A stretch of 64,000 nucleotides of DNA from positions 1,783,799 to 1,847,798 of the forward strand of contig RQJH01000003.1 of NCBI GenBank assembly GCA_014156375.1. Reading direction: 5' to 3'. Of this stretch, positions 1 to 64,000 are shown one piece after another (positions within the stretch are counted from its first letter, which is position 1; every line of letters begins with the position of its first letter). The notes below the pieces were generated by a model that was not told the DNA's origin, searched no databases, and saw only the letters and a program-made list of their open reading frames with translations. A program made the translations under genes and the position numbers. This DNA comes from Enterobacteriaceae bacterium 89 (GTDB lineage: Bacteria; Pseudomonadota; Gammaproteobacteria; Enterobacterales; Enterobacteriaceae).

Positions 1-132
1 CAGGGCGTTTTGCACGTCAAAATCGATGGCCAGCACTTTACTGCCTGCACGCGCCAGCGCATAAGTCAGGTTGGCTGCGAGAGTTGTTTTACCCACGCCA
101 CCTTTGGGGGAACAGACGCAAATTAACGGCAT
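1..132 (-). CDS. bcsQ: BcsQ, cellulose synthase-associated MinD-like ATPase (N-terminal 44 residues only)
   Basis: Reading the minus strand from an ATG at 132 gives MPLICVCSPKGGVGKTT and continues to the window edge, so only the first 44 residues are present. SPKGGVGKTT is a deviant Walker A motif of the ParA/MinD family. In enterobacteria BcsQ helps localise the cellulose synthase complex at the pole and supports BcsA/BcsB secretion. The start overlaps the last 10 bases of bcsO, which implies translational coupling. The protein family is clear from the motif; the bcsQ name also rests on the upstream bcsO. Confidence 0.85.
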   Translation of the reverse strand, partial: MPLICVCSPKGGVGKTTLAANLTYALARAGSKVLAIDFDVQNAL

Positions 133-704
133 GAAGCAATCCTTTCCAGCAATGATTTTAAGGGCTGATCTTTTTCTTCTTTATCGGCTTTACCCACAAT
201 TTCCGCCGTCTTAGGCGCAAACAGATGTGAATAGCTGTTATTTTCCGCTGCGGGGGTCTGCACCGGCTTTCTGGCAACGGGCTGCGGCGCAGGAGCAGGC
301 GGTGCCGCTACCACGCGCGGAGCCTGAGGTGGAGTTACCACCAGCGGCGCTTCAACAGGCTGGGCCGGCGCTTCAGGCTCAGGTTGCTGCGCCATTTGCG
401 AGGTGACACTCTGCATAATCGACGAGGCATGTCTCTCATGCGGCTGCATGTCCGGTACGGCGGGACGCAGTTGAGGAACTTCATGGGGCACGAAGGCATC
501 AGCAGAGACGGGCTGGGGAACAACCTGCGAGACGGAGCCGCCCACGCCTAAAGAGGAGATTTCATCGCCAGATGGCGACAATTGTTCCAGGATCGCCCAG
601 TCTCCACGCTCGTGCGCGGTCGTTTGGGCCGAAAGATCCTTGAACTCAAGATTTTGCGTGCGTGTTTTGTCCTTAAACCGCTGCAAATCATCATAATGGT
701 TCAT
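123..704 (-). CDS. bcsO: BcsO, proline-rich cellulose biosynthesis accessory protein
   Basis: 193 residues. It opens with MNHYDDLQRFKDKTRTQNLE, which I recognise as the start of the BcsO family found ahead of bcsQABZC in several non-E. coli enterobacteria. The centre (about residues 60-150) is a low-complexity stretch rich in Pro, Ala, Val and Gln; there is no signal peptide or membrane segment, so it is probably cytoplasmic. Its biochemical role is not established; in other genera it has been linked to cellulose output or matrix properties. The last 10 bases overlap bcsQ. It is transcribed toward the left edge, presumably as the first gene of the cellulose operon. Confidence 0.82.
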   Translation of the reverse strand: MNHYDDLQRFKDKTRTQNLEFKDLSAQTTAHERGDWAILEQLSPSGDEISSLGVGGSVSQVVPQPVSADAFVPHEVPQLRPAVPDMQPHERHASSIMQSVTSQMAQQPEPEAPAQPVEAPLVVTPPQAPRVVAAPPAPAPQPVARKPVQTPAAENNSYSHLFAPKTAEIVGKADKEEKDQPLKSLLERIASCR

Positions 705-1036
705 AGTAACCCCATGATTTACAAAAATATTATGACAATACCTTGCTGTTTATTGTGTATCCGTTCAATTACAGCATAGTGTATTTTATTGGAAGTCGAG
801 TGCTTGCCTTATCAAAGAGTTAATCCCACTACGTAACTATTAAGCGGGGATTTAATGTTAATAAGAGCTGGTGTAATTAGCGCAATATTTTCATAGTTCC
901 TGAACGGCGACTATCTTTTTTTATCCTCAGAATAGCCTCAGTTTTTTCTACTGCTTTATTCGCATATAAGCAATAGAACAGACTACTGATACGTAAAAGC
1001 GCAATATAGAGACATACCTAACGACAAATATCAGGA

Positions 1037-1054
1037 TTAATCCTTTAGGATTAA
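1037..1054. promoter_or_regulatory. 8-bp palindrome in the bcsO upstream region
   Basis: The 433 bases between bcsO and the dppF terminator (705-1137) are AT-rich and show no convincing gene. Within them TTAATCCT and AGGATTAA form a perfect inverted repeat with a 2-bp spacer, the size of a dimeric repressor or activator site. It lies about 330 bp upstream of bcsO. No regulator is identified; the rest of the gap holds only A/T runs that could contain the cellulose operon promoter. Confidence 0.25.
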
Positions 1055-1137
1055 AAATCATCTTGGTAATTTTCTCATACTTAATGAAATTAATTGTTAC
1101 ATTTGATTCGTTAATAACTGCGTAATTTCTGAGGGGA

Positions 1138-1166
1138 TAAAAAAACCGGAGCACAGGTCTCCGGTT
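1138..1166 (-). terminator. Rho-independent terminator of the dpp operon
   Basis: AACCGGAG and CTCCGGTT (1144-1151 and 1159-1166) form an 8-bp stem with a 7-base loop. On the minus strand it is followed by a run of seven T residues. It lies 23 bp past the dppF stop. Confidence 0.85.
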
Positions 1167-1189
1167 CAGTGGCAGGTTTTATTCCCGCT

Positions 1190-2203
1190 TTAAGCCAACG
1201 GCTTTTCCCCGTTTTCATCCTGATCGACCGCAAAGCAGGCCACCAGCTGGCCGCCGTAGTCTTTCAGCTGAGGCTGCAGCTGAGTACACGGACCAAAACG
1301 ACGACGGCAGCGTGCGTTGAAGGCACAGCCAGGCGGTGGATTCAGCGGGCTTGGCAGTTCGCCGGTCAGCTTGATACGCTCGCGGCGCTCATCCGGGTTC
1401 AGACGCGGTGTCGCCGACAGCAGTGCCTGGGTATAAGGATGCTGTGGATTATTGAAGATTTGGTCCTTGGTCCCTTTCTCCACGCAGCGGCCCAGATACA
1501 TCACCATCACTTCATCAGCGATGTGTTCCACCACCGACAGGTCGTGCGAGATGAAGACATACGACAGGCCCATGTCCTGCTGTAAATCCATCATCAGGTT
1601 CAGCACCTGTGCACGTACCGAAACGTCGAGCGCGGAAACCGGCTCATCGGCAATCACCACATCCGGATCCAGCATCAGACCGCGGGCAATGGCGATACGC
1701 TGACGCTGGCCGCCGGAGAACATGTGCGGATAACGGTCGTAATGTTCGGTTTTCAGACCGACTTTCGCCATCATCTCCAGCACCTTAGCGCGTCGCTGTT
1801 CTTTGCTGAGCGTGGTGTTGATGATTAGCGGCTCTTCCAGAATCTGGCTGACTTTTTTACGCGGGTTCAGCGAGCCATACGGGTTCTGGAACACGATCTG
1901 GATTTTCTGCCGACGCAGTTTCTGCGCATGCGGATCGTGCTTCAGCAGATCCTGTCCTTGATAGTAAAGCTCACCGCCGGTCGGGGTTTCAATCATCGTC
2001 AGCAGACGGCCCAGCGTGGATTTACCACAGCCGGATTCCCCTACCACCGCCAGCGTTTTGCCGCGCTCAAGGGTAAAGGAAACGCCGTCCAGCGCTTTCA
2101 CCAGGCGCTCCGGGGCAAAAATCCCCTTCTTCACCGGGTAGTGTTTTTTCAGGTCGATCGCGTGCAGTAATGGCTGCGGCGAGGTGGCCTCATGCGTACT
2201 CAT
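1190..2203 (-). CDS. dppF: DppF, dipeptide ABC transporter ATP-binding subunit
   Basis: 337 residues, close to the 334 of E. coli DppF and nearly identical along its length. Walker [10 protein letters not shown] is near residue 55, the signature [13 protein letters not shown] near 160 and Walker B VVIADEP soon after. The C-terminal oligopeptide-transporter extension carries the family cysteine cluster (CAFNARC...C). With DppD it energises dipeptide, and in E. coli also haem and 5-aminolevulinate, import through DppBC. The start overlaps the dppD stop by 4 bp (ATGA), typical of coupled ATPase subunits. A terminator follows directly. Confidence 0.97.
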
Positions 2204-3183
2204 AGTGTCGGCCTCCCGGCATCATCAAGGGGATAGTGGCATTTGGACTGACGGCCACCGTCAACGGCGTTCAGGCCTGGCTCTTCGCTGCGGCATTTAT
2301 CGGTCGCATACGGACAGCGCGGGTTGAGCAGACAGCCGTTCGGACGGTCGTATTTGCCCGGAACCACGCCCGGCAGTGAGGCCAGACGGGCTTTGTCCTG
2401 CGCGAACTCCGGCAGTGCACGCAGCAGCGCCTGGGTGTACGGATGGCGCGGCGCGCGGAAGATATCCTGCGCGGCTCCGGTTTCCACTACCTGGCCTGCG
2501 TACATCACAATAATTTTGTGAGCTGCTTCCGCCACCAGCGCCAGATCGTGGGTGATCAGCACCAGCGCCATGTTCTCTTTCTGCTGCAGCTCCAGCAGCA
2601 GCTCGATGATCTGCGCCTGAATGGTCACGTCCAGCGCGGTTGTCGGTTCATCGGCAATCAGCAGCTTCGGCCGACAGGCAATCGCCATCGCGATCATTAC
2701 GCGCTGGCTCATCCCACCGGAAAGCTGGTGCGGATACACGTCCAGACGCGAAGCCGGGTCAGGAATGCCGACCAGGTTCAGCAGGTCGATCGCACGCTGA
2801 CGACGGGTTTTCTTGTTGCCGCCCTGATGCACCTTAATGGCTTCCATAATCTGGTAGCCGACGGTGTAGCACGGGTTGAGGCTGGTCATCGGATCCTGGA
2901 AAATCATCGCCACTTCGGCGCCCACCAGCTGGCGGCGCTCTTTCTCGGAGATGCGCTTCAGGTCGCGACCGTTAAACTCCAGCTTTTCCGCCATCACGCG
3001 GCCCGGGTAATCAATCAGCCCCATTATTGCCAGCGAGCTCACCGATTTACCGGAGCCGGATTCGCCGACGATGCCGACCACTTCGCCCTGCTTTACGCTA
3101 TAGCTGATGCGGTCCACGGCGCGAAACGGGGTGCCTGCGTCACCGAAGTGCACCGATAATTTATCTACATTTAATAACGCCAT
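2200..3183 (-). CDS. dppD: DppD, dipeptide ABC transporter ATP-binding subunit
   Basis: 327 residues, the same length as E. coli DppD. Visible motifs are Walker [10 protein letters not shown], the ABC signature [14 protein letters not shown] and Walker [14 protein letters not shown], then the C-terminal cysteine-containing oligopeptide-transporter extension ([14 protein letters not shown]). The signature has M in place of the more usual Q after SGG, which is normal for this subunit. It pairs with DppF as the cytoplasmic motor. Ten bases separate it from dppC. Confidence 0.97.
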
Positions 3184-3193
3184 CTCGTGCCTC

Positions 3194-4093
3194 TTACTGC
3201 TTCAGTTTGGGATCCAGCGCGTCTCGCAGACCATCGCCCATCAGGTTAAATGCCAACACCGTCAGCAGGATAGCGAGACCCGGGAAGGTCACGACCCACC
3301 AGGCGCTTTGCGCGAACTGCAACACGTCGGAGAGCATGGTGCCCCACTCCGGTGTTGGCGGTTGCGCACCCATGCCAAGGAAGCCAAGAGCAGCCATATC
3401 AAGAATGGCGTTAGAGAAACCGAGCGACGCCTGAACGATCAGCGGTGCAAGGCAGTTTGGGAAAATATTGACGAACATCTGACGCATCGCACCGGCACCC
3501 GCCACGCGGGAAGCGGTCACGTAATCGCGGTTCACTTCGACCAGCACGGCGGCGCGGGTTAAACGGACGTAGTGCGGCAGGGCGACGAAGGTCAGCGCCA
3601 GCGCGGCGTTGCCAATCGACGGACCGAAAATAGCCACCAGCACCAACGCCAGCAACAGGCTCGGCAGCGCCAGCATGATATCGACGATACGCATAATGAC
3701 GTTATCAACGATGCCGCCGAAATAGCCTGCCACCAGACCGAGGACAACGCCCAGAATCAGCGACAGCACCACCACCATACAGCCCACCAGCAGCGACAGA
3801 CGCGCGCCGTACATCAGACGGGACAACACGTCGCGGCCGACATCGTCCGTACCGAACAGATGTGCAAGACTGCCGCCTTCCTGCCAGAAAGGCGGAACCA
3901 GCAGCGAGTCACGGAACTGATCCGCCGGATTATAAGGTGCCAGCCAGTTAGCGAAGATAGCGATAAACATCACCACCAGCACATACACCAGGCCGACGAC
4001 CGCGCCCTTGTTACGTTTAAAATAGTGCCAGAACTCCTGCAGCGGGGTCATTGGCACCGGTGCAGCAACTTTAGTTTCAGTGACTTGTGACAT
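3194..4093 (-). CDS. dppC: DppC, dipeptide ABC transporter permease
   Basis: 299 residues with about six hydrophobic segments and an N-terminal cytoplasmic tail before the first one ([19 protein letters not shown], near residue 30). The BPD_transp_1 EAA loop is near residues 200-225 ([18 protein letters not shown]), the contact point for the ATPases. It forms the inner-membrane channel with DppB. Nine bases separate it from dppB; all five genes read as one operon. Confidence 0.97.
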
Positions 4094-4102
4094 GATGGCC
4101 CC

Positions 4103-5122
4103 TTACTTCTTATGCCGAATACGCGGGTTCACCACGCCGTAGAGCAGGTCCACCAGCAGGTTAACGAGAATAATCATCGTCGCCACCAGCAGCACCCCAC
4201 CCTGCACCACCGGATAGTCACGGCGCTGCAGTGCATCAATCAGCCAGCGCCCAAGGCCCGGCCAGGAGAAGATTGTTTCGGTCAGGATCGCCCCTGCCAG
4301 CAGCGTACCGACCTGCAGGCCGATAACGGTGACAACCGGCAGCATCGCATTACGCAGCGCATGGATAACGATAACGCGCATGCGGGTCAGGCCTTTGGCG
4401 CGAGCGGTACGAATGTAGTCCTCGCCCAGCACTTCCAGCATCGCCGAACGGGTCATACGCACGATCACCGCCAGCGGGATAGTGCCCAGCACGACCGCCG
4501 GTAACACCATGTGCGCTACGGCATCCGCGAAATCGCCTGACTCGCCCCAAATCAGGGTATCAATCAGCATAAACCCGGTCAGAGGCTGGCTGTCGTCGAG
4601 GAAGATGGAGTCGCTGATACGCCCGGAAACCGGAGCCAGGTTCAGCTGCACGGAGACCAGCATGATCAGCATCATGCCCCACCAGAAGATAGGCATGGAG
4701 TAACCGGTTAAGGCCAGGCCTACAGCGGTGTGGTCGAAAATGGAGCCGCGTTTTACCGCCGCCAGCACGCCGACAGGAATACCCACCGCAACGGCGAAAA
4801 TCATGGCGCAAACGCCAAGTTCAAGCGTGGCTTTAAAGCGCGGAACGAACTCGGTCCAGACCGGAAGTCGGCTTTTCAGCGAGATCCCTAAATCGCCGTG
4901 AAGCACGCCCCAGACATAGTTGACATACTGCTGCCACAGCGGTTTATCAAGTCCCATTGCAGCCAGAAGCTGCGCATGACGCTCAGGGGAGATACCACGT
5001 TCACCTGCCATGATCAGCACCGGATCGCCGGGGATCATATGTACAAAGGCAAAGGTGAGGAGGGTGATACCGATAAAGGTCGGGATGACGAGTCCCAAAC
5101 GTCGGAGGATGAACTGCAACAT
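4103..5122 (-). CDS. dppB: DppB, dipeptide ABC transporter permease
   Basis: The frame stays open further upstream, but I start at the ATG at 5122 (MLQFILRRLGLVIPTFIG), giving 339 residues, the E. coli length. The N-terminal arm followed by the first membrane helix at residues 9-30 is standard for OppB/DppB permeases. The EAA loop reads RTARAKGLTRMRVIVIHALRN in the C-terminal third. Partner of DppC. A 112-bp gap with a strong hairpin separates it from dppA. Confidence 0.96.
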   Translation of the reverse strand: MLQFILRRLGLVIPTFIGITLLTFAFVHMIPGDPVLIMAGERGISPERHAQLLAAMGLDKPLWQQYVNYVWGVLHGDLGISLKSRLPVWTEFVPRFKATLELGVCAMIFAVAVGIPVGVLAAVKRGSIFDHTAVGLALTGYSMPIFWWGMMLIMLVSVQLNLAPVSGRISDSIFLDDSQPLTGFMLIDTLIWGESGDFADAVAHMVLPAVVLGTIPLAVIVRMTRSAMLEVLGEDYIRTARAKGLTRMRVIVIHALRNAMLPVVTVIGLQVGTLLAGAILTETIFSWPGLGRWLIDALQRRDYPVVQGGVLLVATMIILVNLLVDLLYGVVNPRIRHKK

Positions 5123-5183
5123 AACACGTACTCTCTTTAGTGACGTTCTGCCTGGTGACAGTTCGCCCGTATTGCTCAAATTC

Positions 5184-5217
5184 TTTACCCCCTCTCACGG
5201 AAGGGAGAGGGGGTAAA
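5184..5217. repeat. dppA-dppB intercistronic palindrome, CCCTCTC/GAGAGGG family
   Basis: A perfect 13-bp inverted repeat (arms 5184-5196 and 5205-5217, 8-base loop) sits between the binding-protein gene and the permease gene. It is a short member of the CCCTCTC/GAGAGGG family found elsewhere in this window. Such hairpins after binding-protein genes commonly protect or attenuate the transcript so that the binding protein is made in excess; that role is inferred. Confidence 0.75.
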
Positions 5218-5234
5218 GCGTAGTGCTATTTTAA

Positions 5235-6842
5235 TTATTCAACAGAGACGTTTTCGAAGTGGTGTTTGCCAAGTGGATCAACCACATAGCCTTTCACTTC
5301 TTTACGCACTGGTTCGTACACGGTGGAGTGAGCGATGATCAGCGCCGGAGCCTGATCGTGCATCACCACCTGAGCCTGTTTGTACAGCTCAATACGTTTG
5401 TTGTGATCGTCGGTCGCACGCGCCGGTTGGATCAGGTCTTCAAACGGCTTGTAGCACCAGCGAGAGTAGTTGGAACCGTCTTTCGCCGCAGCGCAGCTGA
5501 ACAGGGTCGCGAAGAAGTTATCCGGATCCCCGTTGTCACCGGTCCAGCCCATCATCACGCTCTGGTGTTCACCGGCTTTCGCACGCTTGAGGTACTCGCC
5601 CCACTCGTAGGTCACGATGTTGGCTTTCACGCCCACTTTCGCCCAGTCAGCCTGAATCATCTCAGCCATACGGCGAGCGTTCGGGTTGTATGGACGCTGA
5701 ACTGGCATAGCCCACAGGTCGATGGTGAAGCCGTCAGCATGGCCCGCTTCTTTCAGCAGCTCTTTGGCTTTTTCCGGATCGTAGGTGTAATCCTTAACGT
5801 CGTCGTTATAGCCCCACATGGTTGGCGGGATCAGGTTCTTGGCAGCAACGCCTGCGCCCTGATAAACGGCTTTGATGATCGCTTCTTTGTTCACCGCGTA
5901 GGTCAGCGCCTGACGCACTTTCACTTCATCCAGCGGTTTCTTCTCGGTGTTGAAGGAGAGATAGCCCACGTTCAGACCCGCCTGAGACAGCAGGTTGATG
6001 TTTTTGTCTTCCTTCATGCGCGCGATGTCAGCCGGGTTCGGGTACGGCATCACCTGGCATTCGTTTTTCTGCAGTTTGGCGTAGCGCACGGAAGCATCTG
6101 GAGTGATGGAGAACACCAGACGATCGATCTGCGGCTTGGTACCCCAGTAGCCCGGGAACGCTTTGTACAGAATACGGGAGTCTTTCTGGTACTGCAGCAG
6201 CTGGAACGGACCGGTACCGATTGGGTTCAGGTCAACTTTCTCCGGCGTACCGGCTTTCAGCATGTTGTCAGCATATTCTTTGGAGAGGATAGACGCGAAG
6301 TCCATCGCCAGATCCGCGAGGAACGGAGATTCCGGACGAGTCAGTACGAACTGAACGGTATTGTCGTCCACTTTCTTCACTTCGCTAATCAGATCAGGCA
6401 GACCCATGCCTTCAAAGTATTCGTAGCTGCCGCCAGAAACTTTGTGGTACGGGTTTTTGTCGTTCTTCTGACGATCGAAGGAGAACACGATGTCGTCCGC
6501 GTTCATGTCGCGAGTCGGTTTGAAATCTTTATTGTCCTGCCACTTCACGCCCTGACGCAGGTGGAAGGTGTAGGTTTTACCGTCCGGGCTCACGTCCCAT
6601 TTTTCGGCCAGGCCTGGGACGATTTCGGTGGTACCAGTTTTGAATTCAACCAGACGGTTATAAATAGGCACAGAGCTGGCATCGTAAGTGGTACCAGAGG
6701 TAAAGAGCTGTGGGTTAAAGCCTTCCGGCGAACCTTCTGAACAGTAAACCAGGGTCTTGGCCTGAACGCTTGCTGCAACGGTCAGTGCCACCAGGCTAAG
6801 ACCAAGCTTCAGCATCCCTGACTTTTTCAAGGAAATACTCAT
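5235..6842 (-). CDS. dppA: DppA, periplasmic dipeptide-binding protein
   Basis: 535 residues from the ATG at 6842, matching E. coli DppA; a longer frame to 6893 lacks the conserved start. The Sec signal peptide is MSISLKKSGMLKLGLSLVAL... with likely cleavage after SVQA, leaving KTLVYCSEGSPEGFNPQ. It is a cluster C (SBP_bac_5) solute-binding protein that delivers dipeptides to DppBC and in E. coli also serves peptide chemotaxis with Tap. It is first in the dpp operon and separated from dppB by a hairpin. E. coli dppA is repressed by the sRNA GcvB; a GcvB site here was not verified. Confidence 0.97.
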   Translation of the reverse strand: MSISLKKSGMLKLGLSLVALTVAASVQAKTLVYCSEGSPEGFNPQLFTSGTTYDASSVPIYNRLVEFKTGTTEIVPGLAEKWDVSPDGKTYTFHLRQGVKWQDNKDFKPTRDMNADDIVFSFDRQKNDKNPYHKVSGGSYEYFEGMGLPDLISEVKKVDDNTVQFVLTRPESPFLADLAMDFASILSKEYADNMLKAGTPEKVDLNPIGTGPFQLLQYQKDSRILYKAFPGYWGTKPQIDRLVFSITPDASVRYAKLQKNECQVMPYPNPADIARMKEDKNINLLSQAGLNVGYLSFNTEKKPLDEVKVRQALTYAVNKEAIIKAVYQGAGVAAKNLIPPTMWGYNDDVKDYTYDPEKAKELLKEAGHADGFTIDLWAMPVQRPYNPNARRMAEMIQADWAKVGVKANIVTYEWGEYLKRAKAGEHQSVMMGWTGDNGDPDNFFATLFSCAAAKDGSNYSRWCYKPFEDLIQPARATDDHNKRIELYKQAQVVMHDQAPALIIAHSTVYEPVRKEVKGYVVDPLGKHHFENVSVE

Positions 6843-7430
6843 TATTGTGCTCCAACTATGATGTTTGTTTGTTGTGTATTTCCGCCAGGCCATTATTTGT
6901 TTTTTACCCGGTCTGGTCGGTAGTGCCCGAAGGCGTTAAAAGGGCTGGAGAATCCTTTCAGAAGAGCGGCTGAGTTGCAGCGCAGATCCTCCCTGAAATG
7001 CCCCTCATGCCCTACAATCTGTCAACAGAATGTGAAAACGTCAATACAGGTAACCGGGTTTTACATCAGCGTTGAGAATTGACAAACAAAGATTAAAAAA
7101 ACTTCGAAGGCGCATTTCCAGCAGGGAAATTTATGCTACGCGCTTAACAGCAGCACAATCATCTTCACACTTTGCAATAACCAGTGATTAACAATTGTGC
7201 GAATTGGCGAAAATTTCTTGCGGAATGGTGATAATCTGAGCGGTAAATAGCGTGAACGTTAAAGCGCACAGGTAAAAATGCTGAGCTTATCCATAAGTAA
7301 CGCCATATTAGAACTAAGCAAATATAGAAAAATACAATGCAATATGTCACAAAACGGTGAACTGGTGGCGGGAAGTGGCGATGGTGCGGATTTTTGCTGG
7401 TTTGCTGGTCTGGTATTCGAGCTGCCTGAT
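6843..7430 (-). promoter_or_regulatory. dppA upstream region (promoter and leader)
   Basis: 588 bases with no convincing gene. The minus strand reading toward dppA contains TTGACG and TTGACA hexamers near 7015-7040 that could be -35 elements, but I cannot single out a -10 or a transcription start. A long leader would be compatible with sRNA control. Otherwise AT-rich spacer. Confidence 0.35.
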
Positions 7431-7540
7431 GCCCTCTCCCCGCCCCTCTCCCACAGGGAGAGGGAGAACAGCAAATCAAACACGCCGCTCGATCGGTTCC
7501 CTCGCCCCTCCGGGGAGAGGGTTAGGGAGAGGGGGGAGTC
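7431..7540. repeat. GC-rich palindromic repeat, CCCTCTCCC/GGGAGAGGG family
   Basis: The stretch contains CCCTCTCCCCGCCCCTCTCCC, then GGGAGAGGGAGAA, a roughly 40-base spacer, and CGCCCCTCCGGGGAGAGGGTTAGGGAGAGGGG. It matches the building blocks seen at 17204, 21359 and 44707. Nothing in it looks coding. It lies between the dpp promoter region and the tRNA terminator. Confidence 0.7.
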
Positions 7541-7563
7541 TCCCAACCCACAAACTACAGACG

Positions 7564-7595
7564 AAAAAAAACCTGCTTTAAAAAGCAGGTTTTTC
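7564..7595 (-). terminator. Terminator of the tRNA-Pro gene
   Basis: ACCTGCTTT and AAAGCAGGT form a stem with a short A/T loop, flanked by T runs on both strands. It starts 6 bases past the tRNA 3' end on the minus strand and looks bidirectional. Confidence 0.85.
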
Positions 7596-7600
7596 AAATG

Positions 7601-7677
7601 TGGTCGGCGAGAGAGGATTCGAACCTCCGACCCACTGGTCCCAAACCAGTTGCGCTACCAAGCTGCGCTACTCGCCG
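7601..7677 (-). tRNA. tRNA-Pro, anticodon UGG
   Basis: A 77-nt minus-strand tRNA with encoded CCA (7601-7603). Acceptor arms CGGCGAG/CTCGCCG pair perfectly. The anticodon stem ACTGG/CCAGT encloses TTTGGGA, so the anticodon is UGG (bases 7641-7643), and the T arm carries GGTTCGAATCC. The position between dppA and eptB is where E. coli has proK, which I recall as anticodon CGG; the sequence here instead resembles E. coli proM. No symbol is given because locus and sequence disagree. Confidence 0.96.
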
Positions 7678-7767
7678 AATGCGGAGCGCATCTTACTGCT
7701 GCGATGCACCCCCGTCAATCCCTTTTATAGCAAATCCTTACTGGTCGGCGAGAAACTCGCCACTCTG

Positions 7768-9450
7768 TTACTGAGCCTTTGCCGGAACGTGGCACCAGTT
7801 GTTATTTTCGTTGATCCCACCGTCCGGTGAGGTATAGCCCAGACAGCCCATAATGGTGTCATAAAGCTCAACGTGGCGATGCGGAACCTTCATCTGCGCC
7901 TGCTGTTTCAGGTGCTCGAAAGCCTGCTCGTGCTGCGGGTTCTCCAGATACTTATCCGACATCCACACCAGCAGCGGCACGCGGAACTGCTCCGGCGGTG
8001 CCAGTTTGCGCGGCGTACCGTGCAGGTGCTCTTTCTCGTTGATGGATTCACCGTGGTCGGCCGCATAGAAGACGATCGCCTTCTTATCGCGCAGCTGGTC
8101 CAGCACTTTGCTGATAAAAGTATCGACGTACAGCACGGAGTTATCGTAAGCGTTGATCATCTCCTGCTTGCTGCACTTGTCGTTCACCCCGACGCACTCC
8201 GGCCCCCACTTCGCGAAATCACGCGTGTAGCGCTGGTAGTAGCTCCAGTGCGACCCTTTGGTGTGCAGGATCATCAGGTGCTTACCCTGCGGATGGTTTT
8301 GCAGGGAGATTGCCGTCTCGTCCAGCAGCAGCATGTCATCCACGCTTTTCCCGCGGTTGCGCGGCTCGGCGCCAATCTGCTCGCGGTAGGCAATGTTATC
8401 CGCCATGGTGTTGCTGTAGAACCACATCTCGCTTTGCATCGCGAACAGGTCTGAGCTGAAGCCAAGCTGCTTGAGCACTGCAAACACGTTTTGTTCTTTC
8501 AGCGTACGCTGTGGATTGTCGTCCGCACCGCCCTGACGCACAAACATGCAGCGCAGCGAGAGTTTGGTCGCCGTATCGCAGGACGTGCCGCGGAAGGCCA
8601 CCAGGTTTTTCTCCTGAGCCAGTTTTGGCGTGGTATCGCGGTTATAACCCAGGATCCCCATGTGATCCCAGCGGGTGGTTTCACCGATGATAAACACCAC
8701 GTAGGTATCATCCAGGTCTTTGCCCGGCGAGACATAAGTGTATTTTTGGGCCGGATTAATCAACGAGCGGTTATCCGTCGATTCATCCACCTGCGCCCAG
8801 GCGTACAGCCCCAGCGCTGAAATCCAGTTGCTCGGCAGATAGGAGTTCGCAATGACTCCGCCGTAGCTTGGCATATCCGCTTTCGCCGTTTTCTCAACGC
8901 CCTTCTGCTGCTTCTCCATCAGGCGGATAGGTGCCCACACCAGCAGCCCGGCCATCACCACCACGGCAATATTACGAACCCGCTGTCCACGGGTGCGCAG
9001 CTGACGCAGTAGCGTGTAGCGGCAGCGGTTACTCCAGATGAAAAACAGCGGCGGCAGACTCGACAGCACGGTCCAGATCATAAAGCCGCGCCCCACCACC
9101 TCTTTCGATAAATCGATATCGGTGGTCATCACCGAGGCGACGATACCATAGCCAATCACCACATTCATAAACGACATGTAGTAGCTGGCCGCGGCGGAAA
9201 TGATCACCACCAGCGAAGCCAGGACTTGCCACGGGCGGCGGCCAAAAAGGGAGAGCAGGCGGAGTAAGAAGAAAGTGGCAAGGACAGAGCCGAAAACTTC
9301 AATCAGGGCAAAAATTCCGTTTGTTACCGTCAGATTTTCAGCATAGCCCTCCAGGCGCCTGAACAGGACCGCTCCATTGAGGAACAGGCCGATATACACA
9401 GCAAGAAACACGCAAAGTCGCTGCTGCGTTAGGGATTTAATATATTTCAT
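7768..9450 (-). CDS. eptB: EptB, Kdo2-lipid A phosphoethanolamine 7''-transferase
   Basis: 560 residues (E. coli 563). Five N-terminal membrane helices (about residues 10-175) are followed by a periplasmic alkaline-phosphatase-fold domain. FIIGETTRWDHMG carries the catalytic Thr of the EptA/EptB/EptC family, and FYAADHGESINE and HLHGTP hold metal ligands. It adds phosphoethanolamine to the outer Kdo of LPS, changing envelope charge and cationic-peptide sensitivity. E. coli eptB is controlled by the sRNAs MgrR and ArcZ; here an intrinsic-terminator hairpin also lies just upstream of the start. Confidence 0.95.
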   Translation of the reverse strand: MKYIKSLTQQRLCVFLAVYIGLFLNGAVLFRRLEGYAENLTVTNGIFALIEVFGSVLATFFLLRLLSLFGRRPWQVLASLVVIISAAASYYMSFMNVVIGYGIVASVMTTDIDLSKEVVGRGFMIWTVLSSLPPLFFIWSNRCRYTLLRQLRTRGQRVRNIAVVVMAGLLVWAPIRLMEKQQKGVEKTAKADMPSYGGVIANSYLPSNWISALGLYAWAQVDESTDNRSLINPAQKYTYVSPGKDLDDTYVVFIIGETTRWDHMGILGYNRDTTPKLAQEKNLVAFRGTSCDTATKLSLRCMFVRQGGADDNPQRTLKEQNVFAVLKQLGFSSDLFAMQSEMWFYSNTMADNIAYREQIGAEPRNRGKSVDDMLLLDETAISLQNHPQGKHLMILHTKGSHWSYYQRYTRDFAKWGPECVGVNDKCSKQEMINAYDNSVLYVDTFISKVLDQLRDKKAIVFYAADHGESINEKEHLHGTPRKLAPPEQFRVPLLVWMSDKYLENPQHEQAFEHLKQQAQMKVPHRHVELYDTIMGCLGYTSPDGGINENNNWCHVPAKAQ

Positions 9451-9476
9451 GCAAGCAAAACCCTGAAAAATGGGTA

Positions 9477-9513
9477 TAAAAAAACCGGCCTCATTGCCGG
9501 AATAGCAATAAGC
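9477..9513 (-). terminator. Terminator hairpin inside the eptB leader (possible attenuator)
   Basis: On the minus strand CCGGC-AATGAG-GCCGG is followed by seven T residues (ending at 9478), only 27 bases before the eptB ATG. A good promoter (TTGTGG, 17 bp, TATACC) lies upstream of it, so transcripts would have to cross the hairpin. A competing pairing exists: TTATTGC just 5' of the hairpin can pair with GCAATGA, which includes part of the terminator stem. It could equally be the end of yhjX read-through. Confidence 0.55.
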
Positions 9514-9609
9514 AGGTTAAGTCATCGCGTAAGAAACGGTATAAGAAACGTCTATAAGCGCCACAAGTAGACCATACCGCATAGGAAAAGTGCGAACAGG
9601 AAGTGTGAT

Positions 9610-9640
9610 CCGGGCAATATTTACAAAAAGAATTGCCCGG
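9610..9640. other. 9-bp hairpin in the yhjX-eptB gap
   Basis: CCGGGCAAT and ATTGCCCGG (9610-9618, 9632-9640) form a perfect inverted repeat with a 13-base A/T-rich loop. It has no T run on either side, so it is more likely an mRNA-stabilising hairpin or processing site after yhjX than a terminator. Confidence 0.4.
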
Positions 9641-9668
9641 TTCGAAGGATTTATTAGCGGAATGTGTT

Positions 9669-9687
9669 ACGCCCTGTCGTAGGGCGT
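9669..9687 (-). terminator. Weak terminator-like hairpin after yhjX
   Basis: ACGCCCT and AGGGCGT form a 7-bp stem with a 5-base loop, 8 bases beyond the yhjX stop. No strong T run follows on the minus strand, so termination may be partial. Confidence 0.45.
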
Positions 9688-9694
9688 TTCAGTC

Positions 9695-10897
9695 TCAGGC
9701 ATGCGCCTGTTGCAGAACTTCGATTTTTGGCTGGCGAATGGTGGTGGAAAGCGCCAGAGAGAGGATCAGCAGGGCGAAGATCACGCAGAAGGTCACATAA
9801 AAACCGCCGAACAGCGAGGCAATGATAGAGCCGCAAATGCTGCCGATACCGAAACCGAGATAAATCACGCCGTAGTTTTTGGCCAGGTTGTTCAGCCCAA
9901 AGAACTCGCTCACCAGCGAAGGGAAGACGGTAATGGTGCCGCCGAAGTTAAAAGCTACGCAGGCAATCGCGGCGAAGAAGCTCACGGCATTCAGCGGGGC
10001 AAACAGCAGTGCTGCCATCCCGACCAGTGAAATCACCTGACCAATGGTGATCACCCGGATACGAGCAATTTTATCGGAGAGGATACCCAGCACCAGGCGA
10101 CCGCTCAGGTTAGCGATGGAAATCACCGTCACCGCATTCGCCGCCGTCATCACATCAAGATGAACCATGCCCTGGGCGATATCTTTCGCCACGCCAATCA
10201 CGTACAGGCCACTCATGCAGGCCGTCAGGAACATCACCGCCAGCATCCAGTACTGCGGTTTACGCATCGACTGAGCCAGAGTGAAATCGTTCTCCACGGT
10301 GCCATTGACGGTTTTGACTTCCTGCAAAGGCGCATCTTTCATCAGCGTTGCGCCGAAGACAATCATCACCAGCACGATCGCGCCCCAGATCATAAAGGTC
10401 TGCTCGAGACCGACGCTTGCCAGCAGCTGGCTGTCGATAAACTTAAAGCCAAGGCTGCCCAGGCCATAAGCCCCGATAGAGAAAGCAGAAATCAGCCCTT
10501 TACGCTCCGGGAACCACTTCACGCAGTTCGACAGCGTCAGCAGATAACCCGCGCCGTCTGCCAGACCTACCAGAATGCCCGCGCTCAGCCACAGCATCAT
10601 CAGGCTGTTGGCATGCGCGGTGAGGAAAAAGCCGACGCCCAGCAATATCCCTGAGGCCATGGTGACGCGCTTAACGCCAAAACGTTCCTGCAATTTACCG
10701 GCAACGGAGGAAGAGATCGCCAGACCGAGGCTTAACAGGCCGAAAGAGAAGGCAACCTGGCTTACCGGCTCATCCAGCTTGCTGGAGAGCGCGCCGTTAA
10801 ACAGGCTCCAGGTGTAAACCGAACCCAGCGCGAACTGGGTAATGATGGTGCCGAACAGCGTCAGCCAGCGGGTGGAAGGGCGAATTGCAGCGTTCAT
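9695..10897 (-). CDS. yhjX: YhjX, MFS transporter of the YpdAB (PyrSR) pyruvate-sensing regulon
   Basis: 400 residues, about 12 membrane helices, very close to E. coli YhjX (402 aa). The MFS loop motif reads GKLQERFGVKR after helix 2, and the oxalate/formate-antiporter-like signature NLSGRLVLGILSDKIARIR follows helix 7. In E. coli it is the main target of the YpdA/YpdB two-component system and is induced by external pyruvate; transport of pyruvate or a related acid is likely but not shown for this strain. A YpdB-type direct repeat lies about 100 bp upstream. Confidence 0.93.
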   Translation of the reverse strand: MNAAIRPSTRWLTLFGTIITQFALGSVYTWSLFNGALSSKLDEPVSQVAFSFGLLSLGLAISSSVAGKLQERFGVKRVTMASGILLGVGFFLTAHANSLMMLWLSAGILVGLADGAGYLLTLSNCVKWFPERKGLISAFSIGAYGLGSLGFKFIDSQLLASVGLEQTFMIWGAIVLVMIVFGATLMKDAPLQEVKTVNGTVENDFTLAQSMRKPQYWMLAVMFLTACMSGLYVIGVAKDIAQGMVHLDVMTAANAVTVISIANLSGRLVLGILSDKIARIRVITIGQVISLVGMAALLFAPLNAVSFFAAIACVAFNFGGTITVFPSLVSEFFGLNNLAKNYGVIYLGFGIGSICGSIIASLFGGFYVTFCVIFALLILSLALSTTIRQPKIEVLQQAHA

Positions 10898-10990
10898 AGC
10901 GGAAGTGCCTTATCAAAGTTAACTGCCGCTAAAATAACGAAGTGCCTTTCATGCCGGGTGAAAAAAGGCATGAACTGCCGTCAGTACGGA

Positions 10991-11021
10991 ATGAAATGCC
11001 GTTAAGAAGGAATGAATGGCA
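10991..11021 (-). promoter_or_regulatory. YpdB-type tandem operator upstream of yhjX
   Basis: ATGAAATGCC at 10991-11000 and ATGAATGGCA at 11012-11021 are spaced by 11 bases, a 21-bp period. On the minus strand the first reads GGCATTTCAT, the core of the E. coli YpdB site GGCATTTCAT-N11-GGCATTTCAT; the second is a diverged copy. Its orientation and place before yhjX match the E. coli arrangement. Confidence 0.8.
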
Positions 11022-11116
11022 TTGTAGTAAAACTAAAAATGAGAAAGTTAGTGCCCACTATCGCAGTAGCTCGCCCCCGTTCTGTAACGCAGAGGTAAAA
11101 CAACTGAATGAAAATG

Positions 11117-11830
11117 TTAAAAACGCGCGCTAACGCCCATGATGTAGAGATAGTTTGACCCTTCGCTCAAATTATCCGCCTGGGAAAGCGAAGCGTAGGC
11201 CGCAATATTTTGATTCAGCAGCAAATCTGCGCCAAGGGTGACGTCCATCCAGTTACCATCCTGAGTGGAAGTAGGCGTGCGGTTCAGGCCAGACTGAGAT
11301 TTCCACTGATTATCGCCAAACTGCTGGTTGTAGCTGATTTGCGCCCATGGATGCACGCCTCCCCACAGCGGCTGCGAATCAAAGCGCCAGCCAAGCGTGC
11401 TGACGCTCGCATGCCACATCGGATCGGTTAAGGCCGTGGTGCTGGTCCCGCTGTCGCCAAACTCGTTCCACATCGACGTGGACGATCCATCATAATGCCA
11501 GCTGGCAACCGGGCCGGTGCTGAATTGCGCGCTCAAAGGAAGATTCCAGCCGATGCTCAGAGTCCGGGTAGCGTCCAGTGGGGTTTCATCCGGCATCGTC
11601 ATAGCAACACCAGGCGCAGGCTGCGAGGCGCTGATCCGTTCGGCCAGAATATCGTCGTAACTCGGTTGGTGATCGCTGTCCCAGGTATAGCGTTCAGGTG
11701 TGTTACTGTGGGCGTCAGAAACGATATATTCCTGTTGCCAGGCAAAAGACGATGCAGGCATCAGCGAACCGATAAAAATTGAAAACGGGCAAACAAACAC
11801 CCGAAAGCCATGGCTTTTCTTAAACAGCAT
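11117..11830 (-). CDS. yhjY: YhjY, stand-alone autotransporter beta-domain outer-membrane protein
   Basis: 237 residues from the ATG at 11830 (MLFKKSHGFRVFVCPFSIFI...), chosen because a signal peptide ending near PASSFA follows. The mature part alternates polar and hydrophobic residues like beta strands (LSIGWNLPLSAQFS, VSTLGWRFDSQ, WAQISYNQQFG) and ends in SARF, a terminal-aromatic barrel signature. There is no passenger domain. E. coli YhjY occupies the same place, divergent from tag, and its function is unknown. Distant similarity to barrels of GDSL-lipase autotransporters has been noted for the family. Confidence 0.85.
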   Translation of the reverse strand: MLFKKSHGFRVFVCPFSIFIGSLMPASSFAWQQEYIVSDAHSNTPERYTWDSDHQPSYDDILAERISASQPAPGVAMTMPDETPLDATRTLSIGWNLPLSAQFSTGPVASWHYDGSSTSMWNEFGDSGTSTTALTDPMWHASVSTLGWRFDSQPLWGGVHPWAQISYNQQFGDNQWKSQSGLNRTPTSTQDGNWMDVTLGADLLLNQNIAAYASLSQADNLSEGSNYLYIMGVSARF

Positions 11831-11972
11831 TTTTGCGACTCCGAAAGAGCCGAATCCGGCATTGTTGTTATGATTTTTTACGCGACTGCATATTACTAAA
11901 TATTGCCATAATATTTCTGCCGTCAAGCTAGTCAGAACATTTCTTCATCGAGATAAAAAGTGGGAGTGCAGG

Positions 11973-12554
11973 ATGGAACGTTGCGGTTGGGTCAGTCAGG
12001 ATCCGCTTTATATTGCCTATCACGATAACGAATGGGGTGTGCCTCAGCGTGATAACCAGCAGCTGTTTGAAATGATCTGCCTTGAAGGCCAGCAGGCCGG
12101 CCTGTCGTGGATCACCGTACTGAAGAAACGTGAAAATTATCGCCAGGCTTTTCACCATTTTGACCCACAGAAAGTGGCGGCAATGACCGAAGAAGAGGTG
12201 GAGAAGCAGGTACAAAACGCCGGGATCATTCGCCATCGGGGCAAAATTCAGGCCATTATTGGCAACGCCCGCGCCTTTCTGGCTATGGAAGCCAACGGTG
12301 AGCCGTTCAACGAATTCGTCTGGTCTTTCGTCGGCAATCAGCCTCAGCTGCGCCACGCAGCCACGCTGTCAGATATCCCGACCACTACGCCTGAATCAGA
12401 TGCACTGTCTAAAGCGCTAAAAAAACGCGGCTTCAAATTTGTTGGCTCCACCATCTGCTACTCCTTTATGCAGGCCTGCGGCCTGGTGAATGACCACACC
12501 GCTGGCTGCTTCTGCGCCCCAGGAGGTGACGATGATCCAAAAGTGGCAAAGTAA
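11973..12554 (+). CDS. tag: Tag, 3-methyladenine DNA glycosylase I
   Basis: 193 residues (E. coli 187). The zinc ligands known for Tag are all in place: Cys4, His17, His175 and Cys179. Glu38 of the substrate pocket is in LEGQQAGLSW. It is a constitutive base-excision enzyme that removes 3-methyladenine and 3-methylguanine from alkylated DNA. The tail is a few residues longer than in E. coli and overlaps yiaC by 23 bp, so the two genes are coupled. Confidence 0.97.
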   Translation: MERCGWVSQDPLYIAYHDNEWGVPQRDNQQLFEMICLEGQQAGLSWITVLKKRENYRQAFHHFDPQKVAAMTEEEVEKQVQNAGIIRHRGKIQAIIGNARAFLAMEANGEPFNEFVWSFVGNQPQLRHAATLSDIPTTTPESDALSKALKKRGFKFVGSTICYSFMQACGLVNDHTAGCFCAPGGDDDPKVAK

Positions 12555-12972
12555 CGACATCAACCCGCTGCTGAAGCTGTGGCTGGAAAGCACGATCTTC
12601 GCGCATCCTTTTATTGAAGAGCGTTACTGGCACGAAAGCGAGCCGATTGTGCGCAACGTCTATCTGCCTTCGGCGCAGACCTGGGTGTGGGAAGAAAATG
12701 GCGCGGTGCTGGGTTTCGTCAGCGTGATCGACGAACGCTTCGTTGGCGCGCTGTTCGTTTCGCCCCAGCATTTAGGCCGCGGAATTGGCCGGGCGCTGCT
12801 GGCACAGGCGTGCGCGCAGTACCCGGATTTGAGTCTTGAGGTCTACCAGAAAAACACCAGAGCGGTGAATTTCTACCATGCGCAGGGTTTTCGTATTGAA
12901 GACAGCGCATGGCAGGATGAAACCCACCAGCCAACGTGGATTATGCGTTGGCTGGCGGATCAAACGCGGTAA
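12532..12972 (+). CDS. yiaC: YiaC, GNAT-family N-acetyltransferase
   Basis: 146 residues from the ATG at 12532; AGGAGGTGA at 12521-12529 fixes this start over an ATG at 12490. The GNAT acetyl-CoA loop is [10 protein letters not shown] (about residues 81-90) and the C-terminal motif is [16 protein letters not shown]. In E. coli YiaC is one of several protein-lysine acetyltransferases acting on central metabolic enzymes. The start lies inside tag and the 3' end overlaps convergent bisC by 32 bp, so space here is very tight. Confidence 0.93.
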
Positions 12973-15274
12973 GGGTCAGCGCCGGGCCGCTGTATTTCTC
13001 CAGCCACACCAGCGCGGTATTGCCCGCACAGCCGTTCCCCAGCTTCGAGCTGGGGAGATCTTTGGTCAGCACATTCACCGCCCCGTTTTTGCAGATCCCA
13101 CCGGCCTGAACGTCAAGATCTGGCCACGCGCCTTCATGCAGACAGATAACGCCCGGGCGGATCCCTTCGCTCACCACCGCTCCCGCCAATACCTGCCCGC
13201 GTCCGTTCCAGACTCGCACCAAATCACCATCAGCAATGCCGCGCGCTTCGGCATCTTGTGGATGCAGCGTTAACGGCTCACGATTGGCTACCGCATACTG
13301 CTCGCGCAAAGCGGTGTAGTTCAGCTGGCTGTGCAGACGATGAGCTGGGTGCGCCGACAGCAGCTGAAGCTGCCCGCTTTCCGCATTGCCGTGCCACTCG
13401 TCCGGCTCCAGCCAGGTGGCATGACCGGGGCAATCGGCATAGCCAAACCCGGCAATGCGCTGCGAGAAAATCTCAATTTTGCCGCTGTCGGTTTTCAGCG
13501 GATTAGCCTGCGGATCGGCACGGAAGGCCGCGAAGCGGACAAACTGCGTATTCTGCTCACTCTCCGGCATCTCAATCAGCTGATTCGCTTCCCAGAAATC
13601 CCGGAACGGCGGCAGCGTCACCTGCTGGCTTGCGCCGCGCTGTTCGGCAATCTCGTAGAAAGTTTCCAGCCATTCCAGCTCGGTTTTGCCTTCGGTGAAG
13701 CGCTCGTGCCCGCCCTGCTGCCAGCGCTCGCTTAAATCGGCAAACACATCCCAGTCGTTGCGGGCTTCATCGCGCGCTGGAACGACCTGTTTCATCGGCA
13801 CCAAGTGCTGGTTGCTGTAATCGCCGGTCATGGTCAGATCGTTGCGTTCAAATGAGGTGGTGGCTGGCAGCACAATGTCCGCATGGCGGGCCGCTGCGGT
13901 CCAGAAGCATTCGGAAATCACCACCAGCTCTGGCTTCTGCCAGGCGCGGATCAGGCGGTTGGTATCCTGATGATGAGTGAAGTTAGCGCCGCCCGCCCAC
14001 CAGACGAAGCGGATATCAGGGAAATGCCTGTCCATCCCGTTGTGCTGATACGGCGCGCCCGGGTTTTCCAGCGCCTCAACAATTCGCGCCACCGGGATTT
14101 TATCCACCGCGTCCGTGCCGCCCGGCACGCTGCCCTGCATCGAGGCCAGCACGGCTGAACGGCGGGTTGGGTTGCCGCCGTTGGCAAAGTGATAGGAAAG
14201 ACCGAAGCCACCGCCCGGTGTGCCAATCTGTCCTAGCATTGCTGCCAGCGTGACCAGCATCCAGTGTTTCTGCTCGCCAAACTGCTGGCGCTGCATTCCC
14301 CAGCCGGACATCAGCATGGTGGTATTTTCGTGGAATAACTTCGCCAGTTCGCGAATTTTCTCTGCACTGATGCCGCAAATCTCTGCCGCCCACTCAGCGG
14401 TTTTGGCCACGCCGTCGCGCTCACCGGAGAGGTAAAGCGCGAAAGTCTCATAGCCCGTCGTGCAGCGCTGCAGGAATTCAGGATCGTGCCAATTATTTTC
14501 CACCAGCGTATGTGCGATGCCGAGCATCAGCGCCACGTCGGTGCCCATATGCGGGGCAATCCACTCCATCTTATCGCCAAAGAAATCGACGGTTTCTGAG
14601 CGCATCGGATCGATGCAAATCAGCCGTTTGCCGCTTTTGCGTAGCGCGTCGAAATAAGGAATGCCCTGCTCATCGGAAGCATTCCAGGCAATCTTCAGCG
14701 TATTGAGCGGGTTGGCGCTCCACAGCACCACCACATCGGTATGTTCCAGCACCAAAGGCCAGCTGGTCTGCTGTTGATAGACTTCATTACCGCCGACCAC
14801 GTACGGCATGATCGCCTGCGCCGCACCCGTCGAGTAATCGCCAAGATGGCCGGTGTAGCCGCCAGCCAGGCTCATATAGCGCTGAAGCAAAGTCGCCGCT
14901 TTATGGAACACGCCGTTTGAACGCCAGCCGTAGGATCCGGCAAAAATAGACGATGGCCCATAGCTGCTGCGGATCCGCTGATGCTGAGTGTGGATGAGAT
15001 TTAGCGCATCCTCCCAGCTGACTCGCACAAACTCATCCTGCCCACGAACGCCCTGCGGACTGTCCGGCGAGGCCAGAAAACCTTTACGCACCATCGGCCA
15101 ACGCACGCGTGTTTTGCTGTGCACCTGGTCGCGCACCACGCTTTGCAGCGAGTTCGCATAAGTGCCGGACAGAGCGCCACGGGAAGAAAATACCGTGTCG
15201 CCATCGGTTTCAACCAGCATCGGCCCCCAGTGGGCAGCGGTGAGGATGGTTTTTGTTGCAGATGAGTGTGCCAA
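12941..15274 (-). CDS. bisC: BisC, biotin sulfoxide reductase (molybdopterin enzyme)
   Basis: I place the start at a TTG at 15274: it follows AGGAG by about 7 bases, gives exactly 777 residues as in E. coli, and its first residues (MAHSSATKT then [15 protein letters not shown]) align with the E. coli start. The frame runs on to an ATG at 15382, adding 36 unconserved residues. It belongs to the DMSO reductase family; the Mo-ligand Ser lies in GSYGWRSNG, and [24 protein letters not shown] and [10 protein letters not shown] are cofactor segments. It has no Tat signal, so it is cytoplasmic. It reduces biotin sulfoxide and free methionine sulfoxide. It overlaps yiaC and is divergent from yiaD. Confidence 0.93.
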
Positions 15275-15442
15275 AACAGGCTCCTGGTTAACGGATTGCA
15301 GGTGTGGCGACGGCGTTTTTTGTTCACCGTTCGATTTGTTTACAAAATTCAGAATTGTTCCGGGAATTTTCCTCAATTTCACGCGTCATAATCAACCGCC
15401 ACGGTCGCCGTGGCAAAGAATAAAAAGGATTAAGGAAATAAG

Positions 15443-16105
15443 ATGAAAAAACGCGTAATCATGATTGCCGCAGCGGTTAGCGGTGCCCTGGCCCTTTCAG
15501 GCTGTACCACTAACCCGTATACCGGCGAACGCGAAGCAGGGAAATCCGGCATTGGCGCGGGTATTGGCGCGCTGGCGGGTGCGGGTATCGGTATGCTTTC
15601 TTCCTCGAAGAAAGATCGCGGTAAAGGCGCGCTGATTGGCGCGGCGGCCGGTGCAGCCGTTGGCGGTGGCGTGGGCTATTACATGGACGTGCAGGAAGCC
15701 AAACTGCGTGAGAAAATGCAGGGAACGGGCGTCAGCGTCACCCGTAACGGCGACAACATCGTGCTGAACATGCCAAGCAACGTCACCTTCGACAGCAGCA
15801 GCGCCAACCTGAAACCTGCCGGGGCCAACACCCTGACCGGCGTGGCGATGGTGCTGAAAGAGTACGAGAAAACCGCGGTGAACGTAGTCGGCTATACCGA
15901 CAGCACCGGCAGCCAGGATCTGAACATGCGTCTGTCACAGCAGCGCGCCGACTCTGTTGCCAGCTCGCTGATCACTCAGGGCGTGGCGGCGAATCGCATC
16001 CGCACCTCCGGAATGGGCCCGGCTAATCCTGTCGCCAGCAACAGCACGGCAGAAGGGAAAGCGCAGAACCGTCGCGTGGAAATTACCCTCAGCCCGTTGC
16101 AGTAA
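15443..16105 (+). CDS. yiaD: YiaD, OmpA-family outer-membrane lipoprotein
   Basis: 220 residues. Lipoprotein signal MKKRVIMIAAAVSGALALSGC with lipobox LSGC, then a glycine-zipper region (GIGAGIGALAGAGIGM and GAAAGAAVGGGVGYY, about residues 35-80) and a C-terminal OmpA-like peptidoglycan-binding domain (about 105-215) with GYTDSTGS and the LSQQRADSV...NRRVEI motifs. E. coli YiaD is a multicopy suppressor of bamB loss. Monocistronic between divergent bisC and ghrB. Confidence 0.94.
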   Translation: MKKRVIMIAAAVSGALALSGCTTNPYTGEREAGKSGIGAGIGALAGAGIGMLSSSKKDRGKGALIGAAAGAAVGGGVGYYMDVQEAKLREKMQGTGVSVTRNGDNIVLNMPSNVTFDSSSANLKPAGANTLTGVAMVLKEYEKTAVNVVGYTDSTGSQDLNMRLSQQRADSVASSLITQGVAANRIRTSGMGPANPVASNSTAEGKAQNRRVEITLSPLQ

Positions 16106-16225
16106 TCTCTCTCCCGGCCGCACTTCGTGGCCGGGTCTCTCTTTCCCCCTAAAATCGGGGCTGGCGCATCCCTCTCTGCTGTGGCTAACTGATTACCAAG
16201 CCTGCTAATGAATGGAGATGTGTGA

Positions 16226-17197
16226 ATGAAGCCGTCCGTTGTTCTCTATAAGCCGCTGCCTGACAATCTACTGCAACGCCTGGAAACCCATTTCAGCGTA
16301 ACCCAGGTTCCCGACCTCAGCCCGGATACCGTAAACCAGTACGCCAAAGCCTTTGAACAAGCCGTGGGAATGCTCGGCTCCAGCGAAAACGTTGGCGAAG
16401 CGCTACTGGAGAAAATGCCCGCTCTGCGCGCCACTTCGACCATTTCCGTGGGCTACGACAACTTTGACGTTGCGGCCTTAAACGCCCGCAAAGTATTGCT
16501 GATGCACACCCCAGCCGCCCTGACCGAAACCGTGGCCGACACGCTGATGGCGCTGATCCTCAGCACTGCCCGCCGGGTAGTGGAAGTGGCTGAACGAGTA
16601 AAAAAAGGAGAATGGACGCACGGCATCGGACCCGACTGGTTTGGTACCGACGTGCACCATAAAACCATCGGTATTGTCGGCATGGGCCGCATCGGCCTGG
16701 CGCTGGCTCAGCGCGCCCATTTTGGTTTTGGTATGCCGGTGTTATACAACGCCCGCCGCCATCATCCGGAAGCGGAATCCCGCTTTAACGCCCGTCACTG
16801 CTCGCTGGATACGCTGCTTGAAGAAGCCGATTTTGTCTGTTCGATCCTGCCGCTTACGGAAGAGACGCGACATCTGTTTGGCGCAGAGCAGTTTAAAAAG
16901 ATGAAGCGTTCCGCCATTTTCATCAACGCCGGTCGTGGCCCGGTGGTGGATGAACAGGCGCTGATTGCTGCCCTGAAGACCGGTGAGATCCACGCGGCGG
17001 GTCTGGACGTGTTTGAACAGGAGCCGCTGCCGCTGTCATCAGAGCTGCTGAAGCTGCCAAATGTTGTCGCTCTGCCGCACATTGGTTCAGCCACCCATGA
17101 AACGCGCTACGCGATGGCGGAAACGGCGGTGGATAACCTGATTGAAGCGCTGAAGGGGAACGTGGAAAAGAACTGCGTGAACCCGCAGGTGAAGTAA
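16226..17197 (+). CDS. ghrB: GhrB, glyoxylate/hydroxypyruvate reductase B
   Basis: 323 residues (E. coli 324). D-isomer-specific 2-hydroxyacid dehydrogenase fold. The Rossmann motif is [16 protein letters not shown] (near residue 150), and [10 protein letters not shown] (Arg), FEQEPLP (Glu) and [11 protein letters not shown] (His) contribute the catalytic triad. It reduces glyoxylate, hydroxypyruvate and 2-keto-D-gluconate with NADPH in the cytoplasm. The gene is followed at once by a large GC-rich palindrome. Confidence 0.96.
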
Positions 17198-17203
17198 GAA
17201 TAA

Positions 17204-17275
17204 CCCCCCTCTCCCTGACCCTCTCCCCAAAGGGGCGAGGGTCAGGGAGAGGGGGGGCTGGAGAGAGGGCATCAG
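17204..17275. repeat. Long GC-rich palindrome, CCCTCTCCC family
   Basis: Arms at 17204-17223 and 17237-17256 are perfectly complementary over 20 bp; the loop itself contains CCCC/GGGG, so nearly all of the element pairs. The tail continues GGAGAGAGGGCATCAGG, the same right end seen at 21447 and 44850. It sits between the convergent genes ghrB and yiaF and may act as a two-way terminator. Confidence 0.85.
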
Positions 17276-17292
17276 GCGATGCCTCTCTTATC

Positions 17293-18003
17293 TTAACGCG
17301 TGGCGTTAACCGCTGCGCTCCAGGCCTGATTGAAAGCCTGGTGCTGAGAGGCCAGTGGGCCAATCAGTGAGTTGTACTGGCTTGCCTGCTGAGACGTCGG
17401 GAACTGAATGCCGTTCGCCACAAAGCTCACCTGAGTGCCCTGCTGATTCACAAAGTCACCCACCTGAACCAGCTGCTGGGTGAAAATCTGCGCGGCTGGG
17501 ATCAGCGGCTGCATGGCATTGGCTGGCAGGGTCACGACTTTGTTGTACACCTGGTCATAAACCGGCTTCAGATCGTCGCTCTGTTTCAGCGCAGAGTGTG
17601 CCGCATCGGCCTGCATTTTAGCGTTTTCCAGCTGCTGGCTCAGCACGCCGAGCGCACCGTTCGCCTGGCGCAGCGGCTCGCGCTGGGTCATGTAGTCCTG
17701 CGGGACGCGGATGGCGTTCACGCTGTCGACAACCGGACGCAGACCGGCATCCATCGCCTGGCTAACCTGCTGGGAATAGCCATAAATCACGGCGTAGTCG
17801 GAGACGAACGGGCCAAATTGTTTTTTCTGATCGGTGGTCAGCGTCGGCAGACGTTCCCCGCTACGCATCACGGTATTTTGCAGAAAATCGACAAACGCTT
17901 TGCGCTGATCGCCTTCTTTATCGAAACACCCACTCAGGCTAACTACCATTAATAACGCCGCAACAGGCGCAAACCAGCGAGAGCAGGACTTTCCTGTCGC
18001 CAT
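17293..18003 (-). CDS. yiaF: YiaF, DUF3053 lipoprotein
   Basis: 236 residues from the ATG at 18003, which lies 7 bases from AAGGAG; the nearby ATG at 18009 is too close to that site. Lipoprotein signal ending SLSGC (Cys about residue 27). The rest is helical and Gln-rich and belongs to the DUF3053 family; E. coli YiaF has the same length. Function unknown. Convergent with ghrB. Confidence 0.92.
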   Translation of the reverse strand: MATGKSCSRWFAPVAALLMVVSLSGCFDKEGDQRKAFVDFLQNTVMRSGERLPTLTTDQKKQFGPFVSDYAVIYGYSQQVSQAMDAGLRPVVDSVNAIRVPQDYMTQREPLRQANGALGVLSQQLENAKMQADAAHSALKQSDDLKPVYDQVYNKVVTLPANAMQPLIPAAQIFTQQLVQVGDFVNQQGTQVSFVANGIQFPTSQQASQYNSLIGPLASQHQAFNQAWSAAVNATR

Positions 18004-18262
18004 ATTCATACTCCTTCCCCTAAAAGCGCAAACTGGCACACAAGTGCCTGACGGCTACAAGGATAGTGCACGCGAGGCTTGCAGGATACCCTTAAGTGCA
18101 TTCAGAACGGGAAATTTCGCACACTTTCCTTGCCCGTGGAGAATGTTAATTATTTGTTGTTCTCATCACAAATACGGCGAACAGGCTTTTCTGTCGAACT
18201 TGTAATAAGTGAATGAATTAACAGAGATTAATTTCATATCATTCGGCTAATCGGTGCTTATC

Positions 18263-18277
18263 GTACGATTATCGCAC
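18263..18277 (+). promoter_or_regulatory. IclR/PcaR-like 15-mer, upstream copy
   Basis: GTACGATTATCGCAC matches the PcaR-type sequence GTTCGATAATCGCAC at 13 of 15 positions. It lies 87 bp before the perfect copy, in the 385-bp gap 18004-18388. It would suit a second dimer bound upstream of the promoter. Confidence 0.6.
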
Positions 18278-18349
18278 GCTTCCACCGGCCAGTACGTTGT
18301 CGAACAGCCCTGCGGATGGTTTGATTAAGTGAACGATTACCGGATTCAT

Positions 18350-18364
18350 GTTCGATAATCGCAC
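18350..18364 (+). promoter_or_regulatory. IclR/PcaR-like 15-mer, promoter-proximal copy
   Basis: The 15 bases are exactly GTTCGATAATCGCAC, which I recall as the repeat bound by the IclR-family activator PcaR of Pseudomonas putida. It ends 24 bp before the transporter ATG, so it probably overlaps the promoter. No IclR-family gene is in this window, so the regulator must be encoded elsewhere. Confidence 0.68.
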
Positions 18365-18388
18365 AACTTACCTCCCAGGAATCGAGAT

Positions 18389-19753
18389 ATGACAAAGACA
18401 ACAACCGATATCCAGGCCTTTATCAACGAGCATCCGTTCACAAAATATCAGTGGCTGATCCTCGTGCTGTGCTTTATTACCGTGGCGATGGATGGTTTCG
18501 ACACCGCCATTATTGGCTTTATTGCTTCCGATCTGGTGCAGGAATGGGGCGTGCAGAAATCAGCGCTGGGCCCGGTGATGAGCGCGGCCCTGGTCGGCCT
18601 GGCCGTGGGTGCGCTGACCGCCGGACCGATGGCAGACCGCATTGGGCGTAAAAAAGTGCTGATCCTCTCCATTGTGGTTTTCGGCACCTTCAGCCTGCTG
18701 ACGGCGGCGGCAACCAGCCTGAATCAACTGACGCTGCTGCGTTTTCTGACCGGGCTTGGGCTTGGTGCCGCCATGCCGAATGCCGCAACGCTGATGAGTG
18801 AGTATGCCCCGGAGCGTCGCCGTGCGCTGATGGTGAACCTGATGTTTGTCGGCTTCCCGATTGGCTCCTCGCTTGGCGGCTTTATTTCCGCCTGGCTTAT
18901 CCCGCATTACGGCTGGCAAAGCGTGCTGATCCTCGGCGGCGTGATGCCGCTGGTAATGGCCGTGGTGCTGATTTTCTTCCTGCCGGAGTCCGTGCGCTAT
19001 CTGGTGGCGAAGAACAAATCACAGCAGCAGGTGGCCTCGATTCTTTCCCGCATCGCGCCGCTGCCCGCTGAGACTCGTTTTGTGTTGCATGAAACCGGTG
19101 GCGTGGAGGATAAATCCGCACTGGGCGTGATTTTCTCTCCGCGCTATCTCATCGGTACCGTGATGCTGTGTATGACCTACTTTATGGGCCTGCTGATTTT
19201 CTATCTGCTGACCAGCTGGCTGCCACTACTGATCCGTGAAACGGGCGCCAGCATGAGTCAGGCTTCGGTGATCACCGCGCTGTTCCCGCTTGGTGGCGGC
19301 ATTGGCGTGCTGGTACTCGGCGCGCTGATGGATAAATTCAACCCGAATAAAGTCGTCGCCGTAGGCTGGTTGCTGACCGGGATCTTCGTCTTCCTGGTTG
19401 GCTTCTCCACCAGCAGCCTGGTGCTGATGGGAGTAATGGTATTTATCGCGGGCAGCATCATGAACGGCGCGCAGTCCTCAATGCCCGCGCTGGCGGCAGG
19501 CTTCTATCCTACTCAGGGCCGCGCCACAGGCGTTGCGTGGATGCTCGGCATCGGACGCTTCGGCGGTATTCTTGGGGCTTTCAGCGGTGCTTTCCTGATG
19601 CAGGCACAGCTGTCGTTCGAAACGATTTTTGGCCTGCTCGCCATCCCGGCGCTGCTGTCAGCAGGTGCGTTGATGATCAAATATCTGGCAACCCGCCAGA
19701 AACCTCAGACCGACAACACCAGTGAGATGTCAAAGGCGACACAAAAAGCCTGA
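18389..19753 (+). CDS. MFS aromatic acid:H+ symporter (AAHS family)
   Basis: 454 residues, 12 membrane helices. AAHS signatures are visible: DGFDTAIIGFIA in helix 1, GPMADRIGRKKVLI after helix 2, and LPESVRYLVAKN at the start of the central loop. Relatives (PcaK, MhpT, BenK) bring 4-hydroxybenzoate, protocatechuate or phenylpropionate into the cell with protons. The substrate cannot be read from sequence, but the PcaR-like boxes upstream favour a beta-ketoadipate-pathway acid. No catabolic genes adjoin it. The gene is inserted between yiaF and yiaG, adjacent in E. coli, so it looks like an acquired or lineage-specific cargo. Confidence 0.88.
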   Translation: MTKTTTDIQAFINEHPFTKYQWLILVLCFITVAMDGFDTAIIGFIASDLVQEWGVQKSALGPVMSAALVGLAVGALTAGPMADRIGRKKVLILSIVVFGTFSLLTAAATSLNQLTLLRFLTGLGLGAAMPNAATLMSEYAPERRRALMVNLMFVGFPIGSSLGGFISAWLIPHYGWQSVLILGGVMPLVMAVVLIFFLPESVRYLVAKNKSQQQVASILSRIAPLPAETRFVLHETGGVEDKSALGVIFSPRYLIGTVMLCMTYFMGLLIFYLLTSWLPLLIRETGASMSQASVITALFPLGGGIGVLVLGALMDKFNPNKVVAVGWLLTGIFVFLVGFSTSSLVLMGVMVFIAGSIMNGAQSSMPALAAGFYPTQGRATGVAWMLGIGRFGGILGAFSGAFLMQAQLSFETIFGLLAIPALLSAGALMIKYLATRQKPQTDNTSEMSKATQKA

Positions 19754-20001
19754 TCCCCAGCGGCGGGCCCTGTGCCCGCCCATTTCCACTTTTTTACCGT
19801 CGATTGACAAAAAATAGCTGAATAACTTTCCCACCCTTTAATCAAATAATTAGCTTGTGCCGGGATTTTGCTGAAACGGGTCAGGGAAAATATATGGCAC
19901 GAATAGTCACCCCCGCAACGATCCCTCACCCATTTTAGTGACTACGCTTAATAGGCTTCACACTAATAACAATCCTTGTTTGTTTACCAGAGGAGTTCTC
20001 A

Positions 20002-20289
20002 ATGGAATCAAAAGATCCGATGTTGGAACTGCTGAGTAGTCTGGAACAAATTGTTTTTAAAGACGACTCACAGATTATTAGCCTGGCTCAGAAGCCCACA
20101 GCCTTTACCGAGTTTGAGCAACTGCGTAAAGGCTCCGGTTTGAAAATTGATGAATTTGCCCGCGCAATGGGCGTGAGTGTTGCGATGGTGCAGGAGTGGG
20201 AATCAAGGCGCGAGAAACCGTCAGTGACCGAGCTAAAACTGATGCGTCTGATTCAGGCCGATCCTGCCCTGAGCAAACAGCTTGCCTGA
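20002..20289 (+). CDS. yiaG: YiaG, XRE/HTH-type small transcriptional regulator
   Basis: 95 residues (E. coli 96). The C-terminal half is a helix-turn-helix of the Cro/MqsA type: GSGLKIDEFARAMGVSVAMVQEWESRREKPS (split here only by reading). GGAG precedes the ATG. E. coli YiaG is an uncharacterised DNA-binding protein; the isolated HTH resembles antitoxins but no toxin gene adjoins it. A strong terminator follows. Confidence 0.92.
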   Translation: MESKDPMLELLSSLEQIVFKDDSQIISLAQKPTAFTEFEQLRKGSGLKIDEFARAMGVSVAMVQEWESRREKPSVTELKLMRLIQADPALSKQLA

Positions 20290-20317
20290 ACGAAGTCCTG
20301 GATAGTAAGTGTTTCCG

Positions 20318-20345
20318 CCCCCGCCTTTGCGGGGGTTTTGCTTTT
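20318..20345 (+). terminator. Terminator of yiaG
   Basis: CCCCCGC-CTTT-GCGGGGG (7-bp stem, 4-base loop) followed by TTTTGCTTTT, 29 bases past the stop. Confidence 0.93.
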
Positions 20346-20377
20346 ACAGGCAGCATTAATGCTAATGCTGCTGAAAT

Positions 20378-20410
20378 TGCCCGGTGGCGCTACCGCTTAC
20401 ACGGGCCTAC
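20378..20410. repeat. REP element
   Basis: GCCCGGTGGCGCTACCGCTTACACGGGCCTAC-type sequence (split by reading): an imperfect palindrome with the conserved GCCCGGTGGCG head shared by the REPs at 21251, 53632, 54223 and 57711. Confidence 0.75.
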
Positions 20411-20589
20411 AGGTTTGCGCAGGTCTGATAGTGAAGTCACGTAATAAACCACTCAAATCCGGACTGCTCGCAGCTTTTGCGAGCGTGCTCGGGGAAATGC
20501 TAAAATCCCTCAGGTTTGTACGGAAACAGAATTGTCGCCATCTGAAGTCGGGAGTAGGGTTGTTTTCGCATCTGCAAAACAGGTGCCGG

Positions 20590-20760
20590 GATTGACCTCC
20601 TGCCAACTTCACCGGCGACATAGTTTGTTATGTCGTGCGCTCTGTTACACCTCAATGGTGGGCTGAGTGAGGGCACCGCAAGGTGCGCCAGTATCCGGTG
20701 AGGCTGGTAAGGTCAACTTCTCTCAGCCCGCCACCAGGGAATTGACCTTTCCGGTGGCGG
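20590..20760 (+). ncRNA. P4/C4-type antisense RNA leader (immunity-RNA-like structure)
   Basis: A structured leader precedes the 152-residue gene. (1) Hairpin CGACATA/TATGTCG at 20616-20635. (2) A closed three-way junction: GGTGGGCTGAG (20657-20667) pairs with CTCAGCCCGCC (20722-20732), enclosing GCACC-GCAA-GGTGC (20673-20686) and CCAG/CTGG (20688-20707). (3) Unpaired parts of the junction are complementary to flanking sequence: AGGTCAA (20710-20716) to TTGACCT upstream (20592) and again downstream (20742); CCGGTGA (20695) to TCACCGG (20609). (4) CCGCCACC (20728) can instead pair with GGTGGCGG (20753). A small RNA whose one sequence is complementary to sites on both sides is the hallmark of phage P4 CI / P1 C4 immunity RNA. 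The assignment is by structure; no covariance search was run. Confidence 0.6.
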
Positions 20761-20790
20761 TGAATGAAACACTCATTGGAGAGCACCATT

Positions 20791-21249
20791 ATGACCATCA
20801 CCCTTTCCCAAACCGATCCCCTCTTCACCCTACCGCTGGCGCACAACATGGATTTCACCGAGCTGGCCGATTACTGCGAACACTTCGCAGAAGTCTTAGT
20901 GGAATGTGACAATCCAGCGCAGAAAATCGCACTCTGCGGACGACTTTCAGCCTGCCTTGCCCTGCTTGAGCCAACGCTGCTGGAACCCATTCCTGATGGG
21001 TTGAAAGCCAGCCTGACCGTCGAGGATTTGCCCGCTTCTCTTCCTGCTTTCGAGCCGGACACCGATCAGCTGGCGGAGTATTGCCAGACGCTGACGCAGC
21101 TGCTGATGGGCAGCACACTGAATCCAACCAGCGATCGTGTGCTAAGCGATTTGCTGTACGAACTCACCCGCTATTTCGCGGACACTTTGCGTGCACCGCG
21201 CTGGCTGAGCACGCCTCAGGGCGTGTTCTTATTTGATGAACTGCACTGA
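20791..21249 (+). CDS. Unrecognised 152-residue protein with an internal duplication
   Basis: I do not recognise the family. The start at 20791 has GGAGAG 7 bases upstream; an in-frame ATG at 20764 has none. It is acidic and mostly helical, with no signal peptide or membrane segment. Residues 24-66 (ELADYCEHFAEVLV...LLEP) and 93-135 (QLAEYCQTLTQLLM...TLRAP) look like two copies of one helical unit sharing (E/Q)LA(D/E)YC. The gene sits behind a P4/C4-like RNA leader and before a terminator, in the slot where E. coli has cspA/hokA. By position it may be phage- or satellite-derived, but its job is unknown. Confidence 0.72.
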   Translation: MTITLSQTDPLFTLPLAHNMDFTELADYCEHFAEVLVECDNPAQKIALCGRLSACLALLEPTLLEPIPDGLKASLTVEDLPASLPAFEPDTDQLAEYCQTLTQLLMGSTLNPTSDRVLSDLLYELTRYFADTLRAPRWLSTPQGVFLFDELH

Positions 21250-21250
21250 C

Positions 21251-21326
21251 ATGCCCGGTGGCGCTACGCTTACACGGGCCTACGGATTTGGCGTAGGTCT
21301 GATAAGGCGGAGCCGCCATCAGGCAT
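21251..21326. repeat. REP/BIME element
   Basis: GCCCGGTGGCGCTACGCTT... GGGCCTAC is followed by GTAGGTCTGATAAGGCGGAGCCGCCATCAGGC, giving two REP-type units in inverted orientation (described in parts). It lies directly past the 152-residue gene. Confidence 0.8.
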
Positions 21327-21353
21327 AAAAAAACCCGCTGCGAAGCGGGTTTT
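21327..21353. terminator. Bidirectional terminator between the 152-residue gene and glyS
   Basis: AAAACCCGCT and AGCGGGTTTT enclose a 4-base loop; A and T runs on each side make it work for both convergent transcripts. Confidence 0.88.
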
Positions 21354-21358
21354 CGTTT

Positions 21359-21460
21359 CCCCTCTCCCTAACCTTCTCCCAAAGGGAGAGGGAACTGGAA
21401 AGGGCGGGTTTAGTCTTTTCTCCCTCTCCCGTGGGAGAGGGTTGGGGAGAGGGCATCAGA
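21359..21460. repeat. GC-rich palindromic repeat pair, CCCTCTCCC family
   Basis: The left unit is CCCCTCTCCCTAACC...GGGAGAGGGAACTGG; the right unit is TCCCTCTCCCGTGGGAGAGGG followed by TTGGGGAGAGGGCATCAG. Both match units at 44707-44862. It lies past the glyS stop (minus strand). Confidence 0.8.
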
Positions 21461-21477
21461 CAGCTCCCCAGCCTCAA

Positions 21478-23547
21478 TTACTGCAGCAGAGAAATATCCG
21501 CCACCTGCAGGAACAGCTCGCGCAGTTTGGTCAGCAGCGTCAGACGGTTGATGCGCACATCTTTATCGTCGGCGTTAACCATCACGTTCTCGAAGAACTC
21601 ATCCACTGGCTCGCGCAGGGACGCCAGTTCGATCAGCGCATCCTGATAGCGGCCTTCAGCGAAGAACGGCTGCAGCTTGTCACGCAGAACCACCAGGTGA
21701 GTCGCCAGCTTGATCTCCGCCGCGTCTTTCAGCACGGAAGCGTGAACGGTGTCGTTCAGCGTCTCGTCGGACTTGGCAAGAATGTTGGAAACACGCTTGT
21801 TCGCCGCTGCCAGCGCTGCCGCTTCTTCCAGAGTACGGAAGTGCGATACCGCCTTCATACGCGCGTCGAAATCAGCCGGACGGGTCGGACGACGCGCCAG
21901 CACAGCCTGAATGGTGTCGACGGTGAAACCTTCGTCCTGATACCAGGCGCGGAAGCGGCCCAGCATGAAGTCGATAACGTCATCCACCACGTTGGCGTTG
22001 GTCAGCTTGTCACCGTACAGACGCACCGCTTCTTCGGTCAGCGTTTGCAGATCGAGATTCAGGTTCTTCTCAACGATGATACGCAGCACGCCGAGCGCCG
22101 CACGACGCAGAGCAAACGGATCTTTATCGCCTTTAGGATGCTGACCGATACCGAATATCCCCGCGAGGGTATCCATCTTATCGGCAATCGCTACCGCGCA
22201 GGCTACCGGGTTGGACGGCAGATCGTCGCCCGCGAAACGCGGCTGATACTGCTCGTTCAGCGCCACGGCCACATCTTCCGCTTCGCCATCGTGACGCGCG
22301 TAGTGCATGCCCATGATGCCCTGGGTGTCGGTAAATTCGAACACCATATTGGTCATCAGGTCACACTTGGAGAGCAGGCCCGCACGGGTTGCGTGATTGA
22401 CGTCTGCGCCAATCTGCCCGGCGATCCAGCCAGCCAGCGCCTGAATACGGTCGGTTTTGTCGCGCAGGGTGCCGAGCTGCTGCTGGAACAGTACGGTTTG
22501 CAGGCGCGGCAGGTTGTCTTCCAGACGCTTTTTACGGTCGGTATTGAAGAAGAACTCCGCATCCGCCAGACGTGGACGCACCACTTTCTCGTTACCGGAG
22601 ATAATCTGGATCGGATCTTTCGACTCGATGTTAGAGACGAAGATAAAGTTCGGCAGCAGTTTGCCGTCGTTGCCGTACACCGGGAAGTATTTCTGGTCAC
22701 CCTTCATGGTGTAGACCAGCGCTTCCGCAGGAACCGCGAGGAATTTCTCTTCGAATTTCGCAGTCAGTACCACCGGCCATTCCACCAGCGAGGTGACTTC
22801 TTCCACCAGGCTTTCGCTCAGATCGGCTTTACCGCCAATCTTGCGTGCCGCTTCTTCAGCACCGGCGATAATCGCTGCTTTACGCGCTTCGTAGTCGGCG
22901 ATGACTTTGCCGCGCTCCAGCAGAATTTGCGGATACTGATCGGCGTTGTCGATGGTGAACTCTGGCTCGCCCATAAAACGGTGGCCGCGGATCACGCGAT
23001 CGGAATCAATGCCCAGGATGGTCGCCGGAACGACTTTATCGCCCAGCAGCAGGGTCACGGTGTGTACCGGACGCACGAACTGCACGTCGGACGCGCCCCA
23101 ACGCATCAGTTTTGGAATTGGCAGCTTAGCCAGCGACGTCGACACCATGTTCGGCAGCAGCGCTTCCGCGCTTTCGCCCTGAACGTGGGCGCGATACAGC
23201 AGCCATTCACCTTTATCGGTGACCATGCGCTCGGCCTGGTCTACGGTGATCCCGCAGCCACGTGCCCAGCCTTCTGCCGCTTTGCTCGGCTTGCCTTCGG
23301 CATCGAATGCCGCAGAAACCGCCGGGCCGCGTTTTTCGACTTCGCGATCGGGCTGAGAAGCAGCCAGATTAGCGACTTTCAGCGCCAGACGACGCGGAGC
23401 AGCGAACCACTCAACGTTGCCGTGAGCGAGGCCCGCGTTATCCAGTTCAGCCGTAAAGTTGGCAGCGAAAGATTCCGCCAGGCTGCGCAGGGCTTTTGGT
23501 GGTAGCTCTTCGGTGCCGATTTCCACCAGGAAAGTTTTTTCAGACAT
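21478..23547 (-). CDS. glyS: GlyS, glycyl-tRNA synthetase beta subunit
   Basis: 689 residues, the same as E. coli. The beta subunit of the bacterial alpha2beta2 enzyme carries HD-like, tRNA-body and DALR-type anticodon-binding modules; the N terminus [20 protein letters not shown] is the family signature. With GlyQ it charges tRNA-Gly in the cytoplasm. The start is 9 bp from the glyQ stop. The opposite strand also has a 687-codon open frame, which is a shadow of the GC-rich codon use. Confidence 0.98.
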
Positions 23548-23556
23548 GGCCGCCTC

Positions 23557-24468
23557 TTATTTATTCTTGTTGCACATCGGGAAGCCGAGGGCTTCACGGG
23601 AAGCGTAATAGGCTTCTGCCACTGCTTTGGTCAGCGTGCGGATGCGCAGAATATAGCGCTGACGCTCGGTGACGGAGATGGCTTTACGCGCATCCAGCAG
23701 GTTGAAGCTGTGGGCGGCCTTCAGGATACGCTCGTAGGCAGGCAGCGGCAGCGGGTTTTCCAGCGCCAGCAGCTGCTGAGCTTCTTTCTCGTACTGCTCG
23801 AAGCAGGAGAACAGGAAGTCAACGTCCGCGTATTCGAAGTTGTAAGTGGACTGTTCCACTTCGTTCTGATGGAACACGTCGCCGTAGGTGGTTTTACCCA
23901 GCGGGCCGTCGCTCCAGACCAGATCGTAAACGCTGTCCACGCCCTGGATATACATCGCCAGACGCTCCAGACCGTAGGTGATCTCACCGGTAACCGGCTT
24001 ACATTCCAGACCGCCAACCTGCTGGAAGTAGGTGAACTGCGTCACTTCCATGCCATTCAGCCACACTTCCCAGCCCAGACCCCAGGCACCCAGCGTTGGG
24101 TTTTCCCAGTTATCTTCCACGAAGCGAATGTCGTGAATGGTCGGGTCCATGCCCAGCTCTTTCAGGGATCCGAGATACAGCTCCTGAATGTTGTCCGGAG
24201 ACGGCTTAATCACGACCTGGAACTGGTAGTAGTGCTGTAAACGGTTCGGGTTTTCACCATAGCGACCGTCGGTCGGGCGGCGGGACGGCTGCACGTAGGC
24301 AGTCGCCATTGGCTCCGGGCCAAGCGCGCGCAGACAGGTCATCGGATGGGAGGTGCCAGCGCCGACTTCCATGTCCAGTGGTTGAACAATGGTGCAGCCC
24401 TGACGAGCCCAGTAATCCTGTAAGGTCAGGATCAGGCCCTGGAAAGTCCTGGTATCAAACTTTTGCAT
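23557..24468 (-). CDS. glyQ: GlyQ, glycyl-tRNA synthetase alpha subunit
   Basis: 303 residues (E. coli 303). Class II catalytic core: motif 2 and 3 region includes [20 protein letters not shown] (about residues 41-60), [17 protein letters not shown] and [14 protein letters not shown]. It binds ATP and glycine and needs GlyS for tRNA binding. It is first in the glyQS operon, with its promoter in the 144-bp gap before ysaB. Confidence 0.98.
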
Positions 24469-24612
24469 AATTTTTCGTGCTGGATACGTGTGGAAAAAGG
24501 AAGCGACCAGTATAACCGCTGGCTGCGAGATATACAGTATGAATGGAAGTTGTTTCAGGAAAATTGAGGGAATCGCGGGGAAAAGGCACTTATCCCCGCC
24601 TGCTGGCCACTT

Positions 24613-24915
24613 TTAGCGCATGGAAAGATGCAGAAACTGCCCGTCCGGGTCGAAAGTACAGACGAAACTCTCATCGCGCGGCGTATAGCCTTTCAGCTCG
24701 TAGCTTCCCTGAAACTGCTCAAACCCGGTAAGATCCACTTTTTGCGCGCCGGTGTTATAACGCTCGGCGGCCTTGTTCTTACAAAGCTTCTCCATGCTCA
24801 GCGACCGGGCTGGGTCAATTTTTGCCCGCTGTGCTTTCTGAATGGGAGGTTGTTGCGAACTGCAACCTGCCAACGCGATAACCATCAGCAAAGGCATGAA
24901 ATACTTCATCATCAT
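24613..24915 (-). CDS. ysaB: YsaB, small lipoprotein
   Basis: 100 residues. [18 protein letters not shown] is a lipoprotein signal (lipobox ALAGC). The rest matches E. coli YsaB (same neighbours, conserved ending [15 protein letters not shown]). Function unknown. It is divergent from wecH. Confidence 0.9.
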
Positions 24916-25103
24916 TTTTCGTTTCGGCCTTATCGGTTGGCTGTTATTGTCTTGTTAATTTAAAAAAGAATAATGCTGAGACCCCGCATTCTGCGAAAGG
25001 GTTCCGCTGGCGACAAGGGCCCGCCCCTAAACTCAGATTTATCCAAAGCAACGGCTGCCGTATTGCTCAGTCAGACTTATATTCATTCAGCCCTGAGGAA
25101 CTG

Positions 25104-26099
25104 ATGTCGGGAAAAATTAACTGGATAACCAACCTGCGAGGGATTGCCTGCCTGATGGTGTTGATGATCCATACCACCACCTGGTACGTCACTAATGCCC
25201 GCAGCATCAGCCTGTTCAACTGGGATATCGCCAACCTGCTGAATTCCGCCTCACGCGTCAGCGTGCCGTTGTTCTTCATGATCTCCGGCTATCTGTTTTT
25301 CGGCGAGCGCAGCGCGCAGCCGCGCCATTTTCTGCGGATCGGATTGTGTCTGCTGTTTTATAGCGCGGTGGCGCTGGTTTACATCCTGCTGTTCACCCAT
25401 ATCAACGTGGAGCTGTCGCTGAAAAACCTGCTGCAAAAGCCGGTGTTCTATCACCTGTGGTTTTTCTTCGCGATTTTCGTGATTTACCTGCTCTCCCCGC
25501 TGATTCAGGTCAAAAGCGTCAGCGGCTGGATGCTGCTGGCGTTGATGGTGGTGCTCGGCATCGTCGCCAACCCCAATACCGTGCCGATAAAAACGGGTGG
25601 TTTTGAGTGGCTGCCGGTCAATCTGTATATCGACGGCGACACGTTTTATTACGTGGTCTACGGCCTATTGGGCCGGGCGCTGGGGATGATGAATACGGAG
25701 AAGAAACCGCTGACTTTACTGTGCGCGGTGCTGTTTGTAGCCGCAGTGTGGGTGATCTCGCGCGGTACACTGCATGAACTCCACTGGCGCGGCAATTTTG
25801 CTGATACCTGGTATGTTTACGCCGGACCGATGGTGTTTATCTGCGCCGTCACAATGCTGATTGTGGTGAAAAATACGCTAAACGGTCGCGAACTGCCGGG
25901 ATTGAGCACAGTTTCACAATATTCCCTGGGAATTTACGGCTTCCACGCGCTAATCATTCACGCCCTGCGCAGCAGCGGGCTTGAGCTAAAGCGCTGGCCC
26001 GTGCTCGATATCCTGTGGATTTTCAGCGCCACGCTGGCAAGCAGCCTGCTGTTGGCTATGCTGGTGCGGAAGTTAGATACCCGCCGGCTGGTGAGTTAG
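25104..26099 (+). CDS. wecH: WecH, O-acetyltransferase of enterobacterial common antigen
   Basis: 331 residues, the E. coli length. Acyltransferase-3 family: about ten membrane helices, with the catalytic His in the first ([17 protein letters not shown]) and FFMISGYLF following. It acetylates GlcNAc residues of cyclic and phospholipid-linked ECA at the inner membrane. GAGGA precedes the ATG. The 3' end overlaps the convergent regulator gene by 27 bp. Confidence 0.94.
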
Positions 26100-27011
26100 C
26101 CCTCGGCTTCGCGCCCGGTGCAGCTGCCGGGCCGAACTGAAACCTGCAGCCAGTGCCGCCTGCTCCACCCCGCTGCCCTGCAGCAGACTCTGCTCTGCCA
26201 GTGCCAGCCGGAGCTGTTCAAGATAGTCTCGGACGCTGATCCCCAGATGCTGCTTGAACAGTCGTGTGAGATGGCGTGGGGTAACGTGCGCAGTTCCTGC
26301 AATATCCGTCAGCGACCAGAGCTGCTGTGGGGCGGCCGTCATCGCATCCTGAGCGCGATGAATTGCCGGATGCAGATGATTGCGGTAGCGCAGCCACGGT
26401 GAAAGCTGCGGATCGTCACCGGAGCGGCGAAACCACACCACCATTTCACGCGCCACCGCCATCGCCCGCTCCGGGCCATAGAGCCGATTAATCATATGCA
26501 GCGCCAGGTCGATACCGGAAGTGATCCCGGCGCTGGTCCAGATGTTTTTATCTTCGATAAAAATGCGGTTATCTTTGACCATCGCTCCCGGCGCAGCAGC
26601 TTTGAGACGTGAAATCACGTCATGATGGGTAGTGCACTGCACGCCGTGTAGCAGCCCGGCTCTGGCAGCCAGCAGCGCACCCGAACAGACACACATCAGC
26701 GTGATTTCCCTGGCGTGCAGCTGCGGCTGTTGGCGAGTCAGCCAGCGGCGCACGGCTTCGGCCTGGGGCGTGGCAAAGTAGTGATTCGAATCGCATACTC
26801 CCGGTAAAACCAGCAGGCTCCCGACAGGCAGGAAGTCGGGCAACGGCTGGATACCGCCAAGCGTCATCCCAATAGACGTGGGAACTTCGGCGTCTGGCCC
26901 GATGTAATGCAGGCGAAAAGCATCCCCCGCCAGCACAAAGGTTTCTGCCGGGCCGGTCATATCCAGCGACAGCACGCCGGGCAGCATCACGAACCAGACG
27001 TCAGTAGTCAT
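26073..27011 (-). CDS. GlxA-family AraC-type regulator with DJ-1/PfpI domain
   Basis: 312 residues. N-terminal class-I glutamine-amidotransferase-like (DJ-1/PfpI) domain, about residues 4-170, with a Cys in the nucleophile-elbow position ([15 protein letters not shown]). C-terminal AraC helix-turn-helix pair, about 210-305 ([24 protein letters not shown] and [22 protein letters not shown], in parts). GlxA-like proteins are usually ligand-sensing activators of neighbouring catabolic genes. It overlaps the upstream isochorismatase-type gene by 4 bp, so it is the second gene of a two-gene operon and may control it. Ligand unknown. Confidence 0.85.
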
Positions 27012-27547
27012 AGCGATTCAAGCGTCTCCGCAACGGTTTTGATAGTGGCAAAACGTCCGGCCAGCACGGTTTCCGTTCTGTGGCGCAGCGTATCGGTATC
27101 CAGCGTAATCCCTTTGTGCGTCATTGGGAACGTCAGGGTGGCCTCAGTCACAAACGTCACCTGATACCCGAGATCGAACGCTACCCGTGCAGTGGTTTCA
27201 CAGCACTGTTCGGTGCGGATCCCACAGATAATCAGATGATTAATGTCACGCCTGCGCAGCCAGACATCCAGCCCGGTGTCGGTAAAGGCATTATGCACAT
27301 GCTTTTGAAACATCACCTCAGGCTGATGACGTAAAAAGGACATCGGATTGACGAAGCCACTCTCCAGGGAAAACGGCCCCTGGATATCCACGTGAAAGAT
27401 ATCCACCACCGGGATATCGCGCTGCTGACAACCCTCAATCAGCTTAAGCATAGCAGCCTGAAAGGCCGGGAAATCGGCGGTTTGCCAGTAATCTCGGTGT
27501 TCAAAGGACTGCTGAGTATCAATGTTAATCAGGGCGGTGCGGGACAT
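27008..27547 (-). CDS. Isochorismatase-like cysteine hydrolase
   Basis: 179 residues from the ATG at 27547 (AAAGGAG 7 bases before it). The cysteine-hydrolase triad of this family is recognisable: Asp10 (LINIDTQQSF), Lys82 (MFQKHVHNAF) and Cys115 (IRTEQCCETTARVA). Relatives include nicotinamidase, ureidoacrylate hydrolase and N-carbamoylsarcosine amidase; substrate unknown. Its stop overlaps the GlxA-like regulator gene (ATGA). A 12-bp inverted repeat spans its ribosome-binding site. Confidence 0.85.
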   Translation of the reverse strand: MSRTALINIDTQQSFEHRDYWQTADFPAFQAAMLKLIEGCQQRDIPVVDIFHVDIQGPFSLESGFVNPMSFLRHQPEVMFQKHVHNAFTDTGLDVWLRRRDINHLIICGIRTEQCCETTARVAFDLGYQVTFVTEATLTFPMTHKGITLDTDTLRHRTETVLAGRFATIKTVAETLESL

Positions 27548-27554
27548 GGCAAGA

Positions 27555-27599
27555 CTCCTTTTCGTTTCGGTGTACAGACATTCTGGCAACGAAAAGGAG
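27555..27599 (-). promoter_or_regulatory. 12-bp inverted repeat over the hydrolase ribosome-binding site
   Basis: CTCCTTTTCGTT (27555-27566) and AACGAAAAGGAG (27588-27599) are perfect complements 21 bases apart. On the minus strand the inner-gene copy contains the AAGGAG of the hydrolase, so a folded leader would hide it; alternatively the repeat is a DNA operator for the GlxA-like protein. Confidence 0.6.
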
Positions 27600-27635
27600 C
27601 CCTGCTAAGGTCAAAAAAGGACAGCTTCAGGCTGT

Positions 27636-27659
27636 ATCAGGACATCAGCGGTTTGAGCT
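27636..27659. repeat. 24-bp direct repeat, left copy (xylB 3'-end duplicate)
   Basis: Identical base for base to 28443-28466, the end of xylB. It marks the left boundary of the toxin-antitoxin islet; this copy contains the last codons and stop of xylB out of context. Confidence 0.9.
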
Positions 27660-27668
27660 CATATGAGC

Positions 27669-27977
27669 TTATGCGCATGCCAACGCAGAGAAAGGCATTC
27701 CGGCTGCGTTAATGACACTACGTAATGTTTTGAGCGTCGGGTTGCCTTTTGGAGAAAGCGTACGGTACAGCGTTTCGCGAGAGACACCCGCTTTCTCCGC
27801 CACGGTCGCCATTCCGCCACGGGCCTCCACAATATGACGAAGTGCCATCAAAAAAGCTTCCTGACCGCCTTCTTCGTCAATATCGAGGAAAGCCTGGTGC
27901 AGGTAGGCCTGTGCGAACGCAGGATCTTCACGCAAATGCTGGATCATAAAATCATCATGTAAGCGACTCTTCGCCAT
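27669..27977 (-). CDS. HigA-like antitoxin (XRE helix-turn-helix addiction-module antidote)
   Basis: 102 residues. The C-terminal half is a helix-turn-helix, MATVAEKAGVSRETLYRTLS followed by KGNPTLKTLRSVINAAG, as in the putative addiction module antidote family paired with RelE-fold toxins. The N-terminal half (DFMIQHLREDPAFAQAYLHQAF) matches the family's acidic region. It would neutralise the toxin and repress the operon. It is second in the operon, 3 bp past the toxin gene. The HigBA-like label is structural; it is not the E. coli higBA pair. Confidence 0.88.
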   Translation of the reverse strand: MAKSRLHDDFMIQHLREDPAFAQAYLHQAFLDIDEEGGQEAFLMALRHIVEARGGMATVAEKAGVSRETLYRTLSPKGNPTLKTLRSVINAAGMPFSALACA

Positions 27978-27980
27978 GAG

Positions 27981-28298
27981 TTACCTCGACAGATAGTCTC
28001 TGAGACAAATAACGGCCTGACTGATGTCCGCATCCTGTGTGCGTTTGTCACCAGCCAGTAGAAGCAACACAACCTCTCCATTGACGTAGCTGTAATAAAC
28101 CCGATAGCCAGGCCCCTGGTCGATCCTGAGTTCCCAGACGCCCTCCCGGCAGGGGCGGCAATCGCCAAAATTGTCAGAAGCAATACGGTTAACCCGCGAG
28201 GCTATTTTGGCTTTCGCAATAGCATCTTTGAGGCTCCGAAAATAATCACCGTAGAGATCCCTGCCATCCTTAGACAGATAGTGTTTTATTATCTTCAT
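27981..28298 (-). CDS. HigB/RelE-fold toxin
   Basis: 105 residues. Basic N terminus and the RelE/Gp49-type core (KIASRVNRIASDNFGDCRPCREGVWELRIDQGPGYRVYY in parts, then VVLLLLAGDKRTQDADISQA). The conserved GVWELRI...GYRVYY and LLLAGDK segments match the RelE/ParE-family toxins encoded upstream of this antidote type; these usually cleave mRNA on ribosomes. There is no Shine-Dalgarno before the ATG, and a -10-like TAAAAT ends about 5 bases before it, so the message may be leaderless. Confidence 0.88.
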   Translation of the reverse strand: MKIIKHYLSKDGRDLYGDYFRSLKDAIAKAKIASRVNRIASDNFGDCRPCREGVWELRIDQGPGYRVYYSYVNGEVVLLLLAGDKRTQDADISQAVICLRDYLSR

Positions 28299-28304
28299 AT
28301 CCGA

Positions 28305-28356
28305 TTTTAGCTTAAAGGCTACAATTCACAACGACTTTGTAGCCTTTAAGCTAAAA
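28305..28356 (-). promoter_or_regulatory. 20-bp perfect inverted repeat, toxin-antitoxin operator/promoter
   Basis: Arms 28305-28324 and 28337-28356 are complementary at all 20 positions around a 12-base centre. On the minus strand a TTGTGA -35 lies in the centre and TAAAAT lies in the gene-proximal arm with 16-bp spacing, so a dimeric antitoxin bound here would block the promoter. This is the usual autoregulatory design. Confidence 0.78.
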
Positions 28357-28442
28357 CTCCTTTAAATCAGATTTGTTCAATGAAATGGCTAGCCAGACAA
28401 CGAGCAAGCTCCCTGTTTTCGCAGCAAGAAGCTTGTCATAAA

Positions 28443-28466
28443 ATCAGGACATCAGCGGTTTGAGCT
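28443..28466. repeat. 24-bp direct repeat, right copy (true xylB 3' end)
   Basis: Perfect match to 27636-27659, overlapping the last seven codons and stop of xylB. The 783 bases between the copies hold only the toxin-antitoxin pair and its operator. Confidence 0.9.
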
Positions 28467-29886
28467 GTTCATAGAGACGACGGAAAGTTTCACGGCGAGG
28501 GGCATAGGCAGACGTTTTTGCCAGGTCGGGCTGATGCGTTTGTTCCAGCGCCAGCTGCGGCAGCTCAGTATTCGGTTCAATCGCCAGCTGTGCCAGACGA
28601 GCTGCGCCCAGTGCCGGGCCAACATCGCCGCCGGTGCGGTAATCCAGCGCGATACCGCTGATATCAGCCAGCATCTGCCGCCAGAACGGGCTGCGTGCGC
28701 CGCCGCCAATCAGCGTCACGCTTTTCGGAGCGATGCCGCAGTCATGCACCACGTCCATACCGTCCGCCAACGCGAAGCCCACGCCTTCCAGCACCGCCAG
28801 CGCTAACTCTGCCGGGCCGTGCTGATGAGTGAGGCCGAAGAACACCCCTTTGGCATTTGGGTTATTGTGCGGCGTGCGCTCGCCGGAAAGATAAGGCAGG
28901 AACCAGACCGGACCGGCATTTTTATCCGCTGTTTGCGCCGCCGCCAGCAGTGCAGGCACATCGCCCAGCCCGGTTAACTTCGCAGCCCAGTCGAGACAGG
29001 AGGCAGCACTCAGCATCACCGACATCAGATGCCAGCGGCCAGGCAGCGCATGGCAAAAACTGTGCACCGCGCTTTCCGGCCTGCTAAGAAAGCCATTGCT
29101 GACGGCAAAATAGACCCCCGAAGTTCCCAGCGACAGCATCGCCTGCCCGGCATCGGCCATCCCCACGCCAACTGCGCCCGCGGCGTTATCACCACCGCCT
29201 GCCACTACCGGAACCGCTGGCATGTTCCACGCCTGCGCAACCTCAGGCCGCAGCGAACCGGTAATTTCACAGCCCTCAAACAGTGCGGGCATATTGTCGC
29301 GAGTCAACCCGCAGGCCTGCAGCATTTCGTCGCTCCAGTCGCGCTTCGCTACGTTCAGCCACATCGTCCCGGCGGCATCGGACATATCGCTGGCAAATTC
29401 ACCAGTCATTCGCAGACGTAGATAATCTTTGGGAAGCAGGACTTTATCCACCTGCGCAAACACCTCTGGCTCATGACGCTTCACCCACAGCAATTTTGGT
29501 GCGGTAAAGCCAGGCATCATCAGGTTGCCGGTGATTTCCCGCGAGCGCGGCACCGCTTCTTCCAGCAATGCACATTCTTCACCGCAGCGCCCATCATTCC
29601 ACAAAATGGCCGGACGCAACACGCGCTGCTGTTTATCGATCAGCGTAGCACCGTGCATTTGCCCGGCTATCCCCAGCGCTTTCACTTCGCTGAGCGAGTG
29701 CTGTTGGCTCAGGGCTTTCAGTGCGGCATCCGTGGCCTGCCACCAGCTCTCAGGATCCTGTTCAGACCACAGCGGGCGCGGGCGAGAAACGGTGAGCTTC
29801 TCGGTGTGCGAGGCCAGTACGTCACCCTGCCCATTTAGCAGAATGGCTTTCACCCCGGAAGTGCCAAGATCTATCCCGATGTACAT
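28444..29886 (-). CDS. xylB: XylB, xylulokinase
   Basis: 480 residues (E. coli 484). FGGY carbohydrate kinase: MYIGIDLGTSGVKAILLN phosphate-binding start with the Asp, VVAGGGDNAAGAVGVG around the catalytic Asp, and GGGARSPFWRQMLADI in the ATP domain. It phosphorylates D-xylulose to enter the pentose phosphate pathway. Second gene of xylAB, 77 bp after xylA with a REP in the gap. Its 3' 24 bp are duplicated beyond the adjoining toxin-antitoxin genes. Confidence 0.97.
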   Translation of the reverse strand: MYIGIDLGTSGVKAILLNGQGDVLASHTEKLTVSRPRPLWSEQDPESWWQATDAALKALSQQHSLSEVKALGIAGQMHGATLIDKQQRVLRPAILWNDGRCGEECALLEEAVPRSREITGNLMMPGFTAPKLLWVKRHEPEVFAQVDKVLLPKDYLRLRMTGEFASDMSDAAGTMWLNVAKRDWSDEMLQACGLTRDNMPALFEGCEITGSLRPEVAQAWNMPAVPVVAGGGDNAAGAVGVGMADAGQAMLSLGTSGVYFAVSNGFLSRPESAVHSFCHALPGRWHLMSVMLSAASCLDWAAKLTGLGDVPALLAAAQTADKNAGPVWFLPYLSGERTPHNNPNAKGVFFGLTHQHGPAELALAVLEGVGFALADGMDVVHDCGIAPKSVTLIGGGARSPFWRQMLADISGIALDYRTGGDVGPALGAARLAQLAIEPNTELPQLALEQTHQPDLAKTSAYAPRRETFRRLYEQLKPLMS

Positions 29887-29907
29887 TACGGTGACTCCTT
29901 GAACAGA

Positions 29908-29941
29908 AATGCCCGGTAGCGCATACGCTTACCGGGCCTGT
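29908..29941. repeat. REP element between xylA and xylB
   Basis: GCCCGGTAGCG...CGCTTACCGGGC is a single REP palindrome in the xylA-xylB gap; it may set the xylA:xylB transcript ratio. Confidence 0.75.
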
Positions 29942-29963
29942 GGTATGGCGGCTGTTCGCTAAA

Positions 29964-31286
29964 TTACTTATCAAACAGGTAATGATTGACCAGATTTTCC
30001 AGCTGTTCCTGATGCCCGCTGCGGTGCTGCGGTGCCAGGTTCTGCTGTTCAGCGTACTTCGCAATCTCTGCCAGCGACATCTGCCCTTTCAGAATTTGCT
30101 GCCCCAGCTCACTGTTCCAACCCGCGTAGCGGCGCGCTACGCGCTTATCCAGTTCACCGTCCTCAATCATCCGCGCCGCGACTTTCAGCGACAGCGCCAT
30201 CGTATCCATCGCACCAATATGGCCGTAGAACAGGTCATATTTATCGGTGCTCTGACGGCGCACTTTGGCATCGAAATTCAACCCACCGGTCGTGAAACCA
30301 CCCGCTTTGATAATTTCATACATCACCAGCGCATTTTCTTCCACGCTGTTCGGGAACTGGTCTGTATCCCAGCCAAGCTGTGCATCGCCACGGTTGGCAT
30401 CGACGGAGCCAAACAGCCCAAGCGCGATGGCGGTGGCAATTTCATGATGGAAAGAGTGGCCCGCCAGCGTCGCGTGGTTAGCTTCAATGTTGAGCTTAAT
30501 CTCTTTTTCCAGGCCGAACTGCTTCAGGAAGCCATACACCGTTGACGCATCGTAATCATACTGGTGCTTGGTCGGCTCCTGCGGTTTTGGCTCAATCAGC
30601 AGCGTGCCGCGGAAACCAATTTTATGTTTGTGCTCCACCACCATCTGCATGAAGCGGCCAATCTGCTCACGCTCCTGGCGCAGATCGGTATTCAGCAGGG
30701 TTTCGTAACCTTCACGACCGCCCCACAGCACGTAGTTTTCACCGCCAAGCTGATGAGTGGCGTTCATCGCCGTCACGACCTGCGTGGCAGCCCAGCTGAA
30801 CACTTCCGGATCCGGGTTAGTGGCCGCGCCTGCACCGTAGCGCGGGTTGGTAAAGCAGTTTGCCGTGCCCCACAGAAGTTTCACGCCGCTCTGCTGCTGT
30901 TTTTCAGCCAGCACATCAACCATCTGAGCGAAGTTGTTCAGATACTCTTTCAGCGATGCGCCTTCCGGGGAAACGTCCACATCGTGGAAGCAATAATAGG
31001 GCACGTTCAGCTTGTGGAAGAATTCAAACGCGACGTCAGCTTTGCGTTTTGCCAGTGCGATCGCTTCACCCGGCTGCTGCCACGGGCGGTCAAACGAGCC
31101 CACGCCGAACATGTCTGCCCCGTTCCAGCAGAAGGTGTGCCAGTAGCAGGCAGCAAAGCGCAGGTGATCTTCCATGCGTTTGCCAAGCACCAGTTCATCC
31201 GGGTTGTAGTGGCGGAAAGCCAGCGGGTTTTGCGTTTTCGGGCCTTCATAACGAACGCGATCGAGTTGGTCGAAATAAGCTTGCAT
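29964..31286 (-). CDS. xylA: XylA, xylose isomerase
   Basis: 440 residues, the E. coli length. TIM-barrel isomerase; His101 and Asp104 lie in [13 protein letters not shown], and metal ligands in [18 protein letters not shown] and [12 protein letters not shown]. It converts D-xylose to D-xylulose with two divalent cations. It is divergent from xylF and shares its 365-bp control region. Confidence 0.98.
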
Positions 31287-31651
31287 AGTTGAACTCCATT
31301 AGACTCAGCGATGACCAGGTTATGGCGTAATACTGTTACTGGTTTTGCGGTTGCTCAATTACGTTATTTCACACTGGGATTAAGAGAATGCGCAAACGTG
31401 CGCTGGCTCGCAAAATATCCTGCTGCGAAGATTTCTTCGGTCTGCTTTCCAAAATAAAATGCAACAAATAGCTGAAACGATTTAAAACCCGATCGCGGTC
31501 ATACTTCAGGAAATAAACCAAATATCATAATCGGAAGATAAAAATCTGTAATTGCCAGAATTAACTTACGTGCTAAAAATTTGCAGCGTGTCCGTCGTAT
31601 CTGTTTCTTTAATCACCAGCCTCAACACCCTCTACTCTTACAAAAGGCCCT
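31287..31651. promoter_or_regulatory. Divergent xylA-xylF control region
   Basis: 365 bp without a gene between xylA and xylF. In E. coli this region holds two XylR operator pairs and one CRP site. The best CRP-like core here is CGTGCGCTGGCTCGCAAA near 31398-31416, weak compared with consensus; I cannot assign the XylR repeats by eye. It is AT-rich near xylF, with a possible promoter there. Confidence 0.5.
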
Positions 31652-32650
31652 ATGATGATGAAGATAAAGAACCTTTGCCTGACCCTCTGCGCCTCGCTGC
31701 TGCTGACCAGCTTTGCGGGCATCGCCAAAGAAGTGAAAATCGGTATGGCTATCGATGACCTGCGCCTTGAGCGCTGGCAGAAAGACCGCGATATTTTTGT
31801 CAGTAAAGCAGAATCCTTAGGCGCCAAAGTATTTGTGCAATCGGCCAACGGCAATGAAGAAACACAAATGGCGCAGATTGAAAATATGATTAACCGCGGC
31901 GTCGATGTTTTAGTTATTATTCCTTATAACGGTCAGGTGCTTAGCAACGTTATTAAGGAAGCGAAACAGGAAGGAATAAAAGTATTAGCCTATGACCGTA
32001 TGATTAATAATGCGGATATTGATTTCTATATTTCTTTTGATAACGAAAAAGTAGGTGAAATGCAGGCCCAGAGCCTGGTGGATAAAGTCCCGACGGGCAA
32101 CTACTTCCTGATGGGCGGCTCTCCGGTGGATAACAACGCCAAACTGTTCCGCGCCGGGCAGATGAAGGTATTAAAACCCTATATCGACAGCGGCAAAATT
32201 AAAGTGGTGGGCGATCAGTGGGCCGACGGCTGGCTGCCAGAAAATGCGTTGAAAATCATGGAAAACGCGCTGACCGCGAACAATAACAAAATCGACGCGG
32301 TGGTAGCTTCTAACGATGCCACGGCGGGCGGTGCCATTCAGGCGCTGAGCGCACAGGGGCTGGCCGGGAAAGTTGCTATTTCCGGGCAGGACGCAGACCT
32401 GGCGGGTGTAAAACGCATTATTTCCGGCACCCAGACCATGACCGTATATAAACCAATCACTCAGCTGGCAACGACAGCCGCCGAAATCGCCGTCGAACTG
32501 GGCAACGGGCAGCAGCCAAAATCTGACGCCACGCTGAATAATGGCCTGAAAGATGTCCCTGCGCGCCTGCTGACGCCAATCGAAGTGAATAAGACCAACA
32601 TCGATCAAACCGTGATTAAAGACGGTTTCCACAAAAAAAGCGAACTCTGA
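31652..32650 (+). CDS. xylF: XylF, periplasmic D-xylose-binding protein
   Basis: 332 residues from 31652. Three in-frame ATGs (31652, 31655, 31658) follow AAAAGG; the third gives the E. coli-length protein (MKIKN), the second has the best spacing. Signal peptide [23 protein letters not shown], then a type I ribose-binding-like fold (Peripla_BP_4) with [17 protein letters not shown] and [17 protein letters not shown]. It delivers xylose to XylGH. Confidence 0.96.
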
Positions 32651-32657
32651 TTCCAGT

Positions 32658-32675
32658 GCCCCTCTTGCGAGGGGC
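32658..32675 (+). other. xylF-xylG intercistronic hairpin
   Basis: GCCCCTC-TTGC-GAGGGGC, a 7-bp stem with tetraloop, 8 bases past the xylF stop and 23 before xylG. It is probably a transcript-stabilising or partial-termination hairpin that raises binding protein over permease. Confidence 0.65.
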
Positions 32676-32697
32676 TGTTCCTTTAGTGGGAGCCGCT

Positions 32698-34239
32698 ATG
32701 CCTTATTTACTTGAAATGAAGAGCATTACCAAAGCGTTTGGCGCGGTTAAGGCCGTTGATAACGTCAGCCTGCGTCTGAATGCCGGAGAGGTCGTTTCGC
32801 TGTGCGGCGAAAACGGCTCGGGAAAATCCACGCTGATGAAAGTGCTGTGCGGCATTTATCCGCATGGCAGCTATGACGGGGAGATCATTTTTTCCGGGGA
32901 GCCGCTGGAGGCCGGGCATATTCGCGACACCGAACGCCGGGGTATTGCGATCATTCACCAGGAGCTGGCGCTGGTTAAACATCTGACCGTGCTGGAAAAT
33001 ATCTTCCTCGGCGCGGAAATTTCACGCCACGGCATTCTCGATTACGACCAGATGACCCTGCGCTGCGAAAAGCTGCTGGCTCAGGTGAGCCTGGCGATTT
33101 CTCCGGACACCCGGGTGGGCGATTTAGGCCTCGGGCAGCAGCAGTTGGTCGAAATAGCCAAAGCGCTGAATAAACAGGTTCGCCTGCTGATCCTCGATGA
33201 GCCCACGGCCTCGCTCACCGAACAGGAAACTGGCGTGCTACTTAACATTATCCGCGATCTGCAAAATCACGGCATTGCCTGCATCTATATCTCGCACAAG
33301 CTCAATGAGGTAAAGGCGATTTCCGACACCATTTGCGTGATCCGCGACGGACAACACATCGGTACCCGCAGCGCCGAAGGGATGAGCGAGGACGATATCA
33401 TCACCATGATGGTCGGGCGCGAGCTGACGGCACTCTACCCTAACGAACCCCATACGCCAGGCGAAGAGATCCTGCGCGTCGAACATCTCACGGCCTGGCA
33501 TCCGGTCAACCGTCATATCAAACGCGTTAACGACATTTCCTTTTCCCTGCGGCGCGGCGAAGTTCTTGGCATTGCCGGGCTCGTCGGTGCCGGGCGTACG
33601 GAAGCCGTGCAGTGCCTGTTTGGCGTGTGGAAAGGCCGCTGGGAAGGCCAGATTTTTATCGACAATAAGCCGGTGGCTATCGCCAACTGCCAGCAGGCGA
33701 TCGCTCACGGCATCGCGATGGTTCCGGAAGACCGCAAAAAAGATGGCATTGTGCCGGTGATGGCGGTCGGCAAGAACATCACCCTGGCAGCGCTAAGTCA
33801 GTTCAGCGGCCCTCTCAGCGCACTGGACGATGCCCAGGAGCAGCACTGCATTTTGCAGTCTCTCCAGCGCCTGAAGGTGAAATCCTCGTCGCCGGAACTG
33901 GCGATTGGCAGGCTCAGCGGCGGTAATCAGCAGAAGGCTATTCTGGCGCGCTGTCTGCTGCTGAACCCCCGCATCCTTATTCTTGATGAACCCACGCGCG
34001 GTATCGATATCGGCGCGAAATATGAAATCTACAAGCTGATTAATCAGCTGGTGCAGCAGGGCATTGCGGTGATCGTCATCTCTTCCGAACTGCCGGAAGT
34101 GCTGGGCCTGAGCGACCGCGTGCTGGTGATGCACGAAGGCAAACTGAAAGCAGACCTGGTCAACCATAACCTGACCCAGGAGAAAGTGATGGAAGCAGCC
34201 CTGAGGAGTGAACGTCATGTCGAAAAACAGCCCGTCTGA
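32698..34239 (+). CDS. xylG: XylG, xylose ABC transporter ATPase (tandem domains)
   Basis: 513 residues from the ATG at 32698 (GTGGGAG upstream), the E. coli length. Two ABC domains: the first has Walker [10 protein letters not shown] and signature [15 protein letters not shown], the second a degenerate Walker A ([12 protein letters not shown]) with signature [15 protein letters not shown], the pattern normal for CUT2 sugar ATPases. It powers XylH. The 3' end overlaps xylH by 23 bp. Confidence 0.97.
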
Positions 34240-35398
34240 ACTGAAGCTGAACGCGCAGGCGCCAGTCGCCCTTGCCGGGCTTAAGAACCTTAATCTGCAG
34301 GTATTTGTGATGATTGCTGCCATCATCGCCATCATGCTGTTCTTTACCTGGACCACCGACGGTTCCTATCTCAGCGCCCGAAACGTCTCTAACCTGCTGC
34401 GCCAGACCGCCATCACCGGCATTCTGGCGGTGGGCATGGTGTTCGTGATTATCTCTGCGGAAATCGACCTGTCCGTCGGCTCTATGATGGGCCTGCTGGG
34501 CGGCGTGGCGGCCATTTTCGACGTCTGGCTCGGCTGGCCTTTACCGCTGACCATCGTCGTGACTCTCGCGCTGGGGCTGGTGCTGGGTGCGTGGAACGGT
34601 TGGTGGGTAGCGTACCGTAAGGTGCCGTCTTTCATCGTTACCCTTGCCGGGATGCTGGCCTTTCGCGGTGTGCTGATTGGCATCACCAACGGCACCACCG
34701 TTTCGCCCACCAGCCCGGCGATGTCGCAAATCGGGCAGAGTTACCTGCCTGATGGCATCGGCTTTGTGATTGGCGTGGTCGGGCTGATGGCCTTTGTGGC
34801 CTGGCAGTGGCGTGGACGGATGCGGCGTCAGGCGTTAGGTCTGGCGAATCCGGCGTCTACAGGCGTGGTGGCTCGTCAGGCGCTGACTGCCATCATCGCG
34901 CTAGGGGCTATCTGGATGCTCAATGACTATCGCGGCGTCCCGACACCGGTATTAATTCTGGCGCTGCTGCTGCTGGCTGGAATGTTTATGGCCACCCGCA
35001 CGGCGTTTGGTCGCCGTATCTACGCCATCGGCGGCAACCTGGAGGCCGCGCGGCTGTCGGGCATCAACGTGGAGCGTACCAAGCTGGCGGTGTTCGCCAT
35101 CAACGGCTTGATGGTTGCCATTGCCGGGCTGATTTTAAGCTCGCGGCTGGGTGCCGGTTCCCCATCAGCCGGGAACATCGCCGAACTGGACGCCATCGCC
35201 GCCTGCGTGATTGGCGGCACCAGCCTGGCCGGAGGCGTGGGCAGCGTCGCCGGGGCGGTGATGGGGGCGTTTATCATGTCCGCGCTGGATAACGGGATGA
35301 GCATGATGGACGTGCCCACTTTCTGGCAATATATCGTCAAGGGTGCCATTTTGCTGCTGGCGGTGTGGATGGATTCTGCCACCAAGCGGCGGGCCTGA
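34217..35398 (+). CDS. xylH: XylH, xylose ABC transporter permease
   Basis: 393 residues from the ATG at 34217 (GAGGAG about 9 bases before). BPD_transp_2 family, about ten to eleven membrane helices, with [18 protein letters not shown] early and [20 protein letters not shown] late, both conserved in CUT2 permeases. The homodimer forms the xylose channel. It starts within xylG, so the two are coupled. Confidence 0.97.
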
Positions 35399-35438
35399 TA
35401 CCGACACCGCCATCCTTGTTTCTTCAGGAAACCTGAAC

Positions 35439-36617
35439 ATGTTTGAAAAGCGCCACCGGGTAACGCTGCTATTTAATGCCAACAAAGCCTATGACCGCCA
35501 GGTGGTGGAAGGCGTCGGCGAGTATTTACAGGCCTCACAGTCGGAGTGGGATATTTTTATTGAGGAAGATTTCCGCGCCCGCATCGAGAACATCAGGGAA
35601 TGCCCCGGTGACGGGGTGATCGCTGATTACGACGATCCGGAAATCGAGGCCCTGCTGGCCGACGTGAATGTCCCCATCGTCGGCGTGGGCGGCTCTTATC
35701 ACCGCCCGGAGCAGTATCCCGCCGTGCACTATATCGCGACGGATAACTATGCCCTCGTCGAAAAAGCGTTTCTGCATCTGAAGGAAAAAGGCGTTCATCG
35801 TTTTGCTTTCTACGGTCTGCCAGCCTCCAGCGGCAAGCGTTGGGCGGTGGAGCGCGAGCATGCTTTTTGCCAACTGGTGGCAAAAGAGAAGTATCGCGGC
35901 GTGGTCTATCAGGGCCAGCAAACCGCCCCGGAAAACTGGCAGCATGCGCAGAACCGTCTTGCGGACTGGCTGCAAACCCTGCCGCCGCAGACCGGGATTA
36001 TCGCCGTCACGGACGCCAGAGCGCGCCACATATTGCAGGCCTGCGAGCATCTGCATATTCCGGTGCCCGAAAAGCTGTGCGTGATTGGTATTGATAACGA
36101 AGAGCTGACTCGCTATCTGTCGCGCGTGGCACTCTCCTCCGTGGCGCAGGGCACGCGACAGATGGGCTATCAGGCCGCCAAACTGCTGCACCGCCTGCTG
36201 GATAACGAAACGCCGCCGCTTCAACGCCTGCTGGTACCGCCGGTTCGCGTGGTCGAGCGTCGTTCAACGGATTACCGTTCGCTTGACGATCCTGCAGTGA
36301 TTCAGGCGATGCACTACATCCGCAATAACGCCTGTAAAGGCATTAAGGTGGAACAGGTGCTGGATGCCGTGGGGATCTCGCGCTCGAATCTGGAGAAGCG
36401 CTTTAAAGAAGAGGTGGGGGAAACCATTCACGCGGTGATCCACAGCGAAAAACTGGAGAAAGCCCGCAGCCTGCTGGTGTCCACTTCGCTTTCGATCAAC
36501 GAAATCTCGCAGATGTGCGGCTATCCGTCGTTGCAGTATTTCTATTCGGTGTTTAAGAAAGAGTATGACACCACGCCGAAAGAGTATCGCGACCTGCACG
36601 GGGAAGCGCTGGTCTGA
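35439..36617 (+). CDS. xylR: XylR, xylose-responsive transcriptional activator
   Basis: 392 residues from the ATG at 35439, the E. coli length. The N-terminal LacI/periplasmic-binding-like xylose-sensing domain (about 5-275) is followed by a C-terminal AraC-type double helix-turn-helix (about 290-385; VEQVLDAVGISRSNLEKRFKEE and INEISQMCGYPSLQYFYSVFK, in parts). It binds the xylA-xylF region and activates both operons with CRP. It lies 40 bp after xylH; E. coli also has a weak promoter of its own here. Confidence 0.97.
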   Translation: MFEKRHRVTLLFNANKAYDRQVVEGVGEYLQASQSEWDIFIEEDFRARIENIRECPGDGVIADYDDPEIEALLADVNVPIVGVGGSYHRPEQYPAVHYIATDNYALVEKAFLHLKEKGVHRFAFYGLPASSGKRWAVEREHAFCQLVAKEKYRGVVYQGQQTAPENWQHAQNRLADWLQTLPPQTGIIAVTDARARHILQACEHLHIPVPEKLCVIGIDNEELTRYLSRVALSSVAQGTRQMGYQAAKLLHRLLDNETPPLQRLLVPPVRVVERRSTDYRSLDDPAVIQAMHYIRNNACKGIKVEQVLDAVGISRSNLEKRFKEEVGETIHAVIHSEKLEKARSLLVSTSLSINEISQMCGYPSLQYFYSVFKKEYDTTPKEYRDLHGEALV

Positions 36618-36633
36618 AGGTCGTTACCAACAA

Positions 36634-36659
36634 AAACGCCTTCCGGAAGGAAGGCGTTT
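36634..36659. terminator. Bidirectional terminator between xylR and bax
   Basis: AAACGCCTTCC and GGAAGGCGTTT form an 11-bp stem around GGAA. A and T tracts outside allow use by both convergent genes. Confidence 0.88.
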
Positions 36660-36674
36660 GCTCATCGGCGCTGA

Positions 36675-37502
36675 TTACATATGAGCTGCAATCAGGCGCT
36701 GGTTGTCCTGATACATACTGAACAGGTAGTTGTTGTAGCTTGAACCACGAGTCGAGTAGCCTTTCAGCTTGTGGATCATCGCGCTGGCGGTCACTTCCTG
36801 GTCCGTTTTACGCAGCTGCGCACGGGACTTACGGAAAGAAGCGTAGGCCGGGTGAGTATTCAGGTTAACCACATAGGCTTCGACAGATTCTTTCACCGAA
36901 TCGAAGTGTGAATAGCCTTTTACCTTGCCCGCTTCGGAAGGGCATTTACCCTTACCGCACTTCATGCCGAACAGGTTGTTGTTGCTACGAGCCAGCTTCG
37001 AGGTTCCCCAGCCGCTTTCAGCCGCCGCCATGGTGGCAACCATGCTGCCAGGGATGATGTCTACGCGCTCAAGCAGCGAGTTCCACGGGATCTTACGCGT
37101 GTTACCAGACCAGCTGATTTTGTAGCGCTGAGTGATGTTTTTCAGACGCGTGCGCTCTGTCGGTGACCAGCGACCGTCATACTGCTTGGAGACAAGCCAG
37201 TTACGATCGGCGGTGATCGCCGCATTTTGACTGGTAATGTAAGGCATTACTGTCCGAAGAAACGCACTTTTCCTTGGCGCTCCGGAAGGGTATTTTCGCA
37301 AATCAGGAAGTGAACTACTCTTTGCACTATTGCGAGAATACTCTTGTTTACTGCTAACCTTACTATTACTGCTGGTCTTTATTACCGGGGCTTTGTGACT
37401 CGTAGTTGCTGTGTGCGCCTTTGCCAGCACGCCACCTGAAAATGCACAGGTGAGTAACATGAGTATCGTAGCCCCATATCGTCGAATGGGAGTCGATATC
37501 AT
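36675..37502 (-). CDS. bax: Bax, glucosaminidase-domain protein
   Basis: 275 residues from the ATG at 37502 (AGGAG 7 bases before; E. coli 274). Signal peptide or anchor ending near GGVLAKA, a Ser/Lys-rich linker, then a glycoside hydrolase 73-like glucosaminidase fold (SMVATMAAAESGWGTSKLARSNNNLFGMKC, read in parts) with the catalytic Glu in AAESGWG. By family it should cleave peptidoglycan glycan strands in the periplasm. The biological role is little known. Confidence 0.93.
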   Translation of the reverse strand: MISTPIRRYGATILMLLTCAFSGGVLAKAHTATTSHKAPVIKTSSNSKVSSKQEYSRNSAKSSSLPDLRKYPSGAPRKSAFLRTVMPYITSQNAAITADRNWLVSKQYDGRWSPTERTRLKNITQRYKISWSGNTRKIPWNSLLERVDIIPGSMVATMAAAESGWGTSKLARSNNNLFGMKCGKGKCPSEAGKVKGYSHFDSVKESVEAYVVNLNTHPAYASFRKSRAQLRKTDQEVTASAMIHKLKGYSTRGSSYNNYLFSMYQDNQRLIAAHM

Positions 37503-37730
37503 TAGGTCTCCTGGTCGGATTTTGTCATTCCAACGCCTTGTATTTTTCACGAATTTGCGAAACGAATCACAAATCATATCAAAAATAGCCCGAGAGCGCA
37601 CCCAAAGAAATAGTCCAATTCCGAAACTATGTCACGCATAAATTGCATCCTTTCGCCTCACTTTCCTGAAATTCAATAGGTTATTGCAGAAAATAACTTC
37701 ACTATTTGCGCGAGATCGCTCACCCCTTTG

Positions 37731-37763
37731 CTTCCTCCCTGGAAAAGCGCCGAAGGGAGGAGT
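37731..37763 (+). promoter_or_regulatory. Pair of MalT-box-like sites upstream of malS
   Basis: AGGGAGGAGT (37754-37763, plus) and AGGGAGGAAG (37731-37740, minus) each match 8 of 10 positions of the MalT box GGGGA(T/G)GAGG. They face each other, forming an 8-bp inverted repeat about 55 bp before malS, which belongs to the MalT regulon in E. coli. Confidence 0.5.
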
Positions 37764-37816
37764 TGCCGACAGCAGACCGCTGGCAAAATGAGCAAAAATC
37801 GATACAGGTAAACCGG

Positions 37817-39847
37817 ATGAAACTTGTCGCTCTACTGCCGCTGTTACTGCCTGGTCTGGCACTGGCTCAATGGTCTGCCGCTGACTTCCCGGACTTCACT
37901 GCTAAGGGCAGCGGGACCTTCGTCAGCCAAAAAATGTTGCCGAAGGGTACCCGACCGCTGACATTAAATTTTGACCAGCAGTGCTGGCAGCCTGCCGCCG
38001 CCATCAAACTCAATGAGATGCTGTCGCTTGAGCCCTGTCATGGCGCGGCTCCGCAATGGCGACTTTTCCGCGACGGTCGTTACACACTTACTGTCGATAC
38101 CCGCTCCGGCACGCCCACGCTGATGCTGACGGTGGAAACAGACACGACAGCAACCGCGAAAGTAGAGACTCGCCAGTGCCCCCGCTGGGACGGTCAGCCG
38201 CTAACGCTTGATGTCAGCAAGACTTTCGCTGAAGGCAGCAAAGTTCGTGATTTTTACAGCGGGCAAACCTCCGTAGTCAGCAGCGGAAAAATCACCCTGC
38301 AACCCGCGCCTGGCAGCAATGGTCTGTTGCTGCTGGAAAAGGCCGAAACCAACAAACCCGCGCCCTTCAGTTGGCACAACGCTACGGTCTACTTCGTGCT
38401 GACAGACCGCTTTGTGAACGGTAATCCGGCAAACGACAACAGCTACGGCCGACGTAAGGATGGATTGCAGGAGATCGGCACTTTTCACGGCGGCGATTTG
38501 CAGGGCTTAACCAGCAAGCTGGACTATCTGCAGCAGCTTGGCGTGAATGCTCTGTGGATTAGCTCGCCGCTGGAACAGATCCACGGCTGGGTCGGCGGCG
38601 GTACCAAGGGGGATTTCCCCCATTACGCCTACCATGGCTACTATCCGCAGGACTGGACAAAGCTGGATGCCAACATGGGCACCGGGGACGATTTACGTCA
38701 TCTGGTCGACGACGCTCATCAGCGCGGCATCCGCATTCTGTTTGACGTGGTGATGAACCACACCGGCTACGCCACGCTTGCCGATATGCAGGAATACCAG
38801 TTTGGCGCGTTATATCTGCAAGGTGATGAACTGAAAAAAACGCTCGGTGAGCGCTGGACAGACTGGAAGCCAGGCCCGGGTCAGAGCTGGCACAGTTTTA
38901 ATGATTACATCAACTTCAGCGATAAAGCCGCGTGGGAAAAATGGTGGGGGAAGAAATGGATCCGCACCGATATTGGCGATTACGACAACCCCGGCTTTGA
39001 CGATCTGACGATGTCACTGGCCTTCCTTCCGGATTTGAAAACCGAATCCAAAGAAGCCTCCGGATTGCCCGTCTTTTACCAACATAAACCGGATACGGCG
39101 GCAAAAACTATCGCCGGATTTACTCCACGAGACTATCTGACGCACTGGCTGAGCCAATGGGTCCGTGATTACGGCATTGATGGCTTCCGGGTCGATACCG
39201 CAAAACACGTCGAGCTTCCGGCATGGGATCAGCTGAAAACTCAGGCCACGGCCGCGCTGGCAGAATGGAAAAAAGCCAACCCCGGCAAATCTCCCGACAG
39301 CAGCCCGTTCTGGATGACCGGCGAAGCCTGGGGCCATGGCGTGATGGAGAGTGAATACTACCGGCACGGCTTCGATGCGATGATTAACTTCGACTATCAG
39401 GAGCAGGCCGCGAAGGCAGTGGATTGCCTGGCGGATATCGACCCAATCTGGCAGCAGATGGCGGAGAAATTGCAGGGCTTCAACGTCCTGAGCTATCTCT
39501 CTTCCCACGATACGCGTCTGTTCCGCGAGGGCGGTAGTAAAGCCGCAGAGCTGTTGCTGTTGACCCCGGGTGCCGTGCAGATTTTCTATGGCGATGAATC
39601 CTCGCGTCCGTTTGGTCCCACAGGCTCCGATCCGCTTCAGGGCACCCGTTCAGACATGAACTGGCAGGACGTCAGCGGTAAAAATGCCGCAGAGGTTACT
39701 CACTGGCAGAAGCTGGGGCAGTTCCGGGCACGCCATCCGTCAGTGGGATCGGGCAAGCAAACCACGCTCACTCTGACGCAAGGCTACGGATTTGTTCGCG
39801 AGCTGGGAGAAGACAAAGTGATGGTGGTCTGGGCAGGGCAACGCTGA
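37817..39847 (+). CDS. malS: MalS, periplasmic alpha-amylase
   Basis: 676 residues from the ATG at 37817, the E. coli length. Signal peptide MKLVALLPLLLPGLALA. N-terminal accessory domain (to about 190), then a GH13 barrel: FDVVMNH, GFRVDTAKHV (nucleophile Asp), MTGEAWGHG (acid Glu) and YLSSHDTRL. It cuts maltodextrins in the periplasm so products can enter through MalFGK. Two MalT-like boxes precede it. It is next to bax and avtA as in E. coli. Confidence 0.97.
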   Translation: MKLVALLPLLLPGLALAQWSAADFPDFTAKGSGTFVSQKMLPKGTRPLTLNFDQQCWQPAAAIKLNEMLSLEPCHGAAPQWRLFRDGRYTLTVDTRSGTPTLMLTVETDTTATAKVETRQCPRWDGQPLTLDVSKTFAEGSKVRDFYSGQTSVVSSGKITLQPAPGSNGLLLLEKAETNKPAPFSWHNATVYFVLTDRFVNGNPANDNSYGRRKDGLQEIGTFHGGDLQGLTSKLDYLQQLGVNALWISSPLEQIHGWVGGGTKGDFPHYAYHGYYPQDWTKLDANMGTGDDLRHLVDDAHQRGIRILFDVVMNHTGYATLADMQEYQFGALYLQGDELKKTLGERWTDWKPGPGQSWHSFNDYINFSDKAAWEKWWGKKWIRTDIGDYDNPGFDDLTMSLAFLPDLKTESKEASGLPVFYQHKPDTAAKTIAGFTPRDYLTHWLSQWVRDYGIDGFRVDTAKHVELPAWDQLKTQATAALAEWKKANPGKSPDSSPFWMTGEAWGHGVMESEYYRHGFDAMINFDYQEQAAKAVDCLADIDPIWQQMAEKLQGFNVLSYLSSHDTRLFREGGSKAAELLLLTPGAVQIFYGDESSRPFGPTGSDPLQGTRSDMNWQDVSGKNAAEVTHWQKLGQFRARHPSVGSGKQTTLTLTQGYGFVRELGEDKVMVVWAGQR

Positions 39848-40004
39848 CCGCTGGCATCCCTCTGAGTCATACAGAGGGATGCGCTACGATAAAAAATAAA
39901 TGCAGGATAAATCACCAGCACACCGGAATGCCCTTCGTTTGCACCCCGGCGGCACAGCGGTTATGGTGGGGTTCTACCCAGTAAGACCGACAGAACACCT
40001 GCAT

Positions 40005-41261
40005 ATGACATTTTCACTTTTCGGCGACAAATTTACCCGCCATTCCGGCATTACCCGCCTGATGGAAGACCTGAATGACGGCCTGCGCACGCCAGGCGCT
40101 ATCATGCTTGGCGGCGGTAATCCTGCGCAAATCCCGCAGATGAATGACTACTTCCACCAGTTGCTGGCAGAGATGCTGGAAAGCGGCAAAGCCACAGACG
40201 CGCTGTGCAACTACGACGGCCCACAGGGCAAGTCCGAGCTGCTGGTCGTGCTCGCCGAGATGCTGCGTGAGGAGCTCGGCTGGGATATCAGCCCACAGAA
40301 TATTGCACTAACTAACGGCAGCCAGAGCGCGTTTTTCTACTTGTTTAATCTGTTTGCCGGCCGCCGCGCCGACGGTTCTGTCCGCAAGGTCCTGTTCCCG
40401 CTGACGCCGGAATACATCGGCTACGCCGATTCCGGCCTTGAAGAAGATCTGTTCGTCTCCGCGCGCCCGAATATTGAGCTGCTGCCGGAAGGCCAGTTTA
40501 AGTATCACGTTGATTTTGAACATCTGCACGTGACGGATGAGACAGGGATGATCTGCGTTTCCCGTCCAACCAACCCGACCGGCAACGTGATCACCGACGA
40601 AGAACTGCTGAAGCTCGACGTGCTGGCCAATCAGCACGGCATTCCGCTGGTGATTGATAATGCCTACGGCGTGCCTTTCCCGGGCATTATCTTCAGCGAA
40701 GCTCGTCCGCTGTGGAATCCCAACATCGTGCTGTGCATGAGCCTCTCCAAGCTGGGTCTGCCGGGCAGCCGCTGCGGGATCATCATCGCCAACGAGAAAA
40801 TCATCAGCGCCATCAGCAACATGAACGGCATCATCAGCCTCGCTCCGGGCGGCATCGGCCCGGCGATGATGTGCGAGATGATTAAGCGTAAAGATCTGCT
40901 GCGCCTGTCGGAAACGATCATTAAGCCTTTCTATTATCAGCGCGTGCAGGAAACCATTGCGATTATCCGCCGCTACCTGCCGGAAGAGCGCTGCCTGATC
41001 CACAAACCGGAAGGGGCGATTTTCCTGTGGCTGTGGTTCAAGGATCTGCCTGTCACCACTGAAGTGCTGTATCAGCGCCTGAAAAAGCGCGGCGTGCTGA
41101 TGGTACCTGGCGATTTCTTCTTCCCGGGTCTGGATAAACCCTGGCCGCATACCCATCAATGTATGCGTATGAACTATGTGCCGGAGCCGGATAAAATCGA
41201 AGCCGGAGTTAAAATCCTCGCTGAAGAAATTGAAATCGCGTGGCAGGAAAGCGGTTGTTAA
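40005..41261 (+). CDS. avtA: AvtA, valine-pyruvate aminotransferase
   Basis: 418 residues from the ATG at 40005 (MTFSLFGDKF), one longer than E. coli AvtA; a frame open from 39900 lacks conserved residues. Fold-type I PLP enzyme: SRPTNPTGNV (Asn/aspartate pocket), IDNAYGVPFPG and MSLSKLGLPGSRCG, where the Lys binds PLP. It is transaminase C, interconverting valine/2-oxoisovalerate and alanine/pyruvate. A strong terminator follows. Confidence 0.96.
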   Translation: MTFSLFGDKFTRHSGITRLMEDLNDGLRTPGAIMLGGGNPAQIPQMNDYFHQLLAEMLESGKATDALCNYDGPQGKSELLVVLAEMLREELGWDISPQNIALTNGSQSAFFYLFNLFAGRRADGSVRKVLFPLTPEYIGYADSGLEEDLFVSARPNIELLPEGQFKYHVDFEHLHVTDETGMICVSRPTNPTGNVITDEELLKLDVLANQHGIPLVIDNAYGVPFPGIIFSEARPLWNPNIVLCMSLSKLGLPGSRCGIIIANEKIISAISNMNGIISLAPGGIGPAMMCEMIKRKDLLRLSETIIKPFYYQRVQETIAIIRRYLPEERCLIHKPEGAIFLWLWFKDLPVTTEVLYQRLKKRGVLMVPGDFFFPGLDKPWPHTHQCMRMNYVPEPDKIEAGVKILAEEIEIAWQESGC

Positions 41262-41266
41262 TTAAA

Positions 41267-41297
41267 TAGAGCCCCAAATTCCGGGGCTCTATTTTTT
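41267..41297 (+). terminator. Terminator of avtA
   Basis: TAGAGCCCC and GGGGCTCTA form a 9-bp stem with a 7-base loop, followed by TTTTTT. It also marks the edge of the accessory zone. Confidence 0.95.
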
Positions 41298-41616
41298 CCG
41301 TGATCCACGGCAAGAAATAAAGATATATCCGGCATGAAATACCTCACCCAAACTCATTAGGAATAATCCTAATTTTCATTTTACATTTAATCCATGTTTA
41401 TTAACCCCCCTATATTGTAGCGCAACTTAAATAAAGATAGCTTTGTAATTAACTGTTTTATCTACACTCATCTTAATTCCCTTTCATATTCCTCTCCCCT
41501 GAAAATAAAAATTCCATTTATTCCATTCAGAGAAAGCTTTCAGCCACTTCAGGCGCTTTAATTCCACATACACTCTTAAATACGCCGCCCGGCGTTTTAT
41601 TCAGTGGAGTATTGTT
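41298..41616 (+). promoter_or_regulatory. AT-rich upstream region of the lipoprotein/TpsB operon
   Basis: 319 bases, strikingly AT-rich against their neighbours and without a gene; such DNA is a usual target of H-NS silencing. It holds several TATAAT-like runs. ACGCCG-CC-CGGCGT at 41582-41595 followed by TTTTA is a small terminator-like hairpin 21 bases before the start codon. Confidence 0.4.
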
Positions 41617-42879
41617 ATGGCCTCTAATAACGTTAGCCACTTAAGCGTTATCGCAGTGGCGGTGCTGCTCGCGTTTTCTCTTTCTGCATGCAGCGGCAGC
41701 GGCGGCGGATCGCATTCCACCGCCAAAAATAACCCAACCACCGGCAGCAACGGTTCGGGTTCAGGTTCAGGCTCTGATGACGGTAGCGGCAGTGGTTCAA
41801 CTGCCAATAACGGTGGTGGTGGTACAGGAACCGGTGGTGGTGGTACTGGAACCGGCGGTGGCGGCACAGGCACTGGTGGTGGCGGTACAGGAACCGGTGG
41901 TGGCGGAACAGGCACTGGCGGTGGCGGAGATGGCTCCGGAAGCGGTGGTGGAACCTCGACCGCAGCGGTCAACACTATCCTGGGCGATACCGGTAAAACC
42001 GTTACTGCAGTTGGATCCACAGTCGACAGCCTGGGCAGTCAGCTACCCACAGATAACCCGGTAACCTCAACGGTGTCGACTACAGTCACCGGCGTTGGTG
42101 ATGCGGTATCGACCGTCGGAACCGGTGTGACCAATGGGATCGGCAATCCAGCCAATGCTAACGGCGTGGGCACTACCGTGAAAGGTGTGACTACCACGGT
42201 GACCTCATTAGGCGGAACGGTATCAACAGTCGGGACAGATCTTGCCAGCACGACCGCAGGCACACCGCTGGGTGGGCTGACTGGCGTAGCCGGCAATGTG
42301 GTTAACAGTACAGGACAGCTGGTCAGCAATACCGGGACGGGTTTAACCAACGTTGTTGATAGCAGCGGCGTGACCAAAGTCACCACGGACACGACCACCG
42401 TCGTCAACAAAACCCTTGGCGGAGTGCAGGGCGTAACTCAGGGAGTCGGTACCGCAACGGGCTTAGGTGCTCCGGTGAACGGTCTGCTGACTCAGGTGGG
42501 GACGACCGTCAGTAGCGTAGGCACTAAAGTCGGCGACAGTAACTCAGGGCTGAGCGGCGTAGGCCAGGTTGTGCAGAACGTAGGCCAGACCGTGACCGAC
42601 ACCGGGGGCCTGGTGAAACCTATCCCAACGACGGGTACGGGCACCAGCAGCGGTAGTGGCAATGTATCAGCCAACGCTTCGGTGAACGCCAGCAATAACA
42701 ACCTCGTGGCCAACGTTGGCGCGACGGTTAATACCCTGACCGCAGGCGTTACTGCCAACGCGGGTACCACAACGACAACCACAACAACCAGCCAAAGCGG
42801 CAGCACCACCACCAGCAACAACAACGCGCTGGGCGGACTGAACAGCCTCGTTGGCGGCCTTCTTAATCCGAAACATTAA
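41617..42879 (+). CDS. Gly/Thr/Val-rich repeat lipoprotein, putative exported partner of the adjacent TpsB
   Basis: 420 residues. Lipoprotein signal MASNNVSHLSVIAVAVLLAF with lipobox LSAC (Cys25). Then a Ser/Gly/Asp linker, five perfect heptapeptides GGGGTGT (residues 66-100), and a long domain of repeated VGxTV / V(S/T)xVGT(x)V patterns (about 115-345), a Ser/Asn/Thr region with a run of eight Thr, and LGGLNSLVGGLL at the end. Some pipelines call such proteins collagen-like, but GGGGTGT is not a Gly-X-Y helix. There is no TPS secretion domain, though a TpsB gene follows 87 bp later. Probably a surface or periplasmic fibrous lipoprotein; function unknown. Confidence 0.8.
   Translation: MASNNVSHLSVIAVAVLLAFSLSACSGSGGGSHSTAKNNPTTGSNGSGSGSGSDDGSGSGSTANNGGGGTGTGGGGTGTGGGGTGTGGGGTGTGGGGTGTGGGGDGSGSGGGTSTAAVNTILGDTGKTVTAVGSTVDSLGSQLPTDNPVTSTVSTTVTGVGDAVSTVGTGVTNGIGNPANANGVGTTVKGVTTTVTSLGGTVSTVGTDLASTTAGTPLGGLTGVAGNVVNSTGQLVSNTGTGLTNVVDSSGVTKVTTDTTTVVNKTLGGVQGVTQGVGTATGLGAPVNGLLTQVGTTVSSVGTKVGDSNSGLSGVGQVVQNVGQTVTDTGGLVKPIPTTGTGTSSGSGNVSANASVNASNNNLVANVGATVNTLTAGVTANAGTTTTTTTTSQSGSTTTSNNNALGGLNSLVGGLLNPKH
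41812..41916 (+). repeat. Five tandem 21-bp repeats encoding GGGGTGT
   Basis: Five in-frame copies differing only at synonymous third positions. The codon drift argues against very recent expansion, but copy-number change remains possible between strains. Confidence 0.85.
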
Positions 42880-42891
42880 TACGTTCTCTTC

Positions 42892-42917
42892 TGTGCCCCC
42901 GCAAAGGGGGCACATTT
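42892..42917 (+). terminator. Intercistronic terminator-like hairpin
   Basis: TGTGCCCCC-GCAAA-GGGGGCACA (9-bp stem) followed by TTT, between the lipoprotein and the TpsB gene. Partial termination here would make the lipoprotein in excess over its transporter. Confidence 0.75.
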
Positions 42918-42966
42918 CACAGCAGTGATCGCCCGCGCAGACGGGATTCAGAACAGGGATAGCATA

Positions 42967-44682
42967 ATGAAGCAGCCACTTATTTTATTAGTGCCCGGGC
43001 TGGTTTTATTGAGCCTCGCCCGTGCCGATACTCTTCCGGCACTGATCGATCCGAATAACCCGGCCAAAGCCTCGCGCGATATCACGCCGCCAACGCCTCC
43101 GGCTCCTGCACCGAAAGTCACGATTCAAAAACCCGAATCAAAGCTCACGCCGGATACGCCTATCCGGGTAAATCATATTCAGTTTATTGGCGGGACGGTG
43201 TATCCCCTGAAGTCGCTTCTTGAGCCTTTTCGCCCGTACGCGCAGAAAACGGTGCCGCTGAAAACCCTGGTTGCTCTGGTCAACGATATCACCGCCCGCT
43301 ATAAGGCGGACGGCTACCCGCTTTCCTATGCCTGGCTGCCGGACAACAATTTTCAGAACGGCAATATCAAAATCGTGCTGGTTGAAGGCTATGTTGCCCA
43401 TACCGATATCAACAGCAACAACCCGAAGATTGCCGCCCGCCTGCAACGACTGGCAGAAAAAATCATGGCGGATAAGCCGCTTACGCAGGATACCTTCGAC
43501 CGCTACAGCCAGCTGATGACCCAGACGCCCGGCGTTCCGGTCGATGCCAACGCCCAACTGCCAAAGAATATTTATGGTGCAGCGGCGATGCAGATAACCG
43601 GGATGCAGCCGCATATCTGGGATATCTCTTCGAGCATTGATACCCGCAAAGGTCAGGATCTGGCGCTGGTCAACGGCACGCTGAGCAACCTGACGAGCTA
43701 CGGCGATCAGCTTGGCGTGGCAACGCTGATCCCGCTCGATAAGGACACCCGCAAGACCTACTTCGGGATGAACTGGCAGCAGTTCCTCAACGATGAAGGG
43801 CTGACCATGCAGCTAAAAGGCAGCTATTACCGCGAAGACCCCCGGGACTTTACCCCTTTGCTGGATCTGCCGAATAACATCTCTATTAACGCCAAACAGA
43901 AATCAACGCAGTACAACGGCGGCATCAGCTTTGGCTATCCGCTGATCCTGACACGCAAAGAACAGCTCAACGTGACGGGAGGAATGGACTACACCGACCG
44001 GCGGGACGACTACGATTTACAGGCGCAGCTGGCCGGACAAACTTACGGTCTCGACTCGCAGCATCAGCATGTCCGCTATCCGGCGCTGGAAGTTGGGATT
44101 AACGGCACCCGGATTTTTGATACCACCAGTATCAGCAGCCGCCTGGTGTTGCGTCAGGGGATTGACAGTTTAGGCGCAGACGCCGCGCCCGCGCAGGGCA
44201 CCGACCTGAATTTCACGCTGGGGAAAGGCTATCTGGATGCCGCCTGGATGATGGCGGAGAAATGGAAGCTGTCGACCTCCTGGGAAGGCGACTGGTCGAA
44301 TAATGATTTGCCGGAACCGGAGAGGGTCAGTTTTGGCGCCCAGCATTTTGGTCGCGGCTATCAGGACGGCGAAGCCAGCGGCGATTACGGCTATGGCGGT
44401 CAGCTTGAGTTGCGATATTTGCATATGCGCCCGCAAAGCACCTGGCTTGCCACCATCCAGCCCTACGTTCTGACTGACACCGCGCAAACCTGGTATAACC
44501 AGCCGGGGCTGCGCCATCAGCGGCTCGGCTCTGTCGCCGCCGGGCTGATGTTTGGCGACAATCGACACTACAGCCTCAGCGTCGAAGCGGCAAAACCGGT
44601 GGGCGATGTGCCAACGGACAGCAACAACCGCGACTGGCGCTACAGCCTGACGTTTACGTGGAATTTTAATAACCGCCGTTAG
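42967..44682 (+). CDS. TpsB/ShlB/FhaC-family outer-membrane transporter
   Basis: 571 residues from the ATG at 42967 (AGGGA upstream). Signal peptide MKQPLILLVPGLVLLSLARA, a Pro-rich linker, POTRA_2-type domain about residues 55-135 (IQFIGGTVYPLKSL..., RYKADGYPLSYAWLP..., IVLVEGYV) and a C-terminal 16-strand barrel of the HlyB/ShlB type ending in an aromatic-rich strand (YSLTFTWNF). FGRGYQDGEASGDYG resembles the loop-6 tip region with VRGY/F-like motif. These transporters move TpsA exoproteins across the outer membrane; no TpsA is adjacent, only the repeat lipoprotein. It could also flip or display that lipoprotein. Confidence 0.85.
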   Translation: MKQPLILLVPGLVLLSLARADTLPALIDPNNPAKASRDITPPTPPAPAPKVTIQKPESKLTPDTPIRVNHIQFIGGTVYPLKSLLEPFRPYAQKTVPLKTLVALVNDITARYKADGYPLSYAWLPDNNFQNGNIKIVLVEGYVAHTDINSNNPKIAARLQRLAEKIMADKPLTQDTFDRYSQLMTQTPGVPVDANAQLPKNIYGAAAMQITGMQPHIWDISSSIDTRKGQDLALVNGTLSNLTSYGDQLGVATLIPLDKDTRKTYFGMNWQQFLNDEGLTMQLKGSYYREDPRDFTPLLDLPNNISINAKQKSTQYNGGISFGYPLILTRKEQLNVTGGMDYTDRRDDYDLQAQLAGQTYGLDSQHQHVRYPALEVGINGTRIFDTTSISSRLVLRQGIDSLGADAAPAQGTDLNFTLGKGYLDAAWMMAEKWKLSTSWEGDWSNNDLPEPERVSFGAQHFGRGYQDGEASGDYGYGGQLELRYLHMRPQSTWLATIQPYVLTDTAQTWYNQPGLRHQRLGSVAAGLMFGDNRHYSLSVEAAKPVGDVPTDSNNRDWRYSLTFTWNFNNRR

Positions 44683-44706
44683 CGCAAATTGCCGCTTTGG
44701 TGTTTG

Positions 44707-44862
44707 CCCCCTCTCCCTAACCCTCTCCCCGGAGGGGCGAGGGAACTGATTTGTGCGGCCTGTTTCTCCCTCTCCCCGGAGGGCGAAGGAACTGGTTCAG
44801 AGTCAGCTGTTCGGGCGGTTTTCTCCCTCTCCCCGTGGGAGAGGGTCGGGGAGAGGGCATCA
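44707..44862. repeat. Cluster of three CCCTCTCCC-family palindromic units
   Basis: Units begin at 44708, 44766 and 44823, each opening CCCTCTCCC and returning with GGAGGGGCGAGGGAACTG, GGAGGGCGAAGGAACTGG or GGGAGAGGGTCGGGGAGAGGG. This is the largest array of the family in the window; it lies past the TpsB gene and faces the chemoreceptor gene. Confidence 0.8.
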
Positions 44863-44877
44863 GCGTGCTCAGCTCCC

Positions 44878-44911
44878 CGTAGGTCCGGTAAGCGATAGCG
44901 CCACCGGGCAA
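44878..44911. repeat. REP element after the chemoreceptor gene
   Basis: GTAGGTCCGGTAAGCG...CGCCACCGGGC, a single REP unit 6 bases beyond the chemoreceptor stop. Confidence 0.7.
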
Positions 44912-44916
44912 TCCCG

Positions 44917-46848
44917 TCAGAACGTAGTCCAGTTCTGCGCCTCAGCTTCAGCAGTCAGCTTTGGTTTTACCGGCTTATCCAACTGACGGCTGGCACTACG
45001 CCGTACCTGAAAAGCCGACTCATTCGCAAGTCGGAAAACGGATACCGCCTCCTCAAGCCGGTGAGCCTGCTCTTCCAGACTGTTCGCTGCCGACGATGAC
45101 TCCACTACCAGCGCAGCGTTCTGCTGCGTGGTGGTGTCCATTTCGGCCATCGCCTGAGCAATCTGCGAAATGCCCCGGCTCTGCTCGTCCGTCGCCGAGG
45201 AGATTTCGTTCATGATGTCCCGCACCTGGCCGACCGACAGCTCAATCTCCGACATCGCCGTTCCCGCGCGCTCCACTAACTGGAACCCGGTATCGACAAT
45301 ACCTACCGACTCCTTAATCAGAGACTCGATCTCTTTGGCTGACTGGGCGCTGCGCTGTGCCAGATTACGGACTTCGCCCGCCACTACCGCAAACCCTTTG
45401 CCCTGCTCCCCGGCCCTCGCCGCTTCCACCGCGGCATTCAGCGCCAGAATATTGGTCTGGAAGGCGATGCCGTTGATGACGGTGGTGATCTCCGAAATTT
45501 TGTGTGCGCTGCCCTGCACGGATCGCATGGTCTCAACCACGGCGCGCGACACTTCGCAGCCCTGGCTGGCTTTCACCGCTGCCTGTTCGGACAGTCTGCG
45601 AGCCTGGGCGGCGTTTTCCGCGTTAAGCGCAACGGTGGAGGTCAGCTCTTCCATACTCGCTGCGGTTTCCACGACGGCCGCCGCCTGCTGTTCAGTGCGG
45701 GAAGAGAGGTCGATATTGCCACGAGCAATCTCCGTGGAAGAACTGGCGACGTTGGCCACCCCTTCACGGACATCATGAATGATGTCCTTCAGATTGGTGT
45801 TCATCAGCGCCATCGCCTGCATCAGTTTGCCCAGTTCATCGCGACGCTGTGATTCTACAGAATGCGTCAGATCGCCTTCGGCAATGCGTTCCGCCAGGGT
45901 CAGCGTCTCATGCAGTGGACGGGTAATCGCCCGGGTAATGAGCCATCCCAGCAGCACCGCAATCAGGATCCCCAGCGCCGCCACCAACTGCATAATCCAC
46001 TGCACCTGATGGATAATCGCCTCAACGGCTTGCTCCTGAAGTGCGTGCAAATCGTTTATCGAGTTCGTTAGCTCACTGGCTCGCGTAAGCAGCTGGTCTG
46101 AAGCCACATTCAACTCACTCCATGCCTGATGGTAGGGCTCCAGCGATCCCAGATACTGCTTAAAGGCAACGATCGACGTTTCCACCATCGCGCGCTCTTT
46201 TTCCGGCAGCCAGAGGAGCATTGGCTGAGCGGCGGAGATACCGTTATTCACACTCATCTGCGCACTGGCCTGCGTTGTTGGGTCTGGATGCTGCTTGAAA
46301 TCAGTCAGTCTGGAATCAATGTCATTAATGATGAACGCCAGCTGTGCCAGCTGGAATTTTTGATCGATAGAAAACGAGTTATCCAACGCCAGCGCAGCGA
46401 TCGTTCTGGAATCATCGCAAATTGAACTGGAATCCAGGCGCTTTTGTTGCTCAAGCTTCTTGTGCATGGCCTGGTTAAAAGGTTCACGATCCGCAAGATA
46501 GTTTTTCACTGCGTCCTCCGTTCGCTGCAACGATTCGCTGCCCGCCGGCGACCAGCTAAATTTTTTCAGATCCGCCAGTACGCCAACCATCTGATTCACT
46601 GCTTCACCATTCTTAACCAGATACTTATCTTCACCGGTATACTGGTAATAGGTACGATTCAGGCGGGTATCGAACAGCCGGTTAATCAACTGCACGCTCA
46701 GTGAACCTTTCACCACCTTATCCTGAATATTCTTCAGGCCTAAAATACTGCTCAACAGAATCGCAATCATTAAGGCAATGATTGTCACAAACCCCGACGC
46801 CAGCTTGTTGCCTGTTTTCATATTAAGAAAAAAAGATGATATATTCAT
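44917..46848 (-). CDS. Methyl-accepting chemotaxis protein with large periplasmic domain
   Basis: 643 residues from the ATG at 46848 ([20 protein letters not shown]). Membrane helix 1 about 17-38, a periplasmic ligand domain of about 260 residues (longer than the roughly 150 of Tar/Tsr), helix 2 about 300-322, a HAMP domain ([20 protein letters not shown]), and a signalling coiled coil with the conserved tip [36 protein letters not shown]. It ends in NWTTF, a variant of the NWETF CheR/CheB tether. Ligand unknown. It has its own promoter region (46849-46950). Confidence 0.92.
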
Positions 46849-46951
46849 AGTATTACCTGACCCCGTTTTTAAAATCATGTTTGGCCTTGCGAATAAAACA
46901 GTAATGACGAATGAAATGAGCATGAATGCGCGACGCTGCCATAGCAGAAAT

Positions 46952-46985
46952 AAAAAAATTCCCTGAGCAGTTATTGCCCAGGGAA
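46952..46985 (-). terminator. Terminator of the small winged-helix gene
   Basis: On the minus strand TTCCCTG/CAGGGAA form a 7-bp stem, with further pairing possible inside, followed by TTTTTTT. It separates the regulator from the chemoreceptor gene. Confidence 0.88.
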
Positions 46986-47039
46986 AAGCGAGTCAGGAAG
47001 ACATCACTCTCCCAACGCAATTTTTAAAAATTGTTTACT

Positions 47040-47438
47040 TCAGTTCGTCACTTCACTCTCTTTGTAGTAAACAGGACGAATGCTCTCATCAGTGATCCGA
47101 TAACCAATATTTTTTGAATAGCTGATAAAGTCAGCCGGTAAGCCGAGCAGCTCAAGCTTTTTGGTTAAATTATTCAGCACCTGCCACAACCGCTGTGAAG
47201 AACAGCTTAAATTATTGTCTTCCCAGACTTTCTGGATCAGCTCGTTTTTACTGACGGCCTGCTCTCGCGCATTTTTCATTAAATACAGGAACAGCTCCAG
47301 CATGGTCTTATTCAGACCAATGGTCACAAACACGATGCTTTTATCGGCATGTCGCGAAGGCAAGCGGTACAGCCTTTGATTTAAAATATCAAAGTGGATT
47401 TCACTACCGATGATAAATCCATGTAACTGATAGTCCAT
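47040..47438 (-). CDS. Small OmpR/CadC-type winged-helix protein
   Basis: 132 residues. Residues about 15-115 form a Trans_reg_C winged helix (LNKTMLELFLYLMKNAREQAVSKNELIQKVWED and SQRLWQVLNNLTKKLELLG...GYRI, in parts), as in the DNA-binding half of ToxR/CadC. There is no receiver domain and no membrane helix, so it is a stand-alone DNA-binding unit of the kind seen beside fimbrial and surface-protein genes. Low GC for the window. It is divergent from the MarT-like gene across a 506-bp gap. Confidence 0.78.
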   Translation of the reverse strand: MDYQLHGFIIGSEIHFDILNQRLYRLPSRHADKSIVFVTIGLNKTMLELFLYLMKNAREQAVSKNELIQKVWEDNNLSCSSQRLWQVLNNLTKKLELLGLPADFISYSKNIGYRITDESIRPVYYKESEVTN

Positions 47439-47944
47439 TCTTACTACCTATAATACGTTAAGGACTACTAGCACCAACACATTACGCTGCTCAATTCATT
47501 ACAGTTTGTGCGGTCTAATATAATTCAATCAATGAGACTTTCAATCTCCGTGTGGGCATGAACAATGCGCTACAACCAAGGTTAAACAATGGAATAAAGC
47601 TCCATAAAATGACATAAATGCAGATTGAAAAACCACTCAACAAGCCCTAATAAAGAGAGACGTGCCCTCAAATTTAGTCAGGTCAACACCTCAACACAAA
47701 ACAACATATTAATTATAATACGCAGTATATTGTTCCGCGCACTCAGCGGGTCAGGCATGCTCTGCGCTATACTGTTGATTCGTCACTTCACGCGCCCTCT
47801 GCTGACAGAACCCCTGAGTTGGCGTGATACAGCTTAAGCAATTAACCCCAAAAAAGGGGAGTGAAGTTAGCTGATCTCTCCTGATTCAGACGATCGTTGT
47901 CAGGCTTTATAAGTTGATATTGCACAATCTGGCGCAGTCATAAT
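47439..47944. promoter_or_regulatory. 506-bp AT-rich divergent control region of the two winged-helix genes
   Basis: No convincing gene; a 70-codon plus-strand frame at 47625 has no homology I recognise and poor codon use. Structured parts near the MarT-like gene: CCCC-AAAAAA-GGGG at 47849-47862, and ACTTCAC (about 47790) complementary to GTGAAGT (about 47865), which together could close a multi-branched leader. AT-rich DNA here would suit silencing and anti-silencing by ToxR-like proteins. Confidence 0.4.
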
Positions 47945-48727
47945 ATGAAAACCGTGTATCTAATCAATGAGATAATTTTGTTCAGCCCGGAGGAATGCAG
48001 CCTGACGCCGAAAAGCGGATGGCCGTCAGGCCGCGTCACTTTGCATGCTCCGGCAGCGGAATGTTTGCAGCTGCTGCTGACCCACGTCGGACAGCCCGTC
48101 ACCCAGAAACTCCTTTTTGCCCAGGTTTGGGAGAAAAAAGGCGCGGTGGTTTCCACCAATACGCTTTATCAAAGTATCGCGTCCATTCGTAAAGGGCTAA
48201 AAATGGCGGGGCTTGAGGAAGACATTATCCGCACTCTGCCCAAACAAGGATTTCAGTGCAACGCCAGGGTGCAGGTCGGCAATGTAAGCGATTTTATTCT
48301 TCCGGCTACCCCGATAACACAAAAGTCTTCACCGGTAGCGGCTTCCCTTTCTGCACCAGAAAAGCCAACAAGAAACCGAAAATATAGCCTTGCCGCCAGC
48401 GTCATGGTGTCGCTTTTAATGGTGTGTGCGCTGCTCTACTGGCAAAAAAATAGCGACACAGAAATCCCCGCATACTATTACCCAGCCGGGATGATTGAGC
48501 ACTGCTCGCTCTATTCTTCGTGGTCTGGTGCGGAATACAGCCAGACTGTGTTCAACGAATTACGCCAGCGTTATCCGATTCGCTGTGCCGACAGGCAGTT
48601 TGCTTATCTGACGATCAACCATTTGCAAACGGGCTCCACTCTGATTTTGTGCAATGATGAATTCAGAACGAAAGGTGTTCAGTGCCGCTCCATTATGTTC
48701 AGTGATGAAAACCATGAAGCTAAATAG
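47945..48727 (+). CDS. ToxR/CadC-like membrane-bound winged-helix regulator (MarT-like)
   Basis: 260 residues. Cytoplasmic winged helix about 5-107 (CLQLLLTHVGQPVTQKLLFAQVWEKKG, TNTLYQSIASIRKGLK, LPKQGFQC), a variable linker, one membrane helix about 148-166 (SLAASVMVSLLMVCALLYW), and a periplasmic domain of about 94 residues with four Cys. This is the one-component ToxR/CadC/MarT layout, where DNA binding responds to a periplasmic signal. A small FidL-like gene overlaps its end, as in the marT-fidL pair of Salmonella SPI-3. Target genes unknown. Confidence 0.85.
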   Translation: MKTVYLINEIILFSPEECSLTPKSGWPSGRVTLHAPAAECLQLLLTHVGQPVTQKLLFAQVWEKKGAVVSTNTLYQSIASIRKGLKMAGLEEDIIRTLPKQGFQCNARVQVGNVSDFILPATPITQKSSPVAASLSAPEKPTRNRKYSLAASVMVSLLMVCALLYWQKNSDTEIPAYYYPAGMIEHCSLYSSWSGAEYSQTVFNELRQRYPIRCADRQFAYLTINHLQTGSTLILCNDEFRTKGVQCRSIMFSDENHEAK

Positions 48728-49181
48728 CCGCCTGCTGATCGCCGGTCTCCCAATAATTACCGCCATTGCCTGTGCGACCTACGCCGCTGCTTCACACTGG
48801 CAGCAAACACATTTTTCCTGTGACAGTCAGCTGACGCTGGTCAGCGCCAAAGGGACAGAAGAAATGATTATCCACTTCAACTTTTCCGGAAAATCAGGGC
48901 GTATCGAGACTCGCGGAAAATATGTGCCGAAAAACGGTGAAGCTATCACCACCAGCAATAAAGTCGATTTTACCTTCTGGCGCGATGGAGATTCGTTGGT
49001 GATGATCTCGGATGAAACCAATAAACTGCCGAAAATAGCGCCACCGATGCTGGATGAAAGCCCGGACTTTTTTTCAACGCGGGAGCGTGGCCTGCGCCTG
49101 AAGGTGATTCAGAAGAGCGCCGGAAGCTATCTTTTTTTATACGAAGACACGCCGGGGCTCTATTGCACTGCCTCGCAGTAA
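48705..49181 (+). CDS. FidL-like inner-membrane protein
   Basis: 158 residues from 48705 (a second ATG at 48714 is possible; neither has a strong Shine-Dalgarno). One N-terminal helix (LLIAGLPIITAIACATYAA) anchors a periplasmic domain with Cys in FSCDSQLTLV and in LYCTASQ at the end, which could form a disulfide. The layout and start/end motifs match FidL-like proteins encoded after MarT-like regulators; by analogy with ToxS it may stabilise or gate the regulator. It overlaps the regulator gene by 23 bp and ends 5 bp from a convergent AraC gene. Confidence 0.72.
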   Translation: MKTMKLNSRLLIAGLPIITAIACATYAAASHWQQTHFSCDSQLTLVSAKGTEEMIIHFNFSGKSGRIETRGKYVPKNGEAITTSNKVDFTFWRDGDSLVMISDETNKLPKIAPPMLDESPDFFSTRERGLRLKVIQKSAGSYLFLYEDTPGLYCTASQ

Positions 49182-49186
49182 CGGGA

Positions 49187-50005
49187 TCAGCCGGAATTGA
49201 TGTGCTCTTTGCAGTAGCGCCTCTTCCAGCCCGCTGGCGTCAGCCCGGTATGCTTGCGGAAAACCTGGCGAAAGTAGCCGACATCGTTGAACCCGCAGCG
49301 AAGCGTGACTTCTTTCAGCGATAAGGCATCGCCAATCAATAATTTTTCAGCCGCCAGGATCCGCTGACGATGCAGGGCTTCCGTCAGCGTCAGGCGGAAA
49401 ACGCGTCGATAAACTCGCCCGAGATAATCCGCATTGCAGTGCAGCTCTTTCGCCAGCACCGAGGTAGAGAGCGGCAGATGAAACTGAGTGCGAATGATCT
49501 GCCGGGCCTTCCAGGCCAGCGCCACGCCGGGACTGTCCTTCGCCAGCTCCTCCGAGCCGGAAGCAGAAAGTTGTTGCAGCATCAGCAGCAAAATACACTC
49601 CAGCGCGATACTGCGATGGATATTCTCCTGCTCATGCAGAAACTGGCGATAAAGGGAAATCATATACTGCGGATCCCGCACCACGACCTGCTGGGGAATG
49701 CTCAGCAGAGCCTGGCGGACGGATTCCGTTTTTACCTCCAGCCATTCAAAATGCAGCCAGTAGAATTTTAAATCCGCCGGGAAAATCCCTTCCCCAACGT
49801 GCTGATGCCCCGGTCGCAGCAGCAGGCTTTCCCCCGCCTGAACCGTCAACAGCTTCCCTTCCTCCCGGATTTGCAGCTCACCGCGCTCGACGAAGATCAG
49901 CTCCCAGGACGTGAGCCTTCGCGCCGGATGGCTACCCACCCCGCGTGAAATGAACAGCCCGCCGTTCTGCACCTGAATCGGAAATGCTATGGATAATTCG
50001 AGCAT
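49187..50005 (-). CDS. AraC-family regulator of the GH127 locus
   Basis: 272 residues. N-terminal cupin-like sugar-sensing half (WELIFVERGELQIREEGKLL, LLLRPGHQHVGEG) and C-terminal AraC helix-turn-helix pair about 170-265 (LPLSTSVLAKELHCNADYLGRVYRR and LKEVTLRCGFNDVGYFRQVFRKHTG, in parts). It is divergent from the GPH transporter and GH127 genes, the classical place for a substrate-specific activator; L-arabinose or a short arabinooligosaccharide is the likely inducer. Confidence 0.85.
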   Translation of the reverse strand: MLELSIAFPIQVQNGGLFISRGVGSHPARRLTSWELIFVERGELQIREEGKLLTVQAGESLLLRPGHQHVGEGIFPADLKFYWLHFEWLEVKTESVRQALLSIPQQVVVRDPQYMISLYRQFLHEQENIHRSIALECILLLMLQQLSASGSEELAKDSPGVALAWKARQIIRTQFHLPLSTSVLAKELHCNADYLGRVYRRVFRLTLTEALHRQRILAAEKLLIGDALSLKEVTLRCGFNDVGYFRQVFRKHTGLTPAGWKRRYCKEHINSG

Positions 50006-50253
50006 GGATATTCACTTTCTCGCTTTCTGTGCCTGTATATCGTCTCTTTGTTGATGATTATTAACTAAAAACCGCATTATCTCCCGATCGCGATCACAGT
50101 TTACGCCGCAGGTCGGAATCGTCACTTTTTTATACTTTTCCCTTCCCTTGTCAGGCGGAAGGAGCCGGGCAGAATAAATCAGGTACCTGATCACTAAACT
50201 CATAAGCCCGCCCGAGGCGGGTCACGCACTCTGACCTACGTAAGGAGTTTTCC

Positions 50254-51654
50254 ATGACTTCTGCACCGATTACGCAAACCGATATTGCCCAACGAGCAGC
50301 CAATGAGACGCTGTCTCTGCGGGAAAAAGTCGGTTACGGACTGGGGGACGCCGGCGGTACGGTGATCACCTGTCTGATCATGAACTTTCTGACCTTTTTC
50401 TACACCGATGTCTTCGGCCTGACGCCAGCGCTGGTCGGCACGCTGTTTATCGCCCTCCGGGTCTTTGACGCCATCTCCGATCCCATCATGGGAGTGATTG
50501 CCGACCGCACTCAGAGCCGCTGGGGGCGCTTTCGCCCGTGGCAGCTGTGGATTGCCGTTCCCATCGGCATCATCGGCGTGCTGACTTTCACCGTACCCGA
50601 CGTCAGCATGAGCATGAAAATCGTCTGGGCGTTCGGCACCTATCTGCTGCTGTCCGTGAGCTACACCGCCATCAACGTGCCCTACTGCGCATTGATCAAC
50701 ACCATGACCACCCGCCATTCGGAAGTTCTGTCCTGTCAGTCCTGGCGCTTTGTGCTGTGCGGTCTGGCTGGTTTTCTGGTCTCCGTTGGCCTGCCGTGGA
50801 TGGTTTCCACGCTCGGCAACGGCAATGCCGCCCACGGTTATCAGATGGGCGTCGGCATTCTTTGCGCGGTGGCGGTAGTAATGTTCCTGTGCTGCTTCTT
50901 CTGGGTGCGTGAACGCGTCCCGTTGGATGCGATGGGGAAATTTACCCTGCGCGAACACATCGCCGGGTTGCGTAAAAACGATCAGCTGCTGCTGATGCTG
51001 CTGATGTCATTCCTGCTAATCAACGTCTTCAACATCCGTGGCGGTGGCTATATGTACTTCATCACCTACGTGCTGAAGGGCAGCACCGCCTACACTTCGC
51101 TGTTCTTCACCATGGTGACGTTCGCCTCGATTCTGGGTTCGGTGCTCGTCAATCCGCTGTCAAAAAGGATTGATACCGTCAAACTTTATTACCACACCAA
51201 CCTCGTGCTGGCCGCGCTGGCGGTGCTGATGTGGTTCCTGCCGACCGGCCCGGCGTGGCAGACCCTGTGGCTGGCGGTGATCCTCGGCAACGGTATTATT
51301 CTGGGCTTCACACTGCCGCTGCACTTTGCGCTGATGGCCTTTGCCGATGACTACGGCGAGTGGAAAACCGGGGTGCGCTCCTCCGGCATGAATTTCGCCT
51401 TCAACCTGTTCTGCATCAAGCTCGCCTGGGCCTCCAGCGCGGGGATCATCAGCCTGGTGTTTATCTTTGTCGCCTATCAGCCCGGCGCGGGCAACCAGAC
51501 CGCCGCTTCGCTTAGCGGCATGACCGCCATGGAGACGCTGCTGCCTGCGCTGTTCCACCTGTTGCTGGCGTTCACCATTCGCGCCTGCAAACTCAATAAT
51601 CCGATGATGTCGCGCATCAGCACCGATCTGCGCGCACGCCATGTTCAGCCTTAA
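50254..51654 (+). CDS. GPH-family glycoside/pentoside:cation symporter
   Basis: 466 residues, about 12 membrane helices. GPH hallmarks: [20 protein letters not shown] at the start, [25 protein letters not shown] in loop 2-3 and [16 protein letters not shown] mid-protein. Relatives are MelB, XylP and YicJ. AAGGAG precedes the start. Ten bases separate its stop from the GH127 ATG, so transporter and hydrolase are one operon; the substrate is likely an arabinofuranosyl di- or oligosaccharide. Confidence 0.9.
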
Positions 51655-51664
51655 GGAGAACGTT

Positions 51665-53620
51665 ATGTCTGTGATGGAAGTCGATCTGCATAAGCTTAAA
51701 GTCAGCGATCCGTTCCTAGGCCAGTATCAGCAGCTGGTTCGTGACGTGGTGATTCCCTACCAGTGGGACGCGCTTAACGATCGCATCGCGGAAGCCGATC
51801 CGAGCCACGCTATCGAAAATTTCCGCATTGCTGCCGGGCTACAGGAAGGCGAGTTCTACGGCATGGTCTTTCAGGACAGCGACGTGGCGAAATGGCTGGA
51901 GGCCGTTGCCTGGTCGCTGTGTCAGAAGCCCGATGCGGAGCTGGAAAAAACTGCCGATGAGGTGATCGAACTGGTGGCCGCCGCCCAGTGCGAAGACGGC
52001 TATCTCAACACGTATTTCACCGTCAAAGCGCCGGAGGAGCGCTGGACTAACCTGGCAGAATGCCACGAGCTTTACTGCGCCGGGCACATGATTGAAGCGG
52101 GCGTGGCGTTTTTCCAGGCCGCCGGCAAACGCCGTTTGTTAGAAGTGGTCTGCAAGCTGGCCGATCATATCGACAGCGTCTTTGGTCCGGGTGAAAACCA
52201 GCTGCACGGCTACCCGGGTCATCCGGAAATTGAGCTGGCGCTGATGCGCCTGTATGAAGTCACGCAGGAGCCACGTTATCAGGCGCTGGTGAATTACTTT
52301 GTTGAGGAACGAGGCACACAGCCGCACTTCTACGACATCGAATACGAGAAGCGCGGCAAAACCTCTTACTGGAACACCTACGGCCCGGCGTGGATGGTGC
52401 AGGACAAACCCTACAGCCAGGCGCATCAGCCCATCGCAGAACAGCAAACGGCCATCGGCCATGCGGTGCGCTTTGTGTATCTGATGACCGGCGTGGCGCA
52501 TCTGGCAAGGCTCAGCAACGACGAAGGCAAGCGTCAGGACTGTTTGCGACTGTGGAACAATATGGCACAGCGGCAGCTATACATCACCGGCGGAATTGGC
52601 TCACAGAGCAGCGGCGAAGCCTTCAGTAGCGACTACGATCTGCCAAACGACACCGTGTACGCTGAAAGCTGCGCCTCTATCGGCCTGATGATGTTCGCCC
52701 GCCGGATGCTGGAAATGGAAGCCGATAGCCAGTACGCCGACGTGATGGAGCGCGCGCTGTACAACACCGTGCTCGGCGGCATGGCGCTCGATGGCAAGCA
52801 CTTCTTCTACGTTAACCCGCTGGAAGTGCATCCAAAATCACTGAAATTTAATCACATCTACGATCACGTTAAACCGGTGCGTCAGCGGTGGTTCGGCTGT
52901 GCCTGCTGCCCGCCGAACATCGCTCGGGTGCTGACATCGCTCGGACATTACATCTACACCCCTCGCGAAGACGCGCTGTACATCAACCTGTATGTTGGCA
53001 ACAGCGCCGAAGTGGCCGTGGGCGACGAAACGCTGCGCCTGCGTATCAGCGGCAATTTCCCGTGGCAGGAAAAGGTGACCATTGCTATCGATTCACCAAA
53101 AGCCGTGCAGCATACCCTGGCGCTGCGCCTGCCGGACTGGTGCGCTGCGCCGCAGGTCACGCTTAACGGGGCTGAAGTGGCAAAGGATATTCGCAAAGGC
53201 TATCTGCACATCAACCGCCGCTGGCAGGAAGGCGATACCCTCACGCTGACCCTGCCGATGCCGGTACGCCGAATTTACGGCAATCCGCTGGTACGCCATG
53301 TGGCGGGAAAAGTGGCGATCCAGCGCGGTCCGTTGGTCTATTGCCTCGAACAGGCGGATAACGGGGAGGATCTGCATAACCTGTGGCTGCCAGAAAACAC
53401 GAGCTTTAACACGTTCGAAGGCAAAGGTCTGTTTGCCCATAAGGTCCTGATTCAGGCCGATGGCGTTCGCCAGTCCTCAGAGAAACCAGAACAACAGCCA
53501 CTGTGGCACTACGACTGCGCTCCTGGCACAAAACAATCGCAAACGCTGACCTTTATCCCATGGTTCAGCTGGGCCAATCGCGGCGAAGGGGAAATGCGTA
53601 TTTGGGTGAATGAGGGATAA
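51665..53620 (+). CDS. GH127 beta-L-arabinofuranosidase (cytoplasmic)
   Basis: 651 residues from the ATG at 51665 (AAGGAG upstream); an earlier ATG at 51641 overlaps the transporter gene. The residues shown in Bifidobacterium HypBA1 to build the Zn-Cys active site have counterparts at constant offsets: Glu318, Glu334 and Cys336 (VYAESCASIG), and Cys412/Cys414/Cys415 (FGCACCPPN). These would be the acid, zinc ligands and nucleophilic Cys. No signal peptide, so it acts on imported substrate, releasing L-arabinose from beta-linked arabinofuranosides such as those of plant hydroxyproline-rich glycoproteins. Followed by a REP pair. Confidence 0.9.
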   Translation: MSVMEVDLHKLKVSDPFLGQYQQLVRDVVIPYQWDALNDRIAEADPSHAIENFRIAAGLQEGEFYGMVFQDSDVAKWLEAVAWSLCQKPDAELEKTADEVIELVAAAQCEDGYLNTYFTVKAPEERWTNLAECHELYCAGHMIEAGVAFFQAAGKRRLLEVVCKLADHIDSVFGPGENQLHGYPGHPEIELALMRLYEVTQEPRYQALVNYFVEERGTQPHFYDIEYEKRGKTSYWNTYGPAWMVQDKPYSQAHQPIAEQQTAIGHAVRFVYLMTGVAHLARLSNDEGKRQDCLRLWNNMAQRQLYITGGIGSQSSGEAFSSDYDLPNDTVYAESCASIGLMMFARRMLEMEADSQYADVMERALYNTVLGGMALDGKHFFYVNPLEVHPKSLKFNHIYDHVKPVRQRWFGCACCPPNIARVLTSLGHYIYTPREDALYINLYVGNSAEVAVGDETLRLRISGNFPWQEKVTIAIDSPKAVQHTLALRLPDWCAAPQVTLNGAEVAKDIRKGYLHINRRWQEGDTLTLTLPMPVRRIYGNPLVRHVAGKVAIQRGPLVYCLEQADNGEDLHNLWLPENTSFNTFEGKGLFAHKVLIQADGVRQSSEKPEQQPLWHYDCAPGTKQSQTLTFIPWFSWANRGEGEMRIWVNEG

Positions 53621-53631
53621 TGACCAAACAC

Positions 53632-53713
53632 ATGCCCGGCGGCGCTGCGCTTGCACGGACCTACAGTCAACGTTTGGTTTTGTAGGTCCGGTAAGCTTAG
53701 CGCCACCGGGCAA
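53632..53713. repeat. Inverted REP pair (BIME), left flank of rayT
   Basis: GCCCGGCGGCGCTGCGCTTG...GGACCTAC and GTAGGTCCGGTAAGC...CGCCACCGGGC are opposed units ending one base before the rayT stop codon. Confidence 0.88.
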
Positions 53714-54205
53714 TTAAGTTCGCTCTCCAGCCGCAAACTCAGTGACGTCCCCAGCCCAATCTAACGGATAGATCCCAGTACCAACATCACGGTGAAAACT
53801 TGAAAAAGGCCATTCCCTTACCTGCATGACCCAACCATGCTTCACCGGATTAATGTAGACATAATCAATATGCCGTCGGTAGTCCTCATCATCCTGGATA
53901 GTGTGCTCCCAAAAATGAGGCTGCCAGATACCGCTCAGACCTGCATCACGGGTGAATATTTTTTTGATGTCACGCCAGCGACCAGAAAAATCGCAGTCAT
54001 TTTCAGGCAACGTCCAGATGCAGTGCATATGTTCAGGTAAAACAACCCAGGCATCGATAAAAAACGGTTTTCGGCGCTTCACTTGTGCTACGGAATTTCT
54101 CAGGGTCGCAATTTGTTCGACTAACAAAGCACTTTGCCTGTTGCGCAGATTGACGGTGAAAAACCATGTGCCGCCTTTTACGTAATTTCGACGGTAATTT
54201 GACAT
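53714..54205 (-). CDS. rayT: RAYT, REP-associated tyrosine transposase
   Basis: 163 residues from the ATG at 54205 (AAGGAG 7 bases upstream). Y1-HUH fold: the metal-binding pair His59-Met-His61 lies in LPEHMHCIWTLPE and the nucleophile is most likely Tyr115 in RHIDYVYINPVKHG. The start YRRNYVKGGTWFFTVNL is the family signature (IS200/IS605-related TnpA_REP). Such proteins nick REP DNA and are thought to spread REPs. Inverted REP pairs lie within 20 bp on each side, so this is a complete REPtron-like unit. All catalytic residues look intact. Confidence 0.93.
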   Translation of the reverse strand: MSNYRRNYVKGGTWFFTVNLRNRQSALLVEQIATLRNSVAQVKRRKPFFIDAWVVLPEHMHCIWTLPENDCDFSGRWRDIKKIFTRDAGLSGIWQPHFWEHTIQDDEDYRRHIDYVYINPVKHGWVMQVREWPFSSFHRDVGTGIYPLDWAGDVTEFAAGERT

Positions 54206-54222
54206 TGCAACGCTCCTTATCA

Positions 54223-54295
54223 ATGCCCGGTGGCGCTTCGCTTACGCGGGCCTACAATAACGTAGGTCCAGCAAGCGTAGCGCCGCTGGGCAAGC
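54223..54295. repeat. Inverted REP pair (BIME), right flank of rayT
   Basis: GCCCGGTGGCGCTTCGCTTACGCGGGCCTAC-type unit, short spacer, then GTAGGTCCAGCAAGCGTAGCGCCGCTGGGC in the opposite orientation (quoted in part from the sequence). It starts 17 bp upstream of the rayT ATG. Confidence 0.88.
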
Positions 54296-54447
54296 ATCCC
54301 ACAGCCACAATATCGACTTTAAAACCTCCGAACAGCCATCTCATGAGCAATCATCGGAGTGCTACGCAAAAAATTAACCCTATAAGCTGACCCGAACTCT
54401 GCCTCCTCCCCCCGTTTGTCAATTTGTGTGCTTTGCGCTGACGTAAT

Positions 54448-54490
54448 TTGACAATTGATGCCCAGGCAGTAATCATTATTCTGATTACTG
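54448..54490 (+). promoter_or_regulatory. Promoter and 9-bp inverted-repeat operator of the MarR/emr-like operon
   Basis: A TTGACA -35 at 54448-54453 is followed after 16 bp by TAATCA (54470-54475). CAGTAATCA-TTATTC-TGATTACTG (54467-54490) is a perfect 9-bp inverted repeat covering the -10, as expected of an autorepressed MarR-type gene whose start codon is 15 bp further on. Confidence 0.75.
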
Positions 54491-54504
54491 ACCAGGCAGC
54501 TATT

Positions 54505-54957
54505 ATGACAACCCCCACTGATTCCAATAAAAACCTGCATCTCGGTTTGCTGTTTCATCTGGCAAACCAGTTCAAGGACCAGCTTATCGGCCACTACTTT
54601 TCCGGCGCGGGTATTACCGCGGCGCAATTTAAGGTGCTGATTAATATCTATAAGGGCAACACCAGCCCTGCGGAAATCTGTAAGAGCTTGCAGATGGATA
54701 CCGGTGCCATGAGCCGGATGGTCGAGCGGATGGTGAAAAGCGATCTGATTGAACGACACCGCAATTCGCAGGATAAGCGCCAGGTCATTCTGGCGCTGAC
54801 GGCCAAAGGCCAGACGCTGTGCAACGCGTTTCAGAATGAAGCGCTGAAAAGCATTCTGGCGGAGCTGACTGCCCGCCTGACGCCCGAAGAGTCCCACCAG
54901 CTGACAGAACTGCTAATCAAAATGCTGCCGGATGAATTCACGGCCCCCCATCGCTAA
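54505..54957 (+). CDS. MarR-family repressor of the adjacent multidrug pump
   Basis: 150 residues from the ATG at 54505. Winged helix-turn-helix about 35-110: ITAAQFKVLINIYKGNTSPAEICKSLQMDTGAMSRMVERM and the wing RHRNSQDKRQVILALTAKG (in parts). The DxR wing motif (QDKRQ) is present. MarR/EmrR dimers bind phenolic or lipophilic ligands and release DNA. It is 14 bp from the emrA-like gene with an operator over its own promoter, so it is very likely the local pump repressor. Confidence 0.9.
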   Translation: MTTPTDSNKNLHLGLLFHLANQFKDQLIGHYFSGAGITAAQFKVLINIYKGNTSPAEICKSLQMDTGAMSRMVERMVKSDLIERHRNSQDKRQVILALTAKGQTLCNAFQNEALKSILAELTARLTPEESHQLTELLIKMLPDEFTAPHR

Positions 54958-54971
54958 TAAGGCCACTCGCT

Positions 54972-56150
54972 ATGTCTATGGAAAATACCGCTCCGGCACC
55001 GGAAAAGCGCCCGAGCAAACGCAAACGTAATTTCGCGATCCTGTTCCTGATTCTGATACTGATCGCCGCCGGCTGTCTGGCCTGGTATCTGCTGTATGCG
55101 CGCTTTTACGAAACCACCGACGATGCCTACGTCAACGGAAACCAGGTGACGCTGACGCCGCAAATTGCGGGCACGGTCACTCAGGTTACCGTCGATGAGG
55201 GTGATTACGTGCAGAAAGGCCAGCCGCTGGTGCTGCTTGACCCAAGCGACACTGAAATCGCGCTCCAGCAGGCCGAGGCGAATCTGGCGAATACCGTGCG
55301 TCAGGTGCGTGGTCTGTACAGCACCGCTGAAAACTATCGCGCCCAGGTCGCAGCTAAAAAAGTGGCGCTGCAAACGGCGCAAAGTGATTACGCAAGACGC
55401 GTGAAAATCGCCAATTCTGGCGCTATCGCGATAGAAGATCTGGCGCATTACCGTGATGCGGTCACCAGTGCCCAGAGCGATTTGCTCTCTGCCGAACAGG
55501 CGCTGAAAACCAATCAGGCAATGGTTGATGATACCGTGATCGACAGCCATCCGGAGATTAAAACCGCCGTCGCCACCCTGCGTCAGCGCTATCTGGATAA
55601 CTCACGTAGCACCATCGTTGCGCCTGTAAGCGGCTACGTCGCGAAACGCGCGGTTCAGCTGGGTATGCGCGTCACTTCTGGTACGACATTGCTGTCCATC
55701 GTGCCGCTCAACGAAGTGTGGGTGGATGCCAACTTCAAAGAGAGTCAGATGCAGGATATGCGTTTAGGTCAGAAAGTGACGCTGAATGCCGACCTGTACG
55801 GCGATGACGTGCAGTATCAGGGCATCATCACCAGCCTTGGGATCGGCACCGGCAGCGCGTTCTCGCTGCTGCCTGCGCAGAACGCCAGCGGCAACTGGAT
55901 CAAGATTGTTCAGCGTCTGCCGGTGCGCATCATCCTCGATCCGCACGACATGCAGAAACATCCACTGCGTATTGGCCTGTCGATGAACGCCCGCGTCGAT
56001 ATTCGCAATCTTGATGGTCACCTGCTGCCGCAAAAAACCGTCGAACAGCCGCGATTTACCACCGATGTGTATGAAACACCGATGGCAGCAGCCGACAAAC
56101 TGGTGGCTAAAATCCTTCATGACAACAGCAGCGCTGTAGCCCAGCGCTAA
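54972..56150 (+). CDS. EmrA-like membrane fusion protein
   Basis: 392 residues. One N-terminal membrane helix about 24-43, then the HlyD/EmrA layout: beta-barrel and lipoyl half (FYETTDDAYVNGNQVTLTPQ, GDYVQKGQPLVLLDP), a coiled-coil hairpin about 100-205, and the second lipoyl half with NEVWVDANFKESQM and GTGSAFSLLPAQNASGNWIKIVQRLPVRI, the latter nearly identical to E. coli EmrA. It bridges the inner-membrane pump to a TolC-type channel. It is a paralogue of, not the same locus as, E. coli emrA. Confidence 0.92.
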   Translation: MSMENTAPAPEKRPSKRKRNFAILFLILILIAAGCLAWYLLYARFYETTDDAYVNGNQVTLTPQIAGTVTQVTVDEGDYVQKGQPLVLLDPSDTEIALQQAEANLANTVRQVRGLYSTAENYRAQVAAKKVALQTAQSDYARRVKIANSGAIAIEDLAHYRDAVTSAQSDLLSAEQALKTNQAMVDDTVIDSHPEIKTAVATLRQRYLDNSRSTIVAPVSGYVAKRAVQLGMRVTSGTTLLSIVPLNEVWVDANFKESQMQDMRLGQKVTLNADLYGDDVQYQGIITSLGIGTGSAFSLLPAQNASGNWIKIVQRLPVRIILDPHDMQKHPLRIGLSMNARVDIRNLDGHLLPQKTVEQPRFTTDVYETPMAAADKLVAKILHDNSSAVAQR

Positions 56151-56160
56151 GAGAGAAGCT

Positions 56161-57705
56161 ATGTCAGAGCCGAAGGCGGCCTTTACGCCGCCCAGCCTGT
56201 TCCTGGCGACGCTCGCGCTGTCGCTGGCGACCTTCATGCAGGTGCTGGACTCCACCATCGCCAACGTGGCGCTGCCGACCATTTCCGGCAACCTTGGCGT
56301 CAGCGCGGATCAGGGCACCTGGGTTATCACCTCGTTTGCGGTGTGTAACGCCATCGCCCTGCCGCTGACCGGCTGGTTTACCCGCCGCTTTGGTCAGCTA
56401 AAGCTGTTCATTGGCTCGGTGGTGTTTTTCACCCTGACCTCGTTCCTGTGCGGTTTCGCCCACAGCATGACGGAGCTGATCATCTTCCGCGCGCTGCAGG
56501 GCTTTTTCGCCGGACCGATGTTCCCGATGTGCCAGACGCTGCTGTTAGTCATCTTCCCGCCGATGAAGCGAAGCATGGCGCTGGCGCTGCTGTCGATGGT
56601 GACCGTGGTCGCGCCAATTGTCGGGCCGATTACCGGCGGCTGGATCACCGATAACTACTCGTGGCCGTGGATTTTCTACATCAACGTGCCCATCGGGATT
56701 TTCGCCTCCATCGTGGTATGGACGCAGCTGCGCACCCGCGAAGAGACCACTCAGTCTTCGCCAATCGACTACATCGGCATCATGCTGCTGGTGCTGGGCG
56801 TGGGACTGTTGCAGGTGGTGCTCGATAAGGGCAACGACGAGGACTGGTTCTCTTCCACGCCAATCATCGTGATGTCGATAGTTTCTGCCATCAGCCTGAT
56901 TAGCTTTGTGATTTGGGAACTGGGCGACCGTCACCCCATCGTGAACCTGCGCCTGTTCAAAGACCGCAATTTCGCGATTGGCACGCTGGCGCTGATGCTT
57001 GGCTATGCAGCGTTCTTCGCCATCAACATCATTCTGCCGCAGTGGCTGCAAACGCAGATGGGGTACACCGCGATATGGGCGGGGCTTGCCGCCGCGCCGA
57101 TGGGCTTTTTACCCTTGTTGCTGACACCGATTATTGGCCGTTATGCCACCAAGTTTGACCTGCGTATTCTGTGCTCCATCTCGTTCCTGACGATGGGCGC
57201 GTCGTGCCTGATGCGCGCGCAGTTCAACACCAACGTGGATTTCTGGACCATCGCCAGCGTGCAGATGTTCATGGGGATTGGCGTGGCGTTCTTCTTTATG
57301 CCGCTGACCACCATCGTGCTGTCGAATCTGCACGGTAATGAAGTGGCGGAAGGGTCCGGACTGGCCACGTTTTTCCGCGTGCTCGGCGGCTCGTTTGCGT
57401 CCTCGCTGACCACGTGGATCTGGCAGCGGCGTGAGATTTTCCATCACGCTAATCTGACGGAAAGCGTGTCGCAATATAATCCGGCGGCGGTAGATTACGT
57501 GACGAAGATGGGCGGCCCGTCGCAGCAGCATTTCGCGATGATCGACCAGACCATCACCCAGCAGGCGTACATGATGTCGACGATTGATTACTTCTGGATC
57601 CTCGGCTGGGGCTTTATGGGGCTGATTTTCATTATCTGGTTCACCCGTCCGCCGTTTGTAAAATCTGGTGGACCTGGGGCTGGCGCGGCTGCGGCGGCAC
57701 ATTAG
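56161..57705 (+). CDS. EmrB-like DHA2-family drug:H+ antiporter
   Basis: 514 residues, 14 membrane helices. DHA2 motifs: LDSTIANVALPTI in helix 1 (Asp/Thr), QGTWVITSF, FTRRFGQLKLF in loop 2-3 and GPITGGWITDNYSWPWIFYINVPIG (motif C region, in parts). It works with the preceding fusion protein as a tripartite efflux pump. Ten bases separate the two genes. Substrates cannot be read; hydrophobic uncouplers, aromatic acids or plant phenolics are typical. A REP pair follows. Confidence 0.92.
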   Translation: MSEPKAAFTPPSLFLATLALSLATFMQVLDSTIANVALPTISGNLGVSADQGTWVITSFAVCNAIALPLTGWFTRRFGQLKLFIGSVVFFTLTSFLCGFAHSMTELIIFRALQGFFAGPMFPMCQTLLLVIFPPMKRSMALALLSMVTVVAPIVGPITGGWITDNYSWPWIFYINVPIGIFASIVVWTQLRTREETTQSSPIDYIGIMLLVLGVGLLQVVLDKGNDEDWFSSTPIIVMSIVSAISLISFVIWELGDRHPIVNLRLFKDRNFAIGTLALMLGYAAFFAINIILPQWLQTQMGYTAIWAGLAAAPMGFLPLLLTPIIGRYATKFDLRILCSISFLTMGASCLMRAQFNTNVDFWTIASVQMFMGIGVAFFFMPLTTIVLSNLHGNEVAEGSGLATFFRVLGGSFASSLTTWIWQRREIFHHANLTESVSQYNPAAVDYVTKMGGPSQQHFAMIDQTITQQAYMMSTIDYFWILGWGFMGLIFIIWFTRPPFVKSGGPGAGAAAAAH

Positions 57706-57710
57706 AAGAA

Positions 57711-57800
57711 GTGCCCGGTGGCGCTAACGCTTACCGGACCTACAAAACCAATATATGTCCGTTTTTGTAGGTCCGGCAAACGCAATGCCGCCGGGCAATT
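57711..57800. repeat. Inverted REP pair (BIME) between emrB-like gene and aldB
   Basis: GCCCGGTGGCGCTAACGCTTACCGGACCTAC-type unit, A/T spacer, then GTAGGTCCGGCAAACGCAATGCCGCCGGGC in opposite orientation (in part). It lies between convergent genes and may replace a terminator; none other is visible. Confidence 0.88.
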
Positions 57801-57809
57801 TCTTAACAG

Positions 57810-59348
57810 TCAGAACAACCCGAGCGGTTTATCGGAATAGCTCACCAGCAGGCACTTGGTCTGCTGATAATGCTCCAGCATCATCTTGTGGGTCTCGCGA
57901 CCAATCCCTGACTGTTTGTAGCCGCCAAACGCCGCATGCGCCGGATAGGCGTGATAGCAGTTAGTCCACACGCGTCCGGCCTGAATACCGCGCCCCATTT
58001 TATACGCCAGGTTGCCGTTGCGGCTCCAGACGCCCGCACCGAGGCCGTACTGGGTATCGTTGGCAATCGCCAGCGCTTCGTCCATGGTTTTGAAGGTAGT
58101 GACCGACAGCACCGGGCCAAAGATTTCCTCCTGGAACACCCGCATGTTGTTCTTACCAAACAGGATGGTCGGTTCGAGGTAGTAGCCCTCTTTCAGTTCG
58201 CCGTCGAGCAGCTTACGCCGTCCACCGGTCAGCACGTCGGCCCCTTCTTTCTTACCAATGTCGATATAGTTGAGGATGGTTTCCATCTGCCCGCTGGAGA
58301 CCTGCGCGCCCATCTGCGTCACGCTGTCGAGCGGGTTGCCGCTGCGGATGCTTTCCACCCGGCGGATAGCGCGCTCCATAAAGCGGTCGTAAATGGATTC
58401 ATGCACCAGCGCGCGGCTCGGGCAGGTACAGACTTCGCCCTGGTTGAAGGCGAACAGCGCAAAGCCTTCCAGCGCTTTCTCAAAGAAGGCGTCCTCTTCG
58501 TCCATCACATCGGCAAAGAAGATGTTTGGCGATTTCCCGCCCAGCTCCAGGGTCACCGGAATGATGTTCTGGGTCGCGTACTGCATGATCTGCTGACCGA
58601 CTTCCGTCGAGCCGGTAAACGCCACTTTGGCGATGCGCTTCGACGTTGCCAGATATTCCCCAATCTCCCCACCGGCGCCGTTCACCACGTTCACCACACC
58701 CGGCGGCAGCAGATCGCCGATGATTTCCATCAGCATCAGCACGGAAAGCGGCGTGAGGCGTGCGGGTTTCAGCACCACGCAGTTGCCTGCCGCCAGCGCC
58801 GGAGCCATTTTCCAGCTAGCCATCAGCAACGGGAAGTTCCACGGGATGATCTGCCCGACCACGCCGAGCGGTTCGTGGAAGTGATAGGCCACGGTGTCTT
58901 TGTCGACCTCGCTTATCCCGCCCTCCTGGGCGCGAATGCAGGAAGCGAAGTAGCGGAAATGGTCAATCGCCAGCGGCACGTCGGCAGCGGTGGTTTCGCG
59001 GATCGGTTTGCCGTTATCCCAGGTTTCCGCCGTCGCCAGCAGCTCGATGTTCTGCTCCATGCGGTCGGCGATTTTCAGCAGCAGCGTGGCCCGGTCCTGC
59101 ACCGACGTCTGCCCCCATTTATCTTTGATCTTGTGCGCCGCGTCCAGCGCCAGATCGATATCCCGAGGCCCGGAGGAAGCCACTTCACACAGCAGCTGGC
59201 CGGTGACCGGCGTCAGGTTTTTGTAATACTCACCGTCGACCGGAGCGACCCAGTTACCGCCGATAAAGTTGTCGTAACGCGCTTTGAGCTTGAGGGGATA
59301 ACCATAAACACCAGGCTGGATGCCCGTGGAGGGAGGATTGTTGGTCAT
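57810..59348 (-). CDS. aldB: AldB, aldehyde dehydrogenase B
   Basis: 512 residues, the E. coli length. [14 protein letters not shown] holds the general-base Glu and [15 protein letters not shown] the catalytic Cys; [21 protein letters not shown] and [10 protein letters not shown] bind NAD(P). It oxidises acetaldehyde and other aldehydes in the cytoplasm. In E. coli aldB is stationary-phase induced (RpoS, CRP, Fis). The yiaY alcohol dehydrogenase gene that lies next to aldB in E. coli is missing here. Confidence 0.96.
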
Positions 59349-59434
59349 GACCGTCTCCTTGCAGTGGGGTGTTCTGTAAGGGTAGACGGGGCTGGCGATT
59401 TATTCGCCAGCGGGTTGTCAGTTTACGAGCGGTG

Positions 59435-61294
59435 TCACGAACCGGAGGCGTCGTTTTCCGGGAACAGCATCGCGTCGCGCAGCAGATGGTCGTTACCGCG
59501 ACGGCGGGTAAAGCCAATGCGGTCAAAGTATTCCAGAATCTGGATCGCCAGTTTGCGCCCGACGTTCAGGCTGTCGCGGAAATCCGCCGCGCAGGTCGAT
59601 CCCCGCGCCTGATCCAGTTCGCGGATCAGGCCGGCGAACTGCACGATGCGATCGTTACGGTAATAACGATCTTTGACGATCGCGGTAATCATTCCCTGCT
59701 GTGCCGCCTGGCGCAGCGTGATGCGCATCGTCTGCTCATCGCAGCCCGCCTGCCCGGCTAAATCACGCACCCACCACGGCTCATCGCCAAACAGCGGCTG
59801 CACTTTTTGCCAGAGCACCGCCTGTTCGTCGGTAAATCCGGCTTTGTGATCCGGCAGATGCAGCCAACCGTGATGGCTGTGGATCACCCCGGAGGCGCGC
59901 AGCTGCTCGATCAGCGCCAGCACCAGCGTTTCGTCTTCCATCGGCAGCGCGATGCGGCGAAGGCGTTCACGGCCCGGCCCTGGCTCATCGCGATGCTGCT
60001 CGTGATACAGCGCCAGCGCGCTGAGCAGTTTTTGCTGCCAGCGGGCGGCCAGTTCGGCGCTCAGCAGGGAGTCTCCGGCGATCAGCAAATCCGGCCGCTG
60101 AACGAGCGCCGCCATTCCGGCGTCGTTAAGCTGGCGTGCCCAACCGAACTTACTTTGCCGCACTGCATCACGCTGCAAATGTACGTCCAGCGCCTCAGCG
60201 TCCGATTCGGCAGCGGCCAGCTTCGCCAGCCATTGCAGATACTCGACTTTGCGCTTGCCGCGACGCGGTGGATTGAGCGCAATCACTCGCGCGCCCGCCA
60301 GCGTCACGCGGGCTGAAATATCACGAAGGACCAGCCTGTCGTTGTCCGCCAGCCACAGCGGGGTATCCAGCACCAGCTCGGCCAGATTGCCTTCCAGCAG
60401 CGACACGCGCCCGGTGATATGGCTTGCCGCGTGGTGAACGTGCAGCGGCTGCCACTGACTCAGCGGCGTGTGGCATTGAAGCTCGACAATCACACGCTCG
60501 GAAGGCTCCGGCGGTTGCTGTGCCAGAAGCCAGTCGCCGCGGGTCAGCTCTTCTTTTTGCGCATCGCCCGCAATGTTTAGTGCGATACGCTGCCCGGCGC
60601 GCGCCTGCTCCACGGGCTGATTCTGGGCGTGCAGGCCGCGCACGCGCATCGGTTTGTTCACGCCCGTCAGCCACAGCGTGTCACCCACGTTCACTTCGCC
60701 TGAGAGCGCCGTTCCGGTGACCACCAGCCCGGCACCTTTAACGGTGAATGCGCGGTCAATCGCCAGGCGGAAACGCTGGTGATCGGCGTGCTGACGTTCC
60801 GCCAGCTGTAACAGGTGCTCGCGAAGATCGTCGATACCGCGCATTTCCGTTGCGGCGGTTTCGAACAGTGAAACGTCTTCAAAGCCAAAATCATGCAGAA
60901 CAGCGACTACCTGCTGACGAACTTCGGCGATACGGTCGGCATCAACGCGATCGGTTTTGGTCAGCGCTACCGTCAGCGTCGGTTTACCGGTTAATTGCAG
61001 AATGGCTAAATGCTCGCGCGTTTGCGCCATCACGCCGTCGTCGCAGGCCACCACCAGCAGCGCATGATCTATGCCGCCCACGCCCGCCAGCATGTTGGCG
61101 AGGAACTTTTCATGACCCGGCACATCAATGAAGCCCGGCACGCGCCCGTCCGGCTGCGGCCAGTAGGCGTAACCCAAATCGATGGTCATCCCGCGCGCTT
61201 TTTCTTCCGGCAGGCGGGAGGCGTTCACGCCGGTAATAGCCTGCAACAGCGTGGTTTTGCCGTGGTCAACGTGCCCGGCGGTGGCAATAATCAT
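59435..61294 (-). CDS. selB: SelB, selenocysteine-specific elongation factor
   Basis: 619 residues (E. coli 614). EF-Tu-like GTPase: G1 [10 protein letters not shown]3 DVPGHE and G4-type TKTD, followed by two beta-barrel domains and four C-terminal winged helices (about 380-615) that bind the SECIS hairpin. It delivers Sec-tRNA to UGA codons of formate dehydrogenases. The start overlaps the selA stop by 4 bp. Confidence 0.97.
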
Positions 61295-62679
61295 TTCAGC
61301 ACATTCTCCAGAAAGCCTGTTTCGTCCTCAAGGCAGCGTAAATCCAGCCACAGTCGTCCGTCATAAATGCGTCCAATCAGCGGAACCGGCAGGCGACGCC
61401 AGCGTTCGGCCAGCGCTTCGAGCTGACTTCCGCGCCCATCAACAGGAGCAAACGTCAGCGCATGTGAAGGCAGACGGTCCACCGGCAGTGAACCGCTGCC
61501 GATCTGCGATAAGCAAGGCTCCAGCCGCACGGTAAAATCGGGGTAATGGGCCTGAAGCGGTGCCAACAGCCGTTCGCCCTGCTGGCCGATCTCTTCAGCC
61601 TGGCGGGTGAGCAGGCGCAGCGTTGGCAAAGCCTGAGTTAATTTTTCAGGATGCAGATAGAGGCGCAGCGTGGCCTCCAGCGCCGCCAGCGTCATTTTAT
61701 CGGCACGCAGCGCGCGCTTGAGTGGATGCTGTTGCAGCTTCGCAATCAGTTCACGTTTGCCGACGATAATTCCCGCCTGCGGGCCGCCGAGCAGTTTATC
61801 GCCGGAGAAGCTTACCAGGCTGACGCCGCTGGCGATCAGCTCCTGCGGCATCGGCTCTTTCGGCAAGCCGTACTGGCTTAAATCCACCAGTGAACCGCTG
61901 CCCAAATCCGCCACCACCGGAATGCCATGCTCCTGCCCAATCGCCGCCAGCTCGGTTTCTTCCACCGCTTTGGTAAAGCCTTCGATGCTGTAGTTGCTGG
62001 TGTGAACCTTCATCAGCAGGCCGGTATTTTCGTTAATCGCGTTCACGTAATCGCGCGCGTGGGTGCGGTTAGTCGTGCCGACTTCGTGCAGCCCGCAGCC
62101 CGCCTGACGCATCACGTCCGGAATACGGAACGCTCCGCCGATCTCCACCAGCTCGCCGCGCGAAACGACCACCTCTTTGCCGCTGGCGGTCGCCGCCAGC
62201 ATCAGCAGCACCGCCGCCGCGTTGTTATTCACGATGCAGGCGTCCTCCGCACCGGTCAGCCGACAAAGCAGTTCCGCCAGTGCGCTGTCGCGATGGCCAC
62301 GACCCGCGCCGTCGAGTGAATATTCCAGCGTGACGGGCGAGCGCATCACCTGCGCCACCGCTTCCACCGCCGCTTCGGACTGCAGCGCGCGCCCAAGATT
62401 GGTGTGCAGCACCGTTCCGGTCAGATTGAATACCGGGCGCAGCGGGCTTTGCTCCTGCGCCTTTAAGCGTTCTGTCACCGCCTGCGCCCAGTTCTCGCTC
62501 CAGGCGGGCAATGCGCCACTTTCGCGGATCGCCATGCGGGCTTCGTCCTGCATCTGGCGAAGCAGATCCACGAACTGGCTGTGTCCGAATTGGTCAATAA
62601 GCGGGGTAAATGCCGGATCGCGCAGCAGGCGGTCAGTGGCAGGGATCTGGCTGAACGGCGAAGGATTTTCGGTGGTCAT
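61291..62679 (-). CDS. selA: SelA, L-seryl-tRNA(Sec) selenium transferase
   Basis: 462 residues (E. coli 463). Fold-type I PLP enzyme; the PLP lysine lies in [19 protein letters not shown], and the glycine-rich [15 protein letters not shown] segment is conserved. Decamer that turns Ser-tRNA(Sec) into Sec-tRNA(Sec) using selenophosphate. First gene of selAB, coupled to selB by an ATGA overlap. Confidence 0.97.
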
Positions 62680-62696
62680 GAATAAGCCTGTGGTTT

Positions 62697-62719
62697 GCCC
62701 CCTCCCGACGGGAGAGGGG
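62697..62719. repeat. Short CCCTCCC/GGGAGAGGG palindrome
   Basis: CCCCCTCCC-GAC-GGGAGAGGGG, an imperfect palindrome with one bulge between yibF and selA; a minimal member of the family at 17204, 21359 and 44707. Confidence 0.6.
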
Positions 62720-62772
62720 TGTCAACGTGCAGGAATTGTACTGCGATTTGGCGCAATGCGTTATTGATCGCG

Positions 62773-63381
62773 TTACGCTTTTGGCGGTTCCGTACGGGCA
62801 AAACTGTCGCGCTGGAACAGGGTCTCCACCAGTTTAACCAGATGCGGACGGGTAGCGCACCAGCCGGGCGAGACGTGGCGGAAATTGAGGTAGCCCACGG
62901 CGCAGGCGGTGGCGATAGTTGCCAGGTTCACCTCATCGGCTTTCAGCGTACCGTCAGCGGCAAAGGCTTCCAGCGCATCCAAAGCGCGGCTGATTTTCTC
63001 GCGCTGACGCACCAGCTCTTCTGGTGACTGCTGCGCCGCCGGGCGCGCCAGTTCACGTACCGACACCAGCCCGGCGTCCATAACGCCGTCAGCCAGTGAT
63101 TCGAGCTGACGCATGCGCAGCGCGGCTTTGCTTTCGCGCGGCACCATCGCCGGAGCGATATCCAGCTCCTCAATATACTGAGCAATAATCGGCGAGTCGT
63201 ACCAGCATTCACCGCTGTCGGTCAGCAGCGCGGGCACTTTACCCAGCGGGTTGTATTTCGCCACGCCGTTGACCGCGTTGTACGGCATCTCGTTGATGAA
63301 CTCAAAGGCGATCCCTTTTTCCAGCAGGATCACCGAAATCTTTCGCACAAACGGGCTGGTATAGCTGCCGATCAGTTTCAT
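62773..63381 (-). CDS. yibF: YibF, glutathione S-transferase-like protein
   Basis: 202 residues from the ATG at 63381 (GGACAG upstream), the E. coli length. N-terminal thioredoxin-like GST domain ([34 protein letters not shown] with the cis-Pro, [12 protein letters not shown]) and a C-terminal helical domain. E. coli YibF binds glutathione but has no established substrate. Divergent from mtlA. Confidence 0.95.
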
Positions 63382-63585
63382 TGCTCTGTCCTTTCTGCCA
63401 ACAAAAAAGAGAATCATTAAGTATGACCTGGCAAAAGGAGGTTGGCAGCGAAATTGTCATCATTACGCCATCAACACCGCGAAGAATAAAAAACGGAGGG
63501 CTGTAAGGGAGTTACATAAGCGGGATCGCGTCAGCCACAGAATTTGCGTCTGGTCACATTCAGCTTTCCCCGAATGAAAATATCT

Positions 63586-63762
63586 TGTGATACACATCAC
63601 ACATTAACAACAAACTCACGAGCACAAAATGTGATTAACATCACATTAACAGCCTTGTCAGGGCGTTTTTTTGCGCTTAGTACTTTTTTTACACAGGTGT
63701 TTTGTGACGCAGATCACTTCAATTACGGCTCATCACCCTATATTGGCGTGACGCAGATCACA
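63586..63762 (+). promoter_or_regulatory. Cluster of four CRP sites upstream of mtlA
   Basis: In the 523-bp yibF-mtlA gap: TGTGATACACATCACA (63586), TGTGATTAACATCACA (63630), TGTGACGCAGATCACT (63703) and CGTGACGCAGATCACA (63747). The first two match TGTGA-N6-TCACA perfectly. E. coli mtlA is known for multiple CRP sites, and the spacing is similar. The MtlR-binding part and the promoter lie further right (63763-63904). The yibF-proximal 200 bp show nothing else. Confidence 0.88.
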
Positions 63763-63904
63763 CTAAAGGGCGCTAACTGGACAGTTGAACGATTCAGTGC
63801 CAGATTTCGCATCATCAACAGGGTCCGGCTACCTCTGCCGCCAATTAACAATAAATCCTCGGGCGATAGCCTGCGCGACAGCAAACATAAGAAGGGGTGT
63901 TTTT

Positions 63905-64000
63905 ATGTCATCCGATATCAAGATCAAAGTGCAAAGCTTTGGTCGCTTCCTCAGCAACATGGTGATGCCTAACATCGGCGCGTTTATCGCGTGGGGTATT
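63905..64000 (+). CDS. mtlA: MtlA, mannitol-specific PTS EIICBA (first 32 residues)
   Basis: The ATG at 63905 follows AAGAAGGGG and opens [20 protein letters not shown], the conserved start of enterobacterial MtlA. The reading frame runs off the window. It imports and phosphorylates D-mannitol. The CRP cluster upstream supports the assignment. Confidence 0.95.

Follow-up and report, generated by a model that had tools for sequence, protein, structure and literature searches.

Architecture of the locus

In the stretch of DNA analysed here, which comprises 64,000 nucleotides and is referred to as the window, a gene for a protein of 152 amino acids is preceded by a structured leader containing a C4-type antisense RNA (Table 1). 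The neighbours of this unit, recognised by eye without the use of a database, are presumably a yiaG-like gene and glyS. An initial annotation had described the outer stem of the RNA, two complementarities (AGGTCAA to TTGACCT and CCGGTGA to TCACCGG), an alternative stem and the gene, and the coordinates of all these elements proved correct. Its designation of the RNA as "P4/C4-type" holds in its second half, as the Rfam C4 model (RF01695) matches at full length with 66.9 bits compared to a cut-off of 45 (E 8e-11 in the 64 kb searched). P4 is the looser analogy, both the Rfam family and the plan of a1b1, C4 and a2b2 with ribosome site being those of P1/P7.

Table 1. Features of the window cassette, with positions counted from the first nucleotide of the window.
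Feature	Sequence	Position	Strand	Remark
Promoter-like site	TTGTCG-N17-TAGGGT	20532-20560	+	Placed by eye
5' hairpin	GCATCTG/CAGGTGC	20568-20586	+	Near presumed transcript start; begins the IsrK-like leader
a1	TTGACCT	20592-20598	+	Upstream target of C4 segment a'; from sequence and cognate complementarity
b1	TCACCGG	20609-20615	+	Upstream target of C4 loop b'; from sequence and cognate complementarity
Leader hairpin	CGACATA/TATGTCG	20616-20635	+	Occupies the T-run terminator position of many sister leaders
C4 antisense RNA		20651-20738	+	Three-way junction; from RF01695, fold and covariation
C4 loop b'	CCGGTGA	20695-20701	+	
C4 segment a'	AGGTCAA	20710-20716	+	
Alternative stem	CCGCCACC / GGTGGCGG	20728-20735 / 20753-20760	+	a2 sits in the loop
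a2	TTGACCT	20742-20748	+	Downstream target of a'
b2	CTCATTGGA	20772-20781	+	b-type contact (20772-20780) with two G-U pairs; overlaps Shine-Dalgarno GGAG
Gene for the 152-aa protein		start 20791, stop ends 21249	+	Paralogue family A1

The outer stem of C4, formed by 20657-20667 and 20722-20732, carries GG at its 5' base. The RNA alone folds with -46.1 kcal/mol (z -4.70) and the whole leader with a z of -5.39, with none of 200 shuffles being equally stable in either case, and the alternative stem is part of the whole leader's minimum-energy fold. Across 26 modules of the A1 gene family (L099 and L100, which belong to the same genus and precede other genes, were dropped) 97.4% of the cells are paired and 17 of 27 pairs are changed on both sides, a result matched by none of 500 shuffles. 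Hence, the stems are conserved with compensating changes, as expected for a C4-type RNA in front of this gene. The overlap of b2 with the Shine-Dalgarno sequence recurs in many sister copies.

Upstream of C4, 36 of 44 distinct leaders have their best promoter-like site ending 6 nt short of the 5' hairpin. The leader of the window did not fit the hairpin pattern behind this count, and its promoter-like site occupies the same position as the conserved site of its relatives. The Rfam isrK model (RF01394) scores 34.5 bits at 20568-20628, below its cut-off of 50, and exceeds this cut-off in nine of the 20 genus loci examined, all sister copies. By this kinship we assign the first half of the leader to the IsrK family, the match in the window itself lying below the cut-off. 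Of 26 modules of the A1 family, 18 have a T-run following the leader hairpin; the window copy has none, so that termination at this point would either be Rho-dependent or the block of the ribosome site would have to suffice. REP-like repeats, recognised by eye, flank the window cassette at 20379-20413 and 21255-21320, and similar repeats follow some of the sister copies.

The downstream gene and its product

The 152-aa protein has no match in Pfam, PHROG, NCBIfam or PADLOC, and neither a profile match to SymE or another toxin family nor an antirepressor domain was found. Its structure model is all-helical and of low confidence (pLDDT 58). A fold search with this model yielded no match at E <= 0.001 and a resemblance to generic helical bundles only, while a sequence search of solved structures returned nothing better than E 0.97 and 1.4. 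The gene looks to be under purifying selection, as judged from dN/dS ratios of 0.13-0.17 among three glyS-slot copies (dS > 1) and of 0.04-0.24 in 14 of 15 compared pairs, the remaining pair having a saturated dS; these values are rough because many dS exceed 1.

An internal duplication of the protein had been proposed, to which the weak similarity of its two halves (hhalign 66%, E 6e-5, one comparison) lends weak support. Small proteins behind other C4 RNAs resemble the first half (hhalign 63%) more than the second (12%). Reading frames of about 55-70 codons lie downstream of C4 in other genomes (L175, L176, L177, L179 and L186), and the three of these small frames that were tested all match phrog_16030.

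Paralogous cassettes in the genome

The genome from which the window is taken contains ten C4 matches, all of them above the cut-off, while 14 control genomes contain none. In addition, it encodes 12 full-length paralogues of the 152-aa protein (E 4e-11 or better) together with two weak matches, to which a profile search adds two fragments. A paralogue directly follows each of the ten C4 RNAs. These numbers rule out that the gene is present only once. The term "solitary" used in the initial annotation is hence appropriate with respect to phage genes, none of which was recognised by eye near the C4 RNA, but not genome-wide.

By their neighbouring proteins, the copies of this genome are seen to occupy ordinary gene slots. 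Besides the one at glyS, these are, as far as we recognise them by eye, metE-ysgA, fumA-fumC, a site before metG, one beside zntA, and sites near rhlE, near lsr and near cheA-motAB. No integrase was recognised by eye among the neighbours of these copies, and no tRNA gene is present in the 19-kb stretches around the 12 copies, for which reason we rejected a tRNA-island scar as the origin of the window locus.

Pairwise DNA comparisons covering 1.5 kb to either side of the start codon delimit the repeated unit. In 14 of 21 pairs there is one matching stretch which extends from 241-341 nt before to 413-523 nt after the start codon, a few pairs showing extra short secondary matches. The match between L061 and L062 continues through the downstream flank, and the window copy shares the glyS flank, too, with the glyS-slot copy of G041. 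In the five other pairs the match is shorter or split, and three of these pairs include copies that have lost C4. As delimited by these borders, the unit is a discrete portable cassette of about 0.7 kb.

Both Pfam Phage_ASH matches of this genome (L011 and L013), as well as those at L027 and L028, overlap C4 RNAs. The two matches therefore look like a frame over C4, and "ash family" annotations may in part be such frames.

Cognate and non-cognate pairing

The a' and b' segments of 49 C4 modules from eight genomes were compared with the sequences up- and downstream of C4, both in the cognate and in other modules. These modules were taken from the 68 C4 matches of the eight genomes, with 4 of 16 included for G022, 4 of 5 for G043, 4 of 7 for G046 and 3 of 6 for G012, the remaining genomes being complete. 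In all four contacts, none of 5000 permutations reaches the cognate mean, a count which overstates independence since the modules are related. No other module scored higher than the cognate one in 20 of 49 cases for a' with the upstream region, in 11 for a' downstream, in 15 for b' upstream and in 17 for b' downstream. Among the ten modules of the genome studied here, the cognate partner is best or tied in ten, five, six and five cases, respectively. In a few modules, including L018 of the same genome, the best b' match is located away from the expected site.

When the targets are combined, the cognate set is strictly best within its genome for 43 of 45 modules from seven genomes (four of the 49 being left out, namely three of G012 and L086, which is followed by an apparent transposase gene), with the upstream targets alone giving 40 of 45 and the downstream targets alone likewise 40 of 45. 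Since each of the ten C4 RNAs of the present genome fits its own combined targets best, these copies appear to carry distinct RNA addresses. Judged from complementarity, it is the combination of a' and b' that is distinctive for each copy, while single contacts are shared between modules. Orthogonality is weaker by RNAduplex energy than by complementarity score, the cognate partner being best for eight of these ten copies overall, nine upstream and four downstream. As the energy scores favour the cognate partner in fewer cases, some cross-talk between the copies is possible.

Distribution among relatives and mobile elements

In a survey of 60 Enterobacteriaceae genomes from 59 genera, C4 was detected at E <= 0.001 in 30, of which 28 have matches above the cut-off, and the A1 protein family in 16; a C4 RNA is located just upstream of 32 of the 41 full-length proteins of this survey. 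Among 119 genomes of the order, three encode the protein, including the one analysed here, and all three are from the window's family. Within the genus, all seven genomes carry the A1 gene, with a total of 38 full-length copies of which 28 have a C4, seven a LexA-like site instead and three (L030, L096 and L097) neither.

The glyS slot is occupied in the present genome, in G041 and in G060; G063 has a broken copy there, no copy is found in the 1.5-kb stretch examined in G061, G062 and G064, and a CspA-like gene is located at this position in another genus (G001). In the protein tree, built from 53 rows, two species have their metE-slot copies placed as sisters, and the same is true of the metG-slot copies. 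The glyS copy of G041 groups with G043 copies and not with the window copy alone, and that of G022 groups with other G022 copies. Since the glyS-slot copies are not sisters, this slot may have been filled or converted repeatedly. Several genomes have their own groups of copies; the tree contains some long and uncertain deep branches.

Among 5426 E. coli genomes, 1524 match the window locus in part at the DNA level, with none of the matches reaching 80% coverage. We inspected six annotated regions, taken from E. coli and Salmonella, all of which harbour a C4 just upstream of the gene. In five of them an HTH gene comes next and overlaps with it (the single one tested is HTH_35), and integrase genes and a tRNA are nearby; the HTH gene is marked as frameshifted in L112 and L113, and the integrase of L112 is a fragment. 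The sixth region, L115, which is on a plasmid, shows neither the HTH overlap nor a nearby integrase or tRNA. An EFASI RNA (RF02957) lies just 5' of an integrase-domain gene in four islands carrying relatives (L070, L071, L113 and L114).

Seven plasmid records match the A1 protein, five of them covering at least 80%. A phage gene family as the source of the protein was considered and rejected, as there is no PHROG match, none in viral contigs and one match in the phage collection, a 1.5-kb unannotated record. The leader DNA matches nine phage records, three of which are annotated as antirepressor or Rha. The a' address of the window recurs in viral contig L190 in front of a gene that is Bro-N-like by eye. 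This recurrence, as well as the trans immunity proposed for the multi-copy C4-like RNAs of Acinetobacter baumannii (PMC5320573), would fit a borrowed superinfection immunity, in which the main targets of C4 RNAs would be incoming phages or satellites sharing their address, reached in trans, with the downstream gene being incidental. Yet the full a1b1 address of the window occurs as an exact pattern in no viral contig, and with a shortened b part in two. Moreover, C4 is conserved together with the gene that follows it and with the a2b2 site of that gene, and we consider an action mainly in trans improbable.

Relatives residing in integrase islands of E. coli and Salmonella, together with the broken glyS-slot copy of G063, the fragments in the present genome and the proximity of some copies of other genomes to tRNA genes (L106 and L110, two of 30 loci in the tRNA scan, as well as L038 and L052), could mark the cassettes as prophage or satellite remnants in decay, devoid of a present function. 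Against this stand the low, albeit rough, dN/dS values, the retention of covarying stems and contacts and the lack of tRNA around the 12 copies, as well as the presence of copies in every genome of the genus and the sister relationship of metE- and metG-slot copies in two species. We therefore disfavour decay as a very improbable explanation.

The copy beside metG

Scored against the LexA consensus, seven of 74 distinct family frames are preceded by a LexA-like site that matches at 15-18 of 20 positions and has CTG...CAG intact, the next score being 12. These seven copies are one per genome of the genus (seven of seven), each beside metG, and carry the site in place of C4. In 1.10 Mb of DNA centred on such loci 13 LexA-like sites were found, all of them belonging to the same seven copies in overlapping loci. 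The genes mrp and metG flank the copy in five of five refetched loci, in four of which a crude string test tagged the gene itself. To judge from this site, the metG-slot copy seems to have come under SOS control, its C4 apparently having been replaced.

Other genes behind C4 leaders

Three genomes, G003, G026 and G012, contain many C4 RNAs without encoding an A1 protein. The genes tested behind these C4 RNAs comprise three Bro-N, one ORF6N, one HTH_35, one SymE and one unmatched gene, and Icd-like genes follow C4 elsewhere. In G026 there are nine C4 leaders (L080-L088), several of which precede Bro-N (two tested) or genes that are Rha-like by eye, and some adjoin apparent transposase genes. 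The SymE-type toxin gene is located directly behind the C4 leader in G003 (L073:1709-2137, Pfam SymE_toxin E 2e-18); SymE-like gene starts are present at L075 and L078 as well, the Pfam test covering L073. A literature search for SymE together with a C4 antisense RNA gave no match. The leader and the first eight or so codons (MATTLTQT-like) are alike before unrelated genes at L073, L075, L078, L091, L099, L103 and L104, as if leader and gene start were exchanged as one piece.

Several genes behind other C4 leaders are thus antirepressor-like, while the A1 protein itself lacks a domain match. Inferring its role from these genes and from the SOS-type site, we regard it as most likely a small all-helical switch protein derived from integrative elements, acting as an antirepressor or a growth-modulating regulator, two options which we consider about equally open. 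Its uncontrolled expression would most likely be costly. The antirepressor role is suggested by association, given that the protein has no family match and its weak model resembles generic helical bundles only.

SOS-controlled toxins carry LexA sites. The LexA-like site in one lineage, along with the SymE-type gene behind a C4 leader in another genus, is consistent with a unit resembling a type I toxin-antitoxin system, in which the protein would be a growth-inhibiting toxin and C4 its RNA antitoxin, kept by addiction or as a stress module. Further arguments for a toxin are that Icd of P1 is described as blocking cell division (PMC8201110) and that IsrK, to whose family the first half of the leader is assigned, is described as raising a toxic protein in Gifsy-1 (PMC4825925). 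The A1 protein, however, matches no toxin family, and copies with an intact frame exist which have neither C4 nor LexA-like site (L030, L096 and L097). Since a strongly toxic protein, if expressed, would make such copies costly, they count against a toxin, which we hold to be possible though rather unlikely.

Proposed mechanism

Taken together, the locus is probably best explained as a dispersed C4-silenced cassette with a gene for a small switch protein. Most likely, a switch gene of a mobile element has become a chromosomal paralogue family which is silenced in cis by C4. The claim of the initial annotation that a phage-type RNA switch has been kept in the chromosome without a phage is partly supported. 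C4, its contacts, the paralogy, the borders of the cassette and the LexA-like sites are seen in the sequence itself, from which silencing, processing, SOS induction and the role of the protein are deduced. In the proposed scheme, the cassette of about 0.7 kb would comprise, in this order, a promoter, an IsrK-like leader with a1b1, C4, a2b2 over the ribosome site and a single small gene. Transcription of the leader would be followed by excision of C4 from the transcript, following the precedent described for P1/P7 (PMC5320573). Pairing of C4 with a1b1 of nascent transcripts would promote termination, while its pairing with a2b2 would cover the ribosome site and keep its own gene off. Since each copy of the genome has its own combination of a' and b', the copies should silence one another poorly. 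A few copies have lost their C4, that beside metG apparently having moved to SOS control.

The same set of elements could go further and constitute a sensor array of about ten mutually orthogonal C4 locks. A matching a1b1 on an incoming phage, satellite or island would then soak up one C4, free the corresponding paralogue and trigger a response, be it antirepression of resident elements or growth arrest, which the copy with the LexA box would link to DNA damage. We regard such an array as a long shot.

With cis-silencing as the preferred reading, C4, known from phage immunity, appears here as a portable lock, duplicated repeatedly, on a family of chromosomal genes; in other genera, unrelated genes follow it, including that for a SymE-type toxin. 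This allows tests of whether bacteria reuse immunity RNAs of phages as a silencing module of general use, of how the addresses of duplicated RNAs become orthogonal, and of the role of a gene equipped with an antisense lock in some copies and an SOS-like switch in others.

Comparison with known systems

SymE/SymR and other SOS-controlled type I toxin-antitoxin systems consist of a small gene held by an antisense RNA. They share with the cassettes the antisense-held small gene and, in one lineage, the LexA box, and SymE itself is located behind C4 in another genus. In contrast, the C4 of the window is part of the same transcript rather than of the opposite strand, and the protein has no toxin profile match. 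In the CI RNA of P4 with its elements seqA, seqB and seqC, one segment pairs with an upstream and a downstream copy, as in the window. The RNA of the window differs in having two such segments, one of which faces the ribosome site, and in its Rfam match, which is C4. The immunity of P4 is described as being based on termination (PMC4825925).

The C4 RNA of P1 and P7 (RF01695, with c4-a1b1 as RF03163) corresponds to that of the window in being a three-way-junction RNA above the cut-off with two antisense segments, in the location of its targets, which lie upstream of C4 and at the ribosome site of the gene behind it, and in the GG at the 5' base of its stem. Of the signs of the RNase P cut by which P1/P7 C4 becomes an RNA of about 77 nt, this GG is the one seen in the window. 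According to the available part of PMC5320573, C4 of P1/P7 is cut from a leader transcript and b' partly covers the ribosome site. The match of RF03163 in the window reaches 18.9 bits compared to a cut-off of 46.7. Unlike in P1 and P7, no phage is recognised around C4 in the window, a different gene follows it, and the chromosome harbours about ten copies with distinct addresses. In place of the icd-ant immunity operon the yiaG-like gene and glyS are found as neighbours, with no phage gene recognised by eye.

By analogy, the nearest experimental case is the IsrK-orf45-anrP locus of Gifsy-1 in Salmonella; in sister copies the first half of the leader scores above the cut-off of the IsrK model (RF01394). 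This locus is described as comprising a short leader RNA, an untranslated read-through mRNA and beneath it an antirepressor-like gene, which is the one controlled, with a processed RNA, STnc1160, downstream of IsrK (PMC4825925). The same study reports that translation is turned on in trans by the short IsrK, and that growth arrest became stronger when the downstream RNA was co-expressed (PMC4825925). Because the short RNA activates and the downstream RNA strengthens the arrest, Gifsy-1 does not simply prove the silencing model. It further differs in being located in a prophage and in that orf45 and anrP are read together; the part of PMC4825925 available describes no paralogue family.

Multi-copy C4-like RNAs in one chromosome are already known from A. 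baumannii, for which 21 similar Group 1 sequences, 15 of them of full length and with varied a', are described (PMC5320573). Many C4-type RNAs with varied a' per chromosome are thus common to both cases. A tie to a paralogous downstream gene or to cognate targets, both found here, is not described in the part of PMC5320573 available. Titles and abstract openings of the literature matches listed, among which few subscription papers are covered, contain no description of the A1 gene family. As far as these searches show, what is new compared to all of these systems is a family of paralogous cassettes with cognate addresses and, in one lineage, a LexA-like site in place of C4.
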